Source: Zwartia hollandica (lineage in GTDB: Bacteria > Pseudomonadota > Gammaproteobacteria > Burkholderiales > Burkholderiaceae_B). From it: a DNA stretch of 64,000 bases. Below, piece after piece: positions 1 to 64,000 of the stretch (position 1 is its first letter; every line of letters begins with the position of its first letter). The DNA lies in the NCBI RefSeq assembly GCF_019923725.1, contig NZ_JAHXRI010000006.1, positions 811,696-875,695 on the forward strand, written 5' to 3'. The position numbers and the translations under genes are program-made. The notes beneath the pieces were generated by a model. It ran no database searches. It was given only the letters and a program-made list of their open reading frames with translations, and had not been told where the DNA came from.

Positions 1-650
1 CCCGCACCCCACTGTCCGTTTGCGTCGTACGGCTTGTCAGTGTGCAATTGGCACCACAGGTCCATCAAGACATTTGCTGGACCCGTATCAAAGCCCTGCG
101 GTTCAGCCTCTGGTCGCAGGATCGTAATGTTTGCAATGCCCCCAAGGTTAAGTACGACACGCGTATGCGGTGCTGCAAAGACTCCCGCATGAAACATTGG
201 AACAAGGGGCGCGCCTTGCCCGCCGGCCGCAACGTCGCGACTTCGAAAATCTGCAATTACAGTTATGCCGGTTAGTTCGGCGAGTCTTGCGGGAGCGTTT
301 AACTGGAGGGTGTAACCATCGTATGGGCAATGTCTGACGGTTTGACCGTGCGCCCCGATAGCAGAGACCTCTTTTACTGAAACAGCCGAGTGAGCGAGCG
401 CTTGCTCAACTGCCAGTGCATACAGTTCAACGAGCGCATTAGACGCCTTTGCAGCGCGCGCGAGTTCATCGACACCACTCGTATTTAAAGCAAGAAGCTC
501 ATCTTTTAAGCTCAGCGTCAAAGGGACGCTTGCTCTAGAAAGAATCGTGGGATGTCCGTTTGAATCGAAGCGCGCCAATACGGCATCAATGCCGTCCAGG
601 CTTGTGCCTGACATCAAACCGATATAGCAGGAGCCCGGGTTGATCGTCAC
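1..650 (-). CDS. anmK: anhydro-N-acetylmuramic acid kinase (partial, cut by window edge)
   Basis: Cytosolic sugar kinase of peptidoglycan recycling: it phosphorylates and opens 1,6-anhydro-MurNAc to MurNAc-6-phosphate. About 216 N-terminal residues are present and the C-terminal part lies outside the window. Visible hallmarks are the N-terminal glycine-rich GLMSGTSLDGID phosphate-binding motif, GGQGAPLVP, NLGGIANIT and the GFDTGPAN motif, in the order expected for AnmK. I chose the GTG at 648-650 because it puts the first motif about 10 residues from the N-terminus, as is usual. It starts 8 bp after the stop of the upstream M23 peptidase gene, so the two cell-wall genes are probably co-transcribed. 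The family assignment is firm; the exact start is less so. Confidence 0.93.
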   Translation of the reverse strand, partial: MTINPGSCYIGLMSGTSLDGIDAVLARFDSNGHPTILSRASVPLTLSLKDELLALNTSGVDELARAAKASNALVELYALAVEQALAHSAVSVKEVSAIGAHGQTVRHCPYDGYTLQLNAPARLAELTGITVIADFRSRDVAAGGQGAPLVPMFHAGVFAAPHTRVVLNLGGIANITILRPEAEPQGFDTGPANVLMDLWCQLHTDKPYDANGQWGA

Positions 651-658
651 CGTTACGT

Positions 659-2050
659 TTAACGACTAGCGACGTTACTGCTTTCGGGGATCGCTTCTTG
701 GTACTTAGCCAGTACCTGCAGCTGCTGTTGATATGGAGCGATAACTTTGGCGAACAGCGCGCGGTGTTCTGGCTCAAGTGGCTTCGATACCGGCATATTT
801 GCGGTAGCCTGCAGGGGATCAATTGGCTTGTCCGCCACGCGGAATTCATAATGCAAATGTGGTCCTGTCGACCAGCCAGTCGAGCCCACATAGCCGATCA
901 ACTGACCTTGCGAAACTTTGGATCCCGCCTTGATGCCATCGGCGAAGCGACTTTGATGGGCATAGAGCGTGGTGATTTTGCTGTGGTGGCGCAAAATGAT
1001 TGTGTTGCCGTAACCGTCTCTCCAGCCCACAAAGTCTACTGTGCCGTCCGCTGTGGCATGAATTGGCGTACCCATGGGCGCGGCGTAGTCTACGCCGGGG
1101 TGGAAACCAGACCAAGCCTGCACACCGCGAATGGTACGCATTCCAAATGTTGAACTCACACGCGAAAATTTCAGTGAGTTACGTAAAAAAGCACCCCGCA
1201 GGCTCTCGCCCTCAAGGTCGTAGTAGCTACCGGTCTCACCATCAGGGCTAAACCAGACAGCGCTGTAGGGCTTGCCACCATTGACGAACTCGAGCGCTAG
1301 TACGCGACCAGCGCCGGCGATACGGCCACCAATACTACGGGTCTCGTAGACCACTCGGAATTGATCACCCGGACGCAAGCCGCGTAAGAAATCAATCTTG
1401 CTACTTAGGACTTCCGCCATTTGCGACGTGATTCCATCTGGGATCCCGGCAATGTCAGTGGCGGCAAAGAGGGAGGTACGAATGGTGCCAACAGCGACCT
1501 CTGTGTGCGACTCGAGGGGTAGTTCAAGCTCTTCTGCTTTGAATCCGGACTCAGTCGTCGAGATTTGCAGTGTTTTGGCAATGCCCTGGCCGTTGACTTC
1601 ACTATTCGGACTATAGATATAGCGGACCCAGAGCAGGTTGCCATTGTGATCCGATCCCGCTTGCACGGTACGTCCCGCAAATAGCTTGTAGATCGAGCGT
1701 GCTTTGGGTTCTCGGGCTAGAAAATTGAGTAAATCGGAGTTAGACACATCCACTCGTTTCAGTACTGAGGCCAGCGTGTCACCCGCGCGAATCCGCGTCT
1801 CGGTAATGTAGGGTGTTTCAGTGGCTGTATGTTCGACAGGCGTTGGGTCGGCCGGTAGAGGAAAGGGCACGACATTCTGAACCAACCGCTGCTCTGGGAT
1901 TGGTTGCTCGATCAGATCGGTTCGTTCTGTTTGCGGCGGATGCACGACGCCAAGCGCGACTGCAGCCAAGCCGGCGACCAGCGCCAGGCTGATAATTGCG
2001 CCTGGAACAAGACTTGAGCGCCGCTCGGGAGTGTCAGAAACTGAATGCAT
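659..2050 (-). CDS. M23 family metallopeptidase (LytM-type murein endopeptidase)
   Basis: Membrane-anchored periplasmic zinc endopeptidase predicted to cut peptidoglycan cross-links. A short cytoplasmic N-terminus is followed by one membrane helix (about residues 14-36), a LysM/OapA-like stretch (IRAGDTLASVLKRVDVS) and a C-terminal M23 domain. The domain keeps the zinc and catalytic signature: HPGVDYAAP for the first His and Asp, then GPHLHYEFR for the HxH pair. The frame stays open to an ATG at 2098, but the ATG at 2048-2050 has an AGGA about 10 bases upstream and places the membrane helix near the N-terminus, so I prefer it (463 aa). It lies between divergent tyrS and downstream anmK, which fits a cell-wall remodelling and recycling unit. 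Confidence 0.9.
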   Translation of the reverse strand: MHSVSDTPERRSSLVPGAIISLALVAGLAAVALGVVHPPQTERTDLIEQPIPEQRLVQNVVPFPLPADPTPVEHTATETPYITETRIRAGDTLASVLKRVDVSNSDLLNFLAREPKARSIYKLFAGRTVQAGSDHNGNLLWVRYIYSPNSEVNGQGIAKTLQISTTESGFKAEELELPLESHTEVAVGTIRTSLFAATDIAGIPDGITSQMAEVLSSKIDFLRGLRPGDQFRVVYETRSIGGRIAGAGRVLALEFVNGGKPYSAVWFSPDGETGSYYDLEGESLRGAFLRNSLKFSRVSSTFGMRTIRGVQAWSGFHPGVDYAAPMGTPIHATADGTVDFVGWRDGYGNTIILRHHSKITTLYAHQSRFADGIKAGSKVSQGQLIGYVGSTGWSTGPHLHYEFRVADKPIDPLQATANMPVSKPLEPEHRALFAKVIAPYQQQLQVLAKYQEAIPESSNVASR

Positions 2051-2217
2051 GTAGAACGAATCCTGAAATAAAAACGTATGAGCTTCGCCGTTACGCATGG
2101 CGGCTACCCGCTAGTTTGCGTATGATGTCGGCTTGGCTGTTACGAATGTTAGCCGATTTCAGCAAGCCCGACACGTTTTTTTCCGATTTTTAGTGCATTC
2201 TTACGCTTACTTCTGTT

Positions 2218-3453
2218 ATGTCGACTACAAAATATCCGATTACGCCTGCAATTGAGTCTAACTTACGAATTGTTGAGCGTGGCTGTGAAGAGCTTCTCGT
2301 CAAAGCAGAGTTTGCTCAAAAGCTTGCCCGTAGCCATGCGACCGGCGTGCCCTTGCGTGTCAAGCTTGGTCTTGACCCAACGGCGCCAGATATACACCTC
2401 GGTCACACGGTCGTACTCAATAAGATGCGTCAGCTCCAAGATCTCGGCCACACCGTGATCTTTTTGATTGGCGATTTCACCTCCATGATAGGTGACCCGT
2501 CCGGACGCAACAGTACTCGGCCTCCGCTCACTCGCGAGCAAATCGAGTCAAACGCCAAGACCTATTACGCGCAGGCTAGTTTGGTCTTGGATCCCGCACG
2601 CACCGAGATCCGTTACAACTCGGAATGGTGTGACCCGCTTGGCGCCCGCGGCATGATCCAGTTGGCGTCGCGCTACACCGTGGCGCGAATGATGGAGCGC
2701 GATGATTTCACCAAACGCTTCAAGACTGGGGTGCCAATCTCGGTGCACGAGTTTCTGTACCCCTTGATGCAAGGCTACGACTCGGTGGCGCTCAAGGCAG
2801 ACCTCGAGCTTGGTGGGACCGATCAAAAGTTCAACTTGTTGGTTGGTCGTGAACTGCAAAAAGAGTACGGGCAGGAGCCTCAGTGCATTCTGACCATGCC
2901 GTTACTTGAAGGGACCGATGGCGTCGAAAAGATGTCCAAGTCCAAGAATAACTATATTGGTATTGGCGAGGCACCCGAGTCCATGTTTGGCAAGATCATG
3001 TCAATCTCGGACACGCTCATGTGGAAGTACTTTGAACTGCTTTCTTTCCGAAGCCTTGAAGATATTGCTGCATTGCGACAAGAAATTGATGCCGGCCGTA
3101 ACCCGCGGGATGCCAAAGTGGCGCTTGCTCAGGAAATCGTGGCTCGTTTTCATTCGCAGCAGGCGGCCGAGGCTGCTTTGGCAGCCTTTGACGCACGCTT
3201 CCGAGACGGTGCGATCCCGGACGATATTCCTGAAGTCACGATCGCCGGCGCACCCGTCGGTGTCCTCAAATTGCTGCGGGAAGCCGGTTTGGTTGCCTCA
3301 GGGGCGGAAGCGCAGCGCAACGTCGAACAGGGCGGGGTCAGGATTGATGGCGACCGCATTGAAGACAAGGCACTGCAGCTGCCAGCTGGCACCTACGTTG
3401 TTCAGGTGGGCAAACGTAAATTCGCCCGTGTTACGGTAACTGCGCCCGCCTAA
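2218..3453 (+). CDS. tyrS: tyrosyl-tRNA synthetase
   Basis: Class I aminoacyl-tRNA synthetase that charges tRNA-Tyr in the cytosol. At 411 aa it is the expected length. The HIGH-type motif appears as HLGH in [17 protein letters not shown] near residue 55, and the KMSKS loop as [11 protein letters not shown] near residue 240. A C-terminal S4 RNA-binding segment (about 345-411) ends the protein. The ATG at 2218 has no clear Shine-Dalgarno sequence, but the N-terminal alignment to the family looks complete. The gene is divergent from the M23 peptidase, with about 165 bp between the starts. Confidence 0.97.
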
Positions 3454-3460
3454 GGGGACC

Positions 3461-3474
3461 GCCCCTTCCGGGGC
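3461..3474 (+). terminator. short GC hairpin after tyrS
   Basis: A perfect 5-bp GCCCC/GGGGC stem with a TTCC loop sits 8 bp after the tyrS stop. No T-run follows, so it may only protect the 3' end or act as a weak terminator. Confidence 0.3.
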
Positions 3475-3526
3475 GCAGTACACTAGCGTTATCCACTATT
3501 TAGTCATTATTTCGCCAGGACTTTTC

Positions 3527-4771
3527 ATGTTTGACCGCAAACTTACCCTTGACCGCGTAGACCCCGACGTTTGGGCCGCCATCCAAAAAGAAGATAAGCG
3601 TCAAGAACAGCACATTGAGCTAATCGCATCTGAGAACTATGCCAGCCCTGCAGTCATGCAGGCGCAGGGTACGCAGATGACGAACAAGTACGCTGAGGGG
3701 TATCCAGGCAAGCGTTATTACGGTGGGTGTGAATATGTCGACATCGTGGAGCAGCTTGCAATCGATCGCCTCAAAGCGCTGTTCGGCGCCGAAGCGGCTA
3801 ACGTCCAACCAAACTCTGGCTCGCAAGCCAACCAGGCGGTTTACCTGGCTTTCCTCAAGCCAGGTGATTCTGTCTTAGGGATGAGCCTTGCTGAAGGTGG
3901 TCACTTGACCCACGGCGCCTCGGTTAATGCCTCGGGCAAACTCTACAACTTTCACCAGTATGGCCTGGATGCAAACGAAGTGCTTGACTACGATAAGGTT
4001 GAGCAGCTTGCCAAAACGCAAAAGCCAAAAATGATCGTTGCAGGTGCTTCAGCTTATTCTTTGCATATCGATTTTGAGCGCTTAGCCCGAATCGCGAAAG
4101 ACAATGGCGCGCTGTTGTTGGTGGATGTTGCACATTACTCGGGTCTGGTTGCGGGCGGTGCGTATCCAAACCCAGTGCCCCATGCCGACTTTGTCACCTC
4201 CACAACCCACAAGTCGTTGCGTGGTCCACGTGGTGGCGTCATCATGATGAAAGCCGAACATGAAAAAGCAATCAACTCGGCGATCTTCCCTGGCATTCAG
4301 GGTGGTCCCCTGATGCACGTCATTGCTGCGAAAGCGGTTGCTTTCCGCGAAGCAGCGACACCAGAATTCAAGGCCTACGCAGCTCAAGTTGTTAAAAATG
4401 CGCAGGTCATGGCGCAGACATTGGTCAAGCGGGGTTTGCGCATTGTGTCCGGTCGCACCGAAAGCCATGTCATGCTGGTAGATCTGCGCTCCAAAGGCAT
4501 CACCGGTAAAGAGGCCGAGGCAGTGCTTGGTCAGGCGCATATCACTGTCAACAAGAACAGCATTCCCAATGATCCAGAAAAACCGTTCGTCACCAGCGGT
4601 GTGCGTTTGGGTACACCAGCGATGACGACACGTGGTTTTAACGAAGCAGAGGCCGAGCTCACCGGCAATCTGATTGCAGATGTCCTGGACAAGCCACGCG
4701 ACGAGGCAAATATTGCCTCCGTGCGCGAGCGTGTGAATGCCTTGACGGCATCTTTTCCAGTCTATCGTTAA
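3527..4771 (+). CDS. glyA: serine hydroxymethyltransferase
   Basis: PLP enzyme interconverting serine and tetrahydrofolate with glycine and 5,10-methylene-THF, the main source of one-carbon units. The 414 aa length is standard. The PLP lysine is in the [14 protein letters not shown] motif (about residue 230). The N-terminal ELIASENY segment and the [11 protein letters not shown] folate and dimer-interface motif are intact. The start ATG has CAGGA about 7 bases upstream. It precedes nrdR by 51 bp, an arrangement common in beta- and gammaproteobacteria that links one-carbon and nucleotide metabolism. Confidence 0.98.
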
Positions 4772-4775
4772 GCGT

Positions 4776-4798
4776 TGGGCGGCGCAGTTGGTCGCCCA
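4776..4798 (+). terminator. hairpin between glyA and nrdR
   Basis: A 6-bp stem TGGGCG/CGCCCA with an 11-base loop lies just after the glyA stop. There is no strong T-run, so termination here would be partial at best and nrdR could still be read through from glyA. Confidence 0.25.
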
Positions 4799-4822
4799 CG
4801 CAGTTCTTGATCAAGGCGATCC

Positions 4823-5293
4823 ATGAAGTGTCCCTTTTGCGGGCATCCTGATACGCAGGTGGTTGACTCTCGTGGAGCAGACGAGGGCGACTTCATTCGC
4901 CGTCGCCGACGTTGCACGTCGTGCGACCGTCGTTTCACGACCTATGAACGCGCTGAGTTGACGATGCCAACCATCGTCAAGCGCAACGGTAGTCGTAACG
5001 AATACGACGCGACGAAGTTACGCGCGAGCTTGTCGCTTGCCTTACGCAAGCGACCCGTCAGTACTGAAGAAGTAGATGCGGTCGTGATGCGTATTGAGGA
5101 TAACCTTCTCACCTCCGGTCAACGAGAGATTACGACCGAATATTTAGGCGGTCTTGTGATGGCCGAACTAAAAAAACTCGACAAGGTGGCCTACGTGCGC
5201 TTTGCCTCGGTCTACAAAAGTTTTGAAGATATCGGCGAGTTTGTCGAAGCGATCCGCGAGATGCAGGGTCCACCGTCACAGCGCAAGGGCTAA
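4823..5293 (+). CDS. nrdR: transcriptional repressor NrdR
   Basis: Zinc-finger plus ATP-cone repressor that senses (d)ATP and controls ribonucleotide reductase genes. The N-terminal zinc ribbon has its cysteine pairs in [17 protein letters not shown] and [12 protein letters not shown]. The ATP-cone begins at about residue 48 with [13 protein letters not shown] and includes the [14 protein letters not shown] segment. The 156 aa length matches the family. The ribD start follows 5 bp after the stop, so nrdR and the riboflavin genes form one transcription unit. No NrdR box is obvious inside this window. Confidence 0.97.
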
Positions 5294-5298
5294 CGCAC

Positions 5299-6501
5299 GT
5301 GAACGCAAATTCTTTTTCCCCACGCAACCTTGATCAAGACGTATTTTTTATGCGTCAGGCGCTCGCCTTAGCCGAAGGGGCTTTGTACGTGCCGTCGCCT
5401 AATCCGCGTGTTGGATGTGTGTTGGTGCGTGATGCAAAAGTGATTGGTGCGGGGGCGACCCAGCGCGTGGGTAGTCATCACGCAGAGGTCATGGCATTAA
5501 AAGATATGGCTGCGCGTGGCAATGATGCGAGTGGTGCCACGATGTATATCACACTCGAGCCGTGTAGCCATCATGGTCGCACGCCACCTTGTGTAGATGC
5601 AATTATTGCGGCACGACCCACGCGTGTCGTGTTCGCACATTTTGATCCGAATCCAAGCGTAGCCGGTCGCGGCATGCGTCGTCTGCGTGAGGCAGGGATT
5701 GTGGTGGATGTAGGTATCTGTGCTGACGAAGCGTTGGCGATCAATCCAGGGTTTGTATCGCGTATGACGCGCGCTTTACCCTATGTATGGATGAAAATAG
5801 CTGCATCCTTGGATGGCAAAACCGGTTTGACAAACGGCGTGTCGCAGTGGATCACGGGCCCCGAGGCGCGTGCAGACGGACATCATTGGCGTGCACGCAG
5901 CTGTGTGGTCTTGACTGGTATCGGTACTGTCAGAGCAGATAATCCGAAGATGAATGTGCGTCACGTCGTGACAGCGCGACAACCGCGCCGTGCCGTGATT
6001 GATCCAGGTTTTGAGATCAACGATGATGCCGCTGTCTTAAGCGGTGAAGGCGCAATTGTTTTTACCGGTGATCAAAACGCAGAGAAAGCAGCGCGTTTTG
6101 CTGACCGTGGAATTACTGTGGTGAACGTGCCTGAAGATTCATCAGCGCCTGCTGGGCAAGCGCGTCGTCGCATCGACATGCGCGCGATGATGCGCTGGTT
6201 GGCTGAACATGATACGAATGAAGTACACGTCGAAGCGGGTTCAGGTTTGAACGGCGCTCTGTTGCAGGCAGACTGTGTGGACGAGTTGCTGGTTTATATG
6301 GCACCCATGTTGTTAGGAGAGGGCTTGAGTATGGCGCAGTTGCCCTCACTGACCAAACTTGAGGGTGTGCAGCGTTTTGAGTTCACGGATGTGACACGCT
6401 TCGGTGCGGATGTACGATTGCGTGCACGGATTGCATCCCATTGGCAAGAGCTGATGCAAAAAATACATTTAACCCAACCTGGCTTAGATAAGGCGCTTTA
6501 A
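5299..6501 (+). CDS. ribD: bifunctional pyrimidine deaminase/reductase RibD
   Basis: Catalyses the second and third steps of riboflavin synthesis. The N-terminal deaminase (residues about 15-140) acts on the pyrimidine from GTP, and the C-terminal NADPH reductase (about 160-390) reduces its ribosyl chain. The deaminase zinc site is visible as HAEVMAL and PCSHHGRTPPC. The reductase half includes KIAASLDGKTG and a late HVEAGSGLNGALL motif. Translation starts at a GTG with AAGGG about 9 bases upstream; the next in-frame ATG (5350) would clip the N-terminus. Its stop codon directly abuts the ribE ATG, which indicates translational coupling. Confidence 0.96.
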   Translation: MNANSFSPRNLDQDVFFMRQALALAEGALYVPSPNPRVGCVLVRDAKVIGAGATQRVGSHHAEVMALKDMAARGNDASGATMYITLEPCSHHGRTPPCVDAIIAARPTRVVFAHFDPNPSVAGRGMRRLREAGIVVDVGICADEALAINPGFVSRMTRALPYVWMKIAASLDGKTGLTNGVSQWITGPEARADGHHWRARSCVVLTGIGTVRADNPKMNVRHVVTARQPRRAVIDPGFEINDDAAVLSGEGAIVFTGDQNAEKAARFADRGITVVNVPEDSSAPAGQARRRIDMRAMMRWLAEHDTNEVHVEAGSGLNGALLQADCVDELLVYMAPMLLGEGLSMAQLPSLTKLEGVQRFEFTDVTRFGADVRLRARIASHWQELMQKIHLTQPGLDKAL

Positions 6502-7119
6502 ATGTTTACCGGAATTGTCGCGGCCGTTGGTCGTATTCAGAAAATTGAGCCGTTGGACGGTGGTCACGCATATGCGGGCGTCCATCTGACGATTCACGCC
6601 GGTGGTTTAGATTTGAACGATGTTGGGTTAGGCGATTCAATCGCGATTCAGGGCGCATGCATGACGGTTGTGTCGAAACATGCTGATGGGTTTGCTGTGG
6701 ATGTATCGCGCGAGAGTTTGCGCTTGACTATGGGTCTGGACAAAGAGGGTGAAGTCAACCTCGAGAAGTCCCTACGGGTAGGCGATCAAATTGGTGGGCA
6801 TATCGTCTCGGGCCATGTCGACGGCTTGGGCGAGGTGGTGAAGTTTGAGCCCGTGGGCGAGTCCTGGGAGTTGATCGTCCAGGCCTCAAAAGATTTGGCT
6901 GCTTTTCTGGCGTACAAAGGCTCAATTACGGTTAACGGTGTCAGCCTGACGGTGAATCGGGTAGAAGATGTTGCCCAGGGCTGCCAGTTCAGTATCAACC
7001 TGATCCCCCACACGATCTCGGTGACGACACTCAAACACCTTGTTCCCGGGCAAAAAGTGAACCTTGAGGTCGACACGATTGCCCGATACGTCCAGCGGAT
7101 GCTGTCGCTCGAGCGGTGA
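6502..7119 (+). CDS. ribE: riboflavin synthase alpha subunit
   Basis: Dismutates two 6,7-dimethyl-8-ribityllumazine molecules to riboflavin and a pyrimidine recycled by the pathway. The 205 aa protein shows the internal duplication of the family: the N-terminal MFTGIV barrel with CMTVV, and a second barrel with GHIVSGHVDG and SITVNGVSLTV. In many relatives ribBA, ribH and nusB follow this gene. Here they are missing and a tRNA gene plus accessory DNA begin 44 bp after the stop. Confidence 0.96.
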   Translation: MFTGIVAAVGRIQKIEPLDGGHAYAGVHLTIHAGGLDLNDVGLGDSIAIQGACMTVVSKHADGFAVDVSRESLRLTMGLDKEGEVNLEKSLRVGDQIGGHIVSGHVDGLGEVVKFEPVGESWELIVQASKDLAAFLAYKGSITVNGVSLTVNRVEDVAQGCQFSINLIPHTISVTTLKHLVPGQKVNLEVDTIARYVQRMLSLER

Positions 7120-7128
7120 TGCTAGAAT
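7100..7128 (+). promoter_or_regulatory. putative promoter of tRNA-Ser
   Basis: A good -10 hexamer TAGAAT (7123-7128) lies 36 bp upstream of the mature tRNA start, with a weak -35 (TGCTGT, 7100-7105) at 17 bp spacing. The site overlaps the end of ribE. Called by eye. Confidence 0.4.
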
Positions 7129-7163
7129 AGAGGGCTGTTGTTTTTCTTTAGAAATGACACAGC

Positions 7164-7254
7164 GGACAGGTGGCCGAGCGGTTGAAGGCGCACGCCTGGA
7201 AAGCGTGTATACGTTCAAAGCGTATCGGGGGTTCGAATCCCCCTCTGTCCGCCA
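7164..7254 (+). tRNA. tRNA-Ser (anticodon GGA)
   Basis: A complete class II tRNA of 91 nt including the encoded CCA. The acceptor stem pairs GGACAGG with the 3' strand CTCTGTCC before discriminator G and CCA. The anticodon loop CTGGAAA has GGA at 7198-7200, reading UCC and UCU serine codons. The long variable arm typical of tRNA-Ser follows, then the T-loop GTTCGAATC. It marks the boundary between the conserved riboflavin region and an accessory region, consistent with tRNA genes acting as integration sites. Confidence 0.97.
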
Positions 7255-7265
7255 AAACTATTTCA

Positions 7266-7305
7266 AACTGATCCCACGTCGTTGGAACTGATTCCAGTTC
7301 GTTGG
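7266..7305. repeat. tandem 20-bp direct repeat just 3' of tRNA-Ser
   Basis: Two adjacent 20-bp units (7266-7285 and 7286-7305) match at 17 of 20 positions, each beginning AACTGAT and ending TCGTTGG. A more diverged copy occurs at 8107-8126, so the tRNA 3' flank is partly duplicated across the HicAB genes. Confidence 0.6.
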
Positions 7306-7327
7306 GGCGTTCCTTGAGCGTTGGCGG

Positions 7328-7654
7328 TTAAGAGAGAGCCAATTTAGCCGAAACTAAGCGATTGATGCTCACCCCCAGGTCGGCAGCCTCGGTAGCGAGG
7401 CGACGATGCACGAGCGATGGCACTCGAACCATGAAGCGGCCACTGTAGTTCTTTTCAGCAAGCGCTTCTGGGATGGGTTCACCACAGGCAGTCATTTCAG
7501 AAACCACTTCACCCACGACTCGGCGGATGCCGGAAAGTGCTTTTTCAGGGCTGGCTGCAAGCCAAGAGAGCGAGGGAAACTCTGTGCATAAACCCACGTG
7601 CTCGTTGTCTTCGGCAGACCAAGTGACTCGATAGGTGTAGTGATTGATGTTCAT
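7328..7654 (-). CDS. hicB: HicB family antitoxin
   Basis: Antitoxin of a type II HicAB module. The N-terminal part (about 1-65) has the partly degraded RNase-H-like HicB fold (YRVTWSAEDNEHVGLCTEFP). The C-terminal part (about 70-108) is an Arc/MetJ-type ribbon-helix-helix with YSGRFMVRVPSLVHRRL and GVSINRLVSAKLA, which should bind the operator as a dimer. It lies downstream of the toxin gene and its ATG overlaps the toxin stop in an ATGA. The toxin gene carries an internal stop codon, so this antitoxin may now be a solitary regulator. Confidence 0.82.
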   Translation of the reverse strand: MNINHYTYRVTWSAEDNEHVGLCTEFPSLSWLAASPEKALSGIRRVVGEVVSEMTACGEPIPEALAEKNYSGRFMVRVPSLVHRRLATEAADLGVSINRLVSAKLALS

Positions 7655-7899
7655 GGCTTAGCTCCTAAACGCTCAATGGCAAGAAGGACTTGTCGAACTT
7701 GATAAGCCTTTGCCTTTCCTTTGTTGTTCTGAATATTGACCCTCGGATTTCCAGGTCATGGCGTTTTGTAGATGGCGTGACTGCTGCCGTTTTGCCTAGG
7801 TTTTCCAAAATAGGTTTCACACACACGTTGTAGCTCGGAAAAGCGCGCATTGGCAGGCTCAGTGCGCATTTGTTCGAGAATTTTTCCAACTGTACTCAT
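7651..7899 (-). pseudogene. hicA: HicA-like mRNA interferase toxin with an in-frame TGA
   Basis: An 82-codon HicA-type frame runs from ATG 7897-7899 to a TGA at 7651-7653 that overlaps the hicB ATG. The N-terminal half (codons 1-47) ends in GSSHAIYKTP, which carries the histidine region of HicA toxins. Codon 48 (7756-7758) is TGA, where relatives usually have tryptophan (TGG). The same frame then continues with recognisable HicA sequence, PGNPRVNIQNNKGKAKAY, to the true end. A single G-to-A change therefore explains the break, with no frameshift. Without readthrough the product is a 47-residue fragment and probably inactive. A sequencing error is the main alternative. Confidence 0.8.
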
Positions 7900-7909
7900 C
7901 CATAAATGG

Positions 7910-7923
7910 TATCAATAGTGATA
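7910..7923. promoter_or_regulatory. inverted repeat upstream of hicAB, candidate operator
   Basis: TATCA-ATAG-TGATA inverted repeat 11 bp upstream of the hicA start codon. Its position fits autoregulation by the ribbon-helix-helix domain of HicB; the assignment is by position only. Confidence 0.45.
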
Positions 7924-8037
7924 TCAAATGACAAATACAAATGACTCGACAATCTACAGAGCTGCCTTGATCTTATGCGTAAGATTGGGAAAACGGCGCG
8001 GCCAGGATGGTTCGTATCCCTCGCGCAGACCAAAAGC

Positions 8038-8090
8038 AAAAAACCTGAGATTTCAGCATCTCAGCCGTTTTGTGATGTTATCAGTGCTGC
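8038..8090. repeat. dispersed hairpin repeat, copy A
   Basis: A CTGAGAT/ATCTCAG stem with a TTCAGC loop is followed by a conserved tail ending TGTGATGTTATCAGTGCTG. Read on the minus strand the stem is followed by GTTTTTTG, so it also looks like a rho-independent terminator. Related copies are at 9611-9651, 12252-12285 and 12367-12413. Confidence 0.55.
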
Positions 8091-8131
8091 CCCGCCCAAA
8101 CTATTTCGAATTGAATCCAAGTCGTTCGAAC
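8087..8131. repeat. diverged direct repeat of the tRNA-Ser 3' end and flank
   Basis: Aligns with 7245-7288, which covers the last bases of the tRNA-Ser acceptor, CCA and the following 34 bp. The shared core is CTATTTC followed by a copy of the 20-bp unit matching at 15 of 20 positions. The pair brackets the HicAB genes and could be an old attachment-site duplication or a segmental duplication. Confidence 0.45.
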
Positions 8132-8232
8132 AATTTCCAACCCATTTGCGTGCTGCTGATAAACTCAAACAGGGACAAATTTATCCTTTCTTAAAAGCCG
8201 CGCGGGGCTTGTATTTGAATCTGGAGAGTACT

Positions 8233-8820
8233 TTGAAGCGAAACGTTTTGCTCTTGGCTCTATTTATGTGCATGCCTTTTTTGACTTTGGCTCAACACAA
8301 TCAAGCCGGGCAGACACCTTATGCAGGAATGCAAAACCGAGCCATCAAATCGCTGTCCGACAACGACATCAACGAACTTCGGCGTGGAGGTGGATGGGGA
8401 CTGGCCCTTGCTGCCGAACTCAACGGTATGCCTGGCCCTTCTCATCTGCTAGAGCTCAAGGACAAGATCCCCTTGGCTGCTGACCAAGTCGACAAAACCC
8501 AGGTGTTGTTGGACGAAATGCGCAAAGCAGCCATACCAACAGGCGAGCGTTTGATTGCGGCAGAAAAAGCCTTGGAAGCCGCCTTTGCCTCAGGAAAAGT
8601 AGACGAGTCATCGCTGCGCCGCTTGTTAGCCGACGCAGAGAGTGCAAGGTCAGAACTGCGCTTCATTCATCTTTCACAACACTACAAGACTGTGCTGTTT
8701 CTCACACCAGAGCAAATCAAGCGCTACAACATCCTTCGCGGTTATGCCGATGATCCGTGCAAGAACATCCCTGCCGGGCATAACCCGGAGATGTACAAAC
8801 GCCACATGGGATGTGACTGA
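8233..8820 (+). CDS. exported Spy/CpxP-like protein (putative)
   Basis: Predicted periplasmic, mostly helical protein of about 195 aa. I start it at TTG 8233, which has GGAG six bases upstream and begins a signal peptide (basic KR, hydrophobic core VLLLALFMCMPFLTL, then AQ cleavage site). The mature part is helix-rich, with a central amphipathic segment rich in Ala, Glu and Lys. Near the C-terminus LTPEQIKRYN resembles the LTxxQ motif of Spy/CpxP/heavy-metal-sensor proteins, followed by a tail with two cysteines. Family membership is inferred from this pattern only. A role in envelope or metal stress would be usual for the family. Confidence 0.6.
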   Translation: MKRNVLLLALFMCMPFLTLAQHNQAGQTPYAGMQNRAIKSLSDNDINELRRGGGWGLALAAELNGMPGPSHLLELKDKIPLAADQVDKTQVLLDEMRKAAIPTGERLIAAEKALEAAFASGKVDESSLRRLLADAESARSELRFIHLSQHYKTVLFLTPEQIKRYNILRGYADDPCKNIPAGHNPEMYKRHMGCD

Positions 8821-8870
8821 CCGCATCTAGCGGCCGCAATTGGACCAAGACCCTTTGTCAAGTTATAGGT

Positions 8871-9284
8871 TTAGTGGTTGTTGACCCAGTTTTCTACAAC
8901 CAGCCCAGCGTAGTTCACAAAGTCTGCTTCGTTGTTGGTGACCAGTTTCGCGTCAAGAGCAATGGCATGTGAGGCAATGAGTTTATCCAGTGCATCACGG
9001 TTGCGATCTTTGTACGTGGCACGAATCGGTCCGTAGGCTTTGGCCGCCTGAGCTTCAAAGGGCGCCACCAGAATGTCTTCGAGCAAACTGTCGAGCGCCG
9101 AGCGGTTTACAACTTGCGATGTTGCACTACTGCGAGCAATGCCGAACTCAAGCTCTGCTAGGGTGACTGCGGAAATGACAATGTCGCCGACAAAGCAGGC
9201 GGCAAAGCGCTCCCTGACTTCGGGTGGCTGGTGCTTCATAAGGTAGATGCAGATGTTGGTGTCGAGCATGTACTTTGGACTCAT
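8871..9284 (-). CDS. vapC: VapC-type PIN-domain toxin
   Basis: Ribonuclease toxin of a type II VapBC module. The 137 aa PIN domain shows the acidic metal-binding set: YMLDTNICIYLM at the N-terminus, a central Glu in TLAELEFGIA, DALDKLIASHA, and the late NNEADF. The ATG overlaps the vapB stop as ATGA, so toxin translation is coupled to the antitoxin. All expected active-site acids are present and the frame is intact, so unlike the neighbouring HicA it should be functional. Confidence 0.9.
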   Translation of the reverse strand: MSPKYMLDTNICIYLMKHQPPEVRERFAACFVGDIVISAVTLAELEFGIARSSATSQVVNRSALDSLLEDILVAPFEAQAAKAYGPIRATYKDRNRDALDKLIASHAIALDAKLVTNNEADFVNYAGLVVENWVNNH

Positions 9285-9517
9285 AACGCTTCACGCTCAC
9301 CTTCGATGTTCTCACCGCGCCCCCGCGCCATAAAGTCAGGTGAAAATTTTGCAAATTTTCCCAGCACATCACCCATGCGCCGTTGGGCCGGACGTATGCG
9401 CAACTCATCGCCTTGCCGCTCGATTACAAGCTCTACGTTCCACGAGCTGTAGGCAAGTTCTGCAGGAATACGGACAGCTTGTGAGTTGCCGTTCTTAAAT
9501 AGTTTGGTGTTGGCCAT
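9281..9517 (-). CDS. vapB: VapB-type AbrB/SpoVT antitoxin
   Basis: Antitoxin that neutralises the adjacent VapC and represses the operon. The N-terminal swapped-hairpin DNA-binding motif is KLFKNGNSQAVRIPAELA. The acidic C-terminal tail (GRGENIEGEREAL) should bind the toxin. I start at the ATG at 9515-9517, which has GAGG six bases upstream; an ATG four codons earlier overlaps that site. The final product is about 78 aa. Upstream lies a cluster of ATGTACAT palindromes that is a likely operator. Confidence 0.88.
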   Translation of the reverse strand: MANTKLFKNGNSQAVRIPAELAYSSWNVELVIERQGDELRIRPAQRRMGDVLGKFAKFSPDFMARGRGENIEGEREAL

Positions 9518-9531
9518 AGCAAACCTCATTG

Positions 9532-9590
9532 GATGTACATGTACATCTTAATGCAAAACAAAGATAATGTACATACGTAGATGTACATTG
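9532..9590 (-). promoter_or_regulatory. VapBC operator region with ATGTACAT palindromes
   Basis: Immediately upstream of vapB is a perfect 16-bp palindrome, GATGTACATGTACATC (near 9533-9548). About 20 bp further on are two more ATGTACAT boxes (about 9567-9574 and 9581-9588) arranged as AATGTACAT-ACGTAG-ATGTACATT. Repeated palindromes next to an AbrB-type antitoxin gene are typical autoregulatory operators. Confidence 0.6.
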
Positions 9591-9610
9591 GACAAAACAG
9601 TCATTATCTT

Positions 9611-9651
9611 ATTCAGCATCTCAGGCGGCTTATGATGTAACAGGGCTGCCC
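9611..9651. repeat. dispersed hairpin repeat, copy B (half stem)
   Basis: Matches the other copies from TTCAGCATCTCAGGCGG through TATGATGTAACAGGGCTG but lacks the left arm of the stem. It lies in the gap between vapB and alaX. Confidence 0.5.
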
Positions 9652-9685
9652 AGCCAGTACATGAGAATCAGATCAGGTCAAACCG

Positions 9686-10327
9686 ATGAGCCCAAAAGTC
9701 TTTTGGTCCGACCCGTATCAGACCAAGCTCTCAACTACCGTTTCGACTGTGTCAGGTAATGACGTTACCTTGTCCGAGACCATCTTCTTTGCATTTTCTG
9801 GGGGACAAGAGAGTGACAGCGGCACGATTAACGGTCAAACAGTCCTAGTCGCACAAAAGCGTGGTTTAGATATCGTCTATACCTTAGCGGAAAGCCACGG
9901 ACTGTCGGTAGGGCAGTCAGTGCTGATTCAGATTGATTGGGCCAGGAGGTACCAACTCATGCGACTGCACTTTGCTGCTGAACTAGTTCTTGAGCTTTTT
10001 TATAAGACATTAGGGGAGGTCAATAAAGTTGGTGCTCATATTGCTCCGGACAAAGCGCGCATTGACTTTGCTTGGCCAGAGAGCATCACACCGCTACTTC
10101 CCTCGATTGAAGCTGCGGCTAACGCAATCATTTCGGCAAATATGGAAATCATTACCGGTTTTGAAGACGAACTCACTGAGCGTCGTTTTTGGGAGATTGC
10201 GGGTTTCTCACGCGTCCCCTGTGGCGGAACCCACGTAAAACGAACGGCTGAAATTGGCACGATCAAGCTTAAGCGAAACAACAAAGGTCGAGGCAATGAG
10301 AGGGTCGAGATCTACCTTGGTAAGTAA
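9686..10327 (+). CDS. AlaX-like alanyl-tRNA editing protein
   Basis: Free-standing editing domain expected to hydrolyse mischarged Ser-tRNA-Ala or Gly-tRNA-Ala in the cytosol. At 213 aa it has the N-terminal barrel (FFAFSGGQESDSG) and the editing core IDWARRYQLMRLH. In AlaRS and AlaX the metal site is HxxxH plus CxxxH. Here the second half is intact (PCGGTHVKRTAEIG), but the first reads HFAAE, with Glu in place of the second His. The fold is clear; the altered ligand leaves its activity open. AGGT lies 8 bases before the ATG. Confidence 0.85.
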   Translation: MSPKVFWSDPYQTKLSTTVSTVSGNDVTLSETIFFAFSGGQESDSGTINGQTVLVAQKRGLDIVYTLAESHGLSVGQSVLIQIDWARRYQLMRLHFAAELVLELFYKTLGEVNKVGAHIAPDKARIDFAWPESITPLLPSIEAAANAIISANMEIITGFEDELTERRFWEIAGFSRVPCGGTHVKRTAEIGTIKLKRNNKGRGNERVEIYLGK

Positions 10328-10375
10328 AACATCGCTCCTTTGGCTCCCATTTTCAGGTCGGCTTATACTGAACTG

Positions 10376-10425
10376 TAAAAGTCGCTGAGAGCGCCTAAGG
10401 TGGCCTATGCTACCGTCACGACTGC
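10376..10425 (+). promoter_or_regulatory. possible structured leader before the RidA-like gene
   Basis: The bases AGTCG (10380-10384) and CGACT (10419-10423) can close a junction holding two hairpins, GCT-GAG-AGC and GGTGGC-CTAT-GCTACC. I do not recognise a riboswitch family. It could be chance pairing. Confidence 0.25.
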
Positions 10426-10470
10426 ACTGCCAATATGCCGAGACACATCACCTTTACAGATACCTCTATC

Positions 10471-11226
10471 ATGACAAAAGCTCAAGTTTACGGACCAGGT
10501 AACTATCGTTTCGTACCCGGTGTTTTTCAGTACTCGGCAGGTGTTGCTGCTGAGCCTGGGTTTCGGATCGAGCGAGTCCGTTTGATGAATGTTGTTACCT
10601 TGGCCGAGGGATTTCGCCTGATTGAAACGACACTCAAAGAGGCTGGAAGACCGCTTTCTGCCTTTTGCGCGTGCGAATTACGCTCGCCACGTCCGTTCGA
10701 TGAGGCTGGTTTTGAGGCGTTCAACAAGGAATATGTTGGTACGCTTGCGCGATGGGGACTGTTTGATGGAAAAAGTAACCCCGTTGCGCGCAGTAACGTT
10801 TGTCCGGAAATGGATCCTCCACAAGAGCCCGGATTTTATGCTTTCTCCTACACAGTGCCAGACCCCTCTGCCGCGCCGTCTTTTGTCATTGCCGGTAGCG
10901 GCGAAGCCCCAGAGGGTCAGGGCAACTACAAAGATCACATTATCAGTCTTGGAGATCTATCGCCTGAAGGCTTAAGAAACAAAGCGCGTTGGGTGCTGGA
11001 TGAAATGGAAAATCGGATGCGTGTGCTCGGCTTCGGCTGGTCAGACGTCACTGCCACTCAGCTCTACACCGTGCACAATATCTACGCGCTCATGTCTGAG
11101 GAAATTGGCCGGCGCGGAGCGATGCGCGGTGGGTTGACGTGGCATTTAAATCGTCCGCCGGTCGTCGCACTCGAGTACGAAATGGATTGCCGCGGCGTTT
11201 ATGTTGAACGGGTACTCGCTGTTTAG
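10471..11226 (+). CDS. RidA/YjgF-fold-like protein, putative deaminase
   Basis: Cytosolic protein of about 251 aa. Two segments look RidA-like: LIETTLKEAGRPLSAFCACE with a following AFNKEYVGTLARWG in the first half, and GFGWSDVTATQLYTVHNIYA in the second. The C-terminal end RPPVVALEYEMDCRGVYVER is strongly patterned. This suggests a tandem YjgF-type protein of the kind linked to enamine/imine or aminomuconate deamination, but the substrate is unknown. An upstream in-frame ATG at 10435 adds 12 residues without family character; neither start has a clear ribosome site. The next gene is convergent, 2 bp away. Confidence 0.6.
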   Translation: MTKAQVYGPGNYRFVPGVFQYSAGVAAEPGFRIERVRLMNVVTLAEGFRLIETTLKEAGRPLSAFCACELRSPRPFDEAGFEAFNKEYVGTLARWGLFDGKSNPVARSNVCPEMDPPQEPGFYAFSYTVPDPSAAPSFVIAGSGEAPEGQGNYKDHIISLGDLSPEGLRNKARWVLDEMENRMRVLGFGWSDVTATQLYTVHNIYALMSEEIGRRGAMRGGLTWHLNRPPVVALEYEMDCRGVYVERVLAV

Positions 11227-11228
11227 TA

Positions 11229-12212
11229 TTAACAATCAACAAAGATTTCTTCTAAGGCAAGTTTGCGAGGGATGAGTCCCTGCTCGAACGACCAGCTAAT
11301 TTGCGTTTCAAGCGTGTTCCGGTTTGCTTCCAGACCGTATTTCCAAAAATCCTGACCCATAAGGGCTTCAGTCGCTTGTAGTTCTGCAGTCATCCACGGC
11401 AGCATCACAGGAAGCACATGATGCACATCTAACTGTGCCTGTGCCAGCTTTTTCGCTTGCTCGAAAGCATCAACAAGTGCGCTGGCAAGTGTCGGGTGCG
11501 CTGCGAGGATATCTCGGCGAATGCCCATGATGTGCATGATCGGAAATATCTTTGTCCGCCGGTAGTAGTCTTGCTCCACTGTCCGCCACTCAGGAAAAAG
11601 TCGAATAGTGGAGGCATCCTTGCCGAAATGGTCAGGGGGCGAATAGGAAATCAAAGCATCTAAATCGCCAGCCATCATCAGGCTGGAGAGTGGACGTCCT
11701 ACAACAGCCTTAATCGATACAGCGTTGGTCGGCCAGTTTATGCTGTCGATCGTCTTCCGCTCTACGTGATCCACATCGCCGATCAGCCAATCATTTGCTT
11801 CCGGTGAGAAGCCATATTCATCTGTCAGTATTCCCCGAACAACCAAGGACAGTGTGTTGGAATACTCACGAGTACCAATGCGTTTACCTCGCAAATCAGC
11901 GGGCGATTTGATGCCGGCGTCCGATCGGACATAGATGGCCGAATGACGAAAACATCTAGAGGGAAAGATGGGCAGGGCGACGTAGGGGCAAGTGCCGCGC
12001 GCGCTAGAGATCAAAAAATTACTAAAGGAGAGTTCGGTGACAGGAAATGGCGCAGACGTAAAGGCTTGGGCAAAAATCTCTTCTAAATTGCCCGCAATAA
12101 AGTGTGTGTTGAAGCCTTCAACTTGGACCGAGCCATCTAGTAGAGCCGCAGTCCGATCATAGGCGCCTACAGCGATATCTATCTGGCTTTTGTAAAGAGG
12201 AGAGTTATTCAT
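11229..12212 (-). CDS. 4,5-dihydroxyphthalate decarboxylase-like protein
   Basis: 327 aa protein with a periplasmic-binding-protein-like (NMT1/THI5) fold but no signal peptide, so it is probably cytosolic. Features are the opening IDIAVGAYDRTAALLDGSVQ, LSFSNFLISSARG, and the ADLRGKRIGTREYSNTLSL segment typical of this fold. The family includes 4,5-dihydroxyphthalate decarboxylase (Pht5/OphD), and the gap-free similarity in motif order supports that. No phthalate dioxygenase or other pht gene is nearby, so the real substrate may differ. It is convergent with the RidA-like gene. Confidence 0.7.
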   Translation of the reverse strand: MNNSPLYKSQIDIAVGAYDRTAALLDGSVQVEGFNTHFIAGNLEEIFAQAFTSAPFPVTELSFSNFLISSARGTCPYVALPIFPSRCFRHSAIYVRSDAGIKSPADLRGKRIGTREYSNTLSLVVRGILTDEYGFSPEANDWLIGDVDHVERKTIDSINWPTNAVSIKAVVGRPLSSLMMAGDLDALISYSPPDHFGKDASTIRLFPEWRTVEQDYYRRTKIFPIMHIMGIRRDILAAHPTLASALVDAFEQAKKLAQAQLDVHHVLPVMLPWMTAELQATEALMGQDFWKYGLEANRNTLETQISWSFEQGLIPRKLALEEIFVDC

Positions 12213-12251
12213 ATGTTTAAGTTCTCAAGCGTGTGACTATCATCATATAAC

Positions 12252-12285
12252 GCCACATCTGAGATTCCAGCATCTTAGTTGGAAA
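12252..12285. repeat. dispersed hairpin repeat, copy D (degenerate)
   Basis: TCTGAGATTCCAGCATCTTAG resembles the stem-loop of the other copies with several mismatches and a shortened tail. It lies upstream of the decarboxylase-like gene. Confidence 0.35.
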
Positions 12286-12359
12286 ACAGGTATTAATTAC
12301 CACTCTGGTTGCGCTGGTCACTGATCAGCTTTTATTCAAAAAGAGCACGCCCGCAGACG

Positions 12360-12390
12360 AAAAAAAGCCTGAGGTTTCAGCACCTCAGGC
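12360..12390 (-). terminator. rho-independent terminator after mini-gene 1 (repeat copy C)
   Basis: Perfect 8-bp stem GCCTGAGG/CCTCAGGC with an 8-base loop (12367-12390), followed on the minus strand by seven T (12366-12360). It lies 24 bp after the stop of the 42-residue mini-gene and is the best formed copy of the dispersed repeat, whose tail extends to about 12413. A canonical terminator here supports real transcription of the mini-gene. Confidence 0.75.
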
Positions 12391-12414
12391 GGTTTGTGAT
12401 GCTGTCAGTAATGG

Positions 12415-12543
12415 CTAAGAAACACAGTAAGTTTGAAGGTTGAGCCAGCTACCTTGTGCATAAGCCATCCCACCAACGGCAGCCAGCTCCAGCGCATCGT
12501 CAGAAACATCCTGTACAACAACTTCATTCAGTTCAATGTTCAT
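12415..12543 (-). CDS. RiPP-precursor-like mini-protein 1 (42 aa)
   Basis: Short gene starting ATG 12541-12543 with TTGGAG ahead of it, ending TAG, followed by a terminator. The acidic N-terminal half (MNIELNEVVVQDVSDDALE, then LAAVGG) looks like a leader with a double-glycine-like end. The remaining 17 residues contain Ser, Thr, Cys, Trp and two Tyr and end TYCVS. A second gene of exactly the same length at 12975-13103 shares 14 of the first 22 residues. At those 14 identical residues 7 codons differ only synonymously, which suggests selection on the leader protein. No modifying enzyme, protease-exporter or immunity gene is seen nearby. The RiPP reading is inference; a non-RiPP small protein is possible. 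Confidence 0.6.
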   Translation of the reverse strand: MNIELNEVVVQDVSDDALELAAVGGMAYAQGSWLNLQTYCVS

Positions 12544-12974
12544 CGCAAACTCCAAGGTTGAGGATTACCGGTCAGCAGTGGCTAACAAGCCCAAGGCATT
12601 TAAAAATACCTCCTTCACTTTAAATCCCCAATGTGTCGCGCGTCAATGAATATGTCCGTGCATTTGTGTGCAATCGGCCCTCCCACTGTAAGTTGAAGGC
12701 GTGGTTGAGCACCGAAGCTGAGTTAGCTTGGTTGGGTATTGCCCCATTAATAGCGTTATGTGTGATTTTCTAGCGCTTACGCCAGTGTCTCGCCCGAAAC
12801 TAGGACAGGTCAGAGCCGCTCTGGTTGGAGTGTGGGATGAAGGATGACATTTTTAGTGACTGATACAGACAAGAAACAGGCACCTCGTGACATGCACCGG
12901 AGCGAATGCGGTCTATCGACAAGCAAGATGTCGGACATTCGCTATCATCGATAGCGATCAACCCATGTGCATAA
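12544..12974. other. gap between the two mini-genes
   Basis: About 430 bp with no gene I can support apart from the 5-codon ORF. A 72-codon frame on the minus strand (12800-13018) overlaps mini-gene 2 in another frame; it is rich in His, Ser and Cys but has no family likeness. This may be decayed DNA, or the frame-shifted remainder of a longer ancestral core. Confidence 0.4.
12582..12615 (-). promoter_or_regulatory. perfect ribosome binding site with a 5-codon ORF
   Basis: AAGGAGGT (12615-12608) is a full anti-16S match, 8 bases before an ATG (12597-12599) that opens only MPWAC and a TAG. It lies 38 bp upstream of mini-gene 1. It could be a leader micro-ORF that tunes the mini-gene, or the start of a lost gene. 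Confidence 0.4.
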
Positions 12975-13103
12975 TCAGAAACATGAACGTGAGCGTGCGG
13001 CGCCAGTCCAGCATACATTCCATCTCTGTTCGCTACCGGCGGCCTGTTCTAGCGCAGCGTCAGGTATATCTTGTGCAGTGATTTCATCGAGTTCGATATT
13101 CAT
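12975..13103 (-). CDS. RiPP-precursor-like mini-protein 2 (42 aa)
   Basis: Paralogue of mini-protein 1, in the same orientation and 431 bp upstream of it. ATG 13101-13103 follows CTTGGAG, a block also present before copy 1. The leader half is MNIELDEITAQDIPDAALE then QAAG. The C-terminal half differs completely: it has two Trp and two Cys, with RWNVCWTG in the middle and SRSCF at the end. A conserved leader with a diverged core is the classic pattern of ribosomally made, modified peptides. It starts 60 bp after the malic enzyme stop, with a TTGACG -35-like box in between. A frameshift joining it to the overlapping 72-codon frame is the main alternative reading. Confidence 0.6.
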   Translation of the reverse strand: MNIELDEITAQDIPDAALEQAAGSEQRWNVCWTGAARSRSCF

Positions 13104-13163
13104 GAAAATACTCCAAGGATAAAGACCAAATTCATACTCTAGAAGAAATGCGCTAGCGTCAAA

Positions 13164-14792
13164 TCAGTCACCATAGACAGGTTTGTAAGCGAGGTTCTTT
13201 ATGTTTGCCGCGATATCCTTCGGGCGTTCGACTCGGGCTAAGCCATTATCAAATACGTAAGTCGCGACTTTAGCGGCCGTATGAAGCGACGCATTCAGAA
13301 TCTGTGACTGAGGGGGATAAATGAGACCTGTATTCAAGTCCTCTTGTGTGACCTGCTCCGCCACAGCTTTGGCGGCCACGATAAACATTTGCTGTGTCAC
13401 GCGTTTTGCTTCGGTGGCCAGCACGGCCATGCCCATTGCCGGGAAGATATAGACGTTATTGCCTTGACCGGGGACAAATGTCTTGGTCCCCAAGGTCACC
13501 GGATCAAACGGGCTCCCACTGGCAAAAATCGCTTTGCCGCTTGACCATTTGTAGGCTTCCTCAGCCGTACACTCTGAGCGCGATGTCGGATTAGAGTAGG
13601 GAAAGATAATCGGCTGCGCATTGATCTTGGACATCGCCTCGATTACAGCCTGATTAAAGAGCTTGGGAACTGTACTGACGCCCACAATACCGTTTGGCTT
13701 GATGGCGTTAATTGCATCGACAAACGACTTGCAAGATGCATGCTGATGCGCAAAAGGCTTCTGGAAATCAGCCAAGTCGGTTCGGGTTGATTCCACTAGC
13801 CCATTGATATCAAACAGCCAGTTGCGAGCACGTGCTTCCTCGATTGTCAGGCCTTCCATCACCATTGCCTCACTAATGAGCTCGGCAATACCAGTGGCTG
13901 CAGATCCGGCACCCATAAACAGAAAGCGTTGATCAGTCAGCTTTTGACCGGTGATTCGCAGCGCGGCGTACAGTCCCGCGAGTGCGATACCCGCTGTGCC
14001 TTGGATATCATCGTTATACGTACAGATTTTGTCTTTGTATGTTTCGAGAATCGACACCGCGTTGAAGTTGGCGAAGTCTTCCCATTGCAAACAACATTTC
14101 GGATAAAGCGCTTGCACGGCATCGACGAACTCTGCGATAAACGCGTGGTAGTCGTCGCCACGCACACGTTGCTGACGCAGGCCTAGGTATAACGGGTCAT
14201 CCAGTAGCGTTTGATTGTTGGTGCCGACGTCTAGCGTAATCGGTAGTGTCAATTCGGGAGGAACACCCGCAACCGCGGTGTACAGTGCGAGCTTGCCGAT
14301 CGGGATGCCCATCCCACCCACACCCAAGTCACCCAGCCCAAGAATACGTTCGCCATCTGTGACGACGATAAAACGAATGTCATTCTGTGGCCAGTTTGAC
14401 ATCAGCTCTTGTAGACGCCCTTTAGCGCTAATGGGCAGATAGAGTCCGCGTGTCGAGCGGAAAATATGGTCGAATTTTTGACATGCCTCGCCGACTGTGG
14501 GTGTATAGACAAGTGGCATAAATTTAGCAGCATCTGACATCAGCACGGCATAAAAAAGTGTCTGATTGCGGCTTTGTAAGTCCATTAAAAACAAATAGCG
14601 CTGTAAGTCAGTGTCAAGCATGTTAAGTTGAGTGTGGACCCGAGCGATCTGGAGCTCTAAGGTATCCACGCCTGCGGGTAATAGTCCCTCCAGCCCCGCC
14701 GCTTTTCTTTGCGCTTCGGTAAATGCCGAACCACGGTTCACGCTTGAGTCGTGTAATACGGCATAGCCTTTGTTTTGAATGGGGGTCGACAT
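13164..14792 (-). CDS. maeA: NAD-dependent malic enzyme
   Basis: Oxidatively decarboxylates malate to pyruvate with NAD reduction. At 542 aa this is the single-domain type without a phosphotransacetylase extension. Signatures are YTPTVGEACQKFDHIFR (about residues 93-109), VVTDGERILGLGDLG, and the NAD-binding FMGAGSAATGIAELI, with the ENDDIQGTAG-like motif present as YNDDIQGTAGIAL. GGAG lies 10 bases before the ATG. It is flanked by the mini-genes downstream and a SOUL protein upstream; no shared promoter is obvious. Confidence 0.95.
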   Translation of the reverse strand: MSTPIQNKGYAVLHDSSVNRGSAFTEAQRKAAGLEGLLPAGVDTLELQIARVHTQLNMLDTDLQRYLFLMDLQSRNQTLFYAVLMSDAAKFMPLVYTPTVGEACQKFDHIFRSTRGLYLPISAKGRLQELMSNWPQNDIRFIVVTDGERILGLGDLGVGGMGIPIGKLALYTAVAGVPPELTLPITLDVGTNNQTLLDDPLYLGLRQQRVRGDDYHAFIAEFVDAVQALYPKCCLQWEDFANFNAVSILETYKDKICTYNDDIQGTAGIALAGLYAALRITGQKLTDQRFLFMGAGSAATGIAELISEAMVMEGLTIEEARARNWLFDINGLVESTRTDLADFQKPFAHQHASCKSFVDAINAIKPNGIVGVSTVPKLFNQAVIEAMSKINAQPIIFPYSNPTSRSECTAEEAYKWSSGKAIFASGSPFDPVTLGTKTFVPGQGNNVYIFPAMGMAVLATEAKRVTQQMFIVAAKAVAEQVTQEDLNTGLIYPPQSQILNASLHTAAKVATYVFDNGLARVERPKDIAANIKNLAYKPVYGD

Positions 14793-14918
14793 CTGAGGAG
14801 CTCCGAGCGCAAAGGTTTAACAACCTCTTGGATGCTAGCAGAGTTTGATGTAGGTGGGGCCTTGAATAGCGTTATTACCTAAATGGTGGCGTGTCAGACG
14901 CAAGATGAGCAAGCATTC

Positions 14919-15536
14919 TCATAAACACTTGATCATCAGTTCGTTACGACGCAAAAACCACAGCGTCCAAGGTGGGTCATAGCGTGCAAGTGTTTCAGAA
15001 CCCGCCGCGACTAACTTTTTTTCAAGCATGAACTGTTTGAGTTGCTGTGTGTGTTCGATAATGTCTGGTTCTTTCGCAAGCCCAGAAAACTTCACAACAG
15101 CCACACGGGTGGGCTCGAGAGCCACAAGCTTGACCTTTGGGTCATTCGGGATTGGAAGGGTATTCAGTGTGTACCCCTTGGGCATGATGAACCGAACAGT
15201 CCAGCCAAGTTCATCTCCACTTTGCGTAACCGGAGCGGTCATCGCAATTTTTTCATTTTCCTTCGGTGTTTGTGTGACAGGCGATGTCATCGCAATGCTT
15301 TGTCGTGTGGTGTTACCACCAAAGATGTAGCCGGCGAGTAGACGAAATCCTGCGTTGACTGCTTCGTTGCGCGGCCCTGTAACAATGACCTCGGCGGCAA
15401 TCAGCGATGGATACTCTCGGATCTCAAAGCTGCCCTCAGTCAATGTCACTGTGTAAGGCGGTTCTTCAGTAGCCATTGCAATTGGTCCATAAGTTGTTAG
15501 GGTAAAAAGCAAACAAAAAAACAAGTTTTTGAGCAT
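14919..15536 (-). CDS. SOUL family heme-binding protein, exported
   Basis: Predicted periplasmic heme-binding protein of about 205 aa. The signal peptide LKNLFFCLLFTLTTYGPIAMA is followed by the SOUL domain opening YTVTLTEGSFEIREYP. The family's repeated IAMTSPVTQ / IAMTAPVTQ motifs sit in the middle, and VRFIMPKGYTLNTLP follows. An in-frame ATG at 15617 would add 27 residues ahead of the signal peptide and has no ribosome site, so I use 15536. It is a single gene divergent from the CYTH-like gene. The physiological role of bacterial SOUL proteins is poorly defined. Confidence 0.85.
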   Translation of the reverse strand: MLKNLFFCLLFTLTTYGPIAMATEEPPYTVTLTEGSFEIREYPSLIAAEVIVTGPRNEAVNAGFRLLAGYIFGGNTTRQSIAMTSPVTQTPKENEKIAMTAPVTQSGDELGWTVRFIMPKGYTLNTLPIPNDPKVKLVALEPTRVAVVKFSGLAKEPDIIEHTQQLKQFMLEKKLVAAGSETLARYDPPWTLWFLRRNELMIKCL

Positions 15537-15726
15537 GGCATTGGATTTAGTTATTGAGAGGTGCGACTCGATAGATGGATGGTAGATGCCGACGAATTTA
15601 TTTTGAGGAATATGCATAGTAATTCAGAGCGTCCGTGGTCAAATGTCGCGTAGAACCCTTTAGTTGTGGGTAATCGTACTCAAAATTTAAGATGCCATAA
15701 CAATTTAACGAAAGGTGGTGCGCAAA

Positions 15727-16572
15727 ATGGCAGAAAGAAAGAAAAGCGGCCTTGACCCGCGTATTACCAACCGCGAGTTCAAGCTTTTACTGAACCCTGA
15801 GGGGTTAGATCGTCGGATAAAAATTGTTCAACTACAAAGTCTGATCGTCAGCTTTTGTCAGAAAAGCAAGGTAAATTTCTTTCACTTGGATAACGCAAAT
15901 ACGGGACTGCGCAACGTCTATTTTTTTGACACACCCGGCGAACACTTTAGGCGCAACAACTTGATTTTGCGCGTGCGCGAATCTCGCCAAAACGTATGGG
16001 TTGATGATTGGTGCGAGGTAACGCTCAAGTGTAGAACGCCGAAATTGAAGTCTTCTTTAAAATTCGACCCAAAGCCCAACGCCACCCACAAGCACAGACT
16101 CCGCTTAAAAGAGGAAATCCTGCGAGCTGATCACGTCGGCTCATCACGCAGAATATACTCCAACAACTCGATCATGGATGCAGTGCCAATCGACAAGGTG
16201 TTCGAGAGAACAATTGGCGGTATTACTAAATATTTTCCCGATCTGACTCGCTTGGCGTTAGAGGATGATCTGCCTGTGCGAGTCGTGGGCGGCAAAACGA
16301 ATAAGGTGCTGGAGGCTTGTCTGCCGATTGGCAACCTATCTTTTGGCGACGGCGTACAGGCCCATTGCGACATCGGGATCTGGATGCGTAGTGTCGGCGA
16401 TCCGATCATTGGCGAACTAGCGTATTCCTATCGCGTCACAGATGCGAATCGGGACGACTTAAAAGCGCACAGACGAGCGGACAAGTTTTTTGAACAACTC
16501 CAGCTCGCCATTTCCGATTGGCTTGCGACAGGTACAACCAAGACTGCTTTAATTTACGGAATTCCTGAATGA
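15727..16572 (+). CDS. CYTH-superfamily-like protein (putative triphosphate tunnel fold)
   Basis: 281 aa cytosolic protein. The pattern suggests a CYTH-like barrel: N-terminal NREFKLLL in the place of the ExExK motif, then VYFFDTPGEHF with LILRVRES, then CEVTLKCRTP, an RLRLKEEIL strand, and a late DIGIWMRSVGDPIIGELAYS strand. The first motif lacks one of the usual glutamates, so phosphohydrolase or cyclase activity is uncertain. AAAGGTGG lies 8 bases before ATG 15727, which I prefer to the GTG at 15715. Its stop overlaps the next ATG as ATGA, so it is translationally coupled to the chromate-transporter genes. Confidence 0.5.
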   Translation: MAERKKSGLDPRITNREFKLLLNPEGLDRRIKIVQLQSLIVSFCQKSKVNFFHLDNANTGLRNVYFFDTPGEHFRRNNLILRVRESRQNVWVDDWCEVTLKCRTPKLKSSLKFDPKPNATHKHRLRLKEEILRADHVGSSRRIYSNNSIMDAVPIDKVFERTIGGITKYFPDLTRLALEDDLPVRVVGGKTNKVLEACLPIGNLSFGDGVQAHCDIGIWMRSVGDPIIGELAYSYRVTDANRDDLKAHRRADKFFEQLQLAISDWLATGTTKTALIYGIPE

Positions 16573-17156
16573 GTGGAGAACCTTCAAGGACTTGCCCAAA
16601 CGATACGACAACACCAGCTGACGAAAAAGTTAGCTTGATTACGCTCTTCGTTGAGTTTCTGTTGATTGGTGCAGTCAGCTTTGGTGGCGGCATTGTTGCT
16701 TACGAAAAAATCCTACTTACAGAAAAAAAGAAGTGGTTAAGTCAGGACCAATTCATGGCAGCACTGGCCATCAGTCAAACGATGCCAGGGTTGAATTCAG
16801 TCAACCTAGCGATACTCGCTGGCGATAAGTTGCGCGGAAGCTTAGGCGCTTTTATAGCAATGTTTGGTTTGATTCTGCCAGGCTCACTATTTGTCATGAT
16901 CGCAGGCTATGCCTACAAAGAGGGACAAGATCATCCGATCGTTAATCTCTTGTTGGCGGGCATTGCTGCATGTGCGACGGGATTATTGGCGGCCATCACC
17001 TATAAGCTTGGAGCCGATCTGTTCAAGCAGATCAGACCCTTACTGATCATCGGTGCGACCTTTATCTTAATGAGTGTCCTTCACTTGTCTCTGATTTTGG
17101 TGCTGCTGATTATGGTGCCCATTGCAATTGCAATCTATAGACCAAGGGGCACTTAA
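16569..17156 (+). CDS. chrA: chromate transporter, first half-size subunit
   Basis: Inner-membrane protein of the short-chain CHR family (195 aa, about 5-6 helices). The family signature is VSFGGGIVAYEKILL, followed by AISQTMPGLNSVNLAI and the GSLGAFIAMFGLILPGSLF segment. It forms a pair with the next gene, and the two halves together match one full-length ChrA, so they probably work as a heterodimer exporting chromate or a related oxyanion. Its start overlaps the CYTH-like gene and its stop overlaps the next start, a three-gene operon. Confidence 0.9.
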   Translation: MSGEPSRTCPNDTTTPADEKVSLITLFVEFLLIGAVSFGGGIVAYEKILLTEKKKWLSQDQFMAALAISQTMPGLNSVNLAILAGDKLRGSLGAFIAMFGLILPGSLFVMIAGYAYKEGQDHPIVNLLLAGIAACATGLLAAITYKLGADLFKQIRPLLIIGATFILMSVLHLSLILVLLIMVPIAIAIYRPRGT

Positions 17157-17689
17157 TGAGTGTGCTGATTCATCTCTGTCTCACTTTTGGAATGCTGTCT
17201 CTGTTGGCCGTTGGGGGTGGTACCGCGGTTATTCCTGAAATGCAGACGGTATTGAAGTCCAGTTTTAATATCGATCACACAACATTCGTGCATGTCTACA
17301 GTTTGGGGCAATTAGCACCTGGTCCCAATATGTTGATGGTATTGATCTTTGGATTGCAAATTGCTGGTATGTTGGGTGCTGGAACAGTACTCGTATCGTT
17401 TTTTTTACCCTCGAGTATCTTGTGTTTGATGGTCGGTCGACTCTGGGCGAAGGTAGGCGAAAGTCCCTGGCGCCGAGCGGTTCAAAATGCACTGGAACCT
17501 ATTTCAATCGGGTTAATGTGCTCGGGTGTGTGGTCAGTGGCGAAGGCCTCAATTAATGGGCCGGTCTCGATGGCGTTGGCCGTACTGGCTTTAGTCGTGA
17601 TCCTGTTTAGTCGCTTAAACCCGGTCTATATGATTCTTGGTGCAGGGAGTGTTGGAGCCTATTTAATGCACGCTACCGGGGCTGCATAG
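17156..17689 (+). CDS. chrA: chromate transporter, second half-size subunit
   Basis: Partner of the preceding gene (177 aa, mostly hydrophobic). The same signature in the second-half form reads AVGGGTAVIPEMQ, then YSLGQLAPGPNMLMVLIFG. The start ATG shares one base with the previous TAA stop, so translation is coupled. The substrate is inferred from the family. Sulfate-like or other anion export is possible. Confidence 0.9.
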   Translation: MSVLIHLCLTFGMLSLLAVGGGTAVIPEMQTVLKSSFNIDHTTFVHVYSLGQLAPGPNMLMVLIFGLQIAGMLGAGTVLVSFFLPSSILCLMVGRLWAKVGESPWRRAVQNALEPISIGLMCSGVWSVAKASINGPVSMALAVLALVVILFSRLNPVYMILGAGSVGAYLMHATGAA

Positions 17690-17706
17690 CGTGTCTATTG
17701 ATGGCT

Positions 17707-18996
17707 CTAAATGAGCTTATCCACCGACTTAGCCCTAACTACTTCACCCGAGTTGAATTTCTCGTGGTTGGCTTCGACCTCATCTAGGTCATACAGATAA
17801 TTGACCATGAGACCAGCCGATTCCCTCAAACCCTTTTTCGACAGGTCCGCGGCCCAGTTAAGGCGGTAAAGCCTAGCGCCATTACCAAGGTGAAACTTCG
17901 CCACTGGACTACCTGAGCGATGTGTAGAGAAATGAAGCAGATAGATTGCGCATAAAGTTTGTAGCGCATCTTTCTCGATGTCGGTGGCGCTAGCAGGCCC
18001 CCAACCCTCTGCAACACGCTGGGCAATGGTTTTACCTTTGAGGCTAATTTGCCGTAGCGCCTTGTCGAACTTGTCGGCGACTACGGAATCTTGCGCGAGC
18101 GCGATGAGATCTACTGGTTTAGAAATCCAGTCAACGAATCCCGGAATCGGAGATAAGGTGACAAAGGTTTTTAAGCTGGGAAACTCGGCTTTCAGCTGAT
18201 CGGCGACGCGCTTGATCAGGAAGTTTCCGAGCGAGACACCACGCAGACCAGGTTCGCAATTGCTGATCGAGTAAAACACGGCGGCCTTGAACTTTGTTGA
18301 TTCACTTGGTGTTGACTTCTTGTCGACGAGCGGGCCGATAGCATTTGGTATCTCAGCCACCAAGGCGACCTCGACAAAAATCAGAGGCTCGTCTTGCAGC
18401 TGCGGATGGAAAAATGCAAAGCAGCGGCGATCAGGTTGAAGTCTGCGTCTTAAATCATCCCAGCCATCGATGGCATGGACCGCTTCGTGATGAATGATTT
18501 TTTCTAGCACCAAGGCTGGCGAGTTCCAGTCAACCCGATGCATTTTTAGAAAGCCTGGATTAAACCAGGAGGACAGTAAGTGCCGGATGTCGTAATCCAG
18601 AGCAGCTAAATTGCGACGCTTGTCGAGCAGCTTCAATATCTCTCGCCGCATCGTAAGAATCGTTTTTGTGCCTTCAGAGGCCCGGTTAATGCGTCGTAGC
18701 AACTCTTGTCGTGGTGACTCGGCGGCGCGCGTTAACTTAATGAGGTTTTGTGCGTTAGTCTCGTCTGCATATGCAGCAGCTGCTTCAAGTACAGTTTTCG
18801 GATTTGGATTAAATTTTTCAGCTAGCAGCGTGTAAAGCTCTATGCGTCCCTCATGGTCGAGGGTCGAGTAGAGGCGAATGACATCATGCGCCATACTTGA
18901 GCTGTTCGCTTCACCCGGACCAGACATGAGTCGCTTGACTGCCTGATTCGTTTTCGCCAGATTCCGCGAGCGAACAATGTTTTCTAATAAGGTCAT
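17707..18996 (-). CDS. malonyl-CoA decarboxylase
   Basis: Converts malonyl-CoA to acetyl-CoA and CO2. The 429 aa protein has the helical N-terminal domain (1-150) and the GNAT-like catalytic domain. The catalytic Ser region is TLSPIPGFVDWISK, the acetyl-CoA-site loop is GLRGVSLGNFLIKRV, and the conserved His is in VAKFHLGNGARLYRLN. It is the second gene of a minus-strand pair, 66 bp after a haloacetate-dehalogenase-type hydrolase. Malonyl-CoA decarboxylase without mat genes usually serves malonate or malonyl-CoA detoxification. Confidence 0.9.
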   Translation of the reverse strand: MTLLENIVRSRNLAKTNQAVKRLMSGPGEANSSSMAHDVIRLYSTLDHEGRIELYTLLAEKFNPNPKTVLEAAAAYADETNAQNLIKLTRAAESPRQELLRRINRASEGTKTILTMRREILKLLDKRRNLAALDYDIRHLLSSWFNPGFLKMHRVDWNSPALVLEKIIHHEAVHAIDGWDDLRRRLQPDRRCFAFFHPQLQDEPLIFVEVALVAEIPNAIGPLVDKKSTPSESTKFKAAVFYSISNCEPGLRGVSLGNFLIKRVADQLKAEFPSLKTFVTLSPIPGFVDWISKPVDLIALAQDSVVADKFDKALRQISLKGKTIAQRVAEGWGPASATDIEKDALQTLCAIYLLHFSTHRSGSPVAKFHLGNGARLYRLNWAADLSKKGLRESAGLMVNYLYDLDEVEANHEKFNSGEVVRAKSVDKLI

Positions 18997-19062
18997 GACG
19001 AGCCTTTGTATCGTTGGCGCCAGCCGTCACAGATCAAGCGCTGTTGCTGCTAGCCTGCGGAC

Positions 19063-19947
19063 TCAGTTCTTAAAAAAAGAAAAGAGCTCTTGATAAGTCT
19101 CTTGTGGAGCTTGCTCAGTGGGATAGTGTCCGCAAGGTAACTCAACCATTCGAACAACATTTGCGCAATACTTCGGCCACTCGATCCGCGGATCATGGTG
19201 ATGCGACGTGTGGCTCTTTGCACCCCACAACACGAGCGCAGGCGGTTGTACCTTTCGACCCGACTCAAAGTCCGCCGTATCCATGGGCAAGTCAATTTTG
19301 AAGGCAGCCCGATAGTCTTCGCAGACTCCGTGAATATTTTCTGGAGTACAGACGCGGATGTATTCAAGAATTTCCGCTTCCGTGAACCCACCTTTGCCTG
19401 GACCTTGTTTCATTAACTTATCACGGATGTAGAACTCCTCATGGCCACGCAGTAAGCGCTCAGGAAATCCTTTTGGTTGCGCCATGAACCACCAGTGATA
19501 CAGATCCATCGCCATTTGCGCTTGGATATCCTTAAAGACGCAGTGCGTTGGTAGGATATCAAGAAAGGCAACGCGCGAAACCTTATCGGGATGATCCATC
19601 GCAAGACGATAGGCCGTACGTGCACCACGATCGTGTCCAGCCAGGGCAAAGCTTGTGAACCCTAGCTGCGCCATGACCTCTACTTGGTCCTGGGCCATAC
19701 GCCTGAAGGAATAATTGCTGCTATCTGCAAGCCCGACCGGCTTGCTACTGTCGCCATAACCTCGCAGATCGGTAGTCACAACAGTGAAGTGCTCAGCCAA
19801 GCGGGGCGCAATGCGGTCCCAGCTCATCTGGGTGAGTGGATTGCCGTGCAATAACAACAGTGGTGGGCCTGAACCTCGCTTGCGCCCTACGATGCTGACC
19901 CCTGCGTCAGAGGTGGGCAGGTTAAATGAATCGATGGCAGCAGACAT
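19063..19947 (-). CDS. alpha/beta hydrolase, haloacetate dehalogenase type
   Basis: 294 aa soluble hydrolase. The nucleophile elbow is AGHDRGARTAYR, with Asp rather than Ser, as in fluoroacetate dehalogenase, and the two following arginines are those that bind the carboxylate. A halide-pocket-like HWW follows in DLYHWWFMAQP, then CEDYRAAF, and the catalytic His is in PCGHYPTEQAPQET. The oxyanion-hole HGNPLTQMSW is at the N-terminus. This supports C-halogen bond hydrolysis of small haloacids, but natural substrates are unknown. An epoxide hydrolase is the less likely alternative. Confidence 0.78.
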   Translation of the reverse strand: MSAAIDSFNLPTSDAGVSIVGRKRGSGPPLLLLHGNPLTQMSWDRIAPRLAEHFTVVTTDLRGYGDSSKPVGLADSSNYSFRRMAQDQVEVMAQLGFTSFALAGHDRGARTAYRLAMDHPDKVSRVAFLDILPTHCVFKDIQAQMAMDLYHWWFMAQPKGFPERLLRGHEEFYIRDKLMKQGPGKGGFTEAEILEYIRVCTPENIHGVCEDYRAAFKIDLPMDTADFESGRKVQPPALVLWGAKSHTSHHHDPRIEWPKYCANVVRMVELPCGHYPTEQAPQETYQELFSFFKN

Positions 19948-20043
19948 ATGAACCTCGGCAAATCAATAGATAGGCAACGATACAGCGGGATGCCATGTTT
20001 AACAATCCCGCTGCATGAACCACCTATTTACCCAGGAGTTGGC

Positions 20044-20997
20044 TCAATGCTTGACAACCCTTGTCGTCAACAAACTCGCAACCATCGATACTGCGAGGAT
20101 AGCACCTACGACTCCCAGAGAGGTACCGACTGGAATTTTTATCCAGTCAACGATCAGCATCTTGGCGCCGACGAATACGAGTATCACGCCAAGGCCATAG
20201 GTCAGTAAATGGAAGCGATCCTTGAGGTCCGCCAACAAGAAATACATCGCTCTTAAACCAAGTATGGCAAAGATGTTTGAGGTCATAACAATGAACGGGT
20301 CTTCAGTGATTGCAAAGATGGCAGGAATGCTGTCGACTGCGAACACCACATCAGTAATACCAATCAAAATCATGACGACGAACAGCGGCGTGTAAAACCG
20401 TACGCCTTGTCGGGTAACCCAAAATTTTTCACTATCAAAATCTGGGGTCAAATTCATATGGCCGCGCATCCACTTGAGTAGTGGATTCTTTTCCAGATCA
20501 GAGCTAGCGTCTGCGAAGATGAGCATCTTGATACCGGTGGCCAACAGAAATGCGCCAAACAGATAGAGCACCCAGTGAAACTCTTTAATGAGCCAGGCTC
20601 CAATCAGTATCATGACAGCACGTAAAACGATCGCGCCAATCACCCCGAGAATCAACACCCGTTTCTGAAGCTGTGCGGGGACGGCAAAATAAGTAAACAA
20701 CATAAGAAATACAAAGATGTTGTCTACCGCCAGCGATTTTTCAATGAGATAGCCGGTGAAGAACTCTGCCGCTTTGGCATTAGCGATCTCCCTGCCAGCC
20801 TCGCCGTCTACGTACCACCAGAGCAAACCGTTAAAGACAAGTGCGAGCGCTACCCAAAGGGCGGACCAGCGCAGAGCCTGTCCGATCGAAACCCGTTCAG
20901 ATCCCTTTTTTTGCAGGACGAGCAAATCCACCGCGCATGCGATGACCACGAAGACAGCAAAACCTGCCCACATCCACCAACTGCCAATTGTTTCCAT
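20044..20997 (-). CDS. TerC family integral membrane protein (Alx-like)
   Basis: 317 aa protein with 8-9 membrane helices. Family marks are the acidic helix motif SLAVDNIFVFLMLFTYF, the mirrored TDVVFAVDSIPAIFAIT, and LGLRAMYFLLADL. Members act in metal homeostasis, and E. coli Alx exports Mn2+. The start ATG has GGAG 7 bases upstream. The leader carries a yybP-ykoY riboswitch (21025-21158), so expression should rise with Mn2+. The tellurite phenotype behind the family name is not implied. Confidence 0.92.
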   Translation of the reverse strand: METIGSWWMWAGFAVFVVIACAVDLLVLQKKGSERVSIGQALRWSALWVALALVFNGLLWWYVDGEAGREIANAKAAEFFTGYLIEKSLAVDNIFVFLMLFTYFAVPAQLQKRVLILGVIGAIVLRAVMILIGAWLIKEFHWVLYLFGAFLLATGIKMLIFADASSDLEKNPLLKWMRGHMNLTPDFDSEKFWVTRQGVRFYTPLFVVMILIGITDVVFAVDSIPAIFAITEDPFIVMTSNIFAILGLRAMYFLLADLKDRFHLLTYGLGVILVFVGAKMLIVDWIKIPVGTSLGVVGAILAVSMVASLLTTRVVKH

Positions 20998-21024
20998 GAC
21001 GACTCTCCGAAACGTGTTGTCGGC

Positions 21025-21158
21025 AACCAGGATGGCTGCCTACGTATCGAAGGTCTTGCCGCAATCCCTTGGCGGGACTGCTCGCCTGACCGGGGCCGTG
21101 TTGTGAATCACTGCCCGTATTGACGGTCTTTGGCGCGAGGGCTACTCCCCTTCATGTA
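21025..21158 (-). promoter_or_regulatory. yybP-ykoY manganese riboswitch
   Basis: Upstream of terC on the minus strand are both conserved loops of this aptamer: AAGGGGAGTAGC (21152-21141) and GGCAAGACCTTCGATACG (near 21060-21043). They are separated by about 80 bases that can form the intervening helices. E. coli alx and mntP carry the same two blocks and the same gene context. Helices were judged by eye. Confidence 0.75.
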
Positions 21159-21221
21159 AGCAAGAATATCACGGGGTACAAAAGTCCCAACAAAAACATT
21201 GCAAAGTAGTCGGGTATTCAA

Positions 21222-21809
21222 TTAATTCAAATCTTCTACCAGAGAGGCGAGCGTCTCGGCAGGAAGTGACTCGACATGAGAGGGGTACTCTTTATGATCG
21301 CAACCAACTTTTAGTTGAGCACCGACCTCTAACGCTTTCTTCATCGCATCCGTCAGTTCGAAGCGCAAGAAATGCACAGAGGAAGTTTTCTCGGCAGTTG
21401 ATCGATCCAAGTCTTCATTCGCAATGGCATACACGCGCGGCTGGCCTTCCACTTCAATAAACACACGATGTTCAATGCCAATGAGTTTCGCAAGCGCTAC
21501 TTTACGATCGACTTCATTGGTGTACTCCAGCTTCATGGTTACTTTAAAGTTGCTGCCGTCTGGGACGAGCGCGTTGTAGGTTTCCATTTCTTCTTGGATG
21601 CTTTCATCTTCGAAGATTTTCTCAACGCGCAGCATCTCTTGTATTTGATATTGCATCAAAAATTTATTTTCGAAAATCAAATTGAGATGTTCACCGAGAA
21701 TGACAGTTCTCTTTTTGCGTTCGGCGATAGCGCGTTGACGCATATCAGGTCGTGCCTTGTAATACGCTTCCAGGCTCAATAGCTCGTTACGTTGAATTTT
21801 TCCCATCAT
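21222..21809 (-). CDS. DUF3501 family protein
   Basis: 195 aa cytosolic protein of unknown function. Recognisable family features are IQRNELLSLEAYYKARPDMR, a middle block ERKKRTVILGEHLNLIFENK, and RVEKIFEDESIQEEMETYN. It is the last gene of a three-gene minus-strand set: rubrerythrin, Fe-S oxidoreductase, DUF3501. That set recurs in proteobacteria and suggests a shared role in peroxide or iron-sulfur stress. 29 bp separate it from the Fe-S gene. Confidence 0.85.
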   Translation of the reverse strand: MMGKIQRNELLSLEAYYKARPDMRQRAIAERKKRTVILGEHLNLIFENKFLMQYQIQEMLRVEKIFEDESIQEEMETYNALVPDGSNFKVTMKLEYTNEVDRKVALAKLIGIEHRVFIEVEGQPRVYAIANEDLDRSTAEKTSSVHFLRFELTDAMKKALEVGAQLKVGCDHKEYPSHVESLPAETLASLVEDLN

Positions 21810-21838
21810 GATCTCTAGAGAATCTCTTGTCGATTAAA

Positions 21839-23176
21839 TTAAAGGTTGTACGCTTTGGCCAGCAGAGAGATAGGGTGCATCATTTGTGATTTCTTCATGC
21901 CACCTTCTTCCATACCCTGTTCAATATGATGTCCGGCCAGTTGGCAATCCGAACTGATGTAGTCAGGCTCAGTGCTTGCCATATTCTTAAATACCGGCTT
22001 TCCAATCTTCATAGCCGTCTTGTGAAATTCTTTTTTCACGCCCCAGGTGCCCGCATGTCCGGAGCAACGCTCTACAAGATGCACTTCTGTGCCGGGAATC
22101 ATTTCCAAGGTTTCGGCCGTTTTCTTACCGACGTTTTGAACGCGCAGGTGACAGGGCGCGTGGTAGCTGACTTTCCCCAGCTCAGTCTTAAAGTCTGTCT
22201 TTAACAGGCCGTCTTTCTTGCGGGCGATGAAGTACTCAAAGGGATCCCACATCGCTTCTTTAACGAGCTGCACATCCTCTTCATGTGGGAACATTAGCGG
22301 TAATTCTTGTTTGAACATCAGCGTGCAAGAGGGGATCGGCGTCACGATTGCATAGCCGTCCTTAGCAAGCCCTATCAATTGTGGGATATTGATATCTTTG
22401 TTTTTCGCAACAGAATCTAAATCACCGAGTTCAAGCTTCGGCATGCCGCAACAAGCTTCTTTCTCAACGAGTTTGTACGGGATTTCGTTGTGCGCGAGCA
22501 GCTTTAATAAATCCTGCCCGATCCCTGGTTCGTTGTAGTTGATGAAACAGGTTGCGTAAACAGCAACTTTTCCAGGTGTTTTAGCGCCATCTTTGACAGG
22601 CCAACTAGAGGACTCTTTGGCGACCTGTTTGAAGGTCTTTGATGCGTACTCAGGGATCCAAGCGTCCTTGTCGACCCCTAATGTCGATTCCAGGACAGAG
22701 CGCATCATCTTTGTCTTATTTACCGCATTCATTGCCTGCGTCACAACGGGAATGCCAGCGAACATGCCGATCTTGTCTGTCGAAGACAATACGTTGTCGC
22801 GGAATGTCGTTTCCCCTTTCTTGTGCTTGATCGCTTTGGCGCGCAGCATCAGGTGGGGGAAGTCCAAGTTCCATTCATGGGGTGGGGTATACGGACACTT
22901 TGTCATGTAGCAAAGGTCGCAGAGGTAGCACTGTTCCACAACTTTGTCGTAGTCTTTCTTGTCGACACCGTGCACTTCACCGTCTTCAGTGGCATCGACC
23001 AAATCAAATAGTGTCGGGAATGATCCGCACAAGCTCACGCAGCGGCGGCAGCCATGACAGATGTCAAAAACGCGCTCGAGCTCTTTGTTGAGCGAGTCCT
23101 CGTTGTAGAAGTCGGGGTTTGTCCAGTCCAGCGGATGTCTTGTTGGAGCTTCTAGGTTACCTTCTCGCTGGCTCAT
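21839..23176 (-). CDS. heterodisulfide-reductase-like Fe-S oxidoreductase (GlpC-like)
   Basis: 445 aa protein with two N-terminal [4Fe-4S] motifs, CHGCRRCVSLC and CYLCDLCYMTKC, and two C-terminal CCG (DUF3483-type) domains visible as CCGMPKLELGD and CSGHAGTWG. Such proteins move electrons between a flavoprotein or quinone pool and a partner. I use ATG 23174-23176, since AGAGG lies 9 bases upstream; an in-frame TTG three codons earlier abuts that site. Its neighbour rubrerythrin is a likely electron acceptor, which would make this a peroxide-reducing chain. Confidence 0.88.
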   Translation of the reverse strand: MSQREGNLEAPTRHPLDWTNPDFYNEDSLNKELERVFDICHGCRRCVSLCGSFPTLFDLVDATEDGEVHGVDKKDYDKVVEQCYLCDLCYMTKCPYTPPHEWNLDFPHLMLRAKAIKHKKGETTFRDNVLSSTDKIGMFAGIPVVTQAMNAVNKTKMMRSVLESTLGVDKDAWIPEYASKTFKQVAKESSSWPVKDGAKTPGKVAVYATCFINYNEPGIGQDLLKLLAHNEIPYKLVEKEACCGMPKLELGDLDSVAKNKDINIPQLIGLAKDGYAIVTPIPSCTLMFKQELPLMFPHEEDVQLVKEAMWDPFEYFIARKKDGLLKTDFKTELGKVSYHAPCHLRVQNVGKKTAETLEMIPGTEVHLVERCSGHAGTWGVKKEFHKTAMKIGKPVFKNMASTEPDYISSDCQLAGHHIEQGMEEGGMKKSQMMHPISLLAKAYNL

Positions 23177-23230
23177 GGCAATCAACCTCTTTGATGATAT
23201 CTACTTGATTTATTTATACAAATTGGAAAT

Positions 23231-23252
23231 CCCGCGGCGTGAAAGCCGCGGG
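23231..23252 (-). terminator. GC-rich hairpin between rubrerythrin and the Fe-S gene
   Basis: Perfect 8-bp stem CCCGCGGC/GCCGCGGG with a 6-base loop, followed on the minus strand by ATTTCC. Partial termination or mRNA stabilisation here would give more rubrerythrin than downstream products. Confidence 0.42.
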
Positions 23253-23284
23253 AAATCTTGATGCACTACCGAATACTAGGTAGC

Positions 23285-23713
23285 TTAGGCTTCCAGTGCT
23301 GCGAGAGCCTTTGTGTAACGGTTTGCGTGTGAACGCTCAGCTTTAGCTAGAGTTTCAAACCAGTCGGCGATTTCGTCAAAGCCTTCGTCACGCGCAATCT
23401 TTGCCATGCCTGGATACATGTCGGTGTACTCATGGGTTTCACCGTGGATTGCTGCTTCCAGAGCTTCTCTTGGTGTACGGCCGGGCATGCCGGTACCGGG
23501 TTCACCTGCGCCGCCGTTGATCAGGAACTCCATGTGGCCGTGTGCATGGCCAGTCTCGCCTTCGGCGGTTGAGCGAAACAGTGCAGCTGTGTCGTTTTCA
23601 CCAGCGATGTCACACATGTTTGCGAAGTACAAATAACGGCGGTTTGCCTGCGATTCGCCAGCAAATGCGTCTTTGAGGCTCTGTTCGGTTTTGCTACCTT
23701 TTAATGTGGCCAT
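23285..23713 (-). CDS. rubrerythrin (diiron domain only)
   Basis: 142 aa four-helix diiron protein that reduces hydrogen peroxide. Ligand motifs are [43 protein letters not shown] and [12 protein letters not shown]. The rubredoxin domain found at the C-terminus of classical rubrerythrins is absent, so electrons must come from a separate partner; the downstream Fe-S oxidoreductase is the obvious candidate. AAAGGA lies 8 bases before the ATG. The 204 bp upstream contain AT-rich inverted-repeat-like sequence near 23840-23865 but no box I can name. Confidence 0.93.
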
Positions 23714-23917
23714 TTTTCAATCCTTTCAATGAGTTGAACTTCTTGGTCGGTTGTGATCGTCAGATCGATGTCATCGACACCGTGTTTAACTGACTATCAA
23801 ACAAGACTCTGGCAGTGTAGTGTGACAGCACCGTTATAGATAAATTGTATTTATCAATTTTCCCGATAGGTTTTTGCTATAACAGGGTCTTCAACGGTCT
23901 TTTCGGCAAGTTGCGGG

Positions 23918-24883
23918 TCACCTTCCAGCGTCAAGTTTAAACACGCGGAGCGCATTTTTATATGCGACTTGTTCGATAACGTCGAACCGCAAGTAGGGAA
24001 GCAAATTCGTGCGGATTTCGGTGATTGCCTCGCCGTAGTGGGCATCCCAGCCGCAGCAGGTGTCTGATCCGAGCATGATGCGATCTGGAAACTCTTCAAT
24101 TAAGGCTTTCCACTTTGGTCGCAGCCCATTGGCAGAATAAGCGCGACCCGGGCGGTTCACCCGGGCAAGACGGTTATGCAACTCTCCCGTTGCAGACATT
24201 TCACACATGATATTTTTCCGCTGCTTGAACAGATTCGCGAGATCCTCGGGCTGACCGTGCGGTAAGCAGTGTGAAAGTATCGTTGTCGTGTTTGGGAAGT
24301 CTTCTGACAGACGCAAAATATCTTCCGTGAACTCTGCGTTGTGCTGAGTGTGAAGTTGCACGAAACCGCCAAACTCGTTCGCGATTGTGTAAAACTTACG
24401 TATAACAGGGTTGTCGGTCTTGATCTTGCGACGAAATGGCTGCGGACCGCTGTTTTCATTATTTGTGTGTAACTCACCAAACCCCTTTATCGTGCCCTTG
24501 GCGAACATGTCATGTGCATCACGAAAGAGGTCACGGAAATAGACATTTTCAGTTTCGATCAATGCGCTAGCCCCTTGACGGATAAAACTCTCAGCGAACT
24601 CTCTTTGGCCCGCGGCGGGGATATGTCGACCACGCAAGGCGTCGGCGATATCTATACGCAGGTCACCGACCCCACCGCCCCAGCGGATATTGTTTGCAGT
24701 CATTCTCTCGACAACCTCGGCGGTACTTGGTCCGTTACGTGAGTAAGTGTGCATATGGATGTCGGCGATCGGCACAGTTTTTGCCAGCTCGACTGACTTA
24801 GGATCAAGTGTTTGCGCCAAGCCGGTCGCTGCGGCGCAGGTAATGAATACCATCGCGATAGCTCTAAAGAATGACCTGGTCAT
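23918..24883 (-). CDS. exported amidohydrolase-2 family metal hydrolase
   Basis: 321 aa TIM-barrel metal hydrolase with a signal peptide (FFRAIAMVFITCAAATGLAQ), so predicted periplasmic. Metal-site motifs are ADIHMHTYSR (HxH), QLHTQHNAEF, LSHCLPHG and the late GSDTCCGWDAHYGE aspartate. The substrate is unknown; lactone or amide hydrolysis or decarboxylation occur in the family. It is a single gene divergent from the decarboxylase operon. Confidence 0.8.
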   Translation of the reverse strand: MTRSFFRAIAMVFITCAAATGLAQTLDPKSVELAKTVPIADIHMHTYSRNGPSTAEVVERMTANNIRWGGGVGDLRIDIADALRGRHIPAAGQREFAESFIRQGASALIETENVYFRDLFRDAHDMFAKGTIKGFGELHTNNENSGPQPFRRKIKTDNPVIRKFYTIANEFGGFVQLHTQHNAEFTEDILRLSEDFPNTTTILSHCLPHGQPEDLANLFKQRKNIMCEMSATGELHNRLARVNRPGRAYSANGLRPKWKALIEEFPDRIMLGSDTCCGWDAHYGEAITEIRTNLLPYLRFDVIEQVAYKNALRVFKLDAGR

Positions 24884-25003
24884 TTCTGAATCTCATTGAA
24901 TATGGGTGGGGTAAAACGCGTCTGCTCATGTCATTTTTATGAGTGCGCTGTGCGCTGTATGATGAAATATACGATGTTTCATCGTTATCTCACCGCACAC
25001 ATC

Positions 25004-25090
25004 ATGAAAATGACTTGTCCACATTGCCATAAAGTTAATCAACTTCCGATCGATCGGCTAGCAAGCGGTCGCTGCGAAGTGAAGTTGTGA
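25004..25090 (+). pseudogene. truncated thioredoxin-2-like N-terminus (trxC remnant)
   Basis: A 28-codon ORF beginning MKMTCPHCHKVNQLPIDR matches the N-terminal zinc-ribbon of TrxC-type thioredoxins. It breaks off at SGRC, where the second CxxC would continue, and stops soon after. The thioredoxin domain with WCGPC is absent. The next gene starts 11 bp later, so a deletion probably joined this 5' end to the decarboxylase operon. It could also survive as a tiny zinc peptide or leader. Confidence 0.55.
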
Positions 25091-25101
25091 TGTGAGGAAA
25101 A

Positions 25102-26319
25102 ATGGATAAAGAGTTTTTAGTTGACGCTGATGCCCTAAGGCATGCGGTTGAACTCATGGGACAGCCTTATTCGATCAGTGTCCGTTCGGCGATTCCACCA
25201 CAGCTGCCTGAGCGAGGCCTCGGGTCCGTAGAGACCTTGGAGCGCCTCGCACCGAACGTACTGGGCGGCGCGGCACGACTTGGTGAGGTGACTGCGTTCG
25301 CACACAAAGATCCGCCGACGCCTTGGCTCACTTGGGCGACGACCTTATGGAACGCCTCGCTCAACCAAAACTTGCTTCATCCTGAAACTGCACCCGTTGC
25401 GAGGCAGCTAGAAGAAACGGTTCTTCAATGGCTCTGTCCATACTTCGGCATGCGCGGAGGGCATATGACGCCCGGTTCCTCGGCTGCCAATTTGACCGCA
25501 CTGTGGGCTGCGCGAGAATGTGCCGGCGTGAAAGAAGTCATTGCCTCGGAGGCAGCACACCTGTCCATCAAAAAGGCAGCACACATACTTGGGTTAGATT
25601 TTAGAACGGTTCGTGTCGATGCAGCTGGCGCATTATCTCCCGGTGATTTGCCTGCAGATTTGACGCATGCTGCATTGGTATTGACCTCTGGAACGACCAG
25701 TGTGGGCGCCCTGGATCCTCTGGATCTTATTGGTCGCGCAGCCTGGACACATGTTGATGCAGCATGGGGCGGGCCCTTGCGGTTAACCTGTTACGCGTCG
25801 CGTTTGTCGGGCATCGAAAATGCGGACTCAGTTGCCGTGTCATCTCATAAGTGGCTGTTTCAGCCAAAGGAGTCCGCGCTGATCATGTTTCGAGATGCAG
25901 ACAAGGCGGCAGAGTCAATTAGCTTTGGTGGTGGTTACCTGAGTGAGCCTAACGTAGGCTTGCTCGGATCGCACGGAGCCTGTGCGATCCCTTTGTTAGC
26001 GATGCTCTGGAGTTGGGGTAGAGAAGGTGTAGCCCAACGCATTGAACACTGCATGGGTATGGCGGATACGTTGGCGCAACACTTGGCGAACGATCCTCGG
26101 ATCGAATTGTTTGCGCAGCCTAGCACCGCGATCGTCTTGTGGAGGCCTCGCGAACGGTATTCGCTAGATCGTATTCTAAATGACTTGCCAGTTGGTATCG
26201 CATCAACAGTGACGATCGAGAACAGTAAGTGGATCCGTCACACAGCGGCGAACCCTAACGCCGACATCGTGCGTATCGTGCACACATTGAATCAGGTTTT
26301 GGAACGTGCACAGGAATAG
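25102..26319 (+). CDS. PLP-dependent group II amino acid decarboxylase
   Basis: 405 aa fold-type I PLP enzyme of the aromatic/glutamate decarboxylase superfamily. The PLP lysine is in SSHKWLFQPK. The cofactor Asp is in WTHVDAAWGG and the phosphate-binding part is in GHMTPGSSAANLTAL. It is shorter than typical 470-residue members because the C-terminal small domain is reduced. The first of five close-set plus-strand genes, ending in an Emr-type efflux pump, it may make an amine that the pump exports. GAGG lies 4-5 bases ahead of the ATG. The substrate cannot be named from sequence. Confidence 0.85.
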   Translation: MDKEFLVDADALRHAVELMGQPYSISVRSAIPPQLPERGLGSVETLERLAPNVLGGAARLGEVTAFAHKDPPTPWLTWATTLWNASLNQNLLHPETAPVARQLEETVLQWLCPYFGMRGGHMTPGSSAANLTALWAARECAGVKEVIASEAAHLSIKKAAHILGLDFRTVRVDAAGALSPGDLPADLTHAALVLTSGTTSVGALDPLDLIGRAAWTHVDAAWGGPLRLTCYASRLSGIENADSVAVSSHKWLFQPKESALIMFRDADKAAESISFGGGYLSEPNVGLLGSHGACAIPLLAMLWSWGREGVAQRIEHCMGMADTLAQHLANDPRIELFAQPSTAIVLWRPRERYSLDRILNDLPVGIASTVTIENSKWIRHTAANPNADIVRIVHTLNQVLERAQE

Positions 26320-26330
26320 CGGAGCAGGAT

Positions 26331-27011
26331 GTGACGAGTAATAAGCCAACGATTGTTTTAGCACCAGGATTCATGACGGACCATGATTTATGGCGTGATG
26401 TGGTGCCGCACTTTTCCAACTACAACGTTGTTTACGCCGACTTCCGCGAAGGGGCAACCTTGCAAGAGCTGGCGGCGAGTAATTTGTCGCGCTGTCCGGA
26501 ACGCTTCGTTTTGATGGGGTTTTCGTTGGGCGGCTACATCGCACGGCACATGCTGTATTTGGCACCTGAACGCGTTCAAGCCCTCATTTTGGTCGGCACC
26601 TCTACGAGACCCAGTGGGCCGTCGATATCCGGCCCAACCACAAACAAGATGTTTCGTGGGATGAGTCGTGCAGCGTTGGTGCGTGCCGTTCATACGAGTC
26701 GCACCGCAGACGAAGATTTGATCGAGCGGATGAAAGATATGGGCACCCGACTGGGGGCTGAGGTGTTTGCGCGCCTCTCTGCCTTGGATCGAAAATCGGA
26801 TCTTGAGGCGATGCGCGATATCAAATGTCCTGTGCTGGTCATCACGGCAGACCAGGATCGACTAAGATCGCTAGAGGAGTCTAAAGAAATGGCGGAGGCG
26901 GCGCAGGCAACATTAATTGTGCTTCAGCGCTGTGGGCATATGATGCCAATGGAGGAGCCTGACCAATTAGCTTTGCTGGTACGCAATTGGCTAACGAAAA
27001 ATAATATGTGA
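26331..27011 (+). CDS. alpha/beta hydrolase
   Basis: 226 aa serine hydrolase starting at GTG, 11 bp after the decarboxylase. The nucleophile elbow is LMGFSLGGYIARHM, the acid is in VITADQDRLRS and the catalytic His in CGHMMPMEEP. Substrate unknown; esterase, thioesterase or lactonase are possible. Its place between the decarboxylase and an efflux pump suggests it processes the same metabolite. Confidence 0.85.
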   Translation: MTSNKPTIVLAPGFMTDHDLWRDVVPHFSNYNVVYADFREGATLQELAASNLSRCPERFVLMGFSLGGYIARHMLYLAPERVQALILVGTSTRPSGPSISGPTTNKMFRGMSRAALVRAVHTSRTADEDLIERMKDMGTRLGAEVFARLSALDRKSDLEAMRDIKCPVLVITADQDRLRSLEESKEMAEAAQATLIVLQRCGHMMPMEEPDQLALLVRNWLTKNNM

Positions 27012-27030
27012 TGAACACTAGGCCTAACAA

Positions 27031-28503
27031 ATGATACGACAGCAGGTCAGTCACCCGATCACGGTTAGATCGTTGTGTTCTTCTGCCTGTTTGATTGCAG
27101 TCTTGCTTTTGACTGCTTGTGCACCGCTTCCTCCTGCTTCGACGCGGCTAATTGAAAAACTACCCTCTGAATTTGCGACGAGTTCGACCTTCACGGCTGC
27201 CGTGGTGCAATGGCCAACGATGAACTGGTGGAACAGTTATCAGGATGCTCAGCTTGATCAACTCATTGAAGAAGGCTTAAGAGGCTCCCCCAACTTGGCG
27301 ATCGCACAGGCTCGGTTGAATCGGGCCCAAGCCTACACGCAGGTGGCAGGTGCTCCGCTACAACCTCAAATCAGTGCGACCGCTGCAGCAGGTGTTCAAC
27401 GCTTAAGCTATAACTACCTCACGCCCGATACGACGGTGTTGCGCGGCTGGAACCAAGTGGCGCAGACTACTCTAAGTATGAATTGGGAGATAGATTTTTG
27501 GGGGAAGTACCGCTCCGCCTTGGCAGCAGCGACCTCCGAACTTCAGGCGAGTGAAGCGGAGCAAGCCCAAGCGGTGCTGGTCTTGACGACTGCTTTGACA
27601 GCATCCTATGCCGAGCTTGCTCGCTTATTCGCCCAACAGACAACGAGCCAGCGTGCCGTCGAGATTCGGACCCAGACATCGACCTTATTCAAAGAGCGCT
27701 TTAATCACGGCCTTGAAACATTGGCTAGCGTGCGAGAGGCGGATTCGAAGCGTGCGCAGGCTAAAACGGAACTATTGCTTATTGCAGAACAAATTGATTT
27801 ACAGCGTAACCGTATCGCTGCTCTGCTGGGAGCGGGACCCGATCGCGGCCGATTGATTAGCGCACCCAAAGCCGCGCCTTCGATGAAAAGCGGACTGCCA
27901 GAAAATCTGACGATGGATCTACTGGGTCGACGTCCAGATATCGTTGCGGCGCGTCTGCAGACACAAGCATTTTCTTCGCGTATCGATCAACGGCAGGCAG
28001 ATTTCTATCCAAACATCAACTTAGTCGCATTCATTGGTGTGCAGTCTCTTGGCTTAGATCGGCTGTCTCAAGGTGGATCTCAATTCGGCGCTGCAGGACC
28101 CGCGATTTCACTCCCAATTTTTACTGGCGGGCGTCTACAAGGCGAACTCCGAGCGGCGCAGGCTACCTATGATGAATCTGTGGCTATTTACAATCGCACC
28201 TTGACCGCCGCGCTCCAAGAGGTGGCGGATGCAATCACCAGCATCAAGGCCTTGACGGGACAGCTTGAGCAAGCCGAACTTGGGTTGGTCGCCGCCCGCG
28301 AGGCATTCACGATGATCGCTGGTCGCTACCGTGGTGGACTCGCAAACTATATCGAGGTGCTGATTGCTGAAGACATTATGCTTACGAGTCTACGATCGGT
28401 GACTGAGTTGCGCGCCCGAAGGCTTTTGTTGGATGTCCTATTAATCAGAGCGCTTGGTGGAGGGTATCAACAAAAGTCCCAACCTCCAATTGCGAACAAA
28501 TAA
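27031..28503 (+). CDS. outer-membrane efflux lipoprotein (NodT/OprM type)
   Basis: 490 aa TolC-like channel. The lipoprotein signal ends at LLLTACAPL with lipidated Cys about residue 30. The NodT family start motif WWNSYQDAQLDQLIEEGL follows, with two OEP coiled-coil repeats of helices (about 75-270 and 290-480). It is the outer-membrane part of the tripartite pump made with the next two genes, 19 bp after the hydrolase gene. Confidence 0.9.
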   Translation: MIRQQVSHPITVRSLCSSACLIAVLLLTACAPLPPASTRLIEKLPSEFATSSTFTAAVVQWPTMNWWNSYQDAQLDQLIEEGLRGSPNLAIAQARLNRAQAYTQVAGAPLQPQISATAAAGVQRLSYNYLTPDTTVLRGWNQVAQTTLSMNWEIDFWGKYRSALAAATSELQASEAEQAQAVLVLTTALTASYAELARLFAQQTTSQRAVEIRTQTSTLFKERFNHGLETLASVREADSKRAQAKTELLLIAEQIDLQRNRIAALLGAGPDRGRLISAPKAAPSMKSGLPENLTMDLLGRRPDIVAARLQTQAFSSRIDQRQADFYPNINLVAFIGVQSLGLDRLSQGGSQFGAAGPAISLPIFTGGRLQGELRAAQATYDESVAIYNRTLTAALQEVADAITSIKALTGQLEQAELGLVAAREAFTMIAGRYRGGLANYIEVLIAEDIMLTSLRSVTELRARRLLLDVLLIRALGGGYQQKSQPPIANK

Positions 28504-28507
28504 AAGA

Positions 28508-29653
28508 ATGACAATGACGAGCTCCACGACAGAGATGGGCCCGCAGGCCGAGAACAACAGAGCAAAGCGTAAGGTCTGGTTCCTACGCCTAGCGGCGGCA
28601 GTCCTGATTGCTGGCGTAAGTTGGCTCGTGTATTGGTTGTTCTACTCCTCGCAGTTTGTGGTGACTGATAATGCCTACACGGCGGTTGAACTGTCTCAAG
28701 TGACGACAGCAGTCGAGGGCACGATTAAGGAGGTCAGGGTACATGACACGCAACGCGTTAAGGCGGGAGATATTCTTGCGCTGATTGACGATGCGGATAC
28801 ATCACTGGCAGTCAAACAAGCCCAGTCAGATCTCGAGCTCGCCCTACGTCGAGTCGAAGGATATTTTGTGCGTGACGAGTTGCTCGCTGCCAAAGTCCTT
28901 GCTCGCGAGGCAGAGATGCGGGGTGCCAAGGCGCAGGTGGACTCGGCCTCGACAGCCAAGCTGCGGACAGCTGTTGACTTTGCTCGGCGCAAGGCGCTCG
29001 AAAAAACTGGTTCGGTGTCCGGTGAGGAGCTGACGCGTGCCGAGAGCGCCGCGATCGCAGCACAAGCTGAGCTTGCGTTAGCGCAAGCCAATCTGACATT
29101 GTCTGAGGCAAATCTCGCCTCTGCAAAAGCGGAAAGAAATATGAACATTACGTTGATTGCCGGAACCACCGTCTCCACGCACCCGGAGGTGATGCTTGCT
29201 CGCGCCAAGCTCGAGCAAACACAGATCAATCATCGTCGTACGGAGATACGGGCTTCAGTTACTGGAGTCGTGTCTAAATTACAGATCCAAGTTGGCCAAC
29301 GTGTGCACAGCGGTCAGTCGATGCTAGTGATTGTTCCAGTAGACGACATGCACGTTAACGCCAATTTCAAAGAAGTACAGCTATCCAAAATCCAAGTTGG
29401 CCAGGCTGTCGAGGTGACTTCAGATCTGTATGGGTCACGGGTTGTTTTTAAAGGACGTGTGGAGGGGTTTGCTGCAGGCACGGGTTCTGCCTTCGCCATT
29501 ATTCCTGCACAGAATGCAACGGGCAATTGGATTAAGGTTGTACAACGCGTCCCCGTGCGTATAAAGCTGGATTCGACCGAACTGAAAGCTCACCCCTTAA
29601 CGGTGGGATTATCAATGACGGTGCGTATCAATATTGATGCTAACGACAAATAG
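28508..29653 (+). CDS. membrane fusion protein, HlyD/EmrA family
   Basis: Periplasmic adaptor of the pump. One N-terminal membrane helix (LAAAVLIAGVSWLVYWLFY) is followed by the lipoyl half VVTDNAYTAVELSQVTTAV. A long coiled-coil (about 95-200) rich in Ala, Glu and Lys comes next, then the second lipoyl half RASVTGVVSKLQIQVGQRV and a C-terminal barrel. I use ATG 28508, 4 bp after the previous stop; the open frame upstream overlaps the channel gene. Confidence 0.92.
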   Translation: MTMTSSTTEMGPQAENNRAKRKVWFLRLAAAVLIAGVSWLVYWLFYSSQFVVTDNAYTAVELSQVTTAVEGTIKEVRVHDTQRVKAGDILALIDDADTSLAVKQAQSDLELALRRVEGYFVRDELLAAKVLAREAEMRGAKAQVDSASTAKLRTAVDFARRKALEKTGSVSGEELTRAESAAIAAQAELALAQANLTLSEANLASAKAERNMNITLIAGTTVSTHPEVMLARAKLEQTQINHRRTEIRASVTGVVSKLQIQVGQRVHSGQSMLVIVPVDDMHVNANFKEVQLSKIQVGQAVEVTSDLYGSRVVFKGRVEGFAAGTGSAFAIIPAQNATGNWIKVVQRVPVRIKLDSTELKAHPLTVGLSMTVRINIDANDK

Positions 29654-29668
29654 TCGATTGGTAGACTA

Positions 29669-31231
29669 ATGAACCAGAGCAACGTCGCACCTTTAAGTGG
29701 GTATCGCCTGTGGGCTGCGGCGGTGGTGATCGCTGGCGCGAATTTCATGGTGGTCTTGGATATGACCATCGCCAATGTATCGATCCCCAATATCGCTGGC
29801 AGCCTAGGTGCAACAACGACACAAGGTACTTGGGTGATTACGTCGTATGCCGTCGCCGAAGCGATCGTTTTACCTTTGACCGGCTGGTTAAGCGCGCGGT
29901 TTGGTTTGGTTCGCACATTTATCTCTGCAACGGGTTTATTCGTACTGTTTTCAATTTTTTGTGGTCTAGCGACCTCCTTATCGATGCTGGTCACCGCTCG
30001 GGTGTTGCAGGGTCTTGCTGGTGGCCCCTTGATGCCGCTGTCTCAAACCTTGCTGTTACGCATATTTCCTAAAGAACAAGCTGGAATGGCGATCACGTTA
30101 TGGTCTATGACAACACTGCTTGCGCCGATCACTGGGCCTGTTCTTGGTGGCTGGATTTGTGAGAACTGGTCTTGGCCGTGGATATTCTTTATCAATATTC
30201 CTCTCGGCGTTGTGGTTGTTTATTTCTCTATTAAGCTATTAGCACGTTACGAACTCCCGATTAGACGACTCCCCATTGATGTCGTCGGTCTTGTGCTATT
30301 GATTATCTGGGTGACTGCTTTGCAGGTCATGCTAGACACGGGCAAGGAAAACGACTGGTTCGCTTCGACCACAATTACTTTGCTCGCAATCGTATCGCTC
30401 ATTGGCTTTGCAGCCTTCTTAATTTGGGAACTGAACATTGATCATCCAATCGTCGACCTGAAAGTGTTTCGACACAAGGCGTTTTGGGTTGCGGTGTTGG
30501 TGATGAGCATTGGATACGCATCATTCATGACCCTCAATGTGCTGACACCGCTGTGGCTCCAATTGAATATGGATTACACCGCAAGTCAGGCGGGCAGAAC
30601 GATAGGGTGGACCGGACTGTTTTCGCTTTGTATGGCTCCCTTCGTGGCAAGACTCGCGGTTAAGGTAGATCGCAGAAAGTTAATTAGCGGCGGGTTGCTT
30701 TGGCTATCGGGTGTAACGGCATTGCGGTGCCTGGGCAGTACCGAATTAACCTACTGGGATATCGCATTTCCGCTGATGATAATGGGGCTTGGCATGCCCT
30801 TCTTTTTTATATCGGTGTCTGGTATGGCTTTAGCCAGTGTGAACACAGATGAGACGGCATCCGCGGCGGGACTGCTGAATTTTTCAAGAACGCTATTGGC
30901 GGCGTTTGCGATTTCAGTGATGACCACAAATTGGGAAAGCTATACCGCCACCGTTTATGCTGATCTCGTGGGGTCGATTGACGCCGGTGGTGACCTATTC
31001 AAGGCATTGTCTCAGAGCGGTGTGGAGAGCAATAAAATCTATTCAATGATGGATCGATTATTGAGCGCTCAAAGTTTGATGATCGCGACAAACGCGATCA
31101 TGGCGATAGTCGCCTTGGCCTTCTTGTTAGGCGCAATCGCCATCTGGTTTGCACCACGACCACGCGCCTGGTCTGCGGAGACTACAGGTAGTAATTCAGG
31201 CGCGACGGCGCAAAAGAGCACGGCAACTTAG
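29669..31231 (+). CDS. DHA2 family MFS drug/metabolite exporter (EmrB-like)
   Basis: 520 aa inner-membrane proton antiporter with 14 predicted helices. EmrB marks are FMVVLDMTIANVSIPNIAG in helix 1, the antiporter motif C region MTTLLAPITGPVLGGWI and WSWPWIFFINIPLG. Together with the two genes before it, it makes a complete Emr-type tripartite pump. It is the last gene of the operon, and its end is convergent with a DUF1330 gene 8 bp away. Confidence 0.92.
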   Translation: MNQSNVAPLSGYRLWAAAVVIAGANFMVVLDMTIANVSIPNIAGSLGATTTQGTWVITSYAVAEAIVLPLTGWLSARFGLVRTFISATGLFVLFSIFCGLATSLSMLVTARVLQGLAGGPLMPLSQTLLLRIFPKEQAGMAITLWSMTTLLAPITGPVLGGWICENWSWPWIFFINIPLGVVVVYFSIKLLARYELPIRRLPIDVVGLVLLIIWVTALQVMLDTGKENDWFASTTITLLAIVSLIGFAAFLIWELNIDHPIVDLKVFRHKAFWVAVLVMSIGYASFMTLNVLTPLWLQLNMDYTASQAGRTIGWTGLFSLCMAPFVARLAVKVDRRKLISGGLLWLSGVTALRCLGSTELTYWDIAFPLMIMGLGMPFFFISVSGMALASVNTDETASAAGLLNFSRTLLAAFAISVMTTNWESYTATVYADLVGSIDAGGDLFKALSQSGVESNKIYSMMDRLLSAQSLMIATNAIMAIVALAFLLGAIAIWFAPRPRAWSAETTGSNSGATAQKSTAT

Positions 31232-31239
31232 GTTCTTCG

Positions 31240-31530
31240 TCAAAGCCCGTCAACTAGAACGATTTGACCGACAGAGTTGTTGGTGCGGTGAGGCAATACT
31301 GCCTGGTATTCAGCGCTGTCGTACCAAGTATCGAGCGCTTGCCTGCTTGGAAATTCAACGATCACATGTCTGTCACGCAACGCCTCACCTTCTCGCTGAG
31401 TGCTTGCACCACCGCGTACAAGATACTTGCCACCATACATTTCAATCGTTGCAGGAACGGCCTGCGAATATTTCTTGTATCCCTCAGGATTTGTGATGGT
31501 GATATGGCCCATCAAATACGCTTTTGCCAC
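31240..31530 (-). CDS. DUF1330 family protein
   Basis: 96 aa ferredoxin-like-fold protein of the DUF1330/EthD-like group. The motif set is AYLMGHITITNPEGYKKY, GGKYLVRGG, HVIVEFPSRQALDTWYDS and EYQAVLPHR. It lies 27 bp downstream of the TRAP large permease, in the same direction, so it may be the last gene of the catabolic operon. Function is not established for the family. Confidence 0.88.
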   Translation of the reverse strand: MAKAYLMGHITITNPEGYKKYSQAVPATIEMYGGKYLVRGGASTQREGEALRDRHVIVEFPSRQALDTWYDSAEYQAVLPHRTNNSVGQIVLVDGL

Positions 31531-31557
31531 GCAGGCCTCCTAAAGATGACACACAGT

Positions 31558-32853
31558 CTATCGAACAGCAATGAGAGTAATGCTCGGGAAAGCGATAAGG
31601 AGTGCAACAACCAACAGTTCCATAAAGAAAAAAGGCGTGATGCCTTTAAAGATTTCTCGAATCGTTAGAACAGGATTGGTGGTCGCTACGACAAAGACAT
31701 TCAGTCCGACGGGCGGGGTAATGTTGCCGATCTCTGTCATTTTCACGACCAGAATGCCAAACAAAATAGGGTCGATCCCCGCCTGTTTGACGATGGGGAA
31801 AATAACCGGCATGGTTAGTAGCACCATTGACGCCGCATCAACAAAACACCCCAAAACTAGAAAAGGAATTAACAGGCAGATGAGCAAGACCGTAGGGTTT
31901 AGATTTAAGCTTGCGACCCAAACAGAGAGGCTCTGAGGTATTTGTGTGGTGGCCAGAGCTGCGCTAAATACTCCCGCGCCTATGATCAGAAAGAATATTG
32001 CCGCGGTACTTGAACCGGAGGTCCGAAGCCCTTCTTTAATTTCTTTCCAACTTGTTCCGCGTGAAATCGCGATTAACAGCGCCGCGAGTGCGCCAAACCC
32101 GGCCGCCTCGGTGGCAGTGGCGATACCCGTGTAGAGCGTCCCCATCACGATGCCGAACAGTAGAAGAATCTCCCACGACATGAAGGTTGCGCGCAGGCGC
32201 TCTTTAAATCCAGTGCGCGGGTGTACTGTGATGCTGCGCATTTTGGGATCACGCTTAACCATCAGGTAAATACCAAGACCGTAGATCAGTACCGTCAAAA
32301 TGCCAGGAATAATCCCTGCCATAAACAATTCAGGTATGGGTGTCTCGGTTGCGATGGAGTAAAGCACCATAATGGTGGAAGGAGGGATCAACACCCCCAA
32401 GGTGCCACCTGTTGCCACACAGGCACCCGCAAGCGACTTTGAATAGCCGGCTTTTAAGAGTTCCGGAATGGCCACTCTTGAAATCGTCGCGGCGGTCGCG
32501 ATGGAAGACCCTGAGACCGTTGCAAAGGCTGCGCACGCCACGATTGCAGAGATCGCTAGACCGCCTGGAATATGCCCCAGCCAAACGGTTGCTGCGCGAA
32601 AACCCTTCTCGGAAATCCCAGCTGAAAATGCCATGTGTCCCATAAACAGAAACAGTGGGATCACAATAAACGCAAACTCTGCCGATACTGAATAGGGCAG
32701 CGTCCCCAGCAAATAGTCCGCTGCGCCCCATCCTTGAACCGCCAAAATGCCAATGAGTCCACAGGCAAGTAAAGACATCGCAATCGGCAAACCTAGTGCC
32801 AACAAAACGAATAGCCCACTCACTAACCAAAATCCGTGTTCTGCTGGGCTCAT
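31558..32853 (-). CDS. dctM: TRAP transporter large permease (DctM type)
   Basis: 431 aa with 12-13 membrane helices; the sodium-coupled transport subunit. The DctM pattern includes IPLFLFMGHMAFSAGI, GASVATGGTLGVLIPPS-type segment (CVATGGTLGVLIPPSTIMV) and EIGNITPPVGLNVFV near the C-terminus. Its ATG overlaps the dctQ stop as ATGA. The transported solute is unknown but is probably the substrate of the upstream amidase, BKACE and ligase genes. Confidence 0.93.
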   Translation of the reverse strand: MSPAEHGFWLVSGLFVLLALGLPIAMSLLACGLIGILAVQGWGAADYLLGTLPYSVSAEFAFIVIPLFLFMGHMAFSAGISEKGFRAATVWLGHIPGGLAISAIVACAAFATVSGSSIATAATISRVAIPELLKAGYSKSLAGACVATGGTLGVLIPPSTIMVLYSIATETPIPELFMAGIIPGILTVLIYGLGIYLMVKRDPKMRSITVHPRTGFKERLRATFMSWEILLLFGIVMGTLYTGIATATEAAGFGALAALLIAISRGTSWKEIKEGLRTSGSSTAAIFFLIIGAGVFSAALATTQIPQSLSVWVASLNLNPTVLLICLLIPFLVLGCFVDAASMVLLTMPVIFPIVKQAGIDPILFGILVVKMTEIGNITPPVGLNVFVVATTNPVLTIREIFKGITPFFFMELLVVALLIAFPSITLIAVR

Positions 32854-33413
32854 AATGTTTGCTGCCTGACGGTTTGTGCAAGTTCGATCGCTTGGTCTGG
32901 AGCGAAAGGATGTTTTCCATTTAGCAACAGATCAAGGCCAGATACTACGCTTTGGAAGGTCAGCACGGTAAGACCCATGGCGATCATGAAACGATGCGGC
33001 CACAACGAAATTTCAACCAAACCAATTGAGACCTCGTCGCGGTTAAACGAAAATATTGCAGCACGCCATGTAAACCAGCAAAGCAAACCCAAGACTACTA
33101 TTTGTAACAACAACAAAATGCCACTGATGAATAAATTGACTTTCATCGGCATTAAGTCTGTAACGATCGAGACACGAAAGTTCTCTCGTTCGCTTTGCGT
33201 AGACGGCAAGCCAAAATAAATCATTGCAAGCAGCAACAGAGTGCATAGCTCAAGCACCCCCCAGACTGCGATTCCTGCAGTGCCCCGCAGGAAAGCATCA
33301 AGTACTACCCCGAGCATCATGACGATTGTGAGCAAACCGGTCACGCTAGCCATGGCTAGCGTGACCGACCGAGAGGTCGTAATTAACTTCTGACAGGCGT
33401 TTCTTAGAGTCAT
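32850..33413 (-). CDS. dctQ: TRAP transporter small permease (DctQ type)
   Basis: 187 aa with four predicted helices. It has the family-like AVWGVLELCTLLLLAMIYF segment and a C-terminal helix before LLNGKHPFA. It overlaps dctP at its start and dctM at its end by 4 bases each, so the three subunits are co-translated. Confidence 0.9.
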   Translation of the reverse strand: MTLRNACQKLITTSRSVTLAMASVTGLLTIVMMLGVVLDAFLRGTAGIAVWGVLELCTLLLLAMIYFGLPSTQSERENFRVSIVTDLMPMKVNLFISGILLLLQIVVLGLLCWFTWRAAIFSFNRDEVSIGLVEISLWPHRFMIAMGLTVLTFQSVVSGLDLLLNGKHPFAPDQAIELAQTVRQQTL

Positions 33414-34495
33414 TTTTTACGCGCTACGAAACGGTCGATACCTGTGACGTAGGGGTATTCTTTTTCATATTTGCGTACCAAAGCTGTGTAGGAGGCTAAC
33501 AGTGCTGTGCCATCTGCACCGACGCGCGCGACTTGAGCATTGTATTTTTTAATGATGACGTCGTTTGTTGCCTCGCGCCATCTTTTTTCCTCGGCGGCAT
33601 CCATCGGAACAACTTGAACCTTTTTAGCCTTAAGCAATATGTCGACGGACTCGTCTACCTCTTTACCTTGCTCAGTGGCATAAAACTTCAAAGCATTATT
33701 GGCCGAGCTAGTGAATATTTCCTGGAGGTCTTTAGGCATCGCCTTCCACTTGTCCAGATTAATTGAGGTGATAACTGTCGCAAATATTCCCATGCGAGCA
33801 GCAGGAGATAGATAGTTAACCATTTCTGGGAGTCCGTCCTTGACGCCTTGCTCGAAAGGTGTCGTGGAGATGGCATCGACCCCACCTCGCGTCAGCAAAT
33901 CGATCGCGTCGGTATAAGGAACTGTTACCGCTGTTGCGCCCAGAGCAACGAGTGCATCGGCAGGCCCGAGCAAGGTGCGAATACGCATGCCTTTAAGGTC
34001 TGCAGCCGTGGTTACTTTTTTCATGCTCCACAATACATTTTCTGCTGCAGGGATTGTCAGGAGGACATGAACATTGTTGCGCTGAAATTCTTTTTGAACC
34101 TCAGGTGTGTTGTTGTACCAATCACGAAACGCGTAGCTTGCGGCCTGCACATTTTCTGTGACAAAGGGCAGCGTAACGCCTGCCAAGGGGTACTCGCGAG
34201 GGTTAAAGGCAGCGGGCACAGTGAAGCCGATATCCACCGCACCACGGCTTAGCCCTGGGTATACGTCGGACGCTTTAAGCAGTACGCCGCCATAATAGTA
34301 TTCAAATGTGACGCGACCGTTCGTGCGCTTCGTGACCTCGTCGAAATAGTGTTGCTGTACTTTGCTAAAGAGGGAGGTGGCTGGGTAGTTCGAGGCCACC
34401 TTTAGCTTCATCGTTGGCTGTGCCGAGACAGTGAACGCAGCGATCGATAGACCGGCGGCAAGCAAGACAGATTGCAATAGGGAGGCAGGTCGCAT
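33410..34495 (-). CDS. dctP: TRAP transporter solute-binding protein (DctP family)
   Basis: 361 aa periplasmic receptor with a signal peptide (SVLLAAGLSIAAFTVSAQ). Family features are VASNYPATSLFSKVQQHYFD, FEYYYGGVLLKASDVYPGL, and DLKGMRIRTLLGPADALVALGA carrying the conserved Arg that binds carboxylate ligands. A carboxylate-containing solute is therefore likely. It is 121 bp downstream of the second amidase gene, a gap with no gene that may hold a promoter or attenuator. Confidence 0.92.
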   Translation of the reverse strand: MRPASLLQSVLLAAGLSIAAFTVSAQPTMKLKVASNYPATSLFSKVQQHYFDEVTKRTNGRVTFEYYYGGVLLKASDVYPGLSRGAVDIGFTVPAAFNPREYPLAGVTLPFVTENVQAASYAFRDWYNNTPEVQKEFQRNNVHVLLTIPAAENVLWSMKKVTTAADLKGMRIRTLLGPADALVALGATAVTVPYTDAIDLLTRGGVDAISTTPFEQGVKDGLPEMVNYLSPAARMGIFATVITSINLDKWKAMPKDLQEIFTSSANNALKFYATEQGKEVDESVDILLKAKKVQVVPMDAAEEKRWREATNDVIIKKYNAQVARVGADGTALLASYTALVRKYEKEYPYVTGIDRFVARKK

Positions 34496-34616
34496 GGGTT
34501 GGTTCTCCAGAGTTGTAGGAAATATCTTGGAACTTATTCAATCTAATTTAGAAGTCACTGGCCAGTCAAGGTGTATCTTTGCTTAAAACTCGTTAAATTT
34601 TGCTTGAAGGAAAAGC

Positions 34617-35963
34617 TTAGGAAACAAGCATCGGGCGTTGTTGATGGTACGTGGTGACTTTCTGAAAAGCATGACCCAACTGCAATATGGCTGCTTCTCC
34701 AAAGGCAGGGCCCGCGAGCTCCATGGAAAGGGGCAGACCCTCCGCTGAAAATCCGCACGGAAGCGCAAGGCTTGGAACGCCGGCTGCTGCATAGACGCAG
34801 GTAAATTTCGGGATCGCGCGAATCGCTTGGGCAAACTCTAAATCTGCTCTTAAAGGCGGCAGTATGGGCGTGGTTGGACACAACATCGCGTCAACTTGGG
34901 TGAATAAGCCAGAAAGGCGATGCCGCCAAGCCTCGACCCAGCGCATTGCTTGGGCGTAATCCGGTCCGCTTAACCGACCTCCGATGGCAAGTCGCATTTG
35001 GATATCCGCGCCATAATCGTCCGGCCGTTGAGCGAGTTGTTCTCGATGCTTCTCGAAAGCGTCAGCCAAAATCAACCGAAAACCTAACATCTCTTGCGCG
35101 CGATCAACATCTCCTAGGTCTACTTCAACGATCTCGACCCCCAGGCTTTTATAAACGCCTAGCGCATGCTCAATTGCGGCTTGTAATTCTGTAGATATGT
35201 GATCAAAGTACCAACGGCGCATGAAGCCAATACGCTTGCCACGAACGCTCTCATTTAACGTGCTCAACGCATCTGGTACGGGACGGTCGATGGACATGGG
35301 ATCTGCAGGGTCATAGCCCGCAATCACTTGAAAAACACGAGCGACATCTGATACGGATTTTCCTAGAGGGCCAAGAACGTCGAAAGGGGGGCTTACGCCC
35401 ACGCTACCTGCGCAAGATATCCTGCCCACAGAAGGTCGTAAGCCGGCTAGTCCGTTAAACGCAGAGGGAATTCTGATCGATCCTGCCGTATCGCTGCCAA
35501 TTGAAACAGTGCACATTTCGGCTGCGACAGAAGCTCCCGAGCCGCCACTCGAGCCTCCTGGTATGCGTGAAGGATCCCATGGGTTTTTGACTGGTCCAAA
35601 ATGTTTGCTTTGACTCGTCGGACCAAATACCCATTCGTGTAAATTGGACTTGCCAATAATGACAGCGCCTGCCTCAAGGAGGCGATCACTAATAAAGGCA
35701 TTGTGCTGCGCGACATTATCTTTGAGAATGACGGAGGCGGCAGTCGTCACGCATCCGGCTAGATCGATATTGTCTTTTAAATTAATTACCATGCCATGTA
35801 GTGGGCCTCGAGCTTGGACAGGCAAGGCGTCGAGTTGCGCTGCGCGCGCGAGCGCTTGATCAGCGAGAACGGTGATCATTGCGTTAATCGTCGGGTTGTA
35901 TTTCGCGATATTTTCTAGCGCGGTTTTGGTTGCAGCGGTTGCACTGTGCACTTGTGGTTGCAT
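34617..35963 (-). CDS. amidase signature family enzyme
   Basis: About 448 aa Ser-Ser-Lys amidase. The catalytic Lys is in MVINLKDNIDLAG. The amidase signature is GGSSGGSGASVAAE with GSDTAGSIRIPSAFNG, which carries both serines. I start at the ATG at 35961-35963 (AAGG 8 bases upstream), since the longer open frame would overlap the preceding BKACE gene by about 80 bases. It is the second amidase of the operon and distinct from the one at 37102. Substrate unknown. Confidence 0.9.
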   Translation of the reverse strand: MQPQVHSATAATKTALENIAKYNPTINAMITVLADQALARAAQLDALPVQARGPLHGMVINLKDNIDLAGCVTTAASVILKDNVAQHNAFISDRLLEAGAVIIGKSNLHEWVFGPTSQSKHFGPVKNPWDPSRIPGGSSGGSGASVAAEMCTVSIGSDTAGSIRIPSAFNGLAGLRPSVGRISCAGSVGVSPPFDVLGPLGKSVSDVARVFQVIAGYDPADPMSIDRPVPDALSTLNESVRGKRIGFMRRWYFDHISTELQAAIEHALGVYKSLGVEIVEVDLGDVDRAQEMLGFRLILADAFEKHREQLAQRPDDYGADIQMRLAIGGRLSGPDYAQAMRWVEAWRHRLSGLFTQVDAMLCPTTPILPPLRADLEFAQAIRAIPKFTCVYAAAGVPSLALPCGFSAEGLPLSMELAGPAFGEAAILQLGHAFQKVTTYHQQRPMLVS

Positions 35964-35994
35964 GGAATTTACCTTTGTGTGGTTCTGCTGTGGA

Positions 35995-36870
35995 TTAGTG
36001 GACGCCGAGCATTTGTCGCGCTTGCTCGGGCGTTGCAACATCACGGCCGATGACCTTCGCCAGCTTGACAATTTCACTGACTAGTTCGGCGTTTGTTGGA
36101 TAGCCTAATTCAGGATAGGCATAATCTCCGATGCCGATTGCAATATGTCCTCCTTGCGCGATTGCAGCTGCGGCAATCGTAAAAAGATTTCCACCCTTAC
36201 AGCATATCGACCATTCAACGGCTGATCCGCGGGGCAAGTGATCGGTGTAAGCTCTTAGGCCCTCAAGCGTATTGGGGTGGGCACCGAGCTGTCCTGCTCC
36301 ACCGTGGACGAGTAAAAAATAGCTCGGATCGGGCACGAGTCCTAGCTCAATTAAGGCGCCTGCACCGCGTAAAAATGAGATGTTCCAGCATGCGAGAGCA
36401 GGGCGCACGCCAATTTCACGAAAGCGCTCCAGAAACGCGATGAGCGTTTCATGGGAGTTAACGTAGACTTTATTGTTCGATATGAACCTCTTAGTTGAGG
36501 AGTCAAATACATCTATGTTTGTGGAGCCCGGATCAAGACCGACAATTTCGGGCTTCAGAACTGCATCCTTAGCAAAAGACTCTATGTGAGCAATTCGCTC
36601 AAGTGTTCCACCTTTCGTGATTTGTCCGAGTGTCGGATTAATCATGAGGTCTGAGTGTGCTCGAATTTCCCTGATGGGTGCCGCGTAATCTTCGAGTCCG
36701 TGCGCAGGTAGGCCATCGGCGGTTCTGGCGTGAAAGTGAATCACAGATGCGCCGGCGTCCTGTATAGCGCGCGCTTCTCGACCGATTTCTGCGGGTGTCC
36801 AGGGCACATTTGGATTCTCGTCGCGCATCGCGTATTCGTTGACGCGCACTTCAATGATGAGTTTTTTCAT
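35995..36870 (-). CDS. BKACE family beta-keto acid cleavage enzyme (DUF849)
   Basis: 291 aa zinc TIM-barrel enzyme that condenses or cleaves a beta-keto acid with acetyl-CoA, giving acetoacetate and a new acyl-CoA; the founding member is 3-keto-5-aminohexanoate cleavage enzyme Kce. Metal and substrate motifs are VIHFHARTADG and LLVHGGAGQLGAHPN, and RVNEYAMRDENPNVPWTP opens the barrel. Family members differ in the side chain accepted, so the substrate here is open. It implies that the pathway passes through a beta-keto acid. Confidence 0.88.
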   Translation of the reverse strand: MKKLIIEVRVNEYAMRDENPNVPWTPAEIGREARAIQDAGASVIHFHARTADGLPAHGLEDYAAPIREIRAHSDLMINPTLGQITKGGTLERIAHIESFAKDAVLKPEIVGLDPGSTNIDVFDSSTKRFISNNKVYVNSHETLIAFLERFREIGVRPALACWNISFLRGAGALIELGLVPDPSYFLLVHGGAGQLGAHPNTLEGLRAYTDHLPRGSAVEWSICCKGGNLFTIAAAAIAQGGHIAIGIGDYAYPELGYPTNAELVSEIVKLAKVIGRDVATPEQARQMLGVH

Positions 36871-36886
36871 TTTTTGTTCATACGTC

Positions 36887-37105
36887 CTAGGTGCGAGTCA
36901 TCACAACAAAGACGGGCGCAGGGCCATCCTCTTTGTTTGATAAGCGCCTAACTTGCTGACCAAACGTTGCCACCGGCACAGACAACTCCTCCATGCGTTT
37001 TAAATAAACAGGGTTTAGTTCAGACAGCCCGTGTAGCGTTGCAAAAGACGGAAGATTATTTATTTGTTCGGTAGAAGATGTTTTAGCTGGGCGTTTTTTA
37101 CTCAT
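36887..37105 (-). CDS. small hypothetical protein in the amidase operon
   Basis: 72 aa, not recognised. It is basic at the N-terminus (MSKKRPAKTSS) with a mixed middle (SELNPVYLKRMEELSVPVATFGQQVRRL) that could form a helix pair, and has no signal or membrane segment. Its ATG overlaps the stop of the upstream amidase as ATGA and BKACE follows 16 bp later, so it is very likely translated. Some amidases need a tiny partner subunit (AtzG with AtzE), but I see no sequence likeness to that family. Partner or regulator of the amidase is inference. Confidence 0.6.
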   Translation of the reverse strand: MSKKRPAKTSSTEQINNLPSFATLHGLSELNPVYLKRMEELSVPVATFGQQVRRLSNKEDGPAPVFVVMTRT

Positions 37106-38511
37106 AATGTTGGTCTCCTATTGCGCCATGACGTCGCAGCTTCATAGGCGCCTGCGATTTGCAGAACCGTCGCTTCGTCGCCGCGGTTTCCAATGATTTG
37201 CCAATTTAGAGGTAAGCCTTTTGCGAAGCCATTGCATTGCACTAAGGCTGGGTGTCCCGAGAGATTAAAAGGGGTCAGCATCGTCTCGACAGTGAAGGCT
37301 GTCATCTCGGGTTCGACACCTAGTCTTGGCGGTAAATGTAATGTGCCAAAGGTTACTAAGGCGTCGTAGCCGCGTAGCAGCGTGTCGAGACTCGTAGCGA
37401 TTGCTCGTCTCAAACGCTGTGCTGCGAGGTAGTCCACTGCTCGGACAAGCGAGCCGGCCAATAGCTTATCTCGTAAGGCAAACCCCATCTGATCAGCATG
37501 ATGTTTGAGTTCATTCTCGTGGATGGCGGCACTTTCTGCAGGTCCGATCATTCGGGATGCCGCAAAGCACTCTGCCGCTGGAATGGGAAGTTTGACGTAC
37601 GTGAGGCGTGCGCCAAGCTTTTCAAGAACCTCGAGTGCTTTGTGGAGCCCGTCTTGTAACGGTCGGTCTGCTTGCGGAAAGCCAGGACCCGGATCGTCAA
37701 CAACGGCAATCCGTAAACCCGAAATCGGCATGCCCACGCTACGCGATAACGAACGTTGAGGCAAAGCGCCTGCCATCGGCGATCCGAGCAAGGTGTCAAG
37801 AATCATCGCGCAGTCTTGAACCGTCCAGGCAAAGGGTCCGGGCGTGTCAAGAGACCAGCAGTTCGGAAGAATCCCCTGGGTCGAGAGACGCCCGGGCGTG
37901 GTGATCATCCCCACTGCACCACAGGCGGCTGCAGGTAGTCGCACCGAGCCGGTTGTGTCGGAGCCTAGCGCGAAAAGGGCTGTGCCTGCGGCCACTGCCG
38001 CGCCTGCACCTGTCGACGAGCCGCCCGTAAATCTCTTTACGTCCCAAGGGTTGCGTGCCGGTGGAAAAGGTAGATCGAAGTATTCGCCTCCGTTACCTGT
38101 TCCAAACTCCCACGTCGATAATTTACCTATCAACACGGCGCCCGCGGTTTTAAGGTCAGCGACAAGCGGCGCATCAACCTCCGGTATGTGCGCCAAGCGC
38201 AGGCGAGAGCCGGCGGTAGCAGGCATTCCGGCGACGTCGTAGTTATCTTTTACTGCAAAAGGAATCCCATGAAGAGGGCCTTTCCAAATTCCATTTCGCA
38301 GTTCACTTTCAGCACGTTTTGCCGCTTTGCGTGCTGGTTCGGTCGCAACATAAATGTAAGAGTGAATCTTGCTGTCTACCTCAGCGATGCGTTCAAGATA
38401 AGCCTCAAGTAATTCGACCGGAGAAAGGCTGGCAGCTTGAAGGCGAGCGGACGCTTCAGCTAGCGTAATTTTCCATAACTCCTTGGAGGGAGGAGATATT
38501 TTCTTTTTCAT
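37102..38511 (-). CDS. amidase signature family enzyme
   Basis: 469 aa amidase with the Ser-Ser-Lys triad. Lys is in PFAVKDNYDVAGMPATAG, and serines are in FTGGSSTGAGAAVAAG and GSDTTGSVRLPAAACG. The overall order matches allophanate-hydrolase/AtzE-like amidases. The start ATG 38509-38511 overlaps the stop of the RraA-like gene as ATGA. A TTG three codons earlier is also in frame but less likely. The C-terminal half retains the family's GLPLNWQIIG segment. Confidence 0.9.
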   Translation of the reverse strand: MKKKISPPSKELWKITLAEASARLQAASLSPVELLEAYLERIAEVDSKIHSYIYVATEPARKAAKRAESELRNGIWKGPLHGIPFAVKDNYDVAGMPATAGSRLRLAHIPEVDAPLVADLKTAGAVLIGKLSTWEFGTGNGGEYFDLPFPPARNPWDVKRFTGGSSTGAGAAVAAGTALFALGSDTTGSVRLPAAACGAVGMITTPGRLSTQGILPNCWSLDTPGPFAWTVQDCAMILDTLLGSPMAGALPQRSLSRSVGMPISGLRIAVVDDPGPGFPQADRPLQDGLHKALEVLEKLGARLTYVKLPIPAAECFAASRMIGPAESAAIHENELKHHADQMGFALRDKLLAGSLVRAVDYLAAQRLRRAIATSLDTLLRGYDALVTFGTLHLPPRLGVEPEMTAFTVETMLTPFNLSGHPALVQCNGFAKGLPLNWQIIGNRGDEATVLQIAGAYEAATSWRNRRPTL

Positions 38512-39188
38512 GTAATCCAATGCACGCCGGCTTGACTCAATAGACTTTCAAAGTTTGTAGGCTTGGTTGCGCCTGACGCCACACGATCTTGTATCAAGCG
38601 ATCTTGTGTAAAGAGTGCATCGAGCTTTGGCTCTAGGTTGTGGATATTTGTGCTCGGTATCGTCGCGGCACCATCCTCATCGACCACAATAAAATCACCC
38701 GCTTGAATAGTCGTGGTTGAAATCGCAATCGAGACGCCCACCGTACCCGGACCACGTTTGCTGGGTGCGCGCGCAGATGTGCCAAGGGCAAAAACTGGAA
38801 AATTAAGTTTCTTGAGACCGTCTAGGTCTCGAACAAAACCATTCACCAAGACCCCGGCTGCTCCGGCATTTTTGTAGAGACCAATAATGTGATCTCCCAG
38901 CAAGGCGCACTTCCCCTCGCCGGTACAGGTCACGATCACAAGATCGCCTGGTTTGATGACGCTAAGCGCCGCATAAGGCGCTAAATTGTCATCGACAGAG
39001 GTCATGATGGGTAGCGCGAGTCCGGCCATACGCTCTGGGCCTGCCATGCGACGCAGAGCTAGATCGAGTATGGCAGCCCCAGCGGTGACATCACTGACTT
39101 GACTGCTTGATGCTTGCATCAAAGCAGGTATCTCAGTCACTTCTACACGTGCCCAATCACGACGGATGGTGAGTGCAGCCTTATCCAT
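38508..39188 (-). CDS. RraA-like aldolase/decarboxylase family protein
   Basis: About 226 aa. The family includes 4-hydroxy-4-methyl-2-oxoglutarate/4-carboxy-4-hydroxy-2-oxoadipate aldolases and RraA. The active-site pattern is LLGDHIIGLYKNAGAAGVLV followed by NGFVRDLDGL with the Arg-Asp pair, and VVDEDGAATIP. I start at ATG 39186-39188, which overlaps the end of the isochorismatase gene by 8 bases; longer open sequence upstream belongs to that gene's frame-shifted DNA. Retro-aldol cleavage or oxaloacetate decarboxylation are likely reactions. Confidence 0.85.
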   Translation of the reverse strand: MDKAALTIRRDWARVEVTEIPALMQASSSQVSDVTAGAAILDLALRRMAGPERMAGLALPIMTSVDDNLAPYAALSVIKPGDLVIVTCTGEGKCALLGDHIIGLYKNAGAAGVLVNGFVRDLDGLKKLNFPVFALGTSARAPSKRGPGTVGVSIAISTTTIQAGDFIVVDEDGAATIPSTNIHNLEPKLDALFTQDRLIQDRVASGATKPTNFESLLSQAGVHWIT

Positions 39189-39828
39189 TTGACCGTTTTG
39201 AAAGCTGATCAAGCCAGGAGATGACTTCGGCTTTAGGCATGACATCACCGTACTTTGCGTTAATGTCAAACAATGCGGCGTCGTGAGGAGCGTCATGACG
39301 ATCACCACAGCATTCCTTTGGCACGATTACACGATAGCCGTGCTGTATCGCATCGACGGCAGTTGCCCGTACACATCCGCTGGTTGAGCAGCCTATAAGC
39401 ACCGTTGTATCAATGCCTAAGGTCTTGAGTGTCGAACCAAGCGATGTGCCAAAAAAACTGCTTGGATATTGTTTAGTGACAATAAAGTCTGCTGGCAGTG
39501 GCGTGATGCGCTCATCGATGGCGCCGAGCGGTGCGCCTTGGATAAACAGCTTGAGCGAAGGCACTTTCTTAAAAAATAGTCCACCATCTAAGCCTGAGGG
39601 GTGATAGACCACTTGTGTATAGATGATGGGTGCGCCGGCCCGGCGAGCGGCGGCCAACAAGGGAATCGAGTGATCGACCGCATCGACGACACCTTGACCA
39701 AAAAAGGGTGCTCCCTGTGTGGTGTAAGCCTTTACAAAGTCGATCACGATGACGGCAGGTTTCTCGCCAAATCCTAATCGTGTATCAAATACCCCTCGGT
39801 AATTGTCCGCGCGGCTCGCATCTGTCAT
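39181..39828 (-). CDS. isochorismatase-like (N-carbamoylsarcosine amidase type) hydrolase
   Basis: About 215 aa cysteine hydrolase. The triad is visible as Asp in AVIVIDFVKAYTTQG, Lys in IVTKQYPSSFFGT and Cys in GCSTSGCVRATAVDA, which includes the cis-peptide region. This subgroup hydrolyses N-carbamoyl or amide groups (N-carbamoylsarcosine, maleamate). The ATG at 39826-39828 has AGAGGA 6 bases upstream. A hydantoinase lies divergently at 41703, whose N-carbamoyl products would suit this enzyme. Confidence 0.88.
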   Translation of the reverse strand: MTDASRADNYRGVFDTRLGFGEKPAVIVIDFVKAYTTQGAPFFGQGVVDAVDHSIPLLAAARRAGAPIIYTQVVYHPSGLDGGLFFKKVPSLKLFIQGAPLGAIDERITPLPADFIVTKQYPSSFFGTSLGSTLKTLGIDTTVLIGCSTSGCVRATAVDAIQHGYRVIVPKECCGDRHDAPHDAALFDINAKYGDVMPKAEVISWLDQLSKRSNG

Positions 39829-39950
39829 TATTTTTCCTCTGAGAATATTGTTAGAACTTTTAACATTAAGACTCAGATTAAAACTAACGAGGACGGGGGC
39901 ACATAGGTTAATACCCCAAGCTCGTTGGCTTGCAGACATCTTCATGTCCG

Positions 39951-41663
39951 CTAAGTTCCGCTTGTGTTGCGCACTCTCTTCTTAAGTGCCCTTAGGTCGC
40001 AGATCTCCCTCAGAGTTCTTGGGTCGATCGCATTTGCAAAAATCATGTGTTTTTGAATTTTCTGCGTACCTGTTGTGGGGATGCTATCAACGAGCAAGAG
40101 CCAACCCGGTGCTTTGTAATAAGCCAGTCGCGCATAACAGTGGTCAAAGAGGCTCGTTGCAATTTGTTGGCGTTCTAAGACACTTAAGTCCGAAACGCTT
40201 GCAGATGTGTATTCGTTGAGACTCACGCAGGCGAGCACTTCTTGTTCTCTCACCTCGTCCGGCACTGCAAGGATCGCGACAGTCTTCACTAGTGGGTGTG
40301 TCTGCAGAGTAGCTTCGACCTCCGCTGCTGAAATATTCTCGCCAGAGCGCCGGATGAGGTGCTTGTCGCGATCGACAAAGTGCAGCATCCCGTCGGCATC
40401 GCGCGTGACAATGTCTCCTGTATGAAACCACCCACCATGCCAAGCCGTTTCGGTGGTTTGTGGATCATCGAGATAGCCACTAAAAAAATCTTTTCTAGGT
40501 TCAAGTTCGGAATAACGAATGAGCATTTGGCCAGGACTATTGTCCGGAACATCTTGGTCATTACGATCTGCCACACGTACATCAAGCCCTAGCGTTTGTT
40601 TACCGAAGGCGCGTGATCCCACTTGTCGAGGTGCCGAGCTAACGGCTAGTGTACGAACCATTTCCGTCATACCCCAAATTTCAACCAGTGGAAAACCAAA
40701 GCGATCCTCAAAGGTTTGATGCAAGGTAGGCTCGACCCCAGCGCCAAAGCCAAAGCGAATGTGATGCTGTTTTTCTTTGGGGGAGGTGGGCTGATTCAAC
40801 AGCATAGGAACAATGACGCCCAAATAGTGAACGATCGTGGCCCGACTTGTCACAACTTCTTCCCACCAACGTGTTGGCTGAAAGCGATCTGTTTGAATTT
40901 GGCAGTTGCCGGTTAACAGCATGCAATAGAAGGAGAGTACCGAAGCGTTGACGTGGTAAAGCGGAAGTGGGTTGAATAGGCGCTCCTGGTTTTCTCTGAT
41001 ATCAGCCAGCCCACCAATTTTTGCGTACCAAGCACCGGCTGCTAACTCATACCGATGGGACAGCACACAGCCCTTAGGCCTTCCGGTTGTGCCAGAGGTA
41101 TACAGAATGCTGGCAGGCGTGTCGCTACTCGGCAGCACCCTCTCTTTCGGATTTTTGGGTGGAGACAGATCCTGTGCAAACGCATCTACCCATACGATCG
41201 CCGGCTGGACTGGATTCATAGCAATCGCTGAAAGCATATTTTCACGATGAGCACGAAGAACAATGATCGCGTCGACGCGTGAGTGGGCAATAACGTAGGC
41301 CAGCTCTTGAGGCCGATAGTCCGGATTTAATGGAACGCAGCAAACACCCAAGCTATTGAGGGCAAGCTTGTGCAAAATATGTTCGGGTTGATTTTCTAGA
41401 CTTAAGCCTATTCGGTGTCCAACACCGTAACCTGCTTGCGCATAAATGGAGGCCACGTATTGAACCTGTTCTGCAGCTTGCGCATAAGTCAGTTCAAGTC
41501 CGTCAGCAAGATACAAACGAGAGGGGTTTTTCGGCACCGCGAGTAGCGCGCTTGATCCGTAGCTTCGTACGGCTTCAAAAAAAGCATCTCCAATCGTAGA
41601 GTATCGGTCGATGTCAATCAAAATGGTCTCGATCTGTGTGGAATGCCGAGTGAGTACCGGCAT
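39951..41663 (-). CDS. acyl-CoA synthetase (CaiC-like AMP-dependent ligase)
   Basis: 570 aa adenylate-forming enzyme activating a carboxylic acid to its CoA thioester. Motifs are ILYTSGTTGRPKGCVLSHR (AMP/P-loop), WGMTEMVRTL, HTGDIVTRDADGMLHFVDR and the hinge RRSGENISAAEVE. It resembles crotonobetaine/carnitine-CoA ligases in layout. The first gene of the minus-strand catabolic operon, its start is only 39 bp from the divergent hydantoinase start, so promoters overlap. A start further inside, near 41620, is possible. Confidence 0.88.
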   Translation of the reverse strand: MPVLTRHSTQIETILIDIDRYSTIGDAFFEAVRSYGSSALLAVPKNPSRLYLADGLELTYAQAAEQVQYVASIYAQAGYGVGHRIGLSLENQPEHILHKLALNSLGVCCVPLNPDYRPQELAYVIAHSRVDAIIVLRAHRENMLSAIAMNPVQPAIVWVDAFAQDLSPPKNPKERVLPSSDTPASILYTSGTTGRPKGCVLSHRYELAAGAWYAKIGGLADIRENQERLFNPLPLYHVNASVLSFYCMLLTGNCQIQTDRFQPTRWWEEVVTSRATIVHYLGVIVPMLLNQPTSPKEKQHHIRFGFGAGVEPTLHQTFEDRFGFPLVEIWGMTEMVRTLAVSSAPRQVGSRAFGKQTLGLDVRVADRNDQDVPDNSPGQMLIRYSELEPRKDFFSGYLDDPQTTETAWHGGWFHTGDIVTRDADGMLHFVDRDKHLIRRSGENISAAEVEATLQTHPLVKTVAILAVPDEVREQEVLACVSLNEYTSASVSDLSVLERQQIATSLFDHCYARLAYYKAPGWLLLVDSIPTTGTQKIQKHMIFANAIDPRTLREICDLRALKKRVRNTSGT

Positions 41664-41702
41664 AATATAGACTACAAAACCCCCTTTTATCCAAGACTGA
41701 TT

Positions 41703-43157
41703 ATGAACGAATTTGACTTGACGATACGTAATGGACGTATATCAGATGCAAATACGACTTATTACGCGGACATCGGCATTAAAGATGGAAAGATCGCCAT
41801 CATCGCTGATCGGTTATCGGCAGCGGACTCCGATATCGACGCGACAGGCTTATGGGTTCTGCCAGGTGGTATCGATAGCCATTGCCATGTGGATGAACGT
41901 TCGCCCATGGGTATGCGCGTGGCAGACGATTTTCTAAGCGCAACAACTGCCGCGCTATTCGGTGGCACGACAACAATTATTCCTTTTGCTGTCCAGCACC
42001 GTAAAGATCACTTGCCGACTGTGATCGCTGACTACAAGGCGTTGGCAGCGCAACGCGCAGTCATTGACTACGCACTGCACTTGATTGTTACGGATCCCAA
42101 CCCCGACACGCTTAGCAGCCATTTGCCTGCAGCCATTCGCAGTGGTATTACCTCGTTTAAAGTCTTCATGACTTATGAAGTCTTAAAACTCACAGACGAA
42201 CAAATTCTGGATATCCTTGAGTTAGCGGATGCCGAGGGCGCGTTGGTGATGATTCATGCTGAAAACGATGACATGATTCGTTGGTTGACCCGCAAATTAC
42301 TGAGTTTTGGACATACTTCGCCAAAATTTCATGGTGTATCACACGATCCAATCGCCGAGGCAGAGGCTACTAATCGCGCAGTGAGTTTGGCCGCGCTGAT
42401 GGATGTGCCTATTTTGATCGTGCATGTATCGGGTATTGAGCCGTTGAGAATCATTCATGGTGCACAAGCCCTAGGTCTCAATATCTTGGCCGAAAGTTGC
42501 CCGCAGTACCTTTTTCTGACCGCTGAGGATCTCGACCTGCCCGGAGTAGAGGGCGCAAAATATTGTTGTAGTCCACCACCTCGTGATCCGATCTCCCAAA
42601 AAGCGGTGTGGGACAGTTTGTTAGACGGAACCCTTCAGCTGTACTCGTCTGACCACGCCCCGTATAAGTTTGACGAGACTGGCAAGATCCCGCGTGGGGA
42701 GCAAACTATTTTTACTGAGATGGCGAATGGTTTGCCAGGTATTGAGCTCAGGATGGCGCTGCTATTTTCTGAGGGTGTGTTAACAGGTCGCATGCCGATC
42801 GAGCGCTTCGTTGCCTTGTGCTCGACGAATCACGCTCGAACATATGGACTATTTCCGCGCAAAGGTGCCATTGCGGTTGGAAGTGACGCCGATCTGGCCC
42901 TTTGGGATCCCACGGTGAAGCGAGTCGTACGAGCGGAGCTGCTACATGACAAGGCGGGCTATACGCCTTACGAGGGCAGAACCGTCACGGGTTGGCCAAC
43001 GACCGTGATCAGCCGAGGACGAGTAGCGGTGCAAGATAATCGTTTGTTGCTTCAGCCTGGCGATGGAGAGCTACTTGCCTGTGGAACGCCAGAGCCTGTC
43101 GTGCGTCAACGCTTAAATGGAAATCCTAACAGTGTTCGAAGAAAGTTTTTTACCTGA
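41703..43157 (+). CDS. dihydropyrimidinase/hydantoinase
   Basis: 484 aa metal-dependent cyclic amidase that opens hydantoin or dihydropyrimidine rings to N-carbamoyl amino acids. The binuclear site is visible: GGIDSHCHVDE, the carbamylated Lys in TSFKVFMTYE, MIHAENDD, LIVHVSGIEP and SSDHAPYKFDE. I use the ATG at 41703; the open frame extends upstream into the ligase start. Divergent from the amidase/BKACE operon, it probably supplies it. Confidence 0.9.
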   Translation: MNEFDLTIRNGRISDANTTYYADIGIKDGKIAIIADRLSAADSDIDATGLWVLPGGIDSHCHVDERSPMGMRVADDFLSATTAALFGGTTTIIPFAVQHRKDHLPTVIADYKALAAQRAVIDYALHLIVTDPNPDTLSSHLPAAIRSGITSFKVFMTYEVLKLTDEQILDILELADAEGALVMIHAENDDMIRWLTRKLLSFGHTSPKFHGVSHDPIAEAEATNRAVSLAALMDVPILIVHVSGIEPLRIIHGAQALGLNILAESCPQYLFLTAEDLDLPGVEGAKYCCSPPPRDPISQKAVWDSLLDGTLQLYSSDHAPYKFDETGKIPRGEQTIFTEMANGLPGIELRMALLFSEGVLTGRMPIERFVALCSTNHARTYGLFPRKGAIAVGSDADLALWDPTVKRVVRAELLHDKAGYTPYEGRTVTGWPTTVISRGRVAVQDNRLLLQPGDGELLACGTPEPVVRQRLNGNPNSVRRKFFT

Positions 43158-43185
43158 TCCCGTCAAAGCTTAGAGTGAGTGACTC

Positions 43186-43869
43186 ATGAAACTTTACATT
43201 GCAAACAAAAACTATTCGTCGTGGTCCTTGCGTCCCTGGATATTGATGCGCGAGAAAGGTATCGCATTTGAAGAAATCATCACGCCATTTTCTGATGACA
43301 GTGCGAACTCTCCCTTCAAAACGTTTTCACCCACCGGTAAAGTACCGTGTCTAGATGACAACGGAACTCTCATCTGGGACTCTCTGGCAATTTGTGAATA
43401 CCTTGCGGAGATTGAGCCCACTTGCTGGCCTGCAGATCGCGTTGTGCGTGCCTGGGCACGTAGCGCTGCAGCCGAGATGCACTCCAGTTTTCAAACGTTG
43501 CGTACGCAATGTCAGATGAACTGCGGAGTTCGTGTCATCCTAAATAAGATTGACGATACGTTGCGCGCCGATGTCGAGCGACTTAGCGCCTTGTGGTGCG
43601 AGGGCTTACAGCGTTTTGGTGGCCCTTTTCTAGCCGGTCGAACATACACCATTGTCGACGCGTTTTTTGCGCCGGTTGTGTTTCGTATTCAGAGTTATGG
43701 TTTGTCGCTGGCGGCTCCCGCGCAAGCCTATGTAAACCATATCCTTGCGCTGCCCGCTATGCGCCAGTGGTATGACGAGGCCATGCGCGAACCTTGGCGC
43801 AAAGACATCTATGAAAAAAGCGTTGCATCCTATGGGTTGATCACAGCGGATGAACGCATAAAAAGTTAA
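43186..43869 (+). CDS. glutathione S-transferase family protein
   Basis: 227 aa. The N-terminal thioredoxin-like domain has YIANKNYSSWSLRPWILM with the Ser region for glutathione, then FSPTGKVPCLDD and IWDSLAICEYLAE for GSH binding. The helical C-terminal domain follows (about 90-220). The opening resembles maleylacetoacetate-isomerase and zeta/beta-like GSTs. It starts 28 bp after the hydantoinase and may be cotranscribed. Confidence 0.9.
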   Translation: MKLYIANKNYSSWSLRPWILMREKGIAFEEIITPFSDDSANSPFKTFSPTGKVPCLDDNGTLIWDSLAICEYLAEIEPTCWPADRVVRAWARSAAAEMHSSFQTLRTQCQMNCGVRVILNKIDDTLRADVERLSALWCEGLQRFGGPFLAGRTYTIVDAFFAPVVFRIQSYGLSLAAPAQAYVNHILALPAMRQWYDEAMREPWRKDIYEKSVASYGLITADERIKS

Positions 43870-43909
43870 GTACTGCTGCCACGCGAGTTGAGTGCTACAG
43901 TGGTTGTGT

Positions 43910-45094
43910 ATGCTCTCTACCCTCAAAACTTTGCCACGTACCGTTTGGCTGATCGGCCTGATTAGCCTTCTGAACGATACTGCCAGCGAGATGTTGTACC
44001 CGCTTATGCCGCTATACCTGGGGACGGTATTGATGGCAGGACCAAAAGCGTTGGGGATTATTGAGGGAATCGCCGAGGCAACCTCTAGCTTGTTTAAGCT
44101 TGTGTCAGGGGTAATCTTTGATCGCACTCGGCGCTCGAAACCGTGGATTGTGCTCGGATATTGTCTCGCCGGATTCGGACGACCTTTGATCGCGTTTGCA
44201 AGCTCTTGGGTTTGGGTGCTTGCCATTCGCTTCACGGATCGTGTTGGTAAGGGCTTGCGTAGTTCGCCACGCGATGCGCTGTTGGCGGAAAGTGTCCCAG
44301 CCTCACAACGCGGTCTCACCTTTGGCTTGCATCGCTCGATGGACAATGCGGGCGCCGTGATTGGACCTTTGATTGCGACGCTGTTATTGAGCTTAGGGGT
44401 TCCGCTCAAAGACGTGTTTTTGTGGGCAATCGTTCCAGGGGTGGTGACGGTATTACTCGCGCTATGCCTACAAGAGCCTAAGCGTGAGCAAACTTCTGTG
44501 GTCACCAAATTTCATTGGTCCCTGAATGGAATGCCTACGAATTTCAAAAAGTATCTTTTTGTGATCGGGCTCTTTGCATTAGGAAACTCTTCGGACATGT
44601 TTTTGTTGCTCCGGGCCAGAGAATTGGGAGTACCCCTCGCTTACATACCTTTGTTATGGGCGGGTGTATCCTTGATTACAACCTTGTGTGGAACGCCTTT
44701 ATCTGCCCTTTCAGACCGCGTTGGACGTAAGCCCTTCATACTCGTCGCGTGGCTTGCGTTCGCTTTGTTTTATTTTGGAATGGCCATTCCGAACGTGCCC
44801 TTGCTTGGTCTCTTAGGACTATTCGTGCTGTACGGCTTATTCAAAGCCGCGATTGAGGGCGTGGAAAAAGCCCTAGTTGCCGACCTCGCACCTTCTGGAA
44901 TGACTGGAACGGCGTTTGGTTGGTTTAATCTGATTTCAGGGCTTATGCTTTTTCCTGCATCGTTTATTTTTGGGTCGTTGTATGAGTCTTTCAGTCCAAC
45001 GTACGCCTTTGCGTTTTCTGGATCGTGCGCGCTACTTGCAGTACTGTTGATGTGGCGCTGGGTGTTTAAAGACCAAGCTAGGGAGCAGGCATGA
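43910..45094 (+). CDS. MFS transporter
   Basis: About 394 aa, 12 predicted helices. The conserved loop after helix 2 includes FDRTRRSKPWIVLGY, and LSDRVGRKPFILVAWLAF is the second-half copy of the same GxxxDRxGRR-type motif. The opening LISLLNDTASEMLYPLMP is typical of a widespread, poorly studied MFS group. The substrate is unknown. I use the ATG 43910. It overlaps PPK2 by 4 bases. Confidence 0.85.
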   Translation: MLSTLKTLPRTVWLIGLISLLNDTASEMLYPLMPLYLGTVLMAGPKALGIIEGIAEATSSLFKLVSGVIFDRTRRSKPWIVLGYCLAGFGRPLIAFASSWVWVLAIRFTDRVGKGLRSSPRDALLAESVPASQRGLTFGLHRSMDNAGAVIGPLIATLLLSLGVPLKDVFLWAIVPGVVTVLLALCLQEPKREQTSVVTKFHWSLNGMPTNFKKYLFVIGLFALGNSSDMFLLLRARELGVPLAYIPLLWAGVSLITTLCGTPLSALSDRVGRKPFILVAWLAFALFYFGMAIPNVPLLGLLGLFVLYGLFKAAIEGVEKALVADLAPSGMTGTAFGWFNLISGLMLFPASFIFGSLYESFSPTYAFAFSGSCALLAVLLMWRWVFKDQAREQA

Positions 45095-45849
45095 CAAAAG
45101 ACGACTATCAAGACCAGCTCTATGATTTGCAGGTAGAGTTAGTTAAGTTACAGAAACACTTTATACAAAGCGGAGATCAGATTCTTGTCATTTTGGAGGG
45201 GCGAGACGCAGCAGGTAAGGACGGCACCATCAAAAGTATTGTCGAGCATTTAAGTCCAAGAGAGACGCGCGTGGTGGCTTTAGGCAAGCCCACAGAGCGT
45301 GAGGTTGGCGAGTGGTATTTTCAACGCTATGTTGCCCACCTGCCTGGTCGCGGTGAATTCATTCTCTTCAACCGTAGTTGGTATAACCGTGCGGGCGTTG
45401 AGAAAGTCATGGGGTTTTGCTCAGAGAAGCAGTACGACCAGTTCATGACTACGGTTAACGATTTCGAGTCAGTATTGGTTCGTTCCGGTGTTCGTCTCTT
45501 CAAATATTATCTTGATATATCGAAGGATGAGCAGGCGCAACGCTTACTTGATCGTGAGAAAGATCCGCTGACACAGTGGAAGATTAGTCCGATCGATCAG
45601 CAAGCGCAAAAGAAGTGGGAGGCATATAGCGAGGCGCGCGATGAGATGCTCCGTCGTACTCATCACTGTGATGCACCGTGGGCGGTTGTGCGTAGCGACA
45701 ACAAGAAGCACGCAAGACTAAATTTGATTCGAGATTTGCTTGGGCAATTACATTACCCTGACAAGAACCAAGACGCATTAGCCGTCGATTCATCGATTGT
45801 TTTGCACTGGCCCGCTTCGAGTACTCACTTACCGAGCGTAGAGCCTTGA
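45091..45849 (+). CDS. ppk2: polyphosphate kinase 2
   Basis: 252 aa PPK2 that transfers phosphate between polyphosphate and nucleotides. The Walker A motif is EGRDAAGKDGTIKSI, the polyP/lid motifs are FQRYVAHLPGRGEFILFNR and SWYNRAGVEKVMGF, and DREKDPLTQWKISPID follows. The length fits single-domain class I members. It is translationally coupled to the MFS gene and its 3' end overlaps the convergent MFS gene by 25 bases. Confidence 0.93.
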   Translation: MTKDDYQDQLYDLQVELVKLQKHFIQSGDQILVILEGRDAAGKDGTIKSIVEHLSPRETRVVALGKPTEREVGEWYFQRYVAHLPGRGEFILFNRSWYNRAGVEKVMGFCSEKQYDQFMTTVNDFESVLVRSGVRLFKYYLDISKDEQAQRLLDREKDPLTQWKISPIDQQAQKKWEAYSEARDEMLRRTHHCDAPWAVVRSDNKKHARLNLIRDLLGQLHYPDKNQDALAVDSSIVLHWPASSTHLPSVEP

Positions 45850-47063
45850 CGTTGACGGAGCAGTACCAGCGCCACCAGTAGTGCGGGAATTGAGCAAACA
45901 ATAAAGCCCAAGCCATAACTATTGGAAATGCCTAGCAGTAAGGCAAAAATTATTGGCGCGGTCAGCGCACCAATCTGTCCAAAAGAAAGCACCCCACCCG
46001 TTACACCACCACGTGAGCCTTCAGGCGCTGCGCGCGCTGCTTCGGCGAGTAATACGCCATGCCAAGACAAGGCTGTTGCGCTAATGACAGTTGCAATAAT
46101 TCCGATCACAATCGTGGGCCAGCCCCCGCTGCTAAGCCCCAGCAGCACCATGCTGATGACCATGCCAAGCGCGAGCGTGGCCATCATAATTCGGGGTTGG
46201 ATATAACCACTACCAAGTAAGCCCCAAACGATACGACCAGGTACGGCAATGACGACAACAAGAGAGAACAGAAAGCCAGCTGCAACCATGGTGTAGCCGA
46301 TTGTGGTGAGATACACGACGAAATAGATCGTGAAAATCGTTTGTACCGCATTGAAAGCAAAGCAAGAAAAAGCTAAGTTGCGTAAGTCACGCGTTCCAAG
46401 AACAGAACGCAGTGTGGTCCCAAAATCTGAGAAATGAAATTTACGCGTTGCGATTCGATCATCGTCAAAATGCTTTACAAGCGGCTGCAGCATGAGTGAA
46501 AAGATGACGCAACTCAGTGCGCTGATCAACATCGTGTAGCGCCAGTTAGACCATTCTGTCAGTGAGGGTCCAACAAACCCGGCGATCAATAGACCTGCAG
46601 GCACCGCAGTTTGTTTGATTGAAAAAATCAACGGCATGTACTTTGGGGGCGAGCAACGCCCGAGTAAGTGAGAGCTGGCTGGTGTCGACACAGAGGCCCC
46701 GCCACCAGCGAGCAATGCCGAAAGCACTAAGAAGAAAGGTGTGCCAATTGCGGCAAAGGCGGTTCCTATTGCAAGGAGGACAAGCGCTGCTTGGCTCATG
46801 CGCATCGCGCCATAGCGAACGATGAAGTTACCACAGCCGAGCTGCGTCATCAGGGCGGCCGCTGCTACGATTGAAAAATAGACCCCAATCCAAGCTGAAT
46901 CAAGCATCAGGTCTGCAATCATTGCTGGCGCAATTACTGCCGGCAAGGCACGACCAAGCGCGACAAAAGTTTGCTGTAAGAACATTGCCGACAAGGCAAC
47001 GAGGAGGCGATTCACCAGAATTAAGTATTCGTTAGATATGCGTGTGAAAGACGCGACGGTCAA
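45825..47063 (-). CDS. MFS transporter
   Basis: 412 aa with 12 predicted helices. It shows FIVRYGAMRMSQAALVLLAI in the loop 2-3 place and GGASVSTPASSHLLGRCSPP in the middle, a pattern of cyanate/sugar-acid type carriers. Substrate unknown. It is convergent with ppk2, sharing 25 bp of 3' sequence, and divergent from the flavin reductase gene. Confidence 0.85.
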   Translation of the reverse strand: MTVASFTRISNEYLILVNRLLVALSAMFLQQTFVALGRALPAVIAPAMIADLMLDSAWIGVYFSIVAAAALMTQLGCGNFIVRYGAMRMSQAALVLLAIGTAFAAIGTPFFLVLSALLAGGGASVSTPASSHLLGRCSPPKYMPLIFSIKQTAVPAGLLIAGFVGPSLTEWSNWRYTMLISALSCVIFSLMLQPLVKHFDDDRIATRKFHFSDFGTTLRSVLGTRDLRNLAFSCFAFNAVQTIFTIYFVVYLTTIGYTMVAAGFLFSLVVVIAVPGRIVWGLLGSGYIQPRIMMATLALGMVISMVLLGLSSGGWPTIVIGIIATVISATALSWHGVLLAEAARAAPEGSRGGVTGGVLSFGQIGALTAPIIFALLLGISNSYGLGFIVCSIPALLVALVLLRQRQGSTLGK

Positions 47064-47164
47064 TTGCCGTCAATGTGACAAGTAGAATAGCGCAATTCTA
47101 GACCCCGTCCAAATAGAGTACTCAAACTAGGAATTCCAGAGAGCAACCCTCTTGAATACACGCT

Positions 47165-47809
47165 ATGCAAATTGATTTCGCCAATCTGTCTGACCAAGAA
47201 AAATACAAGCTGCTAGTGGGCTGTGTTGTACCTCGCCCTATCGCGCTAATGAGTACGATTAGTCATGAGGGCGTTGTCAACGCGGCCCCCTATAGTTTTT
47301 TTAATGCGATTTGCGATGTGCCACCTGCCGTGGCTGTCGGGGTCAATTGCCTTGCGCCAGGTGTCATGAAGGATACGGCTCAGAATATTCGCGACACTGG
47401 GGAGTTTGTAGTGAACCTAGTCAGTGAGGATATTGCACAGGCGATGAACTTGACGGCAGTGAGCTTTCCACCTGAGATTGACGAATTTAAAATGGCCGGT
47501 TTTACCCACGGCAAAAGCGTCAAGATCCGAGCGCCCTATATCGAGCAGGCACCTATCTCTTTTGAGTGCAGACGGATCGTGAACGTCGAGATCGGGATTG
47601 GTCGTAACGTTGTAATTGGTGAGGTGCTCTATCTGCATATTCGAGACGATCTGATTGATATGCAAAAACTCCGTGTAGATCCTGTTGCGGCGCGTTTAAT
47701 TGGACGTATGCATGGGACAGGGTGGTACGCCCGCACGACTGATCTATTCGATATGCCACGCGTCTCAGACGCCAGCGCTGCAGAAATCATTAAAAACTCT
47801 AAAAAATGA
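47165..47809 (+). CDS. flavin reductase / FMN-binding split-barrel protein
   Basis: 214 aa. VGCVVPRPIALMSTISHEG and NAAPYSFFNAICDVPPAVAV form the FMN-binding core, with DTGEFVVNLVSEDIAQAMN after it. This subgroup (DIM6/NTAB) reduces FMN with NAD(P)H, often for a partner monooxygenase, but no oxygenase is adjacent. The stop is followed by 95 bp of AT-rich DNA and then a truncated gene start. Confidence 0.88.
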   Translation: MQIDFANLSDQEKYKLLVGCVVPRPIALMSTISHEGVVNAAPYSFFNAICDVPPAVAVGVNCLAPGVMKDTAQNIRDTGEFVVNLVSEDIAQAMNLTAVSFPPEIDEFKMAGFTHGKSVKIRAPYIEQAPISFECRRIVNVEIGIGRNVVIGEVLYLHIRDDLIDMQKLRVDPVAARLIGRMHGTGWYARTTDLFDMPRVSDASAAEIIKNSKK

Positions 47810-47904
47810 GGTCAGGGCAATTGCCCATTGCACCCCTCGAGGCGCCGCCGTAAGATCAGCACAGTAATACAAATTAATTCTTATATAAATTAAGGAGACT
47901 GTGT

Positions 47905-48021
47905 ATGGCTGATCGCCGCGAATTTTTGCTCTCGACTGCTTGCCACCGATGGAAGCAAGCGGACTTCGCGCTGGCCAGCGATCGTAATGAACACAGAGCA
48001 GTAAACCAAATTTGCTCGTGA
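47905..48021 (+). pseudogene. truncated Tat-signal gene start
   Basis: AAGGAG lies 7 bases before an ATG that opens MADRREFLLSTAC, a good twin-arginine-type start (DRREFLL). The frame then runs through unrelated-looking sequence and stops after 38 codons. The rest of the presumed exported protein is absent. I read this as a gene start left by a deletion; a real 38-residue protein is less likely. The remaining 47810-48127 gap holds nothing else I can support. Confidence 0.35.
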
Positions 48022-48127
48022 CAGTTTTTTCGCTGAAAAGGCTACTATTGAGCGTCTAGGCATGGCAAACAAAGGCTGACCGTGGCTTGAGCGACGGAAG
48101 CAACACTTGGATTTCTTGGAGAGGACG

Positions 48128-49078
48128 ATGAAACTACTAAAACTGTTTGGTTTAGCGCTGGCAATCGCGGCTGGTGGCGCGCAGGCTCAGAATTTCTCAA
48201 TTGCTACCGGAGGAACTGGTGGCGTTTACTACCCAATGGGCGGGGGTCTGGCTTCGGTTCTGACCAAGAAAGTTCCTGGCATGTCCGCAACGGCGGAAGT
48301 CACGGGTGGATCGGTTGATAACCTGAAGCTTATTGGCTCTGGCAAGCCTTATCTCGCATTTTCAATGGCTGATGCCGCCAAAGATGCCCAGGATGGCAAA
48401 GACAAGTTCGCTGGCCGTAAAGTGGATGTGAAAACACTTTTGGTTCTTTACCCCAATCGCATGCATGTAGTGACTGTTGACTCAACTGGCATCAAGTCTA
48501 TGAAAGATTTGAAAGGTAAGCGCGTCAGCACCGGCAGTCCAGGCAGCGCAACAGAGGTGATGGCGTTCCGTTTGCTCGAGGCTGCTGGTCTGGATAAAGA
48601 CAAGGACGTCAAGCGCGAACGCCTCGGCGTGGCGGAATCGGTGAATGCTATCAAAGATCGTAAGATCGATGCATTCTTTTGGGTCGGTGGCTTGCCAACG
48701 GCAGCGGTAACTGACTTGGCAAATACTCCAGGCACCAAGATTGTCATGATCAACCATGCTGATGCGGTTGACGCGATGAACAAGAAATATGGGAACTTGT
48801 ATTTCAAGGATACGATTCCTAAGGCAACATACTCGGGAATGGCTACTGACAATACCAATGCATCGGTATCGAATATTCTGGTCGTGAACGGGAAAATGCC
48901 AGATGATGAAGCGTACAAAATCACTAAGGCAGTGTTCGACAACATGCAGGAACTGGTGCGCACACACAGTGAGTACGGCAGCGTAAAACTCGTTAATCAA
49001 AAATCTGCAGCGACACCATTGCCGTTTCATCCCGGCGCGTTGAAATATTTCAAAGAGAATGGTCAAAGCGTAGAGTAA
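48128..49078 (+). CDS. TAXI family TRAP solute-binding protein
   Basis: 316 aa periplasmic receptor. The signal peptide is MKLLKLFGLALAIAAGGAQA. TAXI-type marks are FSIATGGTGGVYYPMGGGL at the mature N-terminus, DLKGKRVSTGSPGSATEVMA and the DAFFWVGGLPTAAVTDLA segment. GGAGAGG lies 3 bases from ATG 48128; the upstream frame adds only 7 residues. Works with the fused permease 90 bp downstream. Confidence 0.93.
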   Translation: MKLLKLFGLALAIAAGGAQAQNFSIATGGTGGVYYPMGGGLASVLTKKVPGMSATAEVTGGSVDNLKLIGSGKPYLAFSMADAAKDAQDGKDKFAGRKVDVKTLLVLYPNRMHVVTVDSTGIKSMKDLKGKRVSTGSPGSATEVMAFRLLEAAGLDKDKDVKRERLGVAESVNAIKDRKIDAFFWVGGLPTAAVTDLANTPGTKIVMINHADAVDAMNKKYGNLYFKDTIPKATYSGMATDNTNASVSNILVVNGKMPDDEAYKITKAVFDNMQELVRTHSEYGSVKLVNQKSAATPLPFHPGALKYFKENGQSVE

Positions 49079-49099
49079 AGCGTAAGAGTGTTGTCCTGA

Positions 49100-49142
49100 C
49101 AACGCACCTTTCGTAACTGAAGGTGCGTTGTTGCTTTATTTA
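49100..49142 (+). terminator. intrinsic terminator/attenuator in the TAXI operon
   Basis: Perfect 11-bp stem CAACGCACCTT/AAGGTGCGTTG (49100-49110, 49120-49130) with a 9-base loop, followed by TTGCTTTATTTA. Between receptor and permease, it would let the receptor be made in excess, as needed for binding-protein transport. Confidence 0.75.
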
Positions 49143-49167
49143 ATATTTAAATCACGCAGGCAGAGCC

Positions 49168-51180
49168 ATGAGTCAAAACGCAATTGATCGAGAAACCCAG
49201 GAAAAGCTTGATGCATTTATCAGGCAGGAAGAGGGGGATGCAAATGACTACCGTGGCCCACTCGCTGTGTTTTTGACGTTGTGTGCAGTCGGCATGTCCT
49301 TGTTCCATCTTTATGCGGCGTATTCGATCGTAACGACGCAGGTTTTGCGGACCGTCCATGTAGGCATTGTTCTGTTTTTGGTGTTCTTAAGCTTCCCCAT
49401 GACTGCCAGATTGAAAAATCGACTGATGTGGTGGGATGTGATTGCTGCCTTAGTGGCGGTCGGGATAGTTTTCTATATTTTGCTAGGTGGCGACGATCTG
49501 ACAGATCGAAATACTGATCCATTGCCTCTGGATATTGCTGTGGGCGTCGTATTGATTGGCTTGATACTCGAAGGACTGCGCCGCACGAATGGGATGATTC
49601 TGGTGGTGGTGACAGGTCTCTTTATTCTGTATGCGTTGCTTGGAAACTATCTACCCGCACCCTGGACACATAAAGGTTATGACATTGGTCGCTTTGTCGG
49701 GTTTATGTATATGACCCTCGAAGGTATCTATGGCACAGCGATTGATGTGTCGGCGACATTGATCATCTTGTTTACGATTTTTGGCGCGTTTTTGCAATTC
49801 ACCGGTGCTGGAAAATTCTTTATTGATTTCTCTTTTGCCGCGATGGGCGGTAAGTCCTCGGGCGTTGGCCGCACGATTGTGCTGTCTTCCTTCTTGATGG
49901 GTGGGCCATCGGGCTCGGGCGTGGCAACAACGGTCACGGTCGGTTCGGTTGCGGCCCCAATGCTGGAGAAGGTTGGTTACGAGCGCAATGCGGCAGGTGG
50001 CCTGCTCGCTGCGGGTGGCTTGGGCGCGATTATTTCTCCGCCAGTACTAGGCGCTGCTGCTTTCCTGATTGCTGATTTTTTAAAAATCTCCTATCTCGAC
50101 GTTTTATTGATGGCTTGTATACCAACCATCCTTTTCTATCTGGGCTTGTTCGTCATGGTTGAGATTGATGTACGCAAGTACGGAATGAAGAACATACATT
50201 TTGAATCTGTCGAAAGTGCATGGAGCTTGACAAAAAAATACTGGTTCCACTTCTTCTCGTTAGTCTCGATTATTGTTTTCATGATGATGGGTTTTTCACC
50301 AATCATGTCTGTATTTTGGGCGACGGTTGTCTCAATCTTTACCAGCATGCTCCGTCGTGATACTGCGATCATTTCATACGATTTGCTACGCGGCCGTCAG
50401 CCTTTCCTCAAAGGTCTATATGAGTCTAATCTGGTCAAGGCACTGGCCTCCGGCTCAACGGGTGTGCTGGCTATTGCGGTAACTTGTGCAGGCGCTGGCT
50501 TAATTGTGGGTACTGTGACCTTGACGGGACTCGGGCTTAAGTTCAGCTCGATCGTCATTGAGTATGCAGGAGGCTCTTTGTTGTTGACCGCGATTTTTAC
50601 TGCCTTGGTGGTCTGGGTTGTCGGCTTGGCAGTGCCCGTCACGGCCTCCTACATTATCTGTGCCGTTATTGCAGCGCCAGCGCTGATAAATCTGGGTGTG
50701 CCTGCGTTCGCGGCGCACATGTTTATCTTTTATTACGCGGTGCTGTCCGAAGTCTCTCCTCCAACAGCACTCTCGCCATTCGCTGCCGCGGCGATTTGTA
50801 AGGGCGATCCATATAAAACCACGCTGCAAACCTGGAAGTATGTTGCGCCAGCGATTTTGGTGCCATTTATGTTCGTGCTTGGCGACTCCGGTACCAGTTT
50901 GTTGTTGATGGGTTCAACCAAGGCGCTTGCGAACGCCGATTGGTGGCAAATTGCTTGGATATCGTTCACCGCAGCAGTTGGTATCGTATGTTTGGCGGGT
51001 GGGCTGCAGGGTTGGTTTATCGAGAAGACGCACATGTTCGAGCGTATCGTAATGGTCGTTGCAGGTGTGGCTCTTGCCTATCCTGATAACTGGGCCGACG
51101 TAATGGGCTTTACCGGATTTATTATCGTGCTCGTCACGCAGACGATGCGACACCTTAAGACCAAATCAATACAGGCCTAG
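49168..51180 (+). CDS. TRAP transporter fused permease (TAXI type, DctQM fusion)
   Basis: 670 aa membrane protein combining small and large TRAP subunits, with about 16-18 helices. The first part (about 35-190) is the DctQ-like region. The rest is DctM-like with GKSSGVGRTIVLSSFLMGGP, GGLGAIISPPVLGAAAFLIA and the mirrored EVSPPTALSPFAAAAICKGD. It pairs with the TAXI receptor upstream. Substrate unknown; many TAXI systems take up dicarboxylates or amino acids. Confidence 0.93.
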   Translation: MSQNAIDRETQEKLDAFIRQEEGDANDYRGPLAVFLTLCAVGMSLFHLYAAYSIVTTQVLRTVHVGIVLFLVFLSFPMTARLKNRLMWWDVIAALVAVGIVFYILLGGDDLTDRNTDPLPLDIAVGVVLIGLILEGLRRTNGMILVVVTGLFILYALLGNYLPAPWTHKGYDIGRFVGFMYMTLEGIYGTAIDVSATLIILFTIFGAFLQFTGAGKFFIDFSFAAMGGKSSGVGRTIVLSSFLMGGPSGSGVATTVTVGSVAAPMLEKVGYERNAAGGLLAAGGLGAIISPPVLGAAAFLIADFLKISYLDVLLMACIPTILFYLGLFVMVEIDVRKYGMKNIHFESVESAWSLTKKYWFHFFSLVSIIVFMMMGFSPIMSVFWATVVSIFTSMLRRDTAIISYDLLRGRQPFLKGLYESNLVKALASGSTGVLAIAVTCAGAGLIVGTVTLTGLGLKFSSIVIEYAGGSLLLTAIFTALVVWVVGLAVPVTASYIICAVIAAPALINLGVPAFAAHMFIFYYAVLSEVSPPTALSPFAAAAICKGDPYKTTLQTWKYVAPAILVPFMFVLGDSGTSLLLMGSTKALANADWWQIAWISFTAAVGIVCLAGGLQGWFIEKTHMFERIVMVVAGVALAYPDNWADVMGFTGFIIVLVTQTMRHLKTKSIQA

Positions 51181-51215
51181 GTGTTTCTTACACTTAGAGA
51201 TTGGAAGCAGAAATA

Positions 51216-52571
51216 ATGGATCGTTCGTCGACACTTGGAGTCACCCAGGAGCTAGCAGAATTTGTTGCTAGTTTCGAGAAAGGTAAGTTGCCGTCTGAGG
51301 TAAGACATCAGGTTGCGAGAAGCTTGGTGAACTGGGCCGGTTGTGCCGTAGGAGGTTCGGCACACCCAGCGTTAGTAAAGGCTATGGACGCATTCAAACC
51401 ATTTTTGGGTTCAGGTCATGCCTCTGTATTGGGTCGAGCAGAGCGTGTTGATGCGCTACACGCGGCCTTGTTCAACGGCATCAGCTCGCATGTTTTGGAT
51501 TTTGATGATACCCATCATGCAACGTTAGTGCATCCAAGTGGCCCTGTCTTTTCTGCACTACTTGCGCTCTCTGAGTTCGTGCCCATTGATGGTGATACCT
51601 TTGTGACTGCCATCGCCTTGGGTATTGAAGTCGAGTGTCGAATCGCCCTCGGTGTGTGCCCGGCGCACTATGATATTGGTTGGCATGTGACCGGTACAGT
51701 GGGTGGTTTCGGTGCTGCGACAGCGGTTGGCTATGCGTTGAAACTGAATGCCCAACAGATGGCGTGGGCCTACGGAATCGCCGCGACCCAAGCGGCTGGC
51801 TTGCGAGAAGTCTTTGGCACGATGTGCAAAAGCTTGCACCCAGGTCGCGCTGCACAGAGTGGCCTTAGCGCTGCCTTGATGGCAAAGCAGGGATTTACCA
51901 GTTCAGAGCGCGTGCTCGAAGCCCCGAGAGGGTTTGCGCACGTCATGTCGGTCAACCCGCACTTATCTGACAGTTTGGTTGACTTAGGCACCCGATGGGT
52001 CGTAATGGATAATGCGTTTAAACCCTATGCTTGTGGCTTAGTTATTCATCCCGTGATCGATGGCTGTATTTCATTACATAAAAAACTGGGTGCTCGTACG
52101 GCATCGATAGAAAAGGTTCATTTACGTGTCAACCCCTTGGTGCTTGAGCTAACAGGCAAGACCGAACCTCGTACGGGCCTCGAGGGTAAGTTCAGCGTTT
52201 ATCATTCAGCTGCGGTGGTGCTTATTGATGGACTGAGTACATCAAAGCACTATACGGATACAGTCGTAAACAGGACCGATGTTGTCGCATTACGTCCAAA
52301 GGTATCCGCAGAGGTTGATAGGTCAGTCGCGGTGGATGAGGCATTCTTGTCAATTACCTTGAACGACGGGACGACAATCACCCAGCATGTTGAGCATGCA
52401 CTAGGCAGTTTACAGAAGCCCATGAGTGATGCGGATATCAATTTCAAGTTCTTAGACTTAACTGCTGAAAAATTCTCGAAAGAAAAAAGTCAGCAGGTGT
52501 TAGAGCAGTGCTGGCGCGTTAGCCAACTGGCGAATGCGGGAGATCTCGGTGCAATACTCAGGAGAGAGTAA
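51216..52571 (+). CDS. MmgE/PrpD family protein
   Basis: 451 aa. Relatives include 2-methylcitrate dehydratase PrpD, cis-aconitate decarboxylase and iminodisuccinate epimerase. Family features are SLVNWAGCAVGGSAHPA, the HVLDFDDTHHATLVHPSGPV active-site loop, and GTMCKSLHPGRAAQSGLSA. It starts at ATG 51216, with GGAAG 8 bases upstream, rather than the TTG 5 codons earlier. It is 35 bp after the TRAP permease and 3 bp before a Bug receptor, so it probably acts on a transported polycarboxylate. Confidence 0.9.
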   Translation: MDRSSTLGVTQELAEFVASFEKGKLPSEVRHQVARSLVNWAGCAVGGSAHPALVKAMDAFKPFLGSGHASVLGRAERVDALHAALFNGISSHVLDFDDTHHATLVHPSGPVFSALLALSEFVPIDGDTFVTAIALGIEVECRIALGVCPAHYDIGWHVTGTVGGFGAATAVGYALKLNAQQMAWAYGIAATQAAGLREVFGTMCKSLHPGRAAQSGLSAALMAKQGFTSSERVLEAPRGFAHVMSVNPHLSDSLVDLGTRWVVMDNAFKPYACGLVIHPVIDGCISLHKKLGARTASIEKVHLRVNPLVLELTGKTEPRTGLEGKFSVYHSAAVVLIDGLSTSKHYTDTVVNRTDVVALRPKVSAEVDRSVAVDEAFLSITLNDGTTITQHVEHALGSLQKPMSDADINFKFLDLTAEKFSKEKSQQVLEQCWRVSQLANAGDLGAILRRE

Positions 52572-52574
52572 ATA

Positions 52575-53543
52575 ATGAAACTACTTCAACGCGTAAGCAG
52601 TATCTTGGTCTCTATTGGCCTTGCAGTAGCCAGTACCGCAGTATGCGCGCAAAAATTCCCCGAAAAGCCCGTTAAGATTATTGTCCCTTTTGCGCCCGGT
52701 GGTGGTGCCGATATGCTCGCGCGCACACTGAGTGCTAGCCTAGCTGACATGTGGGGGCAACCGGTCGTGGTTGAGAACCGCGCTGGCGCAAGTGGAAATA
52801 TTGGTGCAGAGGCGGTGGCGCGCTCAGAGCCTGATGGCTATACGCTGCTCTTAACCAGTAGTGCTTTTGTGATTAGTCCGGGGATGTCCAATAAGCTCCC
52901 GTTCAACGTAGAAAAAGACTTCACGCCGATCACCCTGGCCGCTGAATTGCCCAACGTACTGGTGGTTCACCCTAGCGTAAAGGCAAGTACAGCGAAAGAG
53001 CTTGAGGCGCTGATACGTAGCAACACAACCAAGATCAGTTATGCGTCGCCTGGGAACGGTACGGGCGGACACTTAGCAGCAGAGTTGTTCAAGCAATCAG
53101 CCGGTGTTGAAATAACCCATATTCCCTACAAGGGCGGTGGTGCAGTGATTGCTGATTTGCTGGCAGGTCACGTGCAAATGACGTTTGCTACTTTGCCCTC
53201 TGTCATTGCATATATCAATGCAGATAAGGTTCGTGCGCTTGCGCTAACCACCAGTAAACGTGCCTTTATTGATGCGCCGACGATGATCGAATCGGGCTAC
53301 GCAGGCTTTGATATCTCTACATGGCTTGGCTTTTTAGGGCCAGCAAATATGACGTCCGCACTGGTAGAAAAGCTATATCAAGATATTCAAAAACTGATGA
53401 AGTCCGAAGGCATCGCAGAAAAGCTAAAGCAACAAGGCATGCTTGAAGTCGGACTGTCACCTTCAGAGTTTGCTAAGAAAATCACTAAAGATGTCGAGAT
53501 GTATAAAAATATTATTCAGAAATCCGGTTTGAAGGCGGGCTAA
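52575..53543 (+). CDS. tripartite tricarboxylate transporter receptor (Bug family) 1
   Basis: 322 aa periplasmic binding protein. The signal peptide is followed by FPEKPVKIIVPFAPGGGADML, then PVVVENRAGASGNIGAEAVA, SPGNGTGGHLAAELFK and HIPYKGGGAVIADLLAG, the four usual Bug motifs. No TctA/TctB membrane partners are in the window, which is common for orphan Bug proteins. It sits in an apparent operon with the PrpD-like gene (3 bp) and the GT39-like gene (4 bp). Confidence 0.93.
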   Translation: MKLLQRVSSILVSIGLAVASTAVCAQKFPEKPVKIIVPFAPGGGADMLARTLSASLADMWGQPVVVENRAGASGNIGAEAVARSEPDGYTLLLTSSAFVISPGMSNKLPFNVEKDFTPITLAAELPNVLVVHPSVKASTAKELEALIRSNTTKISYASPGNGTGGHLAAELFKQSAGVEITHIPYKGGGAVIADLLAGHVQMTFATLPSVIAYINADKVRALALTTSKRAFIDAPTMIESGYAGFDISTWLGFLGPANMTSALVEKLYQDIQKLMKSEGIAEKLKQQGMLEVGLSPSEFAKKITKDVEMYKNIIQKSGLKAG

Positions 53544-53547
53544 GAAC

Positions 53548-55101
53548 GTGTCAGTTTTTAATCCTATTGGATCGATAAAAACGTTCCTCAGCCAGCTCGA
53601 TGCAACCGATGCACAGCAATTGCGCAGGGTAACTCTTGCGTATATTGCTTTGCATGCAGTGTTCTGGTTCTTTATTGCGATGGTGAGTCATACGGCCCCC
53701 CATAAAGATAGCATTGAGGAGCTATTCTGGTTGCAGCATTTTGACTGGGGTTATCCAAAGTTTGGTCCAATTGGCACATGGTGGGTGCATCTATTTGTTG
53801 TGGTTTTTGGTCGTGCGGTCTGGGTGACTTATCTGGCGGGTGTCGTTAACGTCGCCTTGATGCTTATCGTGGTGTGGCGCATCGCGCTCCTGATTGCGAC
53901 ACCGGCTCGTGCACTGATGGCCGTTGTTCTGACGAGCCTCGTGATTTATCACAACGTGAACGGCTTGCAAGTCAGCTCAAATTTAATGCAGTTGTTTCCC
54001 ACTGCTTTATTTTTGTGGGCTGTCTTGTTGGCAGTTCGTAATCAGAACTGGTGGCGGTGGGCGCTCTTGGGCATCGCAGGGGCGATTTGCTTGCTCACTA
54101 AATATGCCGTGGGTATTTGGTTTGCTGTCATGGGAATCTGGATTTTGTTGGATTCTCGAATGCATAACCGGCGTGCCATGATGGGTATTAGCATTGCAAT
54201 GATTGCGGGTGCGCTTGCGATGATTCCACATATTGAGTGGCTGATTCGTGAGGATGCACCGACTTTGCGTTACATGCAACGGCAAGTTGGTGGGCAAGTC
54301 AATCACTTGGCCGAGGTGTTTAAGTTCTTGGGTAGCCAGTTAGGAAAGCTTGCCCCTCTGCTCATTGCACTAGTTGTCATTCAGTTGCAATTTAAACGTG
54401 ACGGAGCACCGGCACAGTCGTGGAAGGGTTCTGCCAATACAACCACCGAAGAACGCTACGTGTCTTTTACTGCCTACGGCCCTATGTTGGTGACGTGCGT
54501 ACTAGGTGCGATATGGATCGATCTCAACGCCAATTGGGCAACAGCTTATTTCGTTGTGCTTGGCTTGTGGGCTCTGCGTTATGTGCCACGAGTCGACACG
54601 TCTTTAGCGTTACGTCGGGTGGTGGGTGTCGGACTATTCCTCAATATCTTAATTGCCGTGTCGGTTGGCTTGTACTACGGTTTAGTGGTTGATTTGACTG
54701 GACGCGTAGCTCGGGCGAATTACCCCGCCAAACAGCAGGGAGCTTTACTCGATGAGGTTTGGGACGCTAAGACACGCGGGCCGTTAAAGGTCGTGATTGG
54801 TGAAACCTGGGTGGCGGGCGTGACATCGGTGATGTCTAAGGATCAACCGCTAGTTGTGCCGTATGGGCTCTATCACCAGGGCCCTGCTGTCTCTCCTGCG
54901 TTGATTAAAAAGTGTGGCGCGCTGATTGTGATTGATGCGGCTGAAGAGTCCCGACCGCTAAACGACGGTATGAAGAGTTTCTTGGCACAGGCGACAAAAA
55001 CGGGATCGATCAATATGTATTGGAATCGATTTAGAGATAAAAACCCAATTGAAATTAAATGGGCCATTATTGAACCAGAGTCCAAAGGTGCTTGTCGCTG
55101 A
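53548..55101 (+). CDS. GT39/ArnT-like membrane glycosyltransferase (putative)
   Basis: 517 aa, about 11-12 membrane helices, starting at GTG. The first periplasmic loop has HKDSIEELFWLQHFDWGYPK, which has the acidic residues of the GT39/GT83 (PMT, ArnT) active-site loop. GPIGTWWVHLFVVVFGRAVW follows. The protein would transfer sugar from a polyprenyl-phosphate donor to a lipid or protein in the periplasm. It is unexpected in an operon with transport receptors, 4 bp behind a Bug gene. Confidence 0.75.
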   Translation: MSVFNPIGSIKTFLSQLDATDAQQLRRVTLAYIALHAVFWFFIAMVSHTAPHKDSIEELFWLQHFDWGYPKFGPIGTWWVHLFVVVFGRAVWVTYLAGVVNVALMLIVVWRIALLIATPARALMAVVLTSLVIYHNVNGLQVSSNLMQLFPTALFLWAVLLAVRNQNWWRWALLGIAGAICLLTKYAVGIWFAVMGIWILLDSRMHNRRAMMGISIAMIAGALAMIPHIEWLIREDAPTLRYMQRQVGGQVNHLAEVFKFLGSQLGKLAPLLIALVVIQLQFKRDGAPAQSWKGSANTTTEERYVSFTAYGPMLVTCVLGAIWIDLNANWATAYFVVLGLWALRYVPRVDTSLALRRVVGVGLFLNILIAVSVGLYYGLVVDLTGRVARANYPAKQQGALLDEVWDAKTRGPLKVVIGETWVAGVTSVMSKDQPLVVPYGLYHQGPAVSPALIKKCGALIVIDAAEESRPLNDGMKSFLAQATKTGSINMYWNRFRDKNPIEIKWAIIEPESKGACR

Positions 55102-55154
55102 CGAGTGCCTTTTAGTTAAAGATCATTAATTTACTTAAGAGTTGGTCAATCAAA

Positions 55155-56159
55155 ATGAAACGTACATTGAATAAGCTTTTTCCTGCCAGAGTGTTACGCG
55201 GTCTGGGTGCTCTTGCTCTGATGAGCCTGACGGTCGGAGTGCAAGCGCAACAGAGCTATCCCAATCAGCCGATTCGGATCGTCGTCGGTTATGCGGCAGG
55301 GGGAACGACAGATATTTTGGCTCGATCACTTGGCGAGCAAATGGGGAAAATTCTTGGGCAAACTATTATTGTTGACAATAAGCCGGGTGCAGCGAGCAAT
55401 ATCGGAGCCGCCTATGTTGCGCAGTCGAAGCCGGATGGCTACACCCTTTATATGGCGACTGTAGCGAGTCACGGGATTAATCCTGCTTTGTATAAAGGTA
55501 AGCTCACCTTCGATCCCTTGAAGGATTTTGCACCGATTTCATTAGTTGCTTCGATACCCCTCGCATTAGTGACGAGTGTTAAGTTACCTGTCAAAACGCT
55601 CGGCGAGTTCGTTGACTATGCCCGCAAAAATCCGGGCAAGTTGAATTACGCTTCAAGCGGTAATGGCTCTCCGGGACATCTTGCCGCTGCCATGTTTAAC
55701 GACGCGATGAAGCTTGATATTGTGCACATTCCTTTTAAAGGCGGCGCCTTAGCGAATACCTCGGTCATCGCGGGTGACACACAGTTGACATTTGCCACCT
55801 TGCCTGGAGTGCTACCGCATGTGCAGTCAGGTAAGTTGAATGTACTTGCGGTCACTACAGCAGCGCGCTCCAAGGAAATTCCACAGACTCCAACCATAGC
55901 AGAGGCTGCGAAGTTGCCAGATTACGAGATCAACACTTGGAATGCGTTACTTGCACCCAAGGGCACACCACCAGCGGTCGTGGAGAGGTTAAACGCTGCG
56001 ATTGCCCAGGCAATGAAGTCACCGGATTTGATTCAGCGTTTTGAGCGTGAAGGCGCAACGCCCGTGACGAGCACCCCCGAGCAACTCAATACCTTTATTG
56101 CGACTGAGATCGTTAAATGGGGTAAAGTCGTTGACCGTACCCCGATGAGTACTAACTGA
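55155..56159 (+). CDS. tripartite tricarboxylate transporter receptor (Bug family) 2
   Basis: 334 aa. A longer N-terminal region precedes the signal peptide (RGLGALALMSLTVGVQAQ). Bug motifs: YPNQPIRIVVGYAAGGTTDIL, TIIVDNKPGAASNIGAAYVA, SSGNGSPGHLAAAMFN, HIPFKGGALANTSVIAG. It is paralogous to the receptor at 52575 and the one at 56162, but each differs in the pocket segments, so they probably bind different acids. It ends 2 bp from the convergent third receptor. Confidence 0.93.
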   Translation: MKRTLNKLFPARVLRGLGALALMSLTVGVQAQQSYPNQPIRIVVGYAAGGTTDILARSLGEQMGKILGQTIIVDNKPGAASNIGAAYVAQSKPDGYTLYMATVASHGINPALYKGKLTFDPLKDFAPISLVASIPLALVTSVKLPVKTLGEFVDYARKNPGKLNYASSGNGSPGHLAAAMFNDAMKLDIVHIPFKGGALANTSVIAGDTQLTFATLPGVLPHVQSGKLNVLAVTTAARSKEIPQTPTIAEAAKLPDYEINTWNALLAPKGTPPAVVERLNAAIAQAMKSPDLIQRFEREGATPVTSTPEQLNTFIATEIVKWGKVVDRTPMSTN

Positions 56160-56161
56160 AG

Positions 56162-57190
56162 CTAGTTAGTTTTAAGGTCTGCTTCACGTACGATTTGCTG
56201 CCATCGTGGGACATCGATGCTTAGAAATTTTGCAAATTCTGCAGGTGAGTCGCCAACCGTGCGGCCACCTTCCTTCGCAATTTCTTTGACAAAATCAGGA
56301 GAGCCGAGGATTTTCTTTAGCTCACGGTTGAGGCGGTCTACGATAGCGGGCGGCGTGCCTGCAGGTGCGAGTAGTGCGTACCAATTTTCTGCCTCATAGC
56401 CTGGTAGACCCGACTCGGCAACCGTTGGTACGTTGGGGAAACTGGGCGAGCGCTCTTTTGAGGTAATCGCAAACGCCTTGATGCGACCGCTTTCTACGTG
56501 TGGGCTGATCACTGCAATGGTGCTGAAGTAAAGTTCCACCCGATTGCCGATGATGTCGGTAATCGCTGCAGACTGACCCTTATATGGGACGTGCACCGCC
56601 TTGATTTTCGCTTGGCTCACGAACATCTCCCCGGCTAAGTGCCCGAGCGTTCCAGAGCCGGGCGAACCGAAACTCAGTTTGTTTGGGTTCGCTTTGGCAA
56701 GCGTTATGACCTCTTTCATATTGGCAGCAGCAAGCGTTGTTGGTCCAACGACGAGGAGGGGTGCGGCGGCTAAGCGCGTAATGGGTGCGAAGTCTTTAAT
56801 TGGATCGTAGTTCAGCGTAGACATCATTGCGGGTGCAATGCCAAGGTTTGCGGCCTGTCCAAAAAGAATGGTGTAGCCGTCAGGCTTTGATTTAGCGACA
56901 AAGGATGCGGCAATCGTCGAACCTGCACCGGGCTTATTCTCAACAATTACAGGCTGACCGATCAGAGGTGAGAGGCGCTCAGCAACCATGCGTGCCATGA
57001 GATCTGAGCCCCCGCCGGGAGGAAAGCCCACAACAATCTTTAGGGGTTTGTCAGGAAAGGTTTGAGCAAGACTAGGCCCAGCAACTGACAAGCTCAGGCT
57101 CGTAAAGAGTGCCAAGCTTGCCATGCGCGTAGCTGCTTTCGCAGAAAAGTGCTTTTGAAAGCATTGATTGAATGAATAAACCGAACCCAT
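56162..57190 (-). CDS. tripartite tricarboxylate transporter receptor (Bug family) 3
   Basis: 342 aa. The signal region is around MASLALFTSLSLSVAGPSLAQ. Motifs: FPDKPLKIVVGFPPGGGSDLM, PVIVENKPGAGSTIAASFVA, SPGSGTLGHLAGEMFV, HVPYKGQSAAITDIIG. The ATG 57188-57190 has TAGGAGAT about 9 bases upstream. Divergent from the GST gene and convergent with Bug 2. Confidence 0.93.
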   Translation of the reverse strand: MGSVYSFNQCFQKHFSAKAATRMASLALFTSLSLSVAGPSLAQTFPDKPLKIVVGFPPGGGSDLMARMVAERLSPLIGQPVIVENKPGAGSTIAASFVAKSKPDGYTILFGQAANLGIAPAMMSTLNYDPIKDFAPITRLAAAPLLVVGPTTLAAANMKEVITLAKANPNKLSFGSPGSGTLGHLAGEMFVSQAKIKAVHVPYKGQSAAITDIIGNRVELYFSTIAVISPHVESGRIKAFAITSKERSPSFPNVPTVAESGLPGYEAENWYALLAPAGTPPAIVDRLNRELKKILGSPDFVKEIAKEGGRTVGDSPAEFAKFLSIDVPRWQQIVREADLKTN

Positions 57191-57273
57191 GACCTAATCT
57201 CCTATATATTTGTGTTTCTTGCTTTTTACCTTACACCAGCAGGTCTCACTTCACAAGACGGGTATTCAATAAC

Positions 57274-57900
57274 ATGACCATTCAACTTTTTGCTTTTGAC
57301 ACACCTAATGCCCGAAAGATCTCTGTCGCTCTTGAGGAAATGGGGTTGTCCTATGAAGTGACGACCGTCAATATCGGAAAAGACGAACAGTTCAGTCCTG
57401 ATTTCTTGAAGTTCAGCCCAAACAACAAGATCCCTGCAATCATCGATACGGATGGCCCTGGTGGTAAGACGGTCACCGTCTTTGAGTCCGGTGCGATACT
57501 GCTATACCTCGCAGAGAAGACTGGTAAGTTTCTGCCCCAAGATTTGATTTCGCGCGTGCCTGTCTACGAATGGTTGATGTTTCAAATGAGCGGCTTTGGA
57601 CCAATTCCTGGCCAAGTGCATCACTTTCTTGGACTCTCCAACGAAGAGGATAAGCGTTACGGTGTTGAGCGCTTCAGTAAAGAAACACGTCGACTCTATT
57701 CAGTAATGGATAAGCGCTTAGCAACAAATACATATTTCGCGGGTGATTTATCAGTCGCAGACTTCGCGATTTTAGGTTGGGCATGGCGTCATCAACGCCA
57801 TCAGGTCGATTTGGCTGAATATCCAAATGTTAAGCGGTGGTACGAGACTATGATGGCGCGTCCTGCGGTCCAGCGCGGATTTGCCGTTGCTCTTAAGTAG
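57274..57900 (+). CDS. glutathione S-transferase family protein (YfcG/Nu-like)
   Basis: 208 aa. The N-terminal thioredoxin-like domain has FDTPNARKISVALEEMGLSY, FSPNNKIPAIID and FESGAILLYLAEKTG. The helical C-terminal half includes DLSVADFAILGWAWRHQR. The layout resembles YfcG/Nu-class GSTs, which often have disulfide reductase activity. The EamA gene starts 8 bp later, so the two are an operon. Confidence 0.9.
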   Translation: MTIQLFAFDTPNARKISVALEEMGLSYEVTTVNIGKDEQFSPDFLKFSPNNKIPAIIDTDGPGGKTVTVFESGAILLYLAEKTGKFLPQDLISRVPVYEWLMFQMSGFGPIPGQVHHFLGLSNEEDKRYGVERFSKETRRLYSVMDKRLATNTYFAGDLSVADFAILGWAWRHQRHQVDLAEYPNVKRWYETMMARPAVQRGFAVALK

Positions 57901-57908
57901 CGGCACGC

Positions 57909-58808
57909 ATGAAAACACAAGCGATCTCAGGGCCAGCCTTTGCTGCATTGTTGTTGGTGGCCTTGTTGATGGGCTCGAATCATATTGCAGCTCGAATCGC
58001 ATTTGATAATGGTGCAGATGTGGCGGCAGCAGTGGTGATGCGCAGTAGTATCACCGCTGTCGTGGTGGGCTTGATTATCCTCGTGCAGGGCGTGTCGATT
58101 CGACTGACTCCTCGGCACAAAAAAGTGTTGCCGCTCGTTGGAATCCTTTTTACGATTCAAAGTGTGACCATTTATTCTTCCGTAGCAAGACTGCCGGTCT
58201 CCCTCGCGCTGCTGGCGTTTAATACTTATCCCTTGTGGATTGCGATGTGGGCGCGCGTGTTGTATCAAGAACGACCCGAGCCTCTCGTCCTGAAGGCGAT
58301 GCCCATTATGCTAATCGGATTGGCGTTAGCGCTAGATGTGTTTGGTGCAGCGTCTGGCTTAGGTATGCAACGACAATGGCAGGAAATTGGTTTAGGCGTT
58401 GCCTTTGCTCTAACAGCCGCCTGCTCGTTTGGGCTTGGCATGGTGCTCATTCAACACAACGCGGCAGATCTGGACGGTCGTGTGCGTACAGTAGCGACCA
58501 TGGCAATGGTCGGCGTCTTAACAGTAATCGGCGCTCAATTCACCGATGCGATGCAATGGCCCACTGCTGCGGTGGGGTGGTGGGGTCTAATCGCCTTAAG
58601 TGTCTTATACGGGACTGGTTTCACAATCATGTTCACGGTATTGCCGCGCCTGGGTGTTGTTGGAAACTCTGCCATCATGAACGTTGAGCCCATCGTAGCC
58701 TTAGTCCTTGCATGGCTCATTCTGGGTCAAAAGATCGCAATCATTCAGGTGGTGGGAGCCTGTATTGTAGTGACGACAGTGATTTTTCTGGGGTTACGAA
58801 AAAAATAG
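57909..58808 (+). CDS. EamA/DMT family exporter
   Basis: 299 aa with 10 predicted helices in two five-helix EamA repeats. The first begins at GSNHIAARIAFDNGADVAAA and the second at AFALTAACSFGLGMVL, ending near VEPIVALVLAWLILGQ, the conserved EamA end motif. Such carriers export amino acids or other small metabolites; the substrate is unknown. Confidence 0.9.
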   Translation: MKTQAISGPAFAALLLVALLMGSNHIAARIAFDNGADVAAAVVMRSSITAVVVGLIILVQGVSIRLTPRHKKVLPLVGILFTIQSVTIYSSVARLPVSLALLAFNTYPLWIAMWARVLYQERPEPLVLKAMPIMLIGLALALDVFGAASGLGMQRQWQEIGLGVAFALTAACSFGLGMVLIQHNAADLDGRVRTVATMAMVGVLTVIGAQFTDAMQWPTAAVGWWGLIALSVLYGTGFTIMFTVLPRLGVVGNSAIMNVEPIVALVLAWLILGQKIAIIQVVGACIVVTTVIFLGLRKK

Positions 58809-58841
58809 ATCTGATCGGTGACGGCAATCGATTGGGTGTGA

Positions 58842-59669
58842 TTAACGTTTCGCGGTAATTCGAACAGATGGATCTGCATCGAGTGTGCCGGAGAGGGCAT
58901 CACCAATGACTTCACCTTTAAATGTTTGCATGACACCTTGGATATCCGCATAACTGAAGGTAATTTGTGTCCCGTTGAGTCTGCCTTCGATACGTTGAAA
59001 GGGCTTGCCTTGCGGTGTAAAGTCAGCATGAAACTCTTGGCTTTTTTGTACGACTGACAGAGTCACTTGATCAAGTCCCGGTATACCATCGAGCTGCAAG
59101 AACCCTTGTATGCTAGCTGGAACAATCCAGAAGTGGCCAACTGTCCCGCTGTAACCGTAAAAAGTCTTGTCAGGCACCCAGCTACCGATGGTGAATGTAT
59201 TAGAGACGATCCGTGTACCGGGTTTCATGTTTACCAGAACTGGATATAGTTTTAAGTTCAGCGAAGGTAGCAGGTAAAGAGTGACGACGGTTGCTTTCGA
59301 AAAATCCTCTGCGAAGATATCTCCGGTAATGATCGTGACCTTATCGGATACGCCGGCGTTTTTTGCGTTTTGCCGAGCATGCTCGGCCATTTGGGGATCA
59401 AATTCGATCCCGACTGCCCGCGCGCCATATCGTCTGGCAGCTTCAATCGCTATCTTGCCGTCGCCCGCACCAAGATCGTAGACAAGATCTTTATCAGTTA
59501 CGTGAGCGGCTTCCAGCATTTTCAATAAAAGGCTATCGGGCGTTGGTACCCAAATAACATCCTTACCCTCCTGTGCCATGACAGGTTGATAACCGGTGGC
59601 TGATGGAGCCGTTGCGCTGCATCCTGCTAGGCATGCACCAAGGGTGATACAGGCAATTAGAGTTTTCAT
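58842..59669 (-). CDS. putative exported lipoprotein with class I SAM-methyltransferase fold
   Basis: 275 aa. The N-terminus is a lipoprotein signal ending LGACLAGCSATAPS, with Cys about residue 17. Then VPTPDSLLLKMLEAA and the SAM-binding motif LVYDLGAGDGKIAIEAARR (about 63-81) with acidic GIEFDPQM. The C-terminal 70 residues form a beta-rich tail unlike the methyltransferase core. SAM is a cytosolic cofactor, so a lipid-anchored methyltransferase is odd. Either the signal is not used, or the fold does another job. Confidence 0.75.
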   Translation of the reverse strand: MKTLIACITLGACLAGCSATAPSATGYQPVMAQEGKDVIWVPTPDSLLLKMLEAAHVTDKDLVYDLGAGDGKIAIEAARRYGARAVGIEFDPQMAEHARQNAKNAGVSDKVTIITGDIFAEDFSKATVVTLYLLPSLNLKLYPVLVNMKPGTRIVSNTFTIGSWVPDKTFYGYSGTVGHFWIVPASIQGFLQLDGIPGLDQVTLSVVQKSQEFHADFTPQGKPFQRIEGRLNGTQITFSYADIQGVMQTFKGEVIGDALSGTLDADPSVRITAKR

Positions 59670-59725
59670 GAGGCAGTAACGAATAGCCGTGTAGGGGCAA
59701 AAGATTGGATCGCTTTTATCTGCAT

Positions 59726-60805
59726 TTAATTTGCAACAAAGCGAAGCTCTTCCGACGGGATGCGAAGATGTACTTCAGAACCAGTAGGCAGCGCCGCTTT
59801 TCCGCGACTGTGTGAAACATCCGCGCGCACGATTGCTTCACCAACACGCACGTCATAACGGAAAGCCTCACCTAAAAACTCGGCGCTGAGTATTTCACCC
59901 TGCAGCGCTAAGTGCCCAGCAAGATCGCTTTGCGCATCGGAGGCGAATCGCACCGCATGTGGTCTGAATGCTAGATCCATTTCAGTAGTCTGTTGCTCGA
60001 GCCCCTTCGGCAAAACAATCTCTCCGAGCTTGGGTGAATTAAAACGAAGATGATCCCCATCTGTATGGAAACGACCCGCAAATAAATTGACTGAGCCTAC
60101 GAACTGGGCGACGAATCGATTTACTGGAAAATCGAAGAGATCCATCGGAGATCCAACTTGCTGAATGATGCCCTGATCCATGACTGCAACTCGGTGACAG
60201 GTCGTCAGCGCTTCCTCTTGATCGTGCGTCACAAAAATCGTGGTGAGACCGAGACGTTTTTGTAGTTCCACAAGCTCGTGTCGAGTCTGTGTTCTGAGTT
60301 TGGCATCTAAGTTCGACAGGGGTTCATCAAGCAGCAGGACCTGAGGCTCGATTGCCAGTGTTCGAGCAATCGCGACGCGTTGTTGCTGGCCACCGGAGAG
60401 TTGTCCAGGACGACGCTCTGCCAAGCCACTAAGATCCACTAGTTCGAGCGCTTCACCAATTTTTCTTTGGATTTCCGCTTTTGGCAGCTTACGCGCTTCA
60501 AGTCCAAAGGCGACGTTTTGTGCAACCGTCATATGTGGCCAGAGCGCATAACTTTGAAACACCATTCCGACATTACGCAACCAAGGTGCGGTGCCCGTCA
60601 CGTCTTTACCATCGATCAATAATTCGCCACGCTGATGCTGATTAAAGCCGGCAATGAGGCGAAGAAGCGTTGATTTACCTGATCCAGACGGACCGAGTAG
60701 AGCGAAAAACTCACCTGGTTCGATGCGCAGGTTGATGTCCTTCAATACGGCTGTCGAGCCGAATGAAAGTGCGATGTTACGGATGTCGATTGCGACGGAT
60801 TTCAT
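59726..60805 (-). CDS. ABC transporter ATP-binding protein (FbpC/PotA type)
   Basis: 359 aa. Walker A GPSGSGKSTLLRLIAG, Q-loop QSYALWPHMTVAQN, signature LSGGQQQRVAIARTLA, Walker B VLLLDEPLSNLDAKLR, and a C-terminal TOBE region (about 280-359). Its ATG overlaps the permease stop as ATGA. The energiser of a ferric iron, phosphonate or spermidine type importer. Confidence 0.92.
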   Translation of the reverse strand: MKSVAIDIRNIALSFGSTAVLKDINLRIEPGEFFALLGPSGSGKSTLLRLIAGFNQHQRGELLIDGKDVTGTAPWLRNVGMVFQSYALWPHMTVAQNVAFGLEARKLPKAEIQRKIGEALELVDLSGLAERRPGQLSGGQQQRVAIARTLAIEPQVLLLDEPLSNLDAKLRTQTRHELVELQKRLGLTTIFVTHDQEEALTTCHRVAVMDQGIIQQVGSPMDLFDFPVNRFVAQFVGSVNLFAGRFHTDGDHLRFNSPKLGEIVLPKGLEQQTTEMDLAFRPHAVRFASDAQSDLAGHLALQGEILSAEFLGEAFRYDVRVGEAIVRADVSHSRGKAALPTGSEVHLRIPSEELRFVAN

Positions 60806-62487
60806 GTCCGGGCTCCAACGTTTTGATGTGGTGTTGCAGTTGCAGCGATGCGATGGCTGAGATATGTACCCAGTGCGACTAAGGTGATGGCAATAACGCT
60901 TAGTGCAGCGCCGGGTCCACGTCCTGCGATCGACTGAAAGTAAAGATAGATACCATAGGACATGGGTGCCATACTTTCTTTGCTAGTTAACAAAATGGTT
61001 TCTGAAATCTCTGCTGCCGCAGTGATGAAACTTGTGACAAATCCAGCAAGAAGACCGCCCATCATCAAGGGGAGGACGATTTTGCGAATTGTCCGCCACC
61101 GGCTGGCACCGACGCTCTCTGCGGCCTCTTCTAGTGCGGGGTGCACTTGCGTCAATGCCGCCATACAGGACCTCAGTGCATAGGGTAGCCGTCTCACCGA
61201 ATACGCCAAGACGAAAATTAACCAGCTTGCCGTTAATGCCCCAGCCCCAAAGGGGAGTTCGACATCACGAAAGGTGCGAAGGTAGCCAATGCCCAACACC
61301 AAGCCCGGCATCGCAAGCGCGACGGTCACGAGATGATCTAAGATTTGACGGCCGGGGATTGTGGTTCGAATCACAATGTAGGCGATCGCTGCGCCTAATA
61401 CGACATCGATAACAGCAGCTAGACCACAATAAAGAATGGTGTTCCAAATCATCTGTTTTGCATCACTAAAAATAGTGAGATAGTGCGCAAAGGTGAATTG
61501 CTCCGGAAGAACGCTGAAGCTCCAAACCTTAAAGAGCGACATCAATAAAATTCCTAGATGAGGGGACAGCACCAACATGAGTATGCCAATGATCCAGCCA
61601 TAAGCCATCACGGTTTGCCATGAAGAAAGTTTCCGCTTTGGCGCTTGGGCGCCGCCGCGTGAAATCAAGGCATAGTCGCGACGTTTGACAAACCACCAAG
61701 ACCCCCCCATCGCTGCGATGGAGAACAGCACGAGGATGACGCAAATCACGTAGCCAATGGGGTCTTCGATACCAATAGAGGTGACGCGCAAATACGCCTG
61801 TGGCGCTAGCATATTTGTCACATTCAGCACGAGTGGTGTGCCTAGGTCATCGAAGACCTTGATAAAGACAAGCGAGGCACCGGCGATGTAACCCGGCAGT
61901 GCCAAAGGGAAAATAACTTTACGAAATAGTCGCCAACCTGACGCACCGAGATTTTGACCTGCCTCTTCCATTGAGGAGTCGATTGTTGCGAGTGATGCGG
62001 AAAGGTTAAGTAGGATAAATGGAAAGTAGTGTAGTGTTTCGACAAAAATGATGCCGCTTAAGCCCTCCATCACAGGGATGCTAAAGCCAAAGAGATCCAT
62101 CAAGATCAGGTTGACTGCACCCGAGCGTCCAAAGATCAATTGCATCGCCGCTGCGCCAACAAAAGCCGGCATCACTAAAGGCAATACCCCCAGCGTTTGG
62201 ATTAAGACTGCTCCCCTAAACTGAAACCGCATGGTTAGATATGCGAGGGGTATAGCAATCAGTGTGGCGCCAAGAACGGTCATCCCTGCGACAAATAAGC
62301 TGTTCGCAAATGACTCTCTCATTAAGGAAATTTGAAAGAACGCGAAAAAATGCGAGAGCGTTAACCCACCGTGTCCGTCTGAAAAAGCTGTGTAGACAAC
62401 CGAGACAATTGGACTGATAAGGAAGACGGCTAAAAAAACCGCAATCGCGATTGCAATTGCGGTCAGACCCAGGCTGTTACGTTTCAA
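60802..62487 (-). CDS. ABC transporter permease, fused FbpB type
   Basis: 561 aa with two homologous six-helix halves, each ending in an EAA loop: SSMEEAGQNLGASGWRLFRKV in the first and HPALEEAAESVGASRWRT in the second. The two-domain permease is characteristic of Fe3+ and 2-aminoethylphosphonate importers. It lies 11 bp after the binding-protein gene. Confidence 0.92.
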   Translation of the reverse strand: MKRNSLGLTAIAIAIAVFLAVFLISPIVSVVYTAFSDGHGGLTLSHFFAFFQISLMRESFANSLFVAGMTVLGATLIAIPLAYLTMRFQFRGAVLIQTLGVLPLVMPAFVGAAAMQLIFGRSGAVNLILMDLFGFSIPVMEGLSGIIFVETLHYFPFILLNLSASLATIDSSMEEAGQNLGASGWRLFRKVIFPLALPGYIAGASLVFIKVFDDLGTPLVLNVTNMLAPQAYLRVTSIGIEDPIGYVICVILVLFSIAAMGGSWWFVKRRDYALISRGGAQAPKRKLSSWQTVMAYGWIIGILMLVLSPHLGILLMSLFKVWSFSVLPEQFTFAHYLTIFSDAKQMIWNTILYCGLAAVIDVVLGAAIAYIVIRTTIPGRQILDHLVTVALAMPGLVLGIGYLRTFRDVELPFGAGALTASWLIFVLAYSVRRLPYALRSCMAALTQVHPALEEAAESVGASRWRTIRKIVLPLMMGGLLAGFVTSFITAAAEISETILLTSKESMAPMSYGIYLYFQSIAGRGPGAALSVIAITLVALGTYLSHRIAATATPHQNVGART

Positions 62488-62498
62488 CGTAAGCTCGA

Positions 62499-63803
62499 CT
62501 ATTTGGCAGAATTAGCGAGAGTCACCGCACGAGCGTAATTTGCTTTAGCGCGAGTGGCCCACTCTTCTTCGATTTTTGCTTTGGCTCTGGATGCTTCGGC
62601 ATCAGATTTGTTGCTCTTAAATAGAGCAAGTAGAGTTTTGTCTTGAATTTGCTTTTCATCGACCGCTGGAGAGAAAGCGAGTTGGCGGGCCTCTTCAAGT
62701 TGAGCACTAGATTTTCCGCCTAAACGCTTCTCCGCGTCATGAATCGCTTTAGTGGCCGCTACCAGCTCTTTATGACGGAACGTAATCATTTGATCGAATA
62801 GCGATCGCACCACCATGTAGCGCGTTTCCGAAAGCTGCGAGTCAAAGTTCACCTTGGCCTGGATTGTTCCGCTAAACGGGTTGGGATAGTCTGGCGGTGC
62901 TTTTTTGTAGGTGGCTGGCAATACCGGCAGGCGACTAATTTGTTTGTCCAGCAGTAGTTGCTGCCCCTCGGGGGATAGAGTGAATTCAATAAAACGTTTG
63001 CCTGCTTCGGGAGATTTTGCGCCGTCAATCAATGCGATATTCGCTGGAACAATCGAGGTGACAGATGGGTATACAAAATCAACAGGCATGCCTGAATTTT
63101 TTGCCGCTAAGCCAAAGAAGTCAATTACCAAGCCGATACCGAACTGACCGTTCGAAACGCCATCAGGGACGCCGAAGCTGCGCTCGGTGATTGCAGCACA
63201 GTTACCGCTAATGGCCATAATTTGAGCCCAGCCCTTAGTCCAACCTTCTCCCTGAAGGATGGTTTCAACAGTTAAATGCGTCGTGCCAGAGCGAGAGGGG
63301 CTTGAGGTGGCGACGTGACTAAAGTAAATGGGCTTAACCAAGTCAGCCCATTCCTTTGGGGCAGGTAGCTTGTTCGCCTTCATGTAACGTGTGTTCCACA
63401 TTAAGCCATACCCCGCAAGCGCTTGGCCGCGGTAGAAGCCCTTGGGGTCATTAACGGGATAGTTGCCAATTTTGGTAGGGATTTCCGGGTTTCCGGGGCC
63501 AATGTTTACCAGTAATTTTTGTTGAGATAGGACCTCAAAGGCGTCCGGTGCTGAGGCCCAGAACACCTCCACACGTGAGCCTGGACTCTGTTCGCGCACG
63601 TAGGCGATACCAGCGGCAGTGTTTTTATTAAGAATTTCAACGGTATCGGATGGGTATTTAGCTTCGTACGCCTTCTTGTATGCTGCGGTCAGCTCCTTGG
63701 GGAAGGATGTAACAACCGAAATCGTCTCTGCGTGAACAAGACAAGGGGAGAGCAAGGCAAGTGAAAGGGCGGCGAAACTTAAGCGGAAAGCGCTAGATTG
63801 CAT
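62499..63803 (-). CDS. ABC transporter substrate-binding protein (FbpA-like)
   Basis: About 434 aa, with signal peptide FAALSLALLSPCLVHA. The mature protein starts TISVVTSFPKELTAAYKKAY and has a class II binding-protein fold with VPDGVSNGQFGIGLVIDFFG and EAGKRFIEFTLSPEGQQLL. A C-terminal extension (about 340-434), rich in Lys, Ala and Glu, is longer than in ordinary FbpA proteins. AGAGG lies 5 bases before ATG 63803; an ATG 8 codons upstream is also in frame. Substrate: metal, phosphonate or a small organic ion. Confidence 0.88.
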   Translation of the reverse strand: MQSSAFRLSFAALSLALLSPCLVHAETISVVTSFPKELTAAYKKAYEAKYPSDTVEILNKNTAAGIAYVREQSPGSRVEVFWASAPDAFEVLSQQKLLVNIGPGNPEIPTKIGNYPVNDPKGFYRGQALAGYGLMWNTRYMKANKLPAPKEWADLVKPIYFSHVATSSPSRSGTTHLTVETILQGEGWTKGWAQIMAISGNCAAITERSFGVPDGVSNGQFGIGLVIDFFGLAAKNSGMPVDFVYPSVTSIVPANIALIDGAKSPEAGKRFIEFTLSPEGQQLLLDKQISRLPVLPATYKKAPPDYPNPFSGTIQAKVNFDSQLSETRYMVVRSLFDQMITFRHKELVAATKAIHDAEKRLGGKSSAQLEEARQLAFSPAVDEKQIQDKTLLALFKSNKSDAEASRAKAKIEEEWATRAKANYARAVTLANSAK

Positions 63804-64000
63804 ATTGGCCTCTGGGTAATTGTGCAATAGAGTTGCGCATTGAGCGCGAATAGATACAGGGAAATGGTAACAGGGTCAGAGGTCGTTTTGATGTCTTAAC
63901 CGATGAAAAGAATTGTTTAGGCAGGCTTTTAAATCTCGTTGGGTTCTTTGCCTAGTGCGTTGATGTTCAATTATCATGTGGGCGCTCTTTGGGCAGTCAT
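63804..64000. other. window end, no gene seen
   Basis: Upstream region of the ABC operon. I see no complete gene or named regulatory box here. Confidence 0.4.

Follow-up and report, generated by a model that had tools for sequence, protein, structure and literature searches.

Two paralogous genes in the Zwartia hollandica window

The window, by which we mean the whole 64,000-nt stretch of Zwartia hollandica DNA analysed here, contains two intact minus-strand ORFs, P0001 (12415–12543) and P0002 (12975–13103), each encoding 42 aa, just as a first-pass annotation of the sequence had described them. P0002 starts 60 nt past the stop codon of the malic enzyme gene. Both genes indeed share a CTTGGAG ribosome-binding site 6–7 nt before the ATG (minus strand, 12550–12556 for P0001 and 13111–13117 for P0002, as read from the sequence); that of P0001 is common to most of the 80 precursor upstream regions considered below. 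The N-terminal likeness is also as described, with 14 of the first 22 residues identical and half of these (7/14) encoded by differing synonymous codons. The leader of P0001 comprises approximately residues 1–25 and its core is ...AYAQGSWLNLQTYCVS; the leader of P0002 is more divergent and its core is ...QRWNVCWTGAARSRSCF. P0001 is bounded by two minus-strand copies of a 26-nt linker: the upstream copy (TGTTAGCCACTGCTGACCGGTAATCC; 12562–12587) was recognized from the sequence and with a linker matrix, and the downstream copy (12395–12420, ends approximate, by reading of the sequence) starts at the last codon and stop of the gene. Beyond it, P0001 has the intrinsic terminator that had been noted for one of the copies, a 9-bp stem followed by TTTTTTT at 12390–12367 on the minus strand. 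A weak promoter-like site upstream of P0001 (12617–12646, minus strand; 9/12 matches with an 18-nt spacer) is not above chance, given that two such sites were found where 1.1 were expected.

Neither peptide matches a Pfam or NCBIfam family at E values up to 10. A leader HMM trained on 67 leaders, all from genomes other than this one, gives P0001 55.9 bits and P0002 43.8 bits; in the search of 16,772 small ORFs, the top match with E > 0.001 scores 12.9 bits and corresponds to an internal start within another precursor. The kinship of P0001 and P0002 is far beyond chance. The core of P0001 recurs in four precursors of three genomes, G241 (two), G243 and G244. P0002 is the more divergent copy, with no close core relative among the 80 precursors and no linker flanks, and it may be one of the weaker family members. 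These same features, together with the occurrence in relatives of copies lacking an ATG start and the failure to find an above-chance promoter at P0001, would suit the view that the copies in the window are decaying and unexpressed relics, most of all P0002, and that the working precursors lie elsewhere; we regard this as very improbable, as both ORFs are intact and preceded by a ribosome site, P0001 has a terminator and its core is conserved in three other genomes.

Comparison at the malic enzyme locus, which was found in 9 of 32 genomes of the genus, was uninformative: the 1.5 kb beyond it bears no relation to the window in any of the seven relatives inspected and contains no leader-like ORF on the same strand. 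A conserved 5' hairpin was considered, but we propose no RNA element, as only one of four folded regions clearly beat its shuffles (z −2.9; P0001, z −0.75). Elsewhere in the window, a 137-aa minus-strand ORF (8871–9284), starting MSPKYMLDTNICIYLMKH, resembles a VapC-type PIN-domain toxin.

A precursor family with constant leader and hypervariable cores

The Z. hollandica genome (G000; 3.22 Mb, 25 contigs, 99.7% complete) contains nine family members at four sites: the minus-strand pair in the window, a trio on contig C22 (987–988 kb), a further trio downstream of moaC on contig C2 (413–414 kb) and a single precursor, also on C2 (69 kb). A leader HMM made without the sequences of this genome recovers all nine. 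The homology search that had been proposed as a check revealed leader homologues elsewhere, with 88 matches in 19 of 268 genomes of the taxonomic family, namely 17 of the 32 from the window's genus and two from another genus; these are stand-alone small genes and not fragments of a larger one. We kept 80 precursors, requiring an ATG or GTG start and a stop within the DNA retrieved; the eight matches left out comprise three with CTG, one with ATA and one with TTG at the start, two cut by a contig end, and G243:C167. Copies in which TTG, CTG (three) or ATA replaces the ATG (L064, L067, L070, L079 and L057) are probably decaying genes or genes with alternative starts. A pattern scan of one genome per species across 84,980 species, in which the window's own record was possibly excluded, found 44 loci, of which one is from Zwartia vadi IMCC34845 and the other 43 carry MAG titles, and no relatives of the precursors were found on viral contigs. 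The genomes are mostly MAGs, and absences may, therefore, be assembly gaps. Several MAG records (L084, L085, L088 and others) are titled Bordetella parapertussis, yet they group with the genus Zwartia; these titles look like wrong labels.

The leader is constant, with 24 residues (MNIELDEVVVQDVSDDALELAAGG), and the cores are hypervariable; the consensus is MNIELDEVVVQDVSDDALELAAGGAQGG. Among the 75 leaders of standard length, E4, L18 and E19 are invariant, and the mean pairwise dN/dS, restricted to this set, is 0.15, implying that the peptide is selected; the selection suspected from the codon usage of the window pair is, thus, purifying. The 80 precursors fall into 69 core clusters, 61 of them singletons, and the median pairwise core score equals that of shuffled cores, extending to the whole family the pattern of constant leader and variable core first suggested for the pair. 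The nine precursors of Z. hollandica have nine different cores; besides that of P0001, seven cores are each common to two genomes. All 80 cores contain Cys, which accounts for 134 of 1751 post-leader residues versus 0 of 1757 in the leaders, and all 80 have a Ser or Thr N-terminal to the last Cys, compared with 48% of 4209 decoy small ORFs from the same loci. The leader terminates in a double-Gly-like end, with Gly at position 23 in 66/75 and at position 24 in 59/75. In class II leaders, a double-Gly motif and the combination of Glu/Asp at −8 with Leu/Met at −7 are frequent, according to the available part of PMC7268733. When numbered from Gly24, all 75 leaders have Leu at −7; the Asp/Glu at −8 is missing, with Ala in its place in 68/75, and this counts against a lanthipeptide reading.

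A single LanM encoded apart from the precursors

In 11 loci of relatives, an ORF of ~1073 aa lies 0.1–1.1 kb from a precursor, and L159 provides a twelfth case; Pfam, tested on L060, places this ORF above cut-off as a LanM (PF13575 and PF05147). LanM, one of the enzymes that the first-pass annotation had advised looking for, is, thus, present among the precursor neighbours, albeit in relatives. Z. hollandica has exactly one LanM (C23:541133–544351), which is intact and 67% identical to the query; it was found only on contig C23, away from the precursors, and there is no precursor within the 19 kb read around it. The assertion that the window itself holds no modification enzyme or exporter stands for the two kinds searched, LanM and the C39 peptidase domain. 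With the LanM on another contig, the window genes would be missed by mining confined to enzyme neighbourhoods.

Across the 32 genomes of the genus, 15 have both precursors and LanM, two have precursors only, one has LanM only and 14 have neither (p = 7e-6), and among the 18 with completeness of 90% or more and contamination of 5% or less the corresponding numbers are seven, one, zero and 10 (p = 3e-4), both p-values treating related species as independent, which they are not. Three genomes count against the association: G244 (94% complete), with 10 precursor matches and no LanM found, is a real exception; G260 has five precursor matches and no LanM was found; and G242 has pieces of LanM with no precursor found. 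Elsewhere in the order, LanM was found in four of 398 other genomes drawn (E < 1e-30), at 26–29% identity. The leaders of orphan and LanM-adjacent precursors fit one profile. Moreover, two orphan precursors of Z. hollandica have counterparts in G258 (L159) with an identical or almost identical core, and there they lie 235–394 nt from the LanM; the Z. hollandica cores are KYSVAWNYYCG (L010:7097) and ...LGWPYHC (L010:7537).

Aligned with LicM2 and CylM, the cyclase of the Z. hollandica LanM reads WCHG...LCCG, and its dehydratase domain retains the residues that we take to be catalytic. LCCG is present in 15/15 close LanMs, the motif set being completed by one divergent paralogue, with the incomplete copies of G250 and G242 left out. 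The CCG motif denotes three Cys zinc ligands and is a mark of ProcM-type enzymes (PMC10027976, PMC10783134 and PMC13060382, in the parts available). In a small FastTree phylogeny, with long branches and 6/16 family LanMs included, these share one half of the tree with the CCG enzymes from Nostoc, haloarchaea, a Streptomyces and G226, and the five CHG enzymes lie apart; two cyanobacterial rows in the CCG half are without the ligand motifs. A second, divergent LanM, 32% identical to that of Z. hollandica, occurs at L170:379–3408 (G070:C135); it has kept the WCHG/LCCG cyclase motifs and lost the dehydratase motifs, and is perhaps a cyclase-only LanM.

We consider it very probable that P0001 and P0002 are class II lanthipeptide precursors, with one promiscuous LanM presumably acting on them in trans. 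The earlier proposal of RiPP precursors served in trans gains support from the single Z. hollandica LanM being encoded apart from the precursors; cyclisation is a predicted outcome. The shared leader would recruit the LanM in trans, and the enzyme would dehydrate Ser and Thr residues of the core and close thioether rings onto its Cys residues. One promiscuous LanM acting upon many variable cores would, as for ProcM, generate a library of small cyclic peptides.

Linkers and cassette-like turnover

The 26-nt linker (TGTTAGCTATTGCTGACCGGTAACCC) was scored at a threshold that 0.1% of 5000 background windows pass. Of the 80 precursors, 55 have it upstream, 49 downstream, 38 on both sides and 14 on neither; the upstream count is partly circular, since the matrix was built from 49 upstream copies, and within arrays one linker may count for two genes. 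An alignment of upstream stretches used 38 of 79. For the 56 genes without another precursor within 300 nt, the linker is on both sides in 21. Among the nine Z. hollandica members, four have it both upstream and downstream, namely P0001 and the three genes on C22; two have it downstream only, and it is on neither side of P0002, the L011 gene and the last gene of L010. In many cases, the last codon and stop of the gene form the start of the downstream copy, and 28/80 genes end TGT-TAG; the presence of Cys within the last three residues of 66/80 precursors, versus 11% of the 4209 decoy ORFs, is, therefore, partly due to the linker. A few genes run through the downstream linker in another frame, ending like ...VLAIADR.

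Repetition of the non-coding flanks on this scale, with a 3' repeat additionally found at seven places in Z. hollandica, is what would be expected if the family were a repeated DNA element with an incidental ORF. We give this almost no credence: the dN/dS of the leaders, the Cys in every core and the co-occurrence with LanM all oppose it, as does the codon pattern. Rather, we favour genuine precursor genes, many of which lie between linker copies. At L010:6788–6813 in Z. hollandica, a single linker lies between promoter-side sequence and the terminator-side repeat, and the gene is missing, and C18 (~1398–1461) resembles this empty unit in a more decayed state. The simplest reading of such units, which rests on these two places, would be gene loss through recombination between flanking linkers, and they suggest a cassette-like gain and loss of precursor genes. 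At the moaC site, precursors lie within 0.8 kb in four genomes (L010, L047, L072 and L076) and their cores differ. It may be, though this we propose less firmly, that linker-flanked cassettes are the units in which the precursor repertoire turns over.

Beyond the first two precursor units, there is a repeat (92%) of the 3' end of moaC (L010:6500–6559 and 7798–7857), resembling a duplication made on insertion. A tyrosine recombinase gene (PF00589; L009:8641–9780) adjoins the C22 precursor trio, and an ORF that is integrase-like by eye (L042:363–1604) lies near the ten-gene array of G240; some precursor arrays may be on integrative elements. A reading of the repeats as integron attC sites was considered by eye only and dropped.

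Leader removal, export and tailoring

The C39 peptidase suggested as a neighbour to look for was not found: PF03412 gave no match in Z. hollandica and matches in only two of the 32 genomes of the genus, G239 (without LanM) and G267, in a search that was positive in 8/14 control genomes. G267 is the only one of the 16 LanM-positive genomes with such a match, and this counts against our reading. It follows that leader removal and export would take place in another way, or that the peptides stay inside the cell; a non-C39 route may be envisaged, again with less assurance. The double-Gly-like end of the leader could also be taken to indicate unmodified double-glycine peptides, microcin- or signal-like and perhaps disulfide-bonded, with LanM serving only the adjacent precursors, and G244, which has precursors without a detected LanM, fits such a scheme. 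Unmodified double-glycine peptides, however, usually need a C39 peptidase-exporter, precisely the component not found in Z. hollandica; moreover, precursors and LanM co-occur, orphan and LanM-adjacent leaders form one profile, and two Z. hollandica orphan cores reappear beside LanM in G258, leaving the scheme with little likelihood.

In six loci, a gene of ~300 aa lies between precursor and LanM and encodes a GNAT acetyltransferase (PF00583, above cut-off). The GNAT gene is present in 7/32 genomes of the genus, all LanM-positive (one is a contig-edge fragment), and was not found in Z. hollandica; in Zwartia vadi (G267:C11, 210162–210736; L061:10162–10736), it is broken by stops and the LanM is open, the one precursor detected in that species lying next to this LanM. 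It could provide an optional tailoring step, as in the nostolysamides. An AurF-like diiron oxygenase gene follows a precursor in two genomes, at L011:7005–8248 (G000:C2) and L050:8465–9709 (G241:C18), the match to PF11583 scoring 23.3 bits, below the cut-off of 29.6. The two precursors preceding it share the conserved core NYT..KSYAGCNC, and the surrounding genes also match between the loci; the oxygenase could be a dedicated tailoring enzyme, or its position beside the precursor may be mere synteny.

A fuller picture, which we offer tentatively and think rather doubtful in its entirety, is that of a trans-acting lanthipeptide library in freshwater Gram-negatives, in which linker-bounded genes, often with the final Cys codon and stop provided by the downstream linker, would be mobile as cassettes. 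Cores would be gained, exchanged or lost through recombination at the linkers, one promiscuous LanM would process the products and a non-C39 route would serve leader removal and export. As to their role, we would guess at secreted products that act on neighbouring microbes as signals or antagonists.

Comparison with known systems

A search of the open-licence literature, with subscription papers mostly outside it, brought up nothing on lanthipeptides for Zwartia, GKS98 or Alcaligenaceae, and the terms lanthipeptide, RiPP and antiSMASH do not occur in the available part of the Z. vadi paper (PMC10535154). In the portions of the cited articles available to us, prochlorosin-like clusters were described in 2023 as so far unique in having a highly promiscuous CCG LanM that matures diverse sequences (PMC10027976), and a 2025 review reports homologous clusters as estimated in alpha- and gamma-proteobacteria (PMC12328550). 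The family described here would add a second, distant setting, freshwater betaproteobacteria including the named isolate Zwartia vadi, for asking what such peptide libraries do, a new candidate for a substrate-tolerant LanM, paired with leaders that are unusually short, and a DNA mechanism by which cores may turn over.

The nostolysamides and selidamides combine a LanM with a GNAT acyltransferase, comparable to the GNAT between precursor and LanM in the six loci above; in what is accessible of PMC13060382, NpuM belongs to the ProcM clade, with three Cys ligands, and NpuN is a tandem GNAT. Unlike in those systems, the Zwartia-type GNAT is confined to a minority of the genus; its gene is interrupted in Z. 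vadi, and none was found in Z. hollandica. The closest LanM named in a plasmid collection, from a plasmid of Nostoc sp. ATCC 53789, is a CCG enzyme with 32% identity over the full length; in the stretch shown, it is clustered with one annotated Nif11 precursor, a C39-type transporter and HlyD.

The strongest resemblance is to the prochlorosins, ProcM/ProcA of Prochlorococcus MIT9313 and SyncM/SyncA of marine Synechococcus, where likewise one CCG LanM is accompanied by many dispersed precursors with a conserved leader and a hypervariable core (PMC10027976 and PMC10783134, as far as their available text extends). By analogy, we infer that the Zwartia system works like the prochlorosins, with one LanM and a trans-acting logic. 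There are clear differences: the leader has ~24 residues versus ~60 in the prochlorosins, and C39 transporters occur near the Synechococcus clusters whereas they are missing from 30/32 genomes of the Zwartia genus (prochlorosin details from the same part of PMC10783134); the peptides match neither Nif11, the prochlorosin leader type, nor any other Pfam family; the genes are linker-flanked; and the host is a betaproteobacterium and not an ocean cyanobacterium. Because of the lack of a Nif11 match, a leader of under half the length and the missing C39 transporter, we do not file the family as prochlorosins; it is, on its predicted features, a betaproteobacterial branch of the class II lanthipeptide precursors that has a short leader and is accompanied by a ProcM-like LanM.
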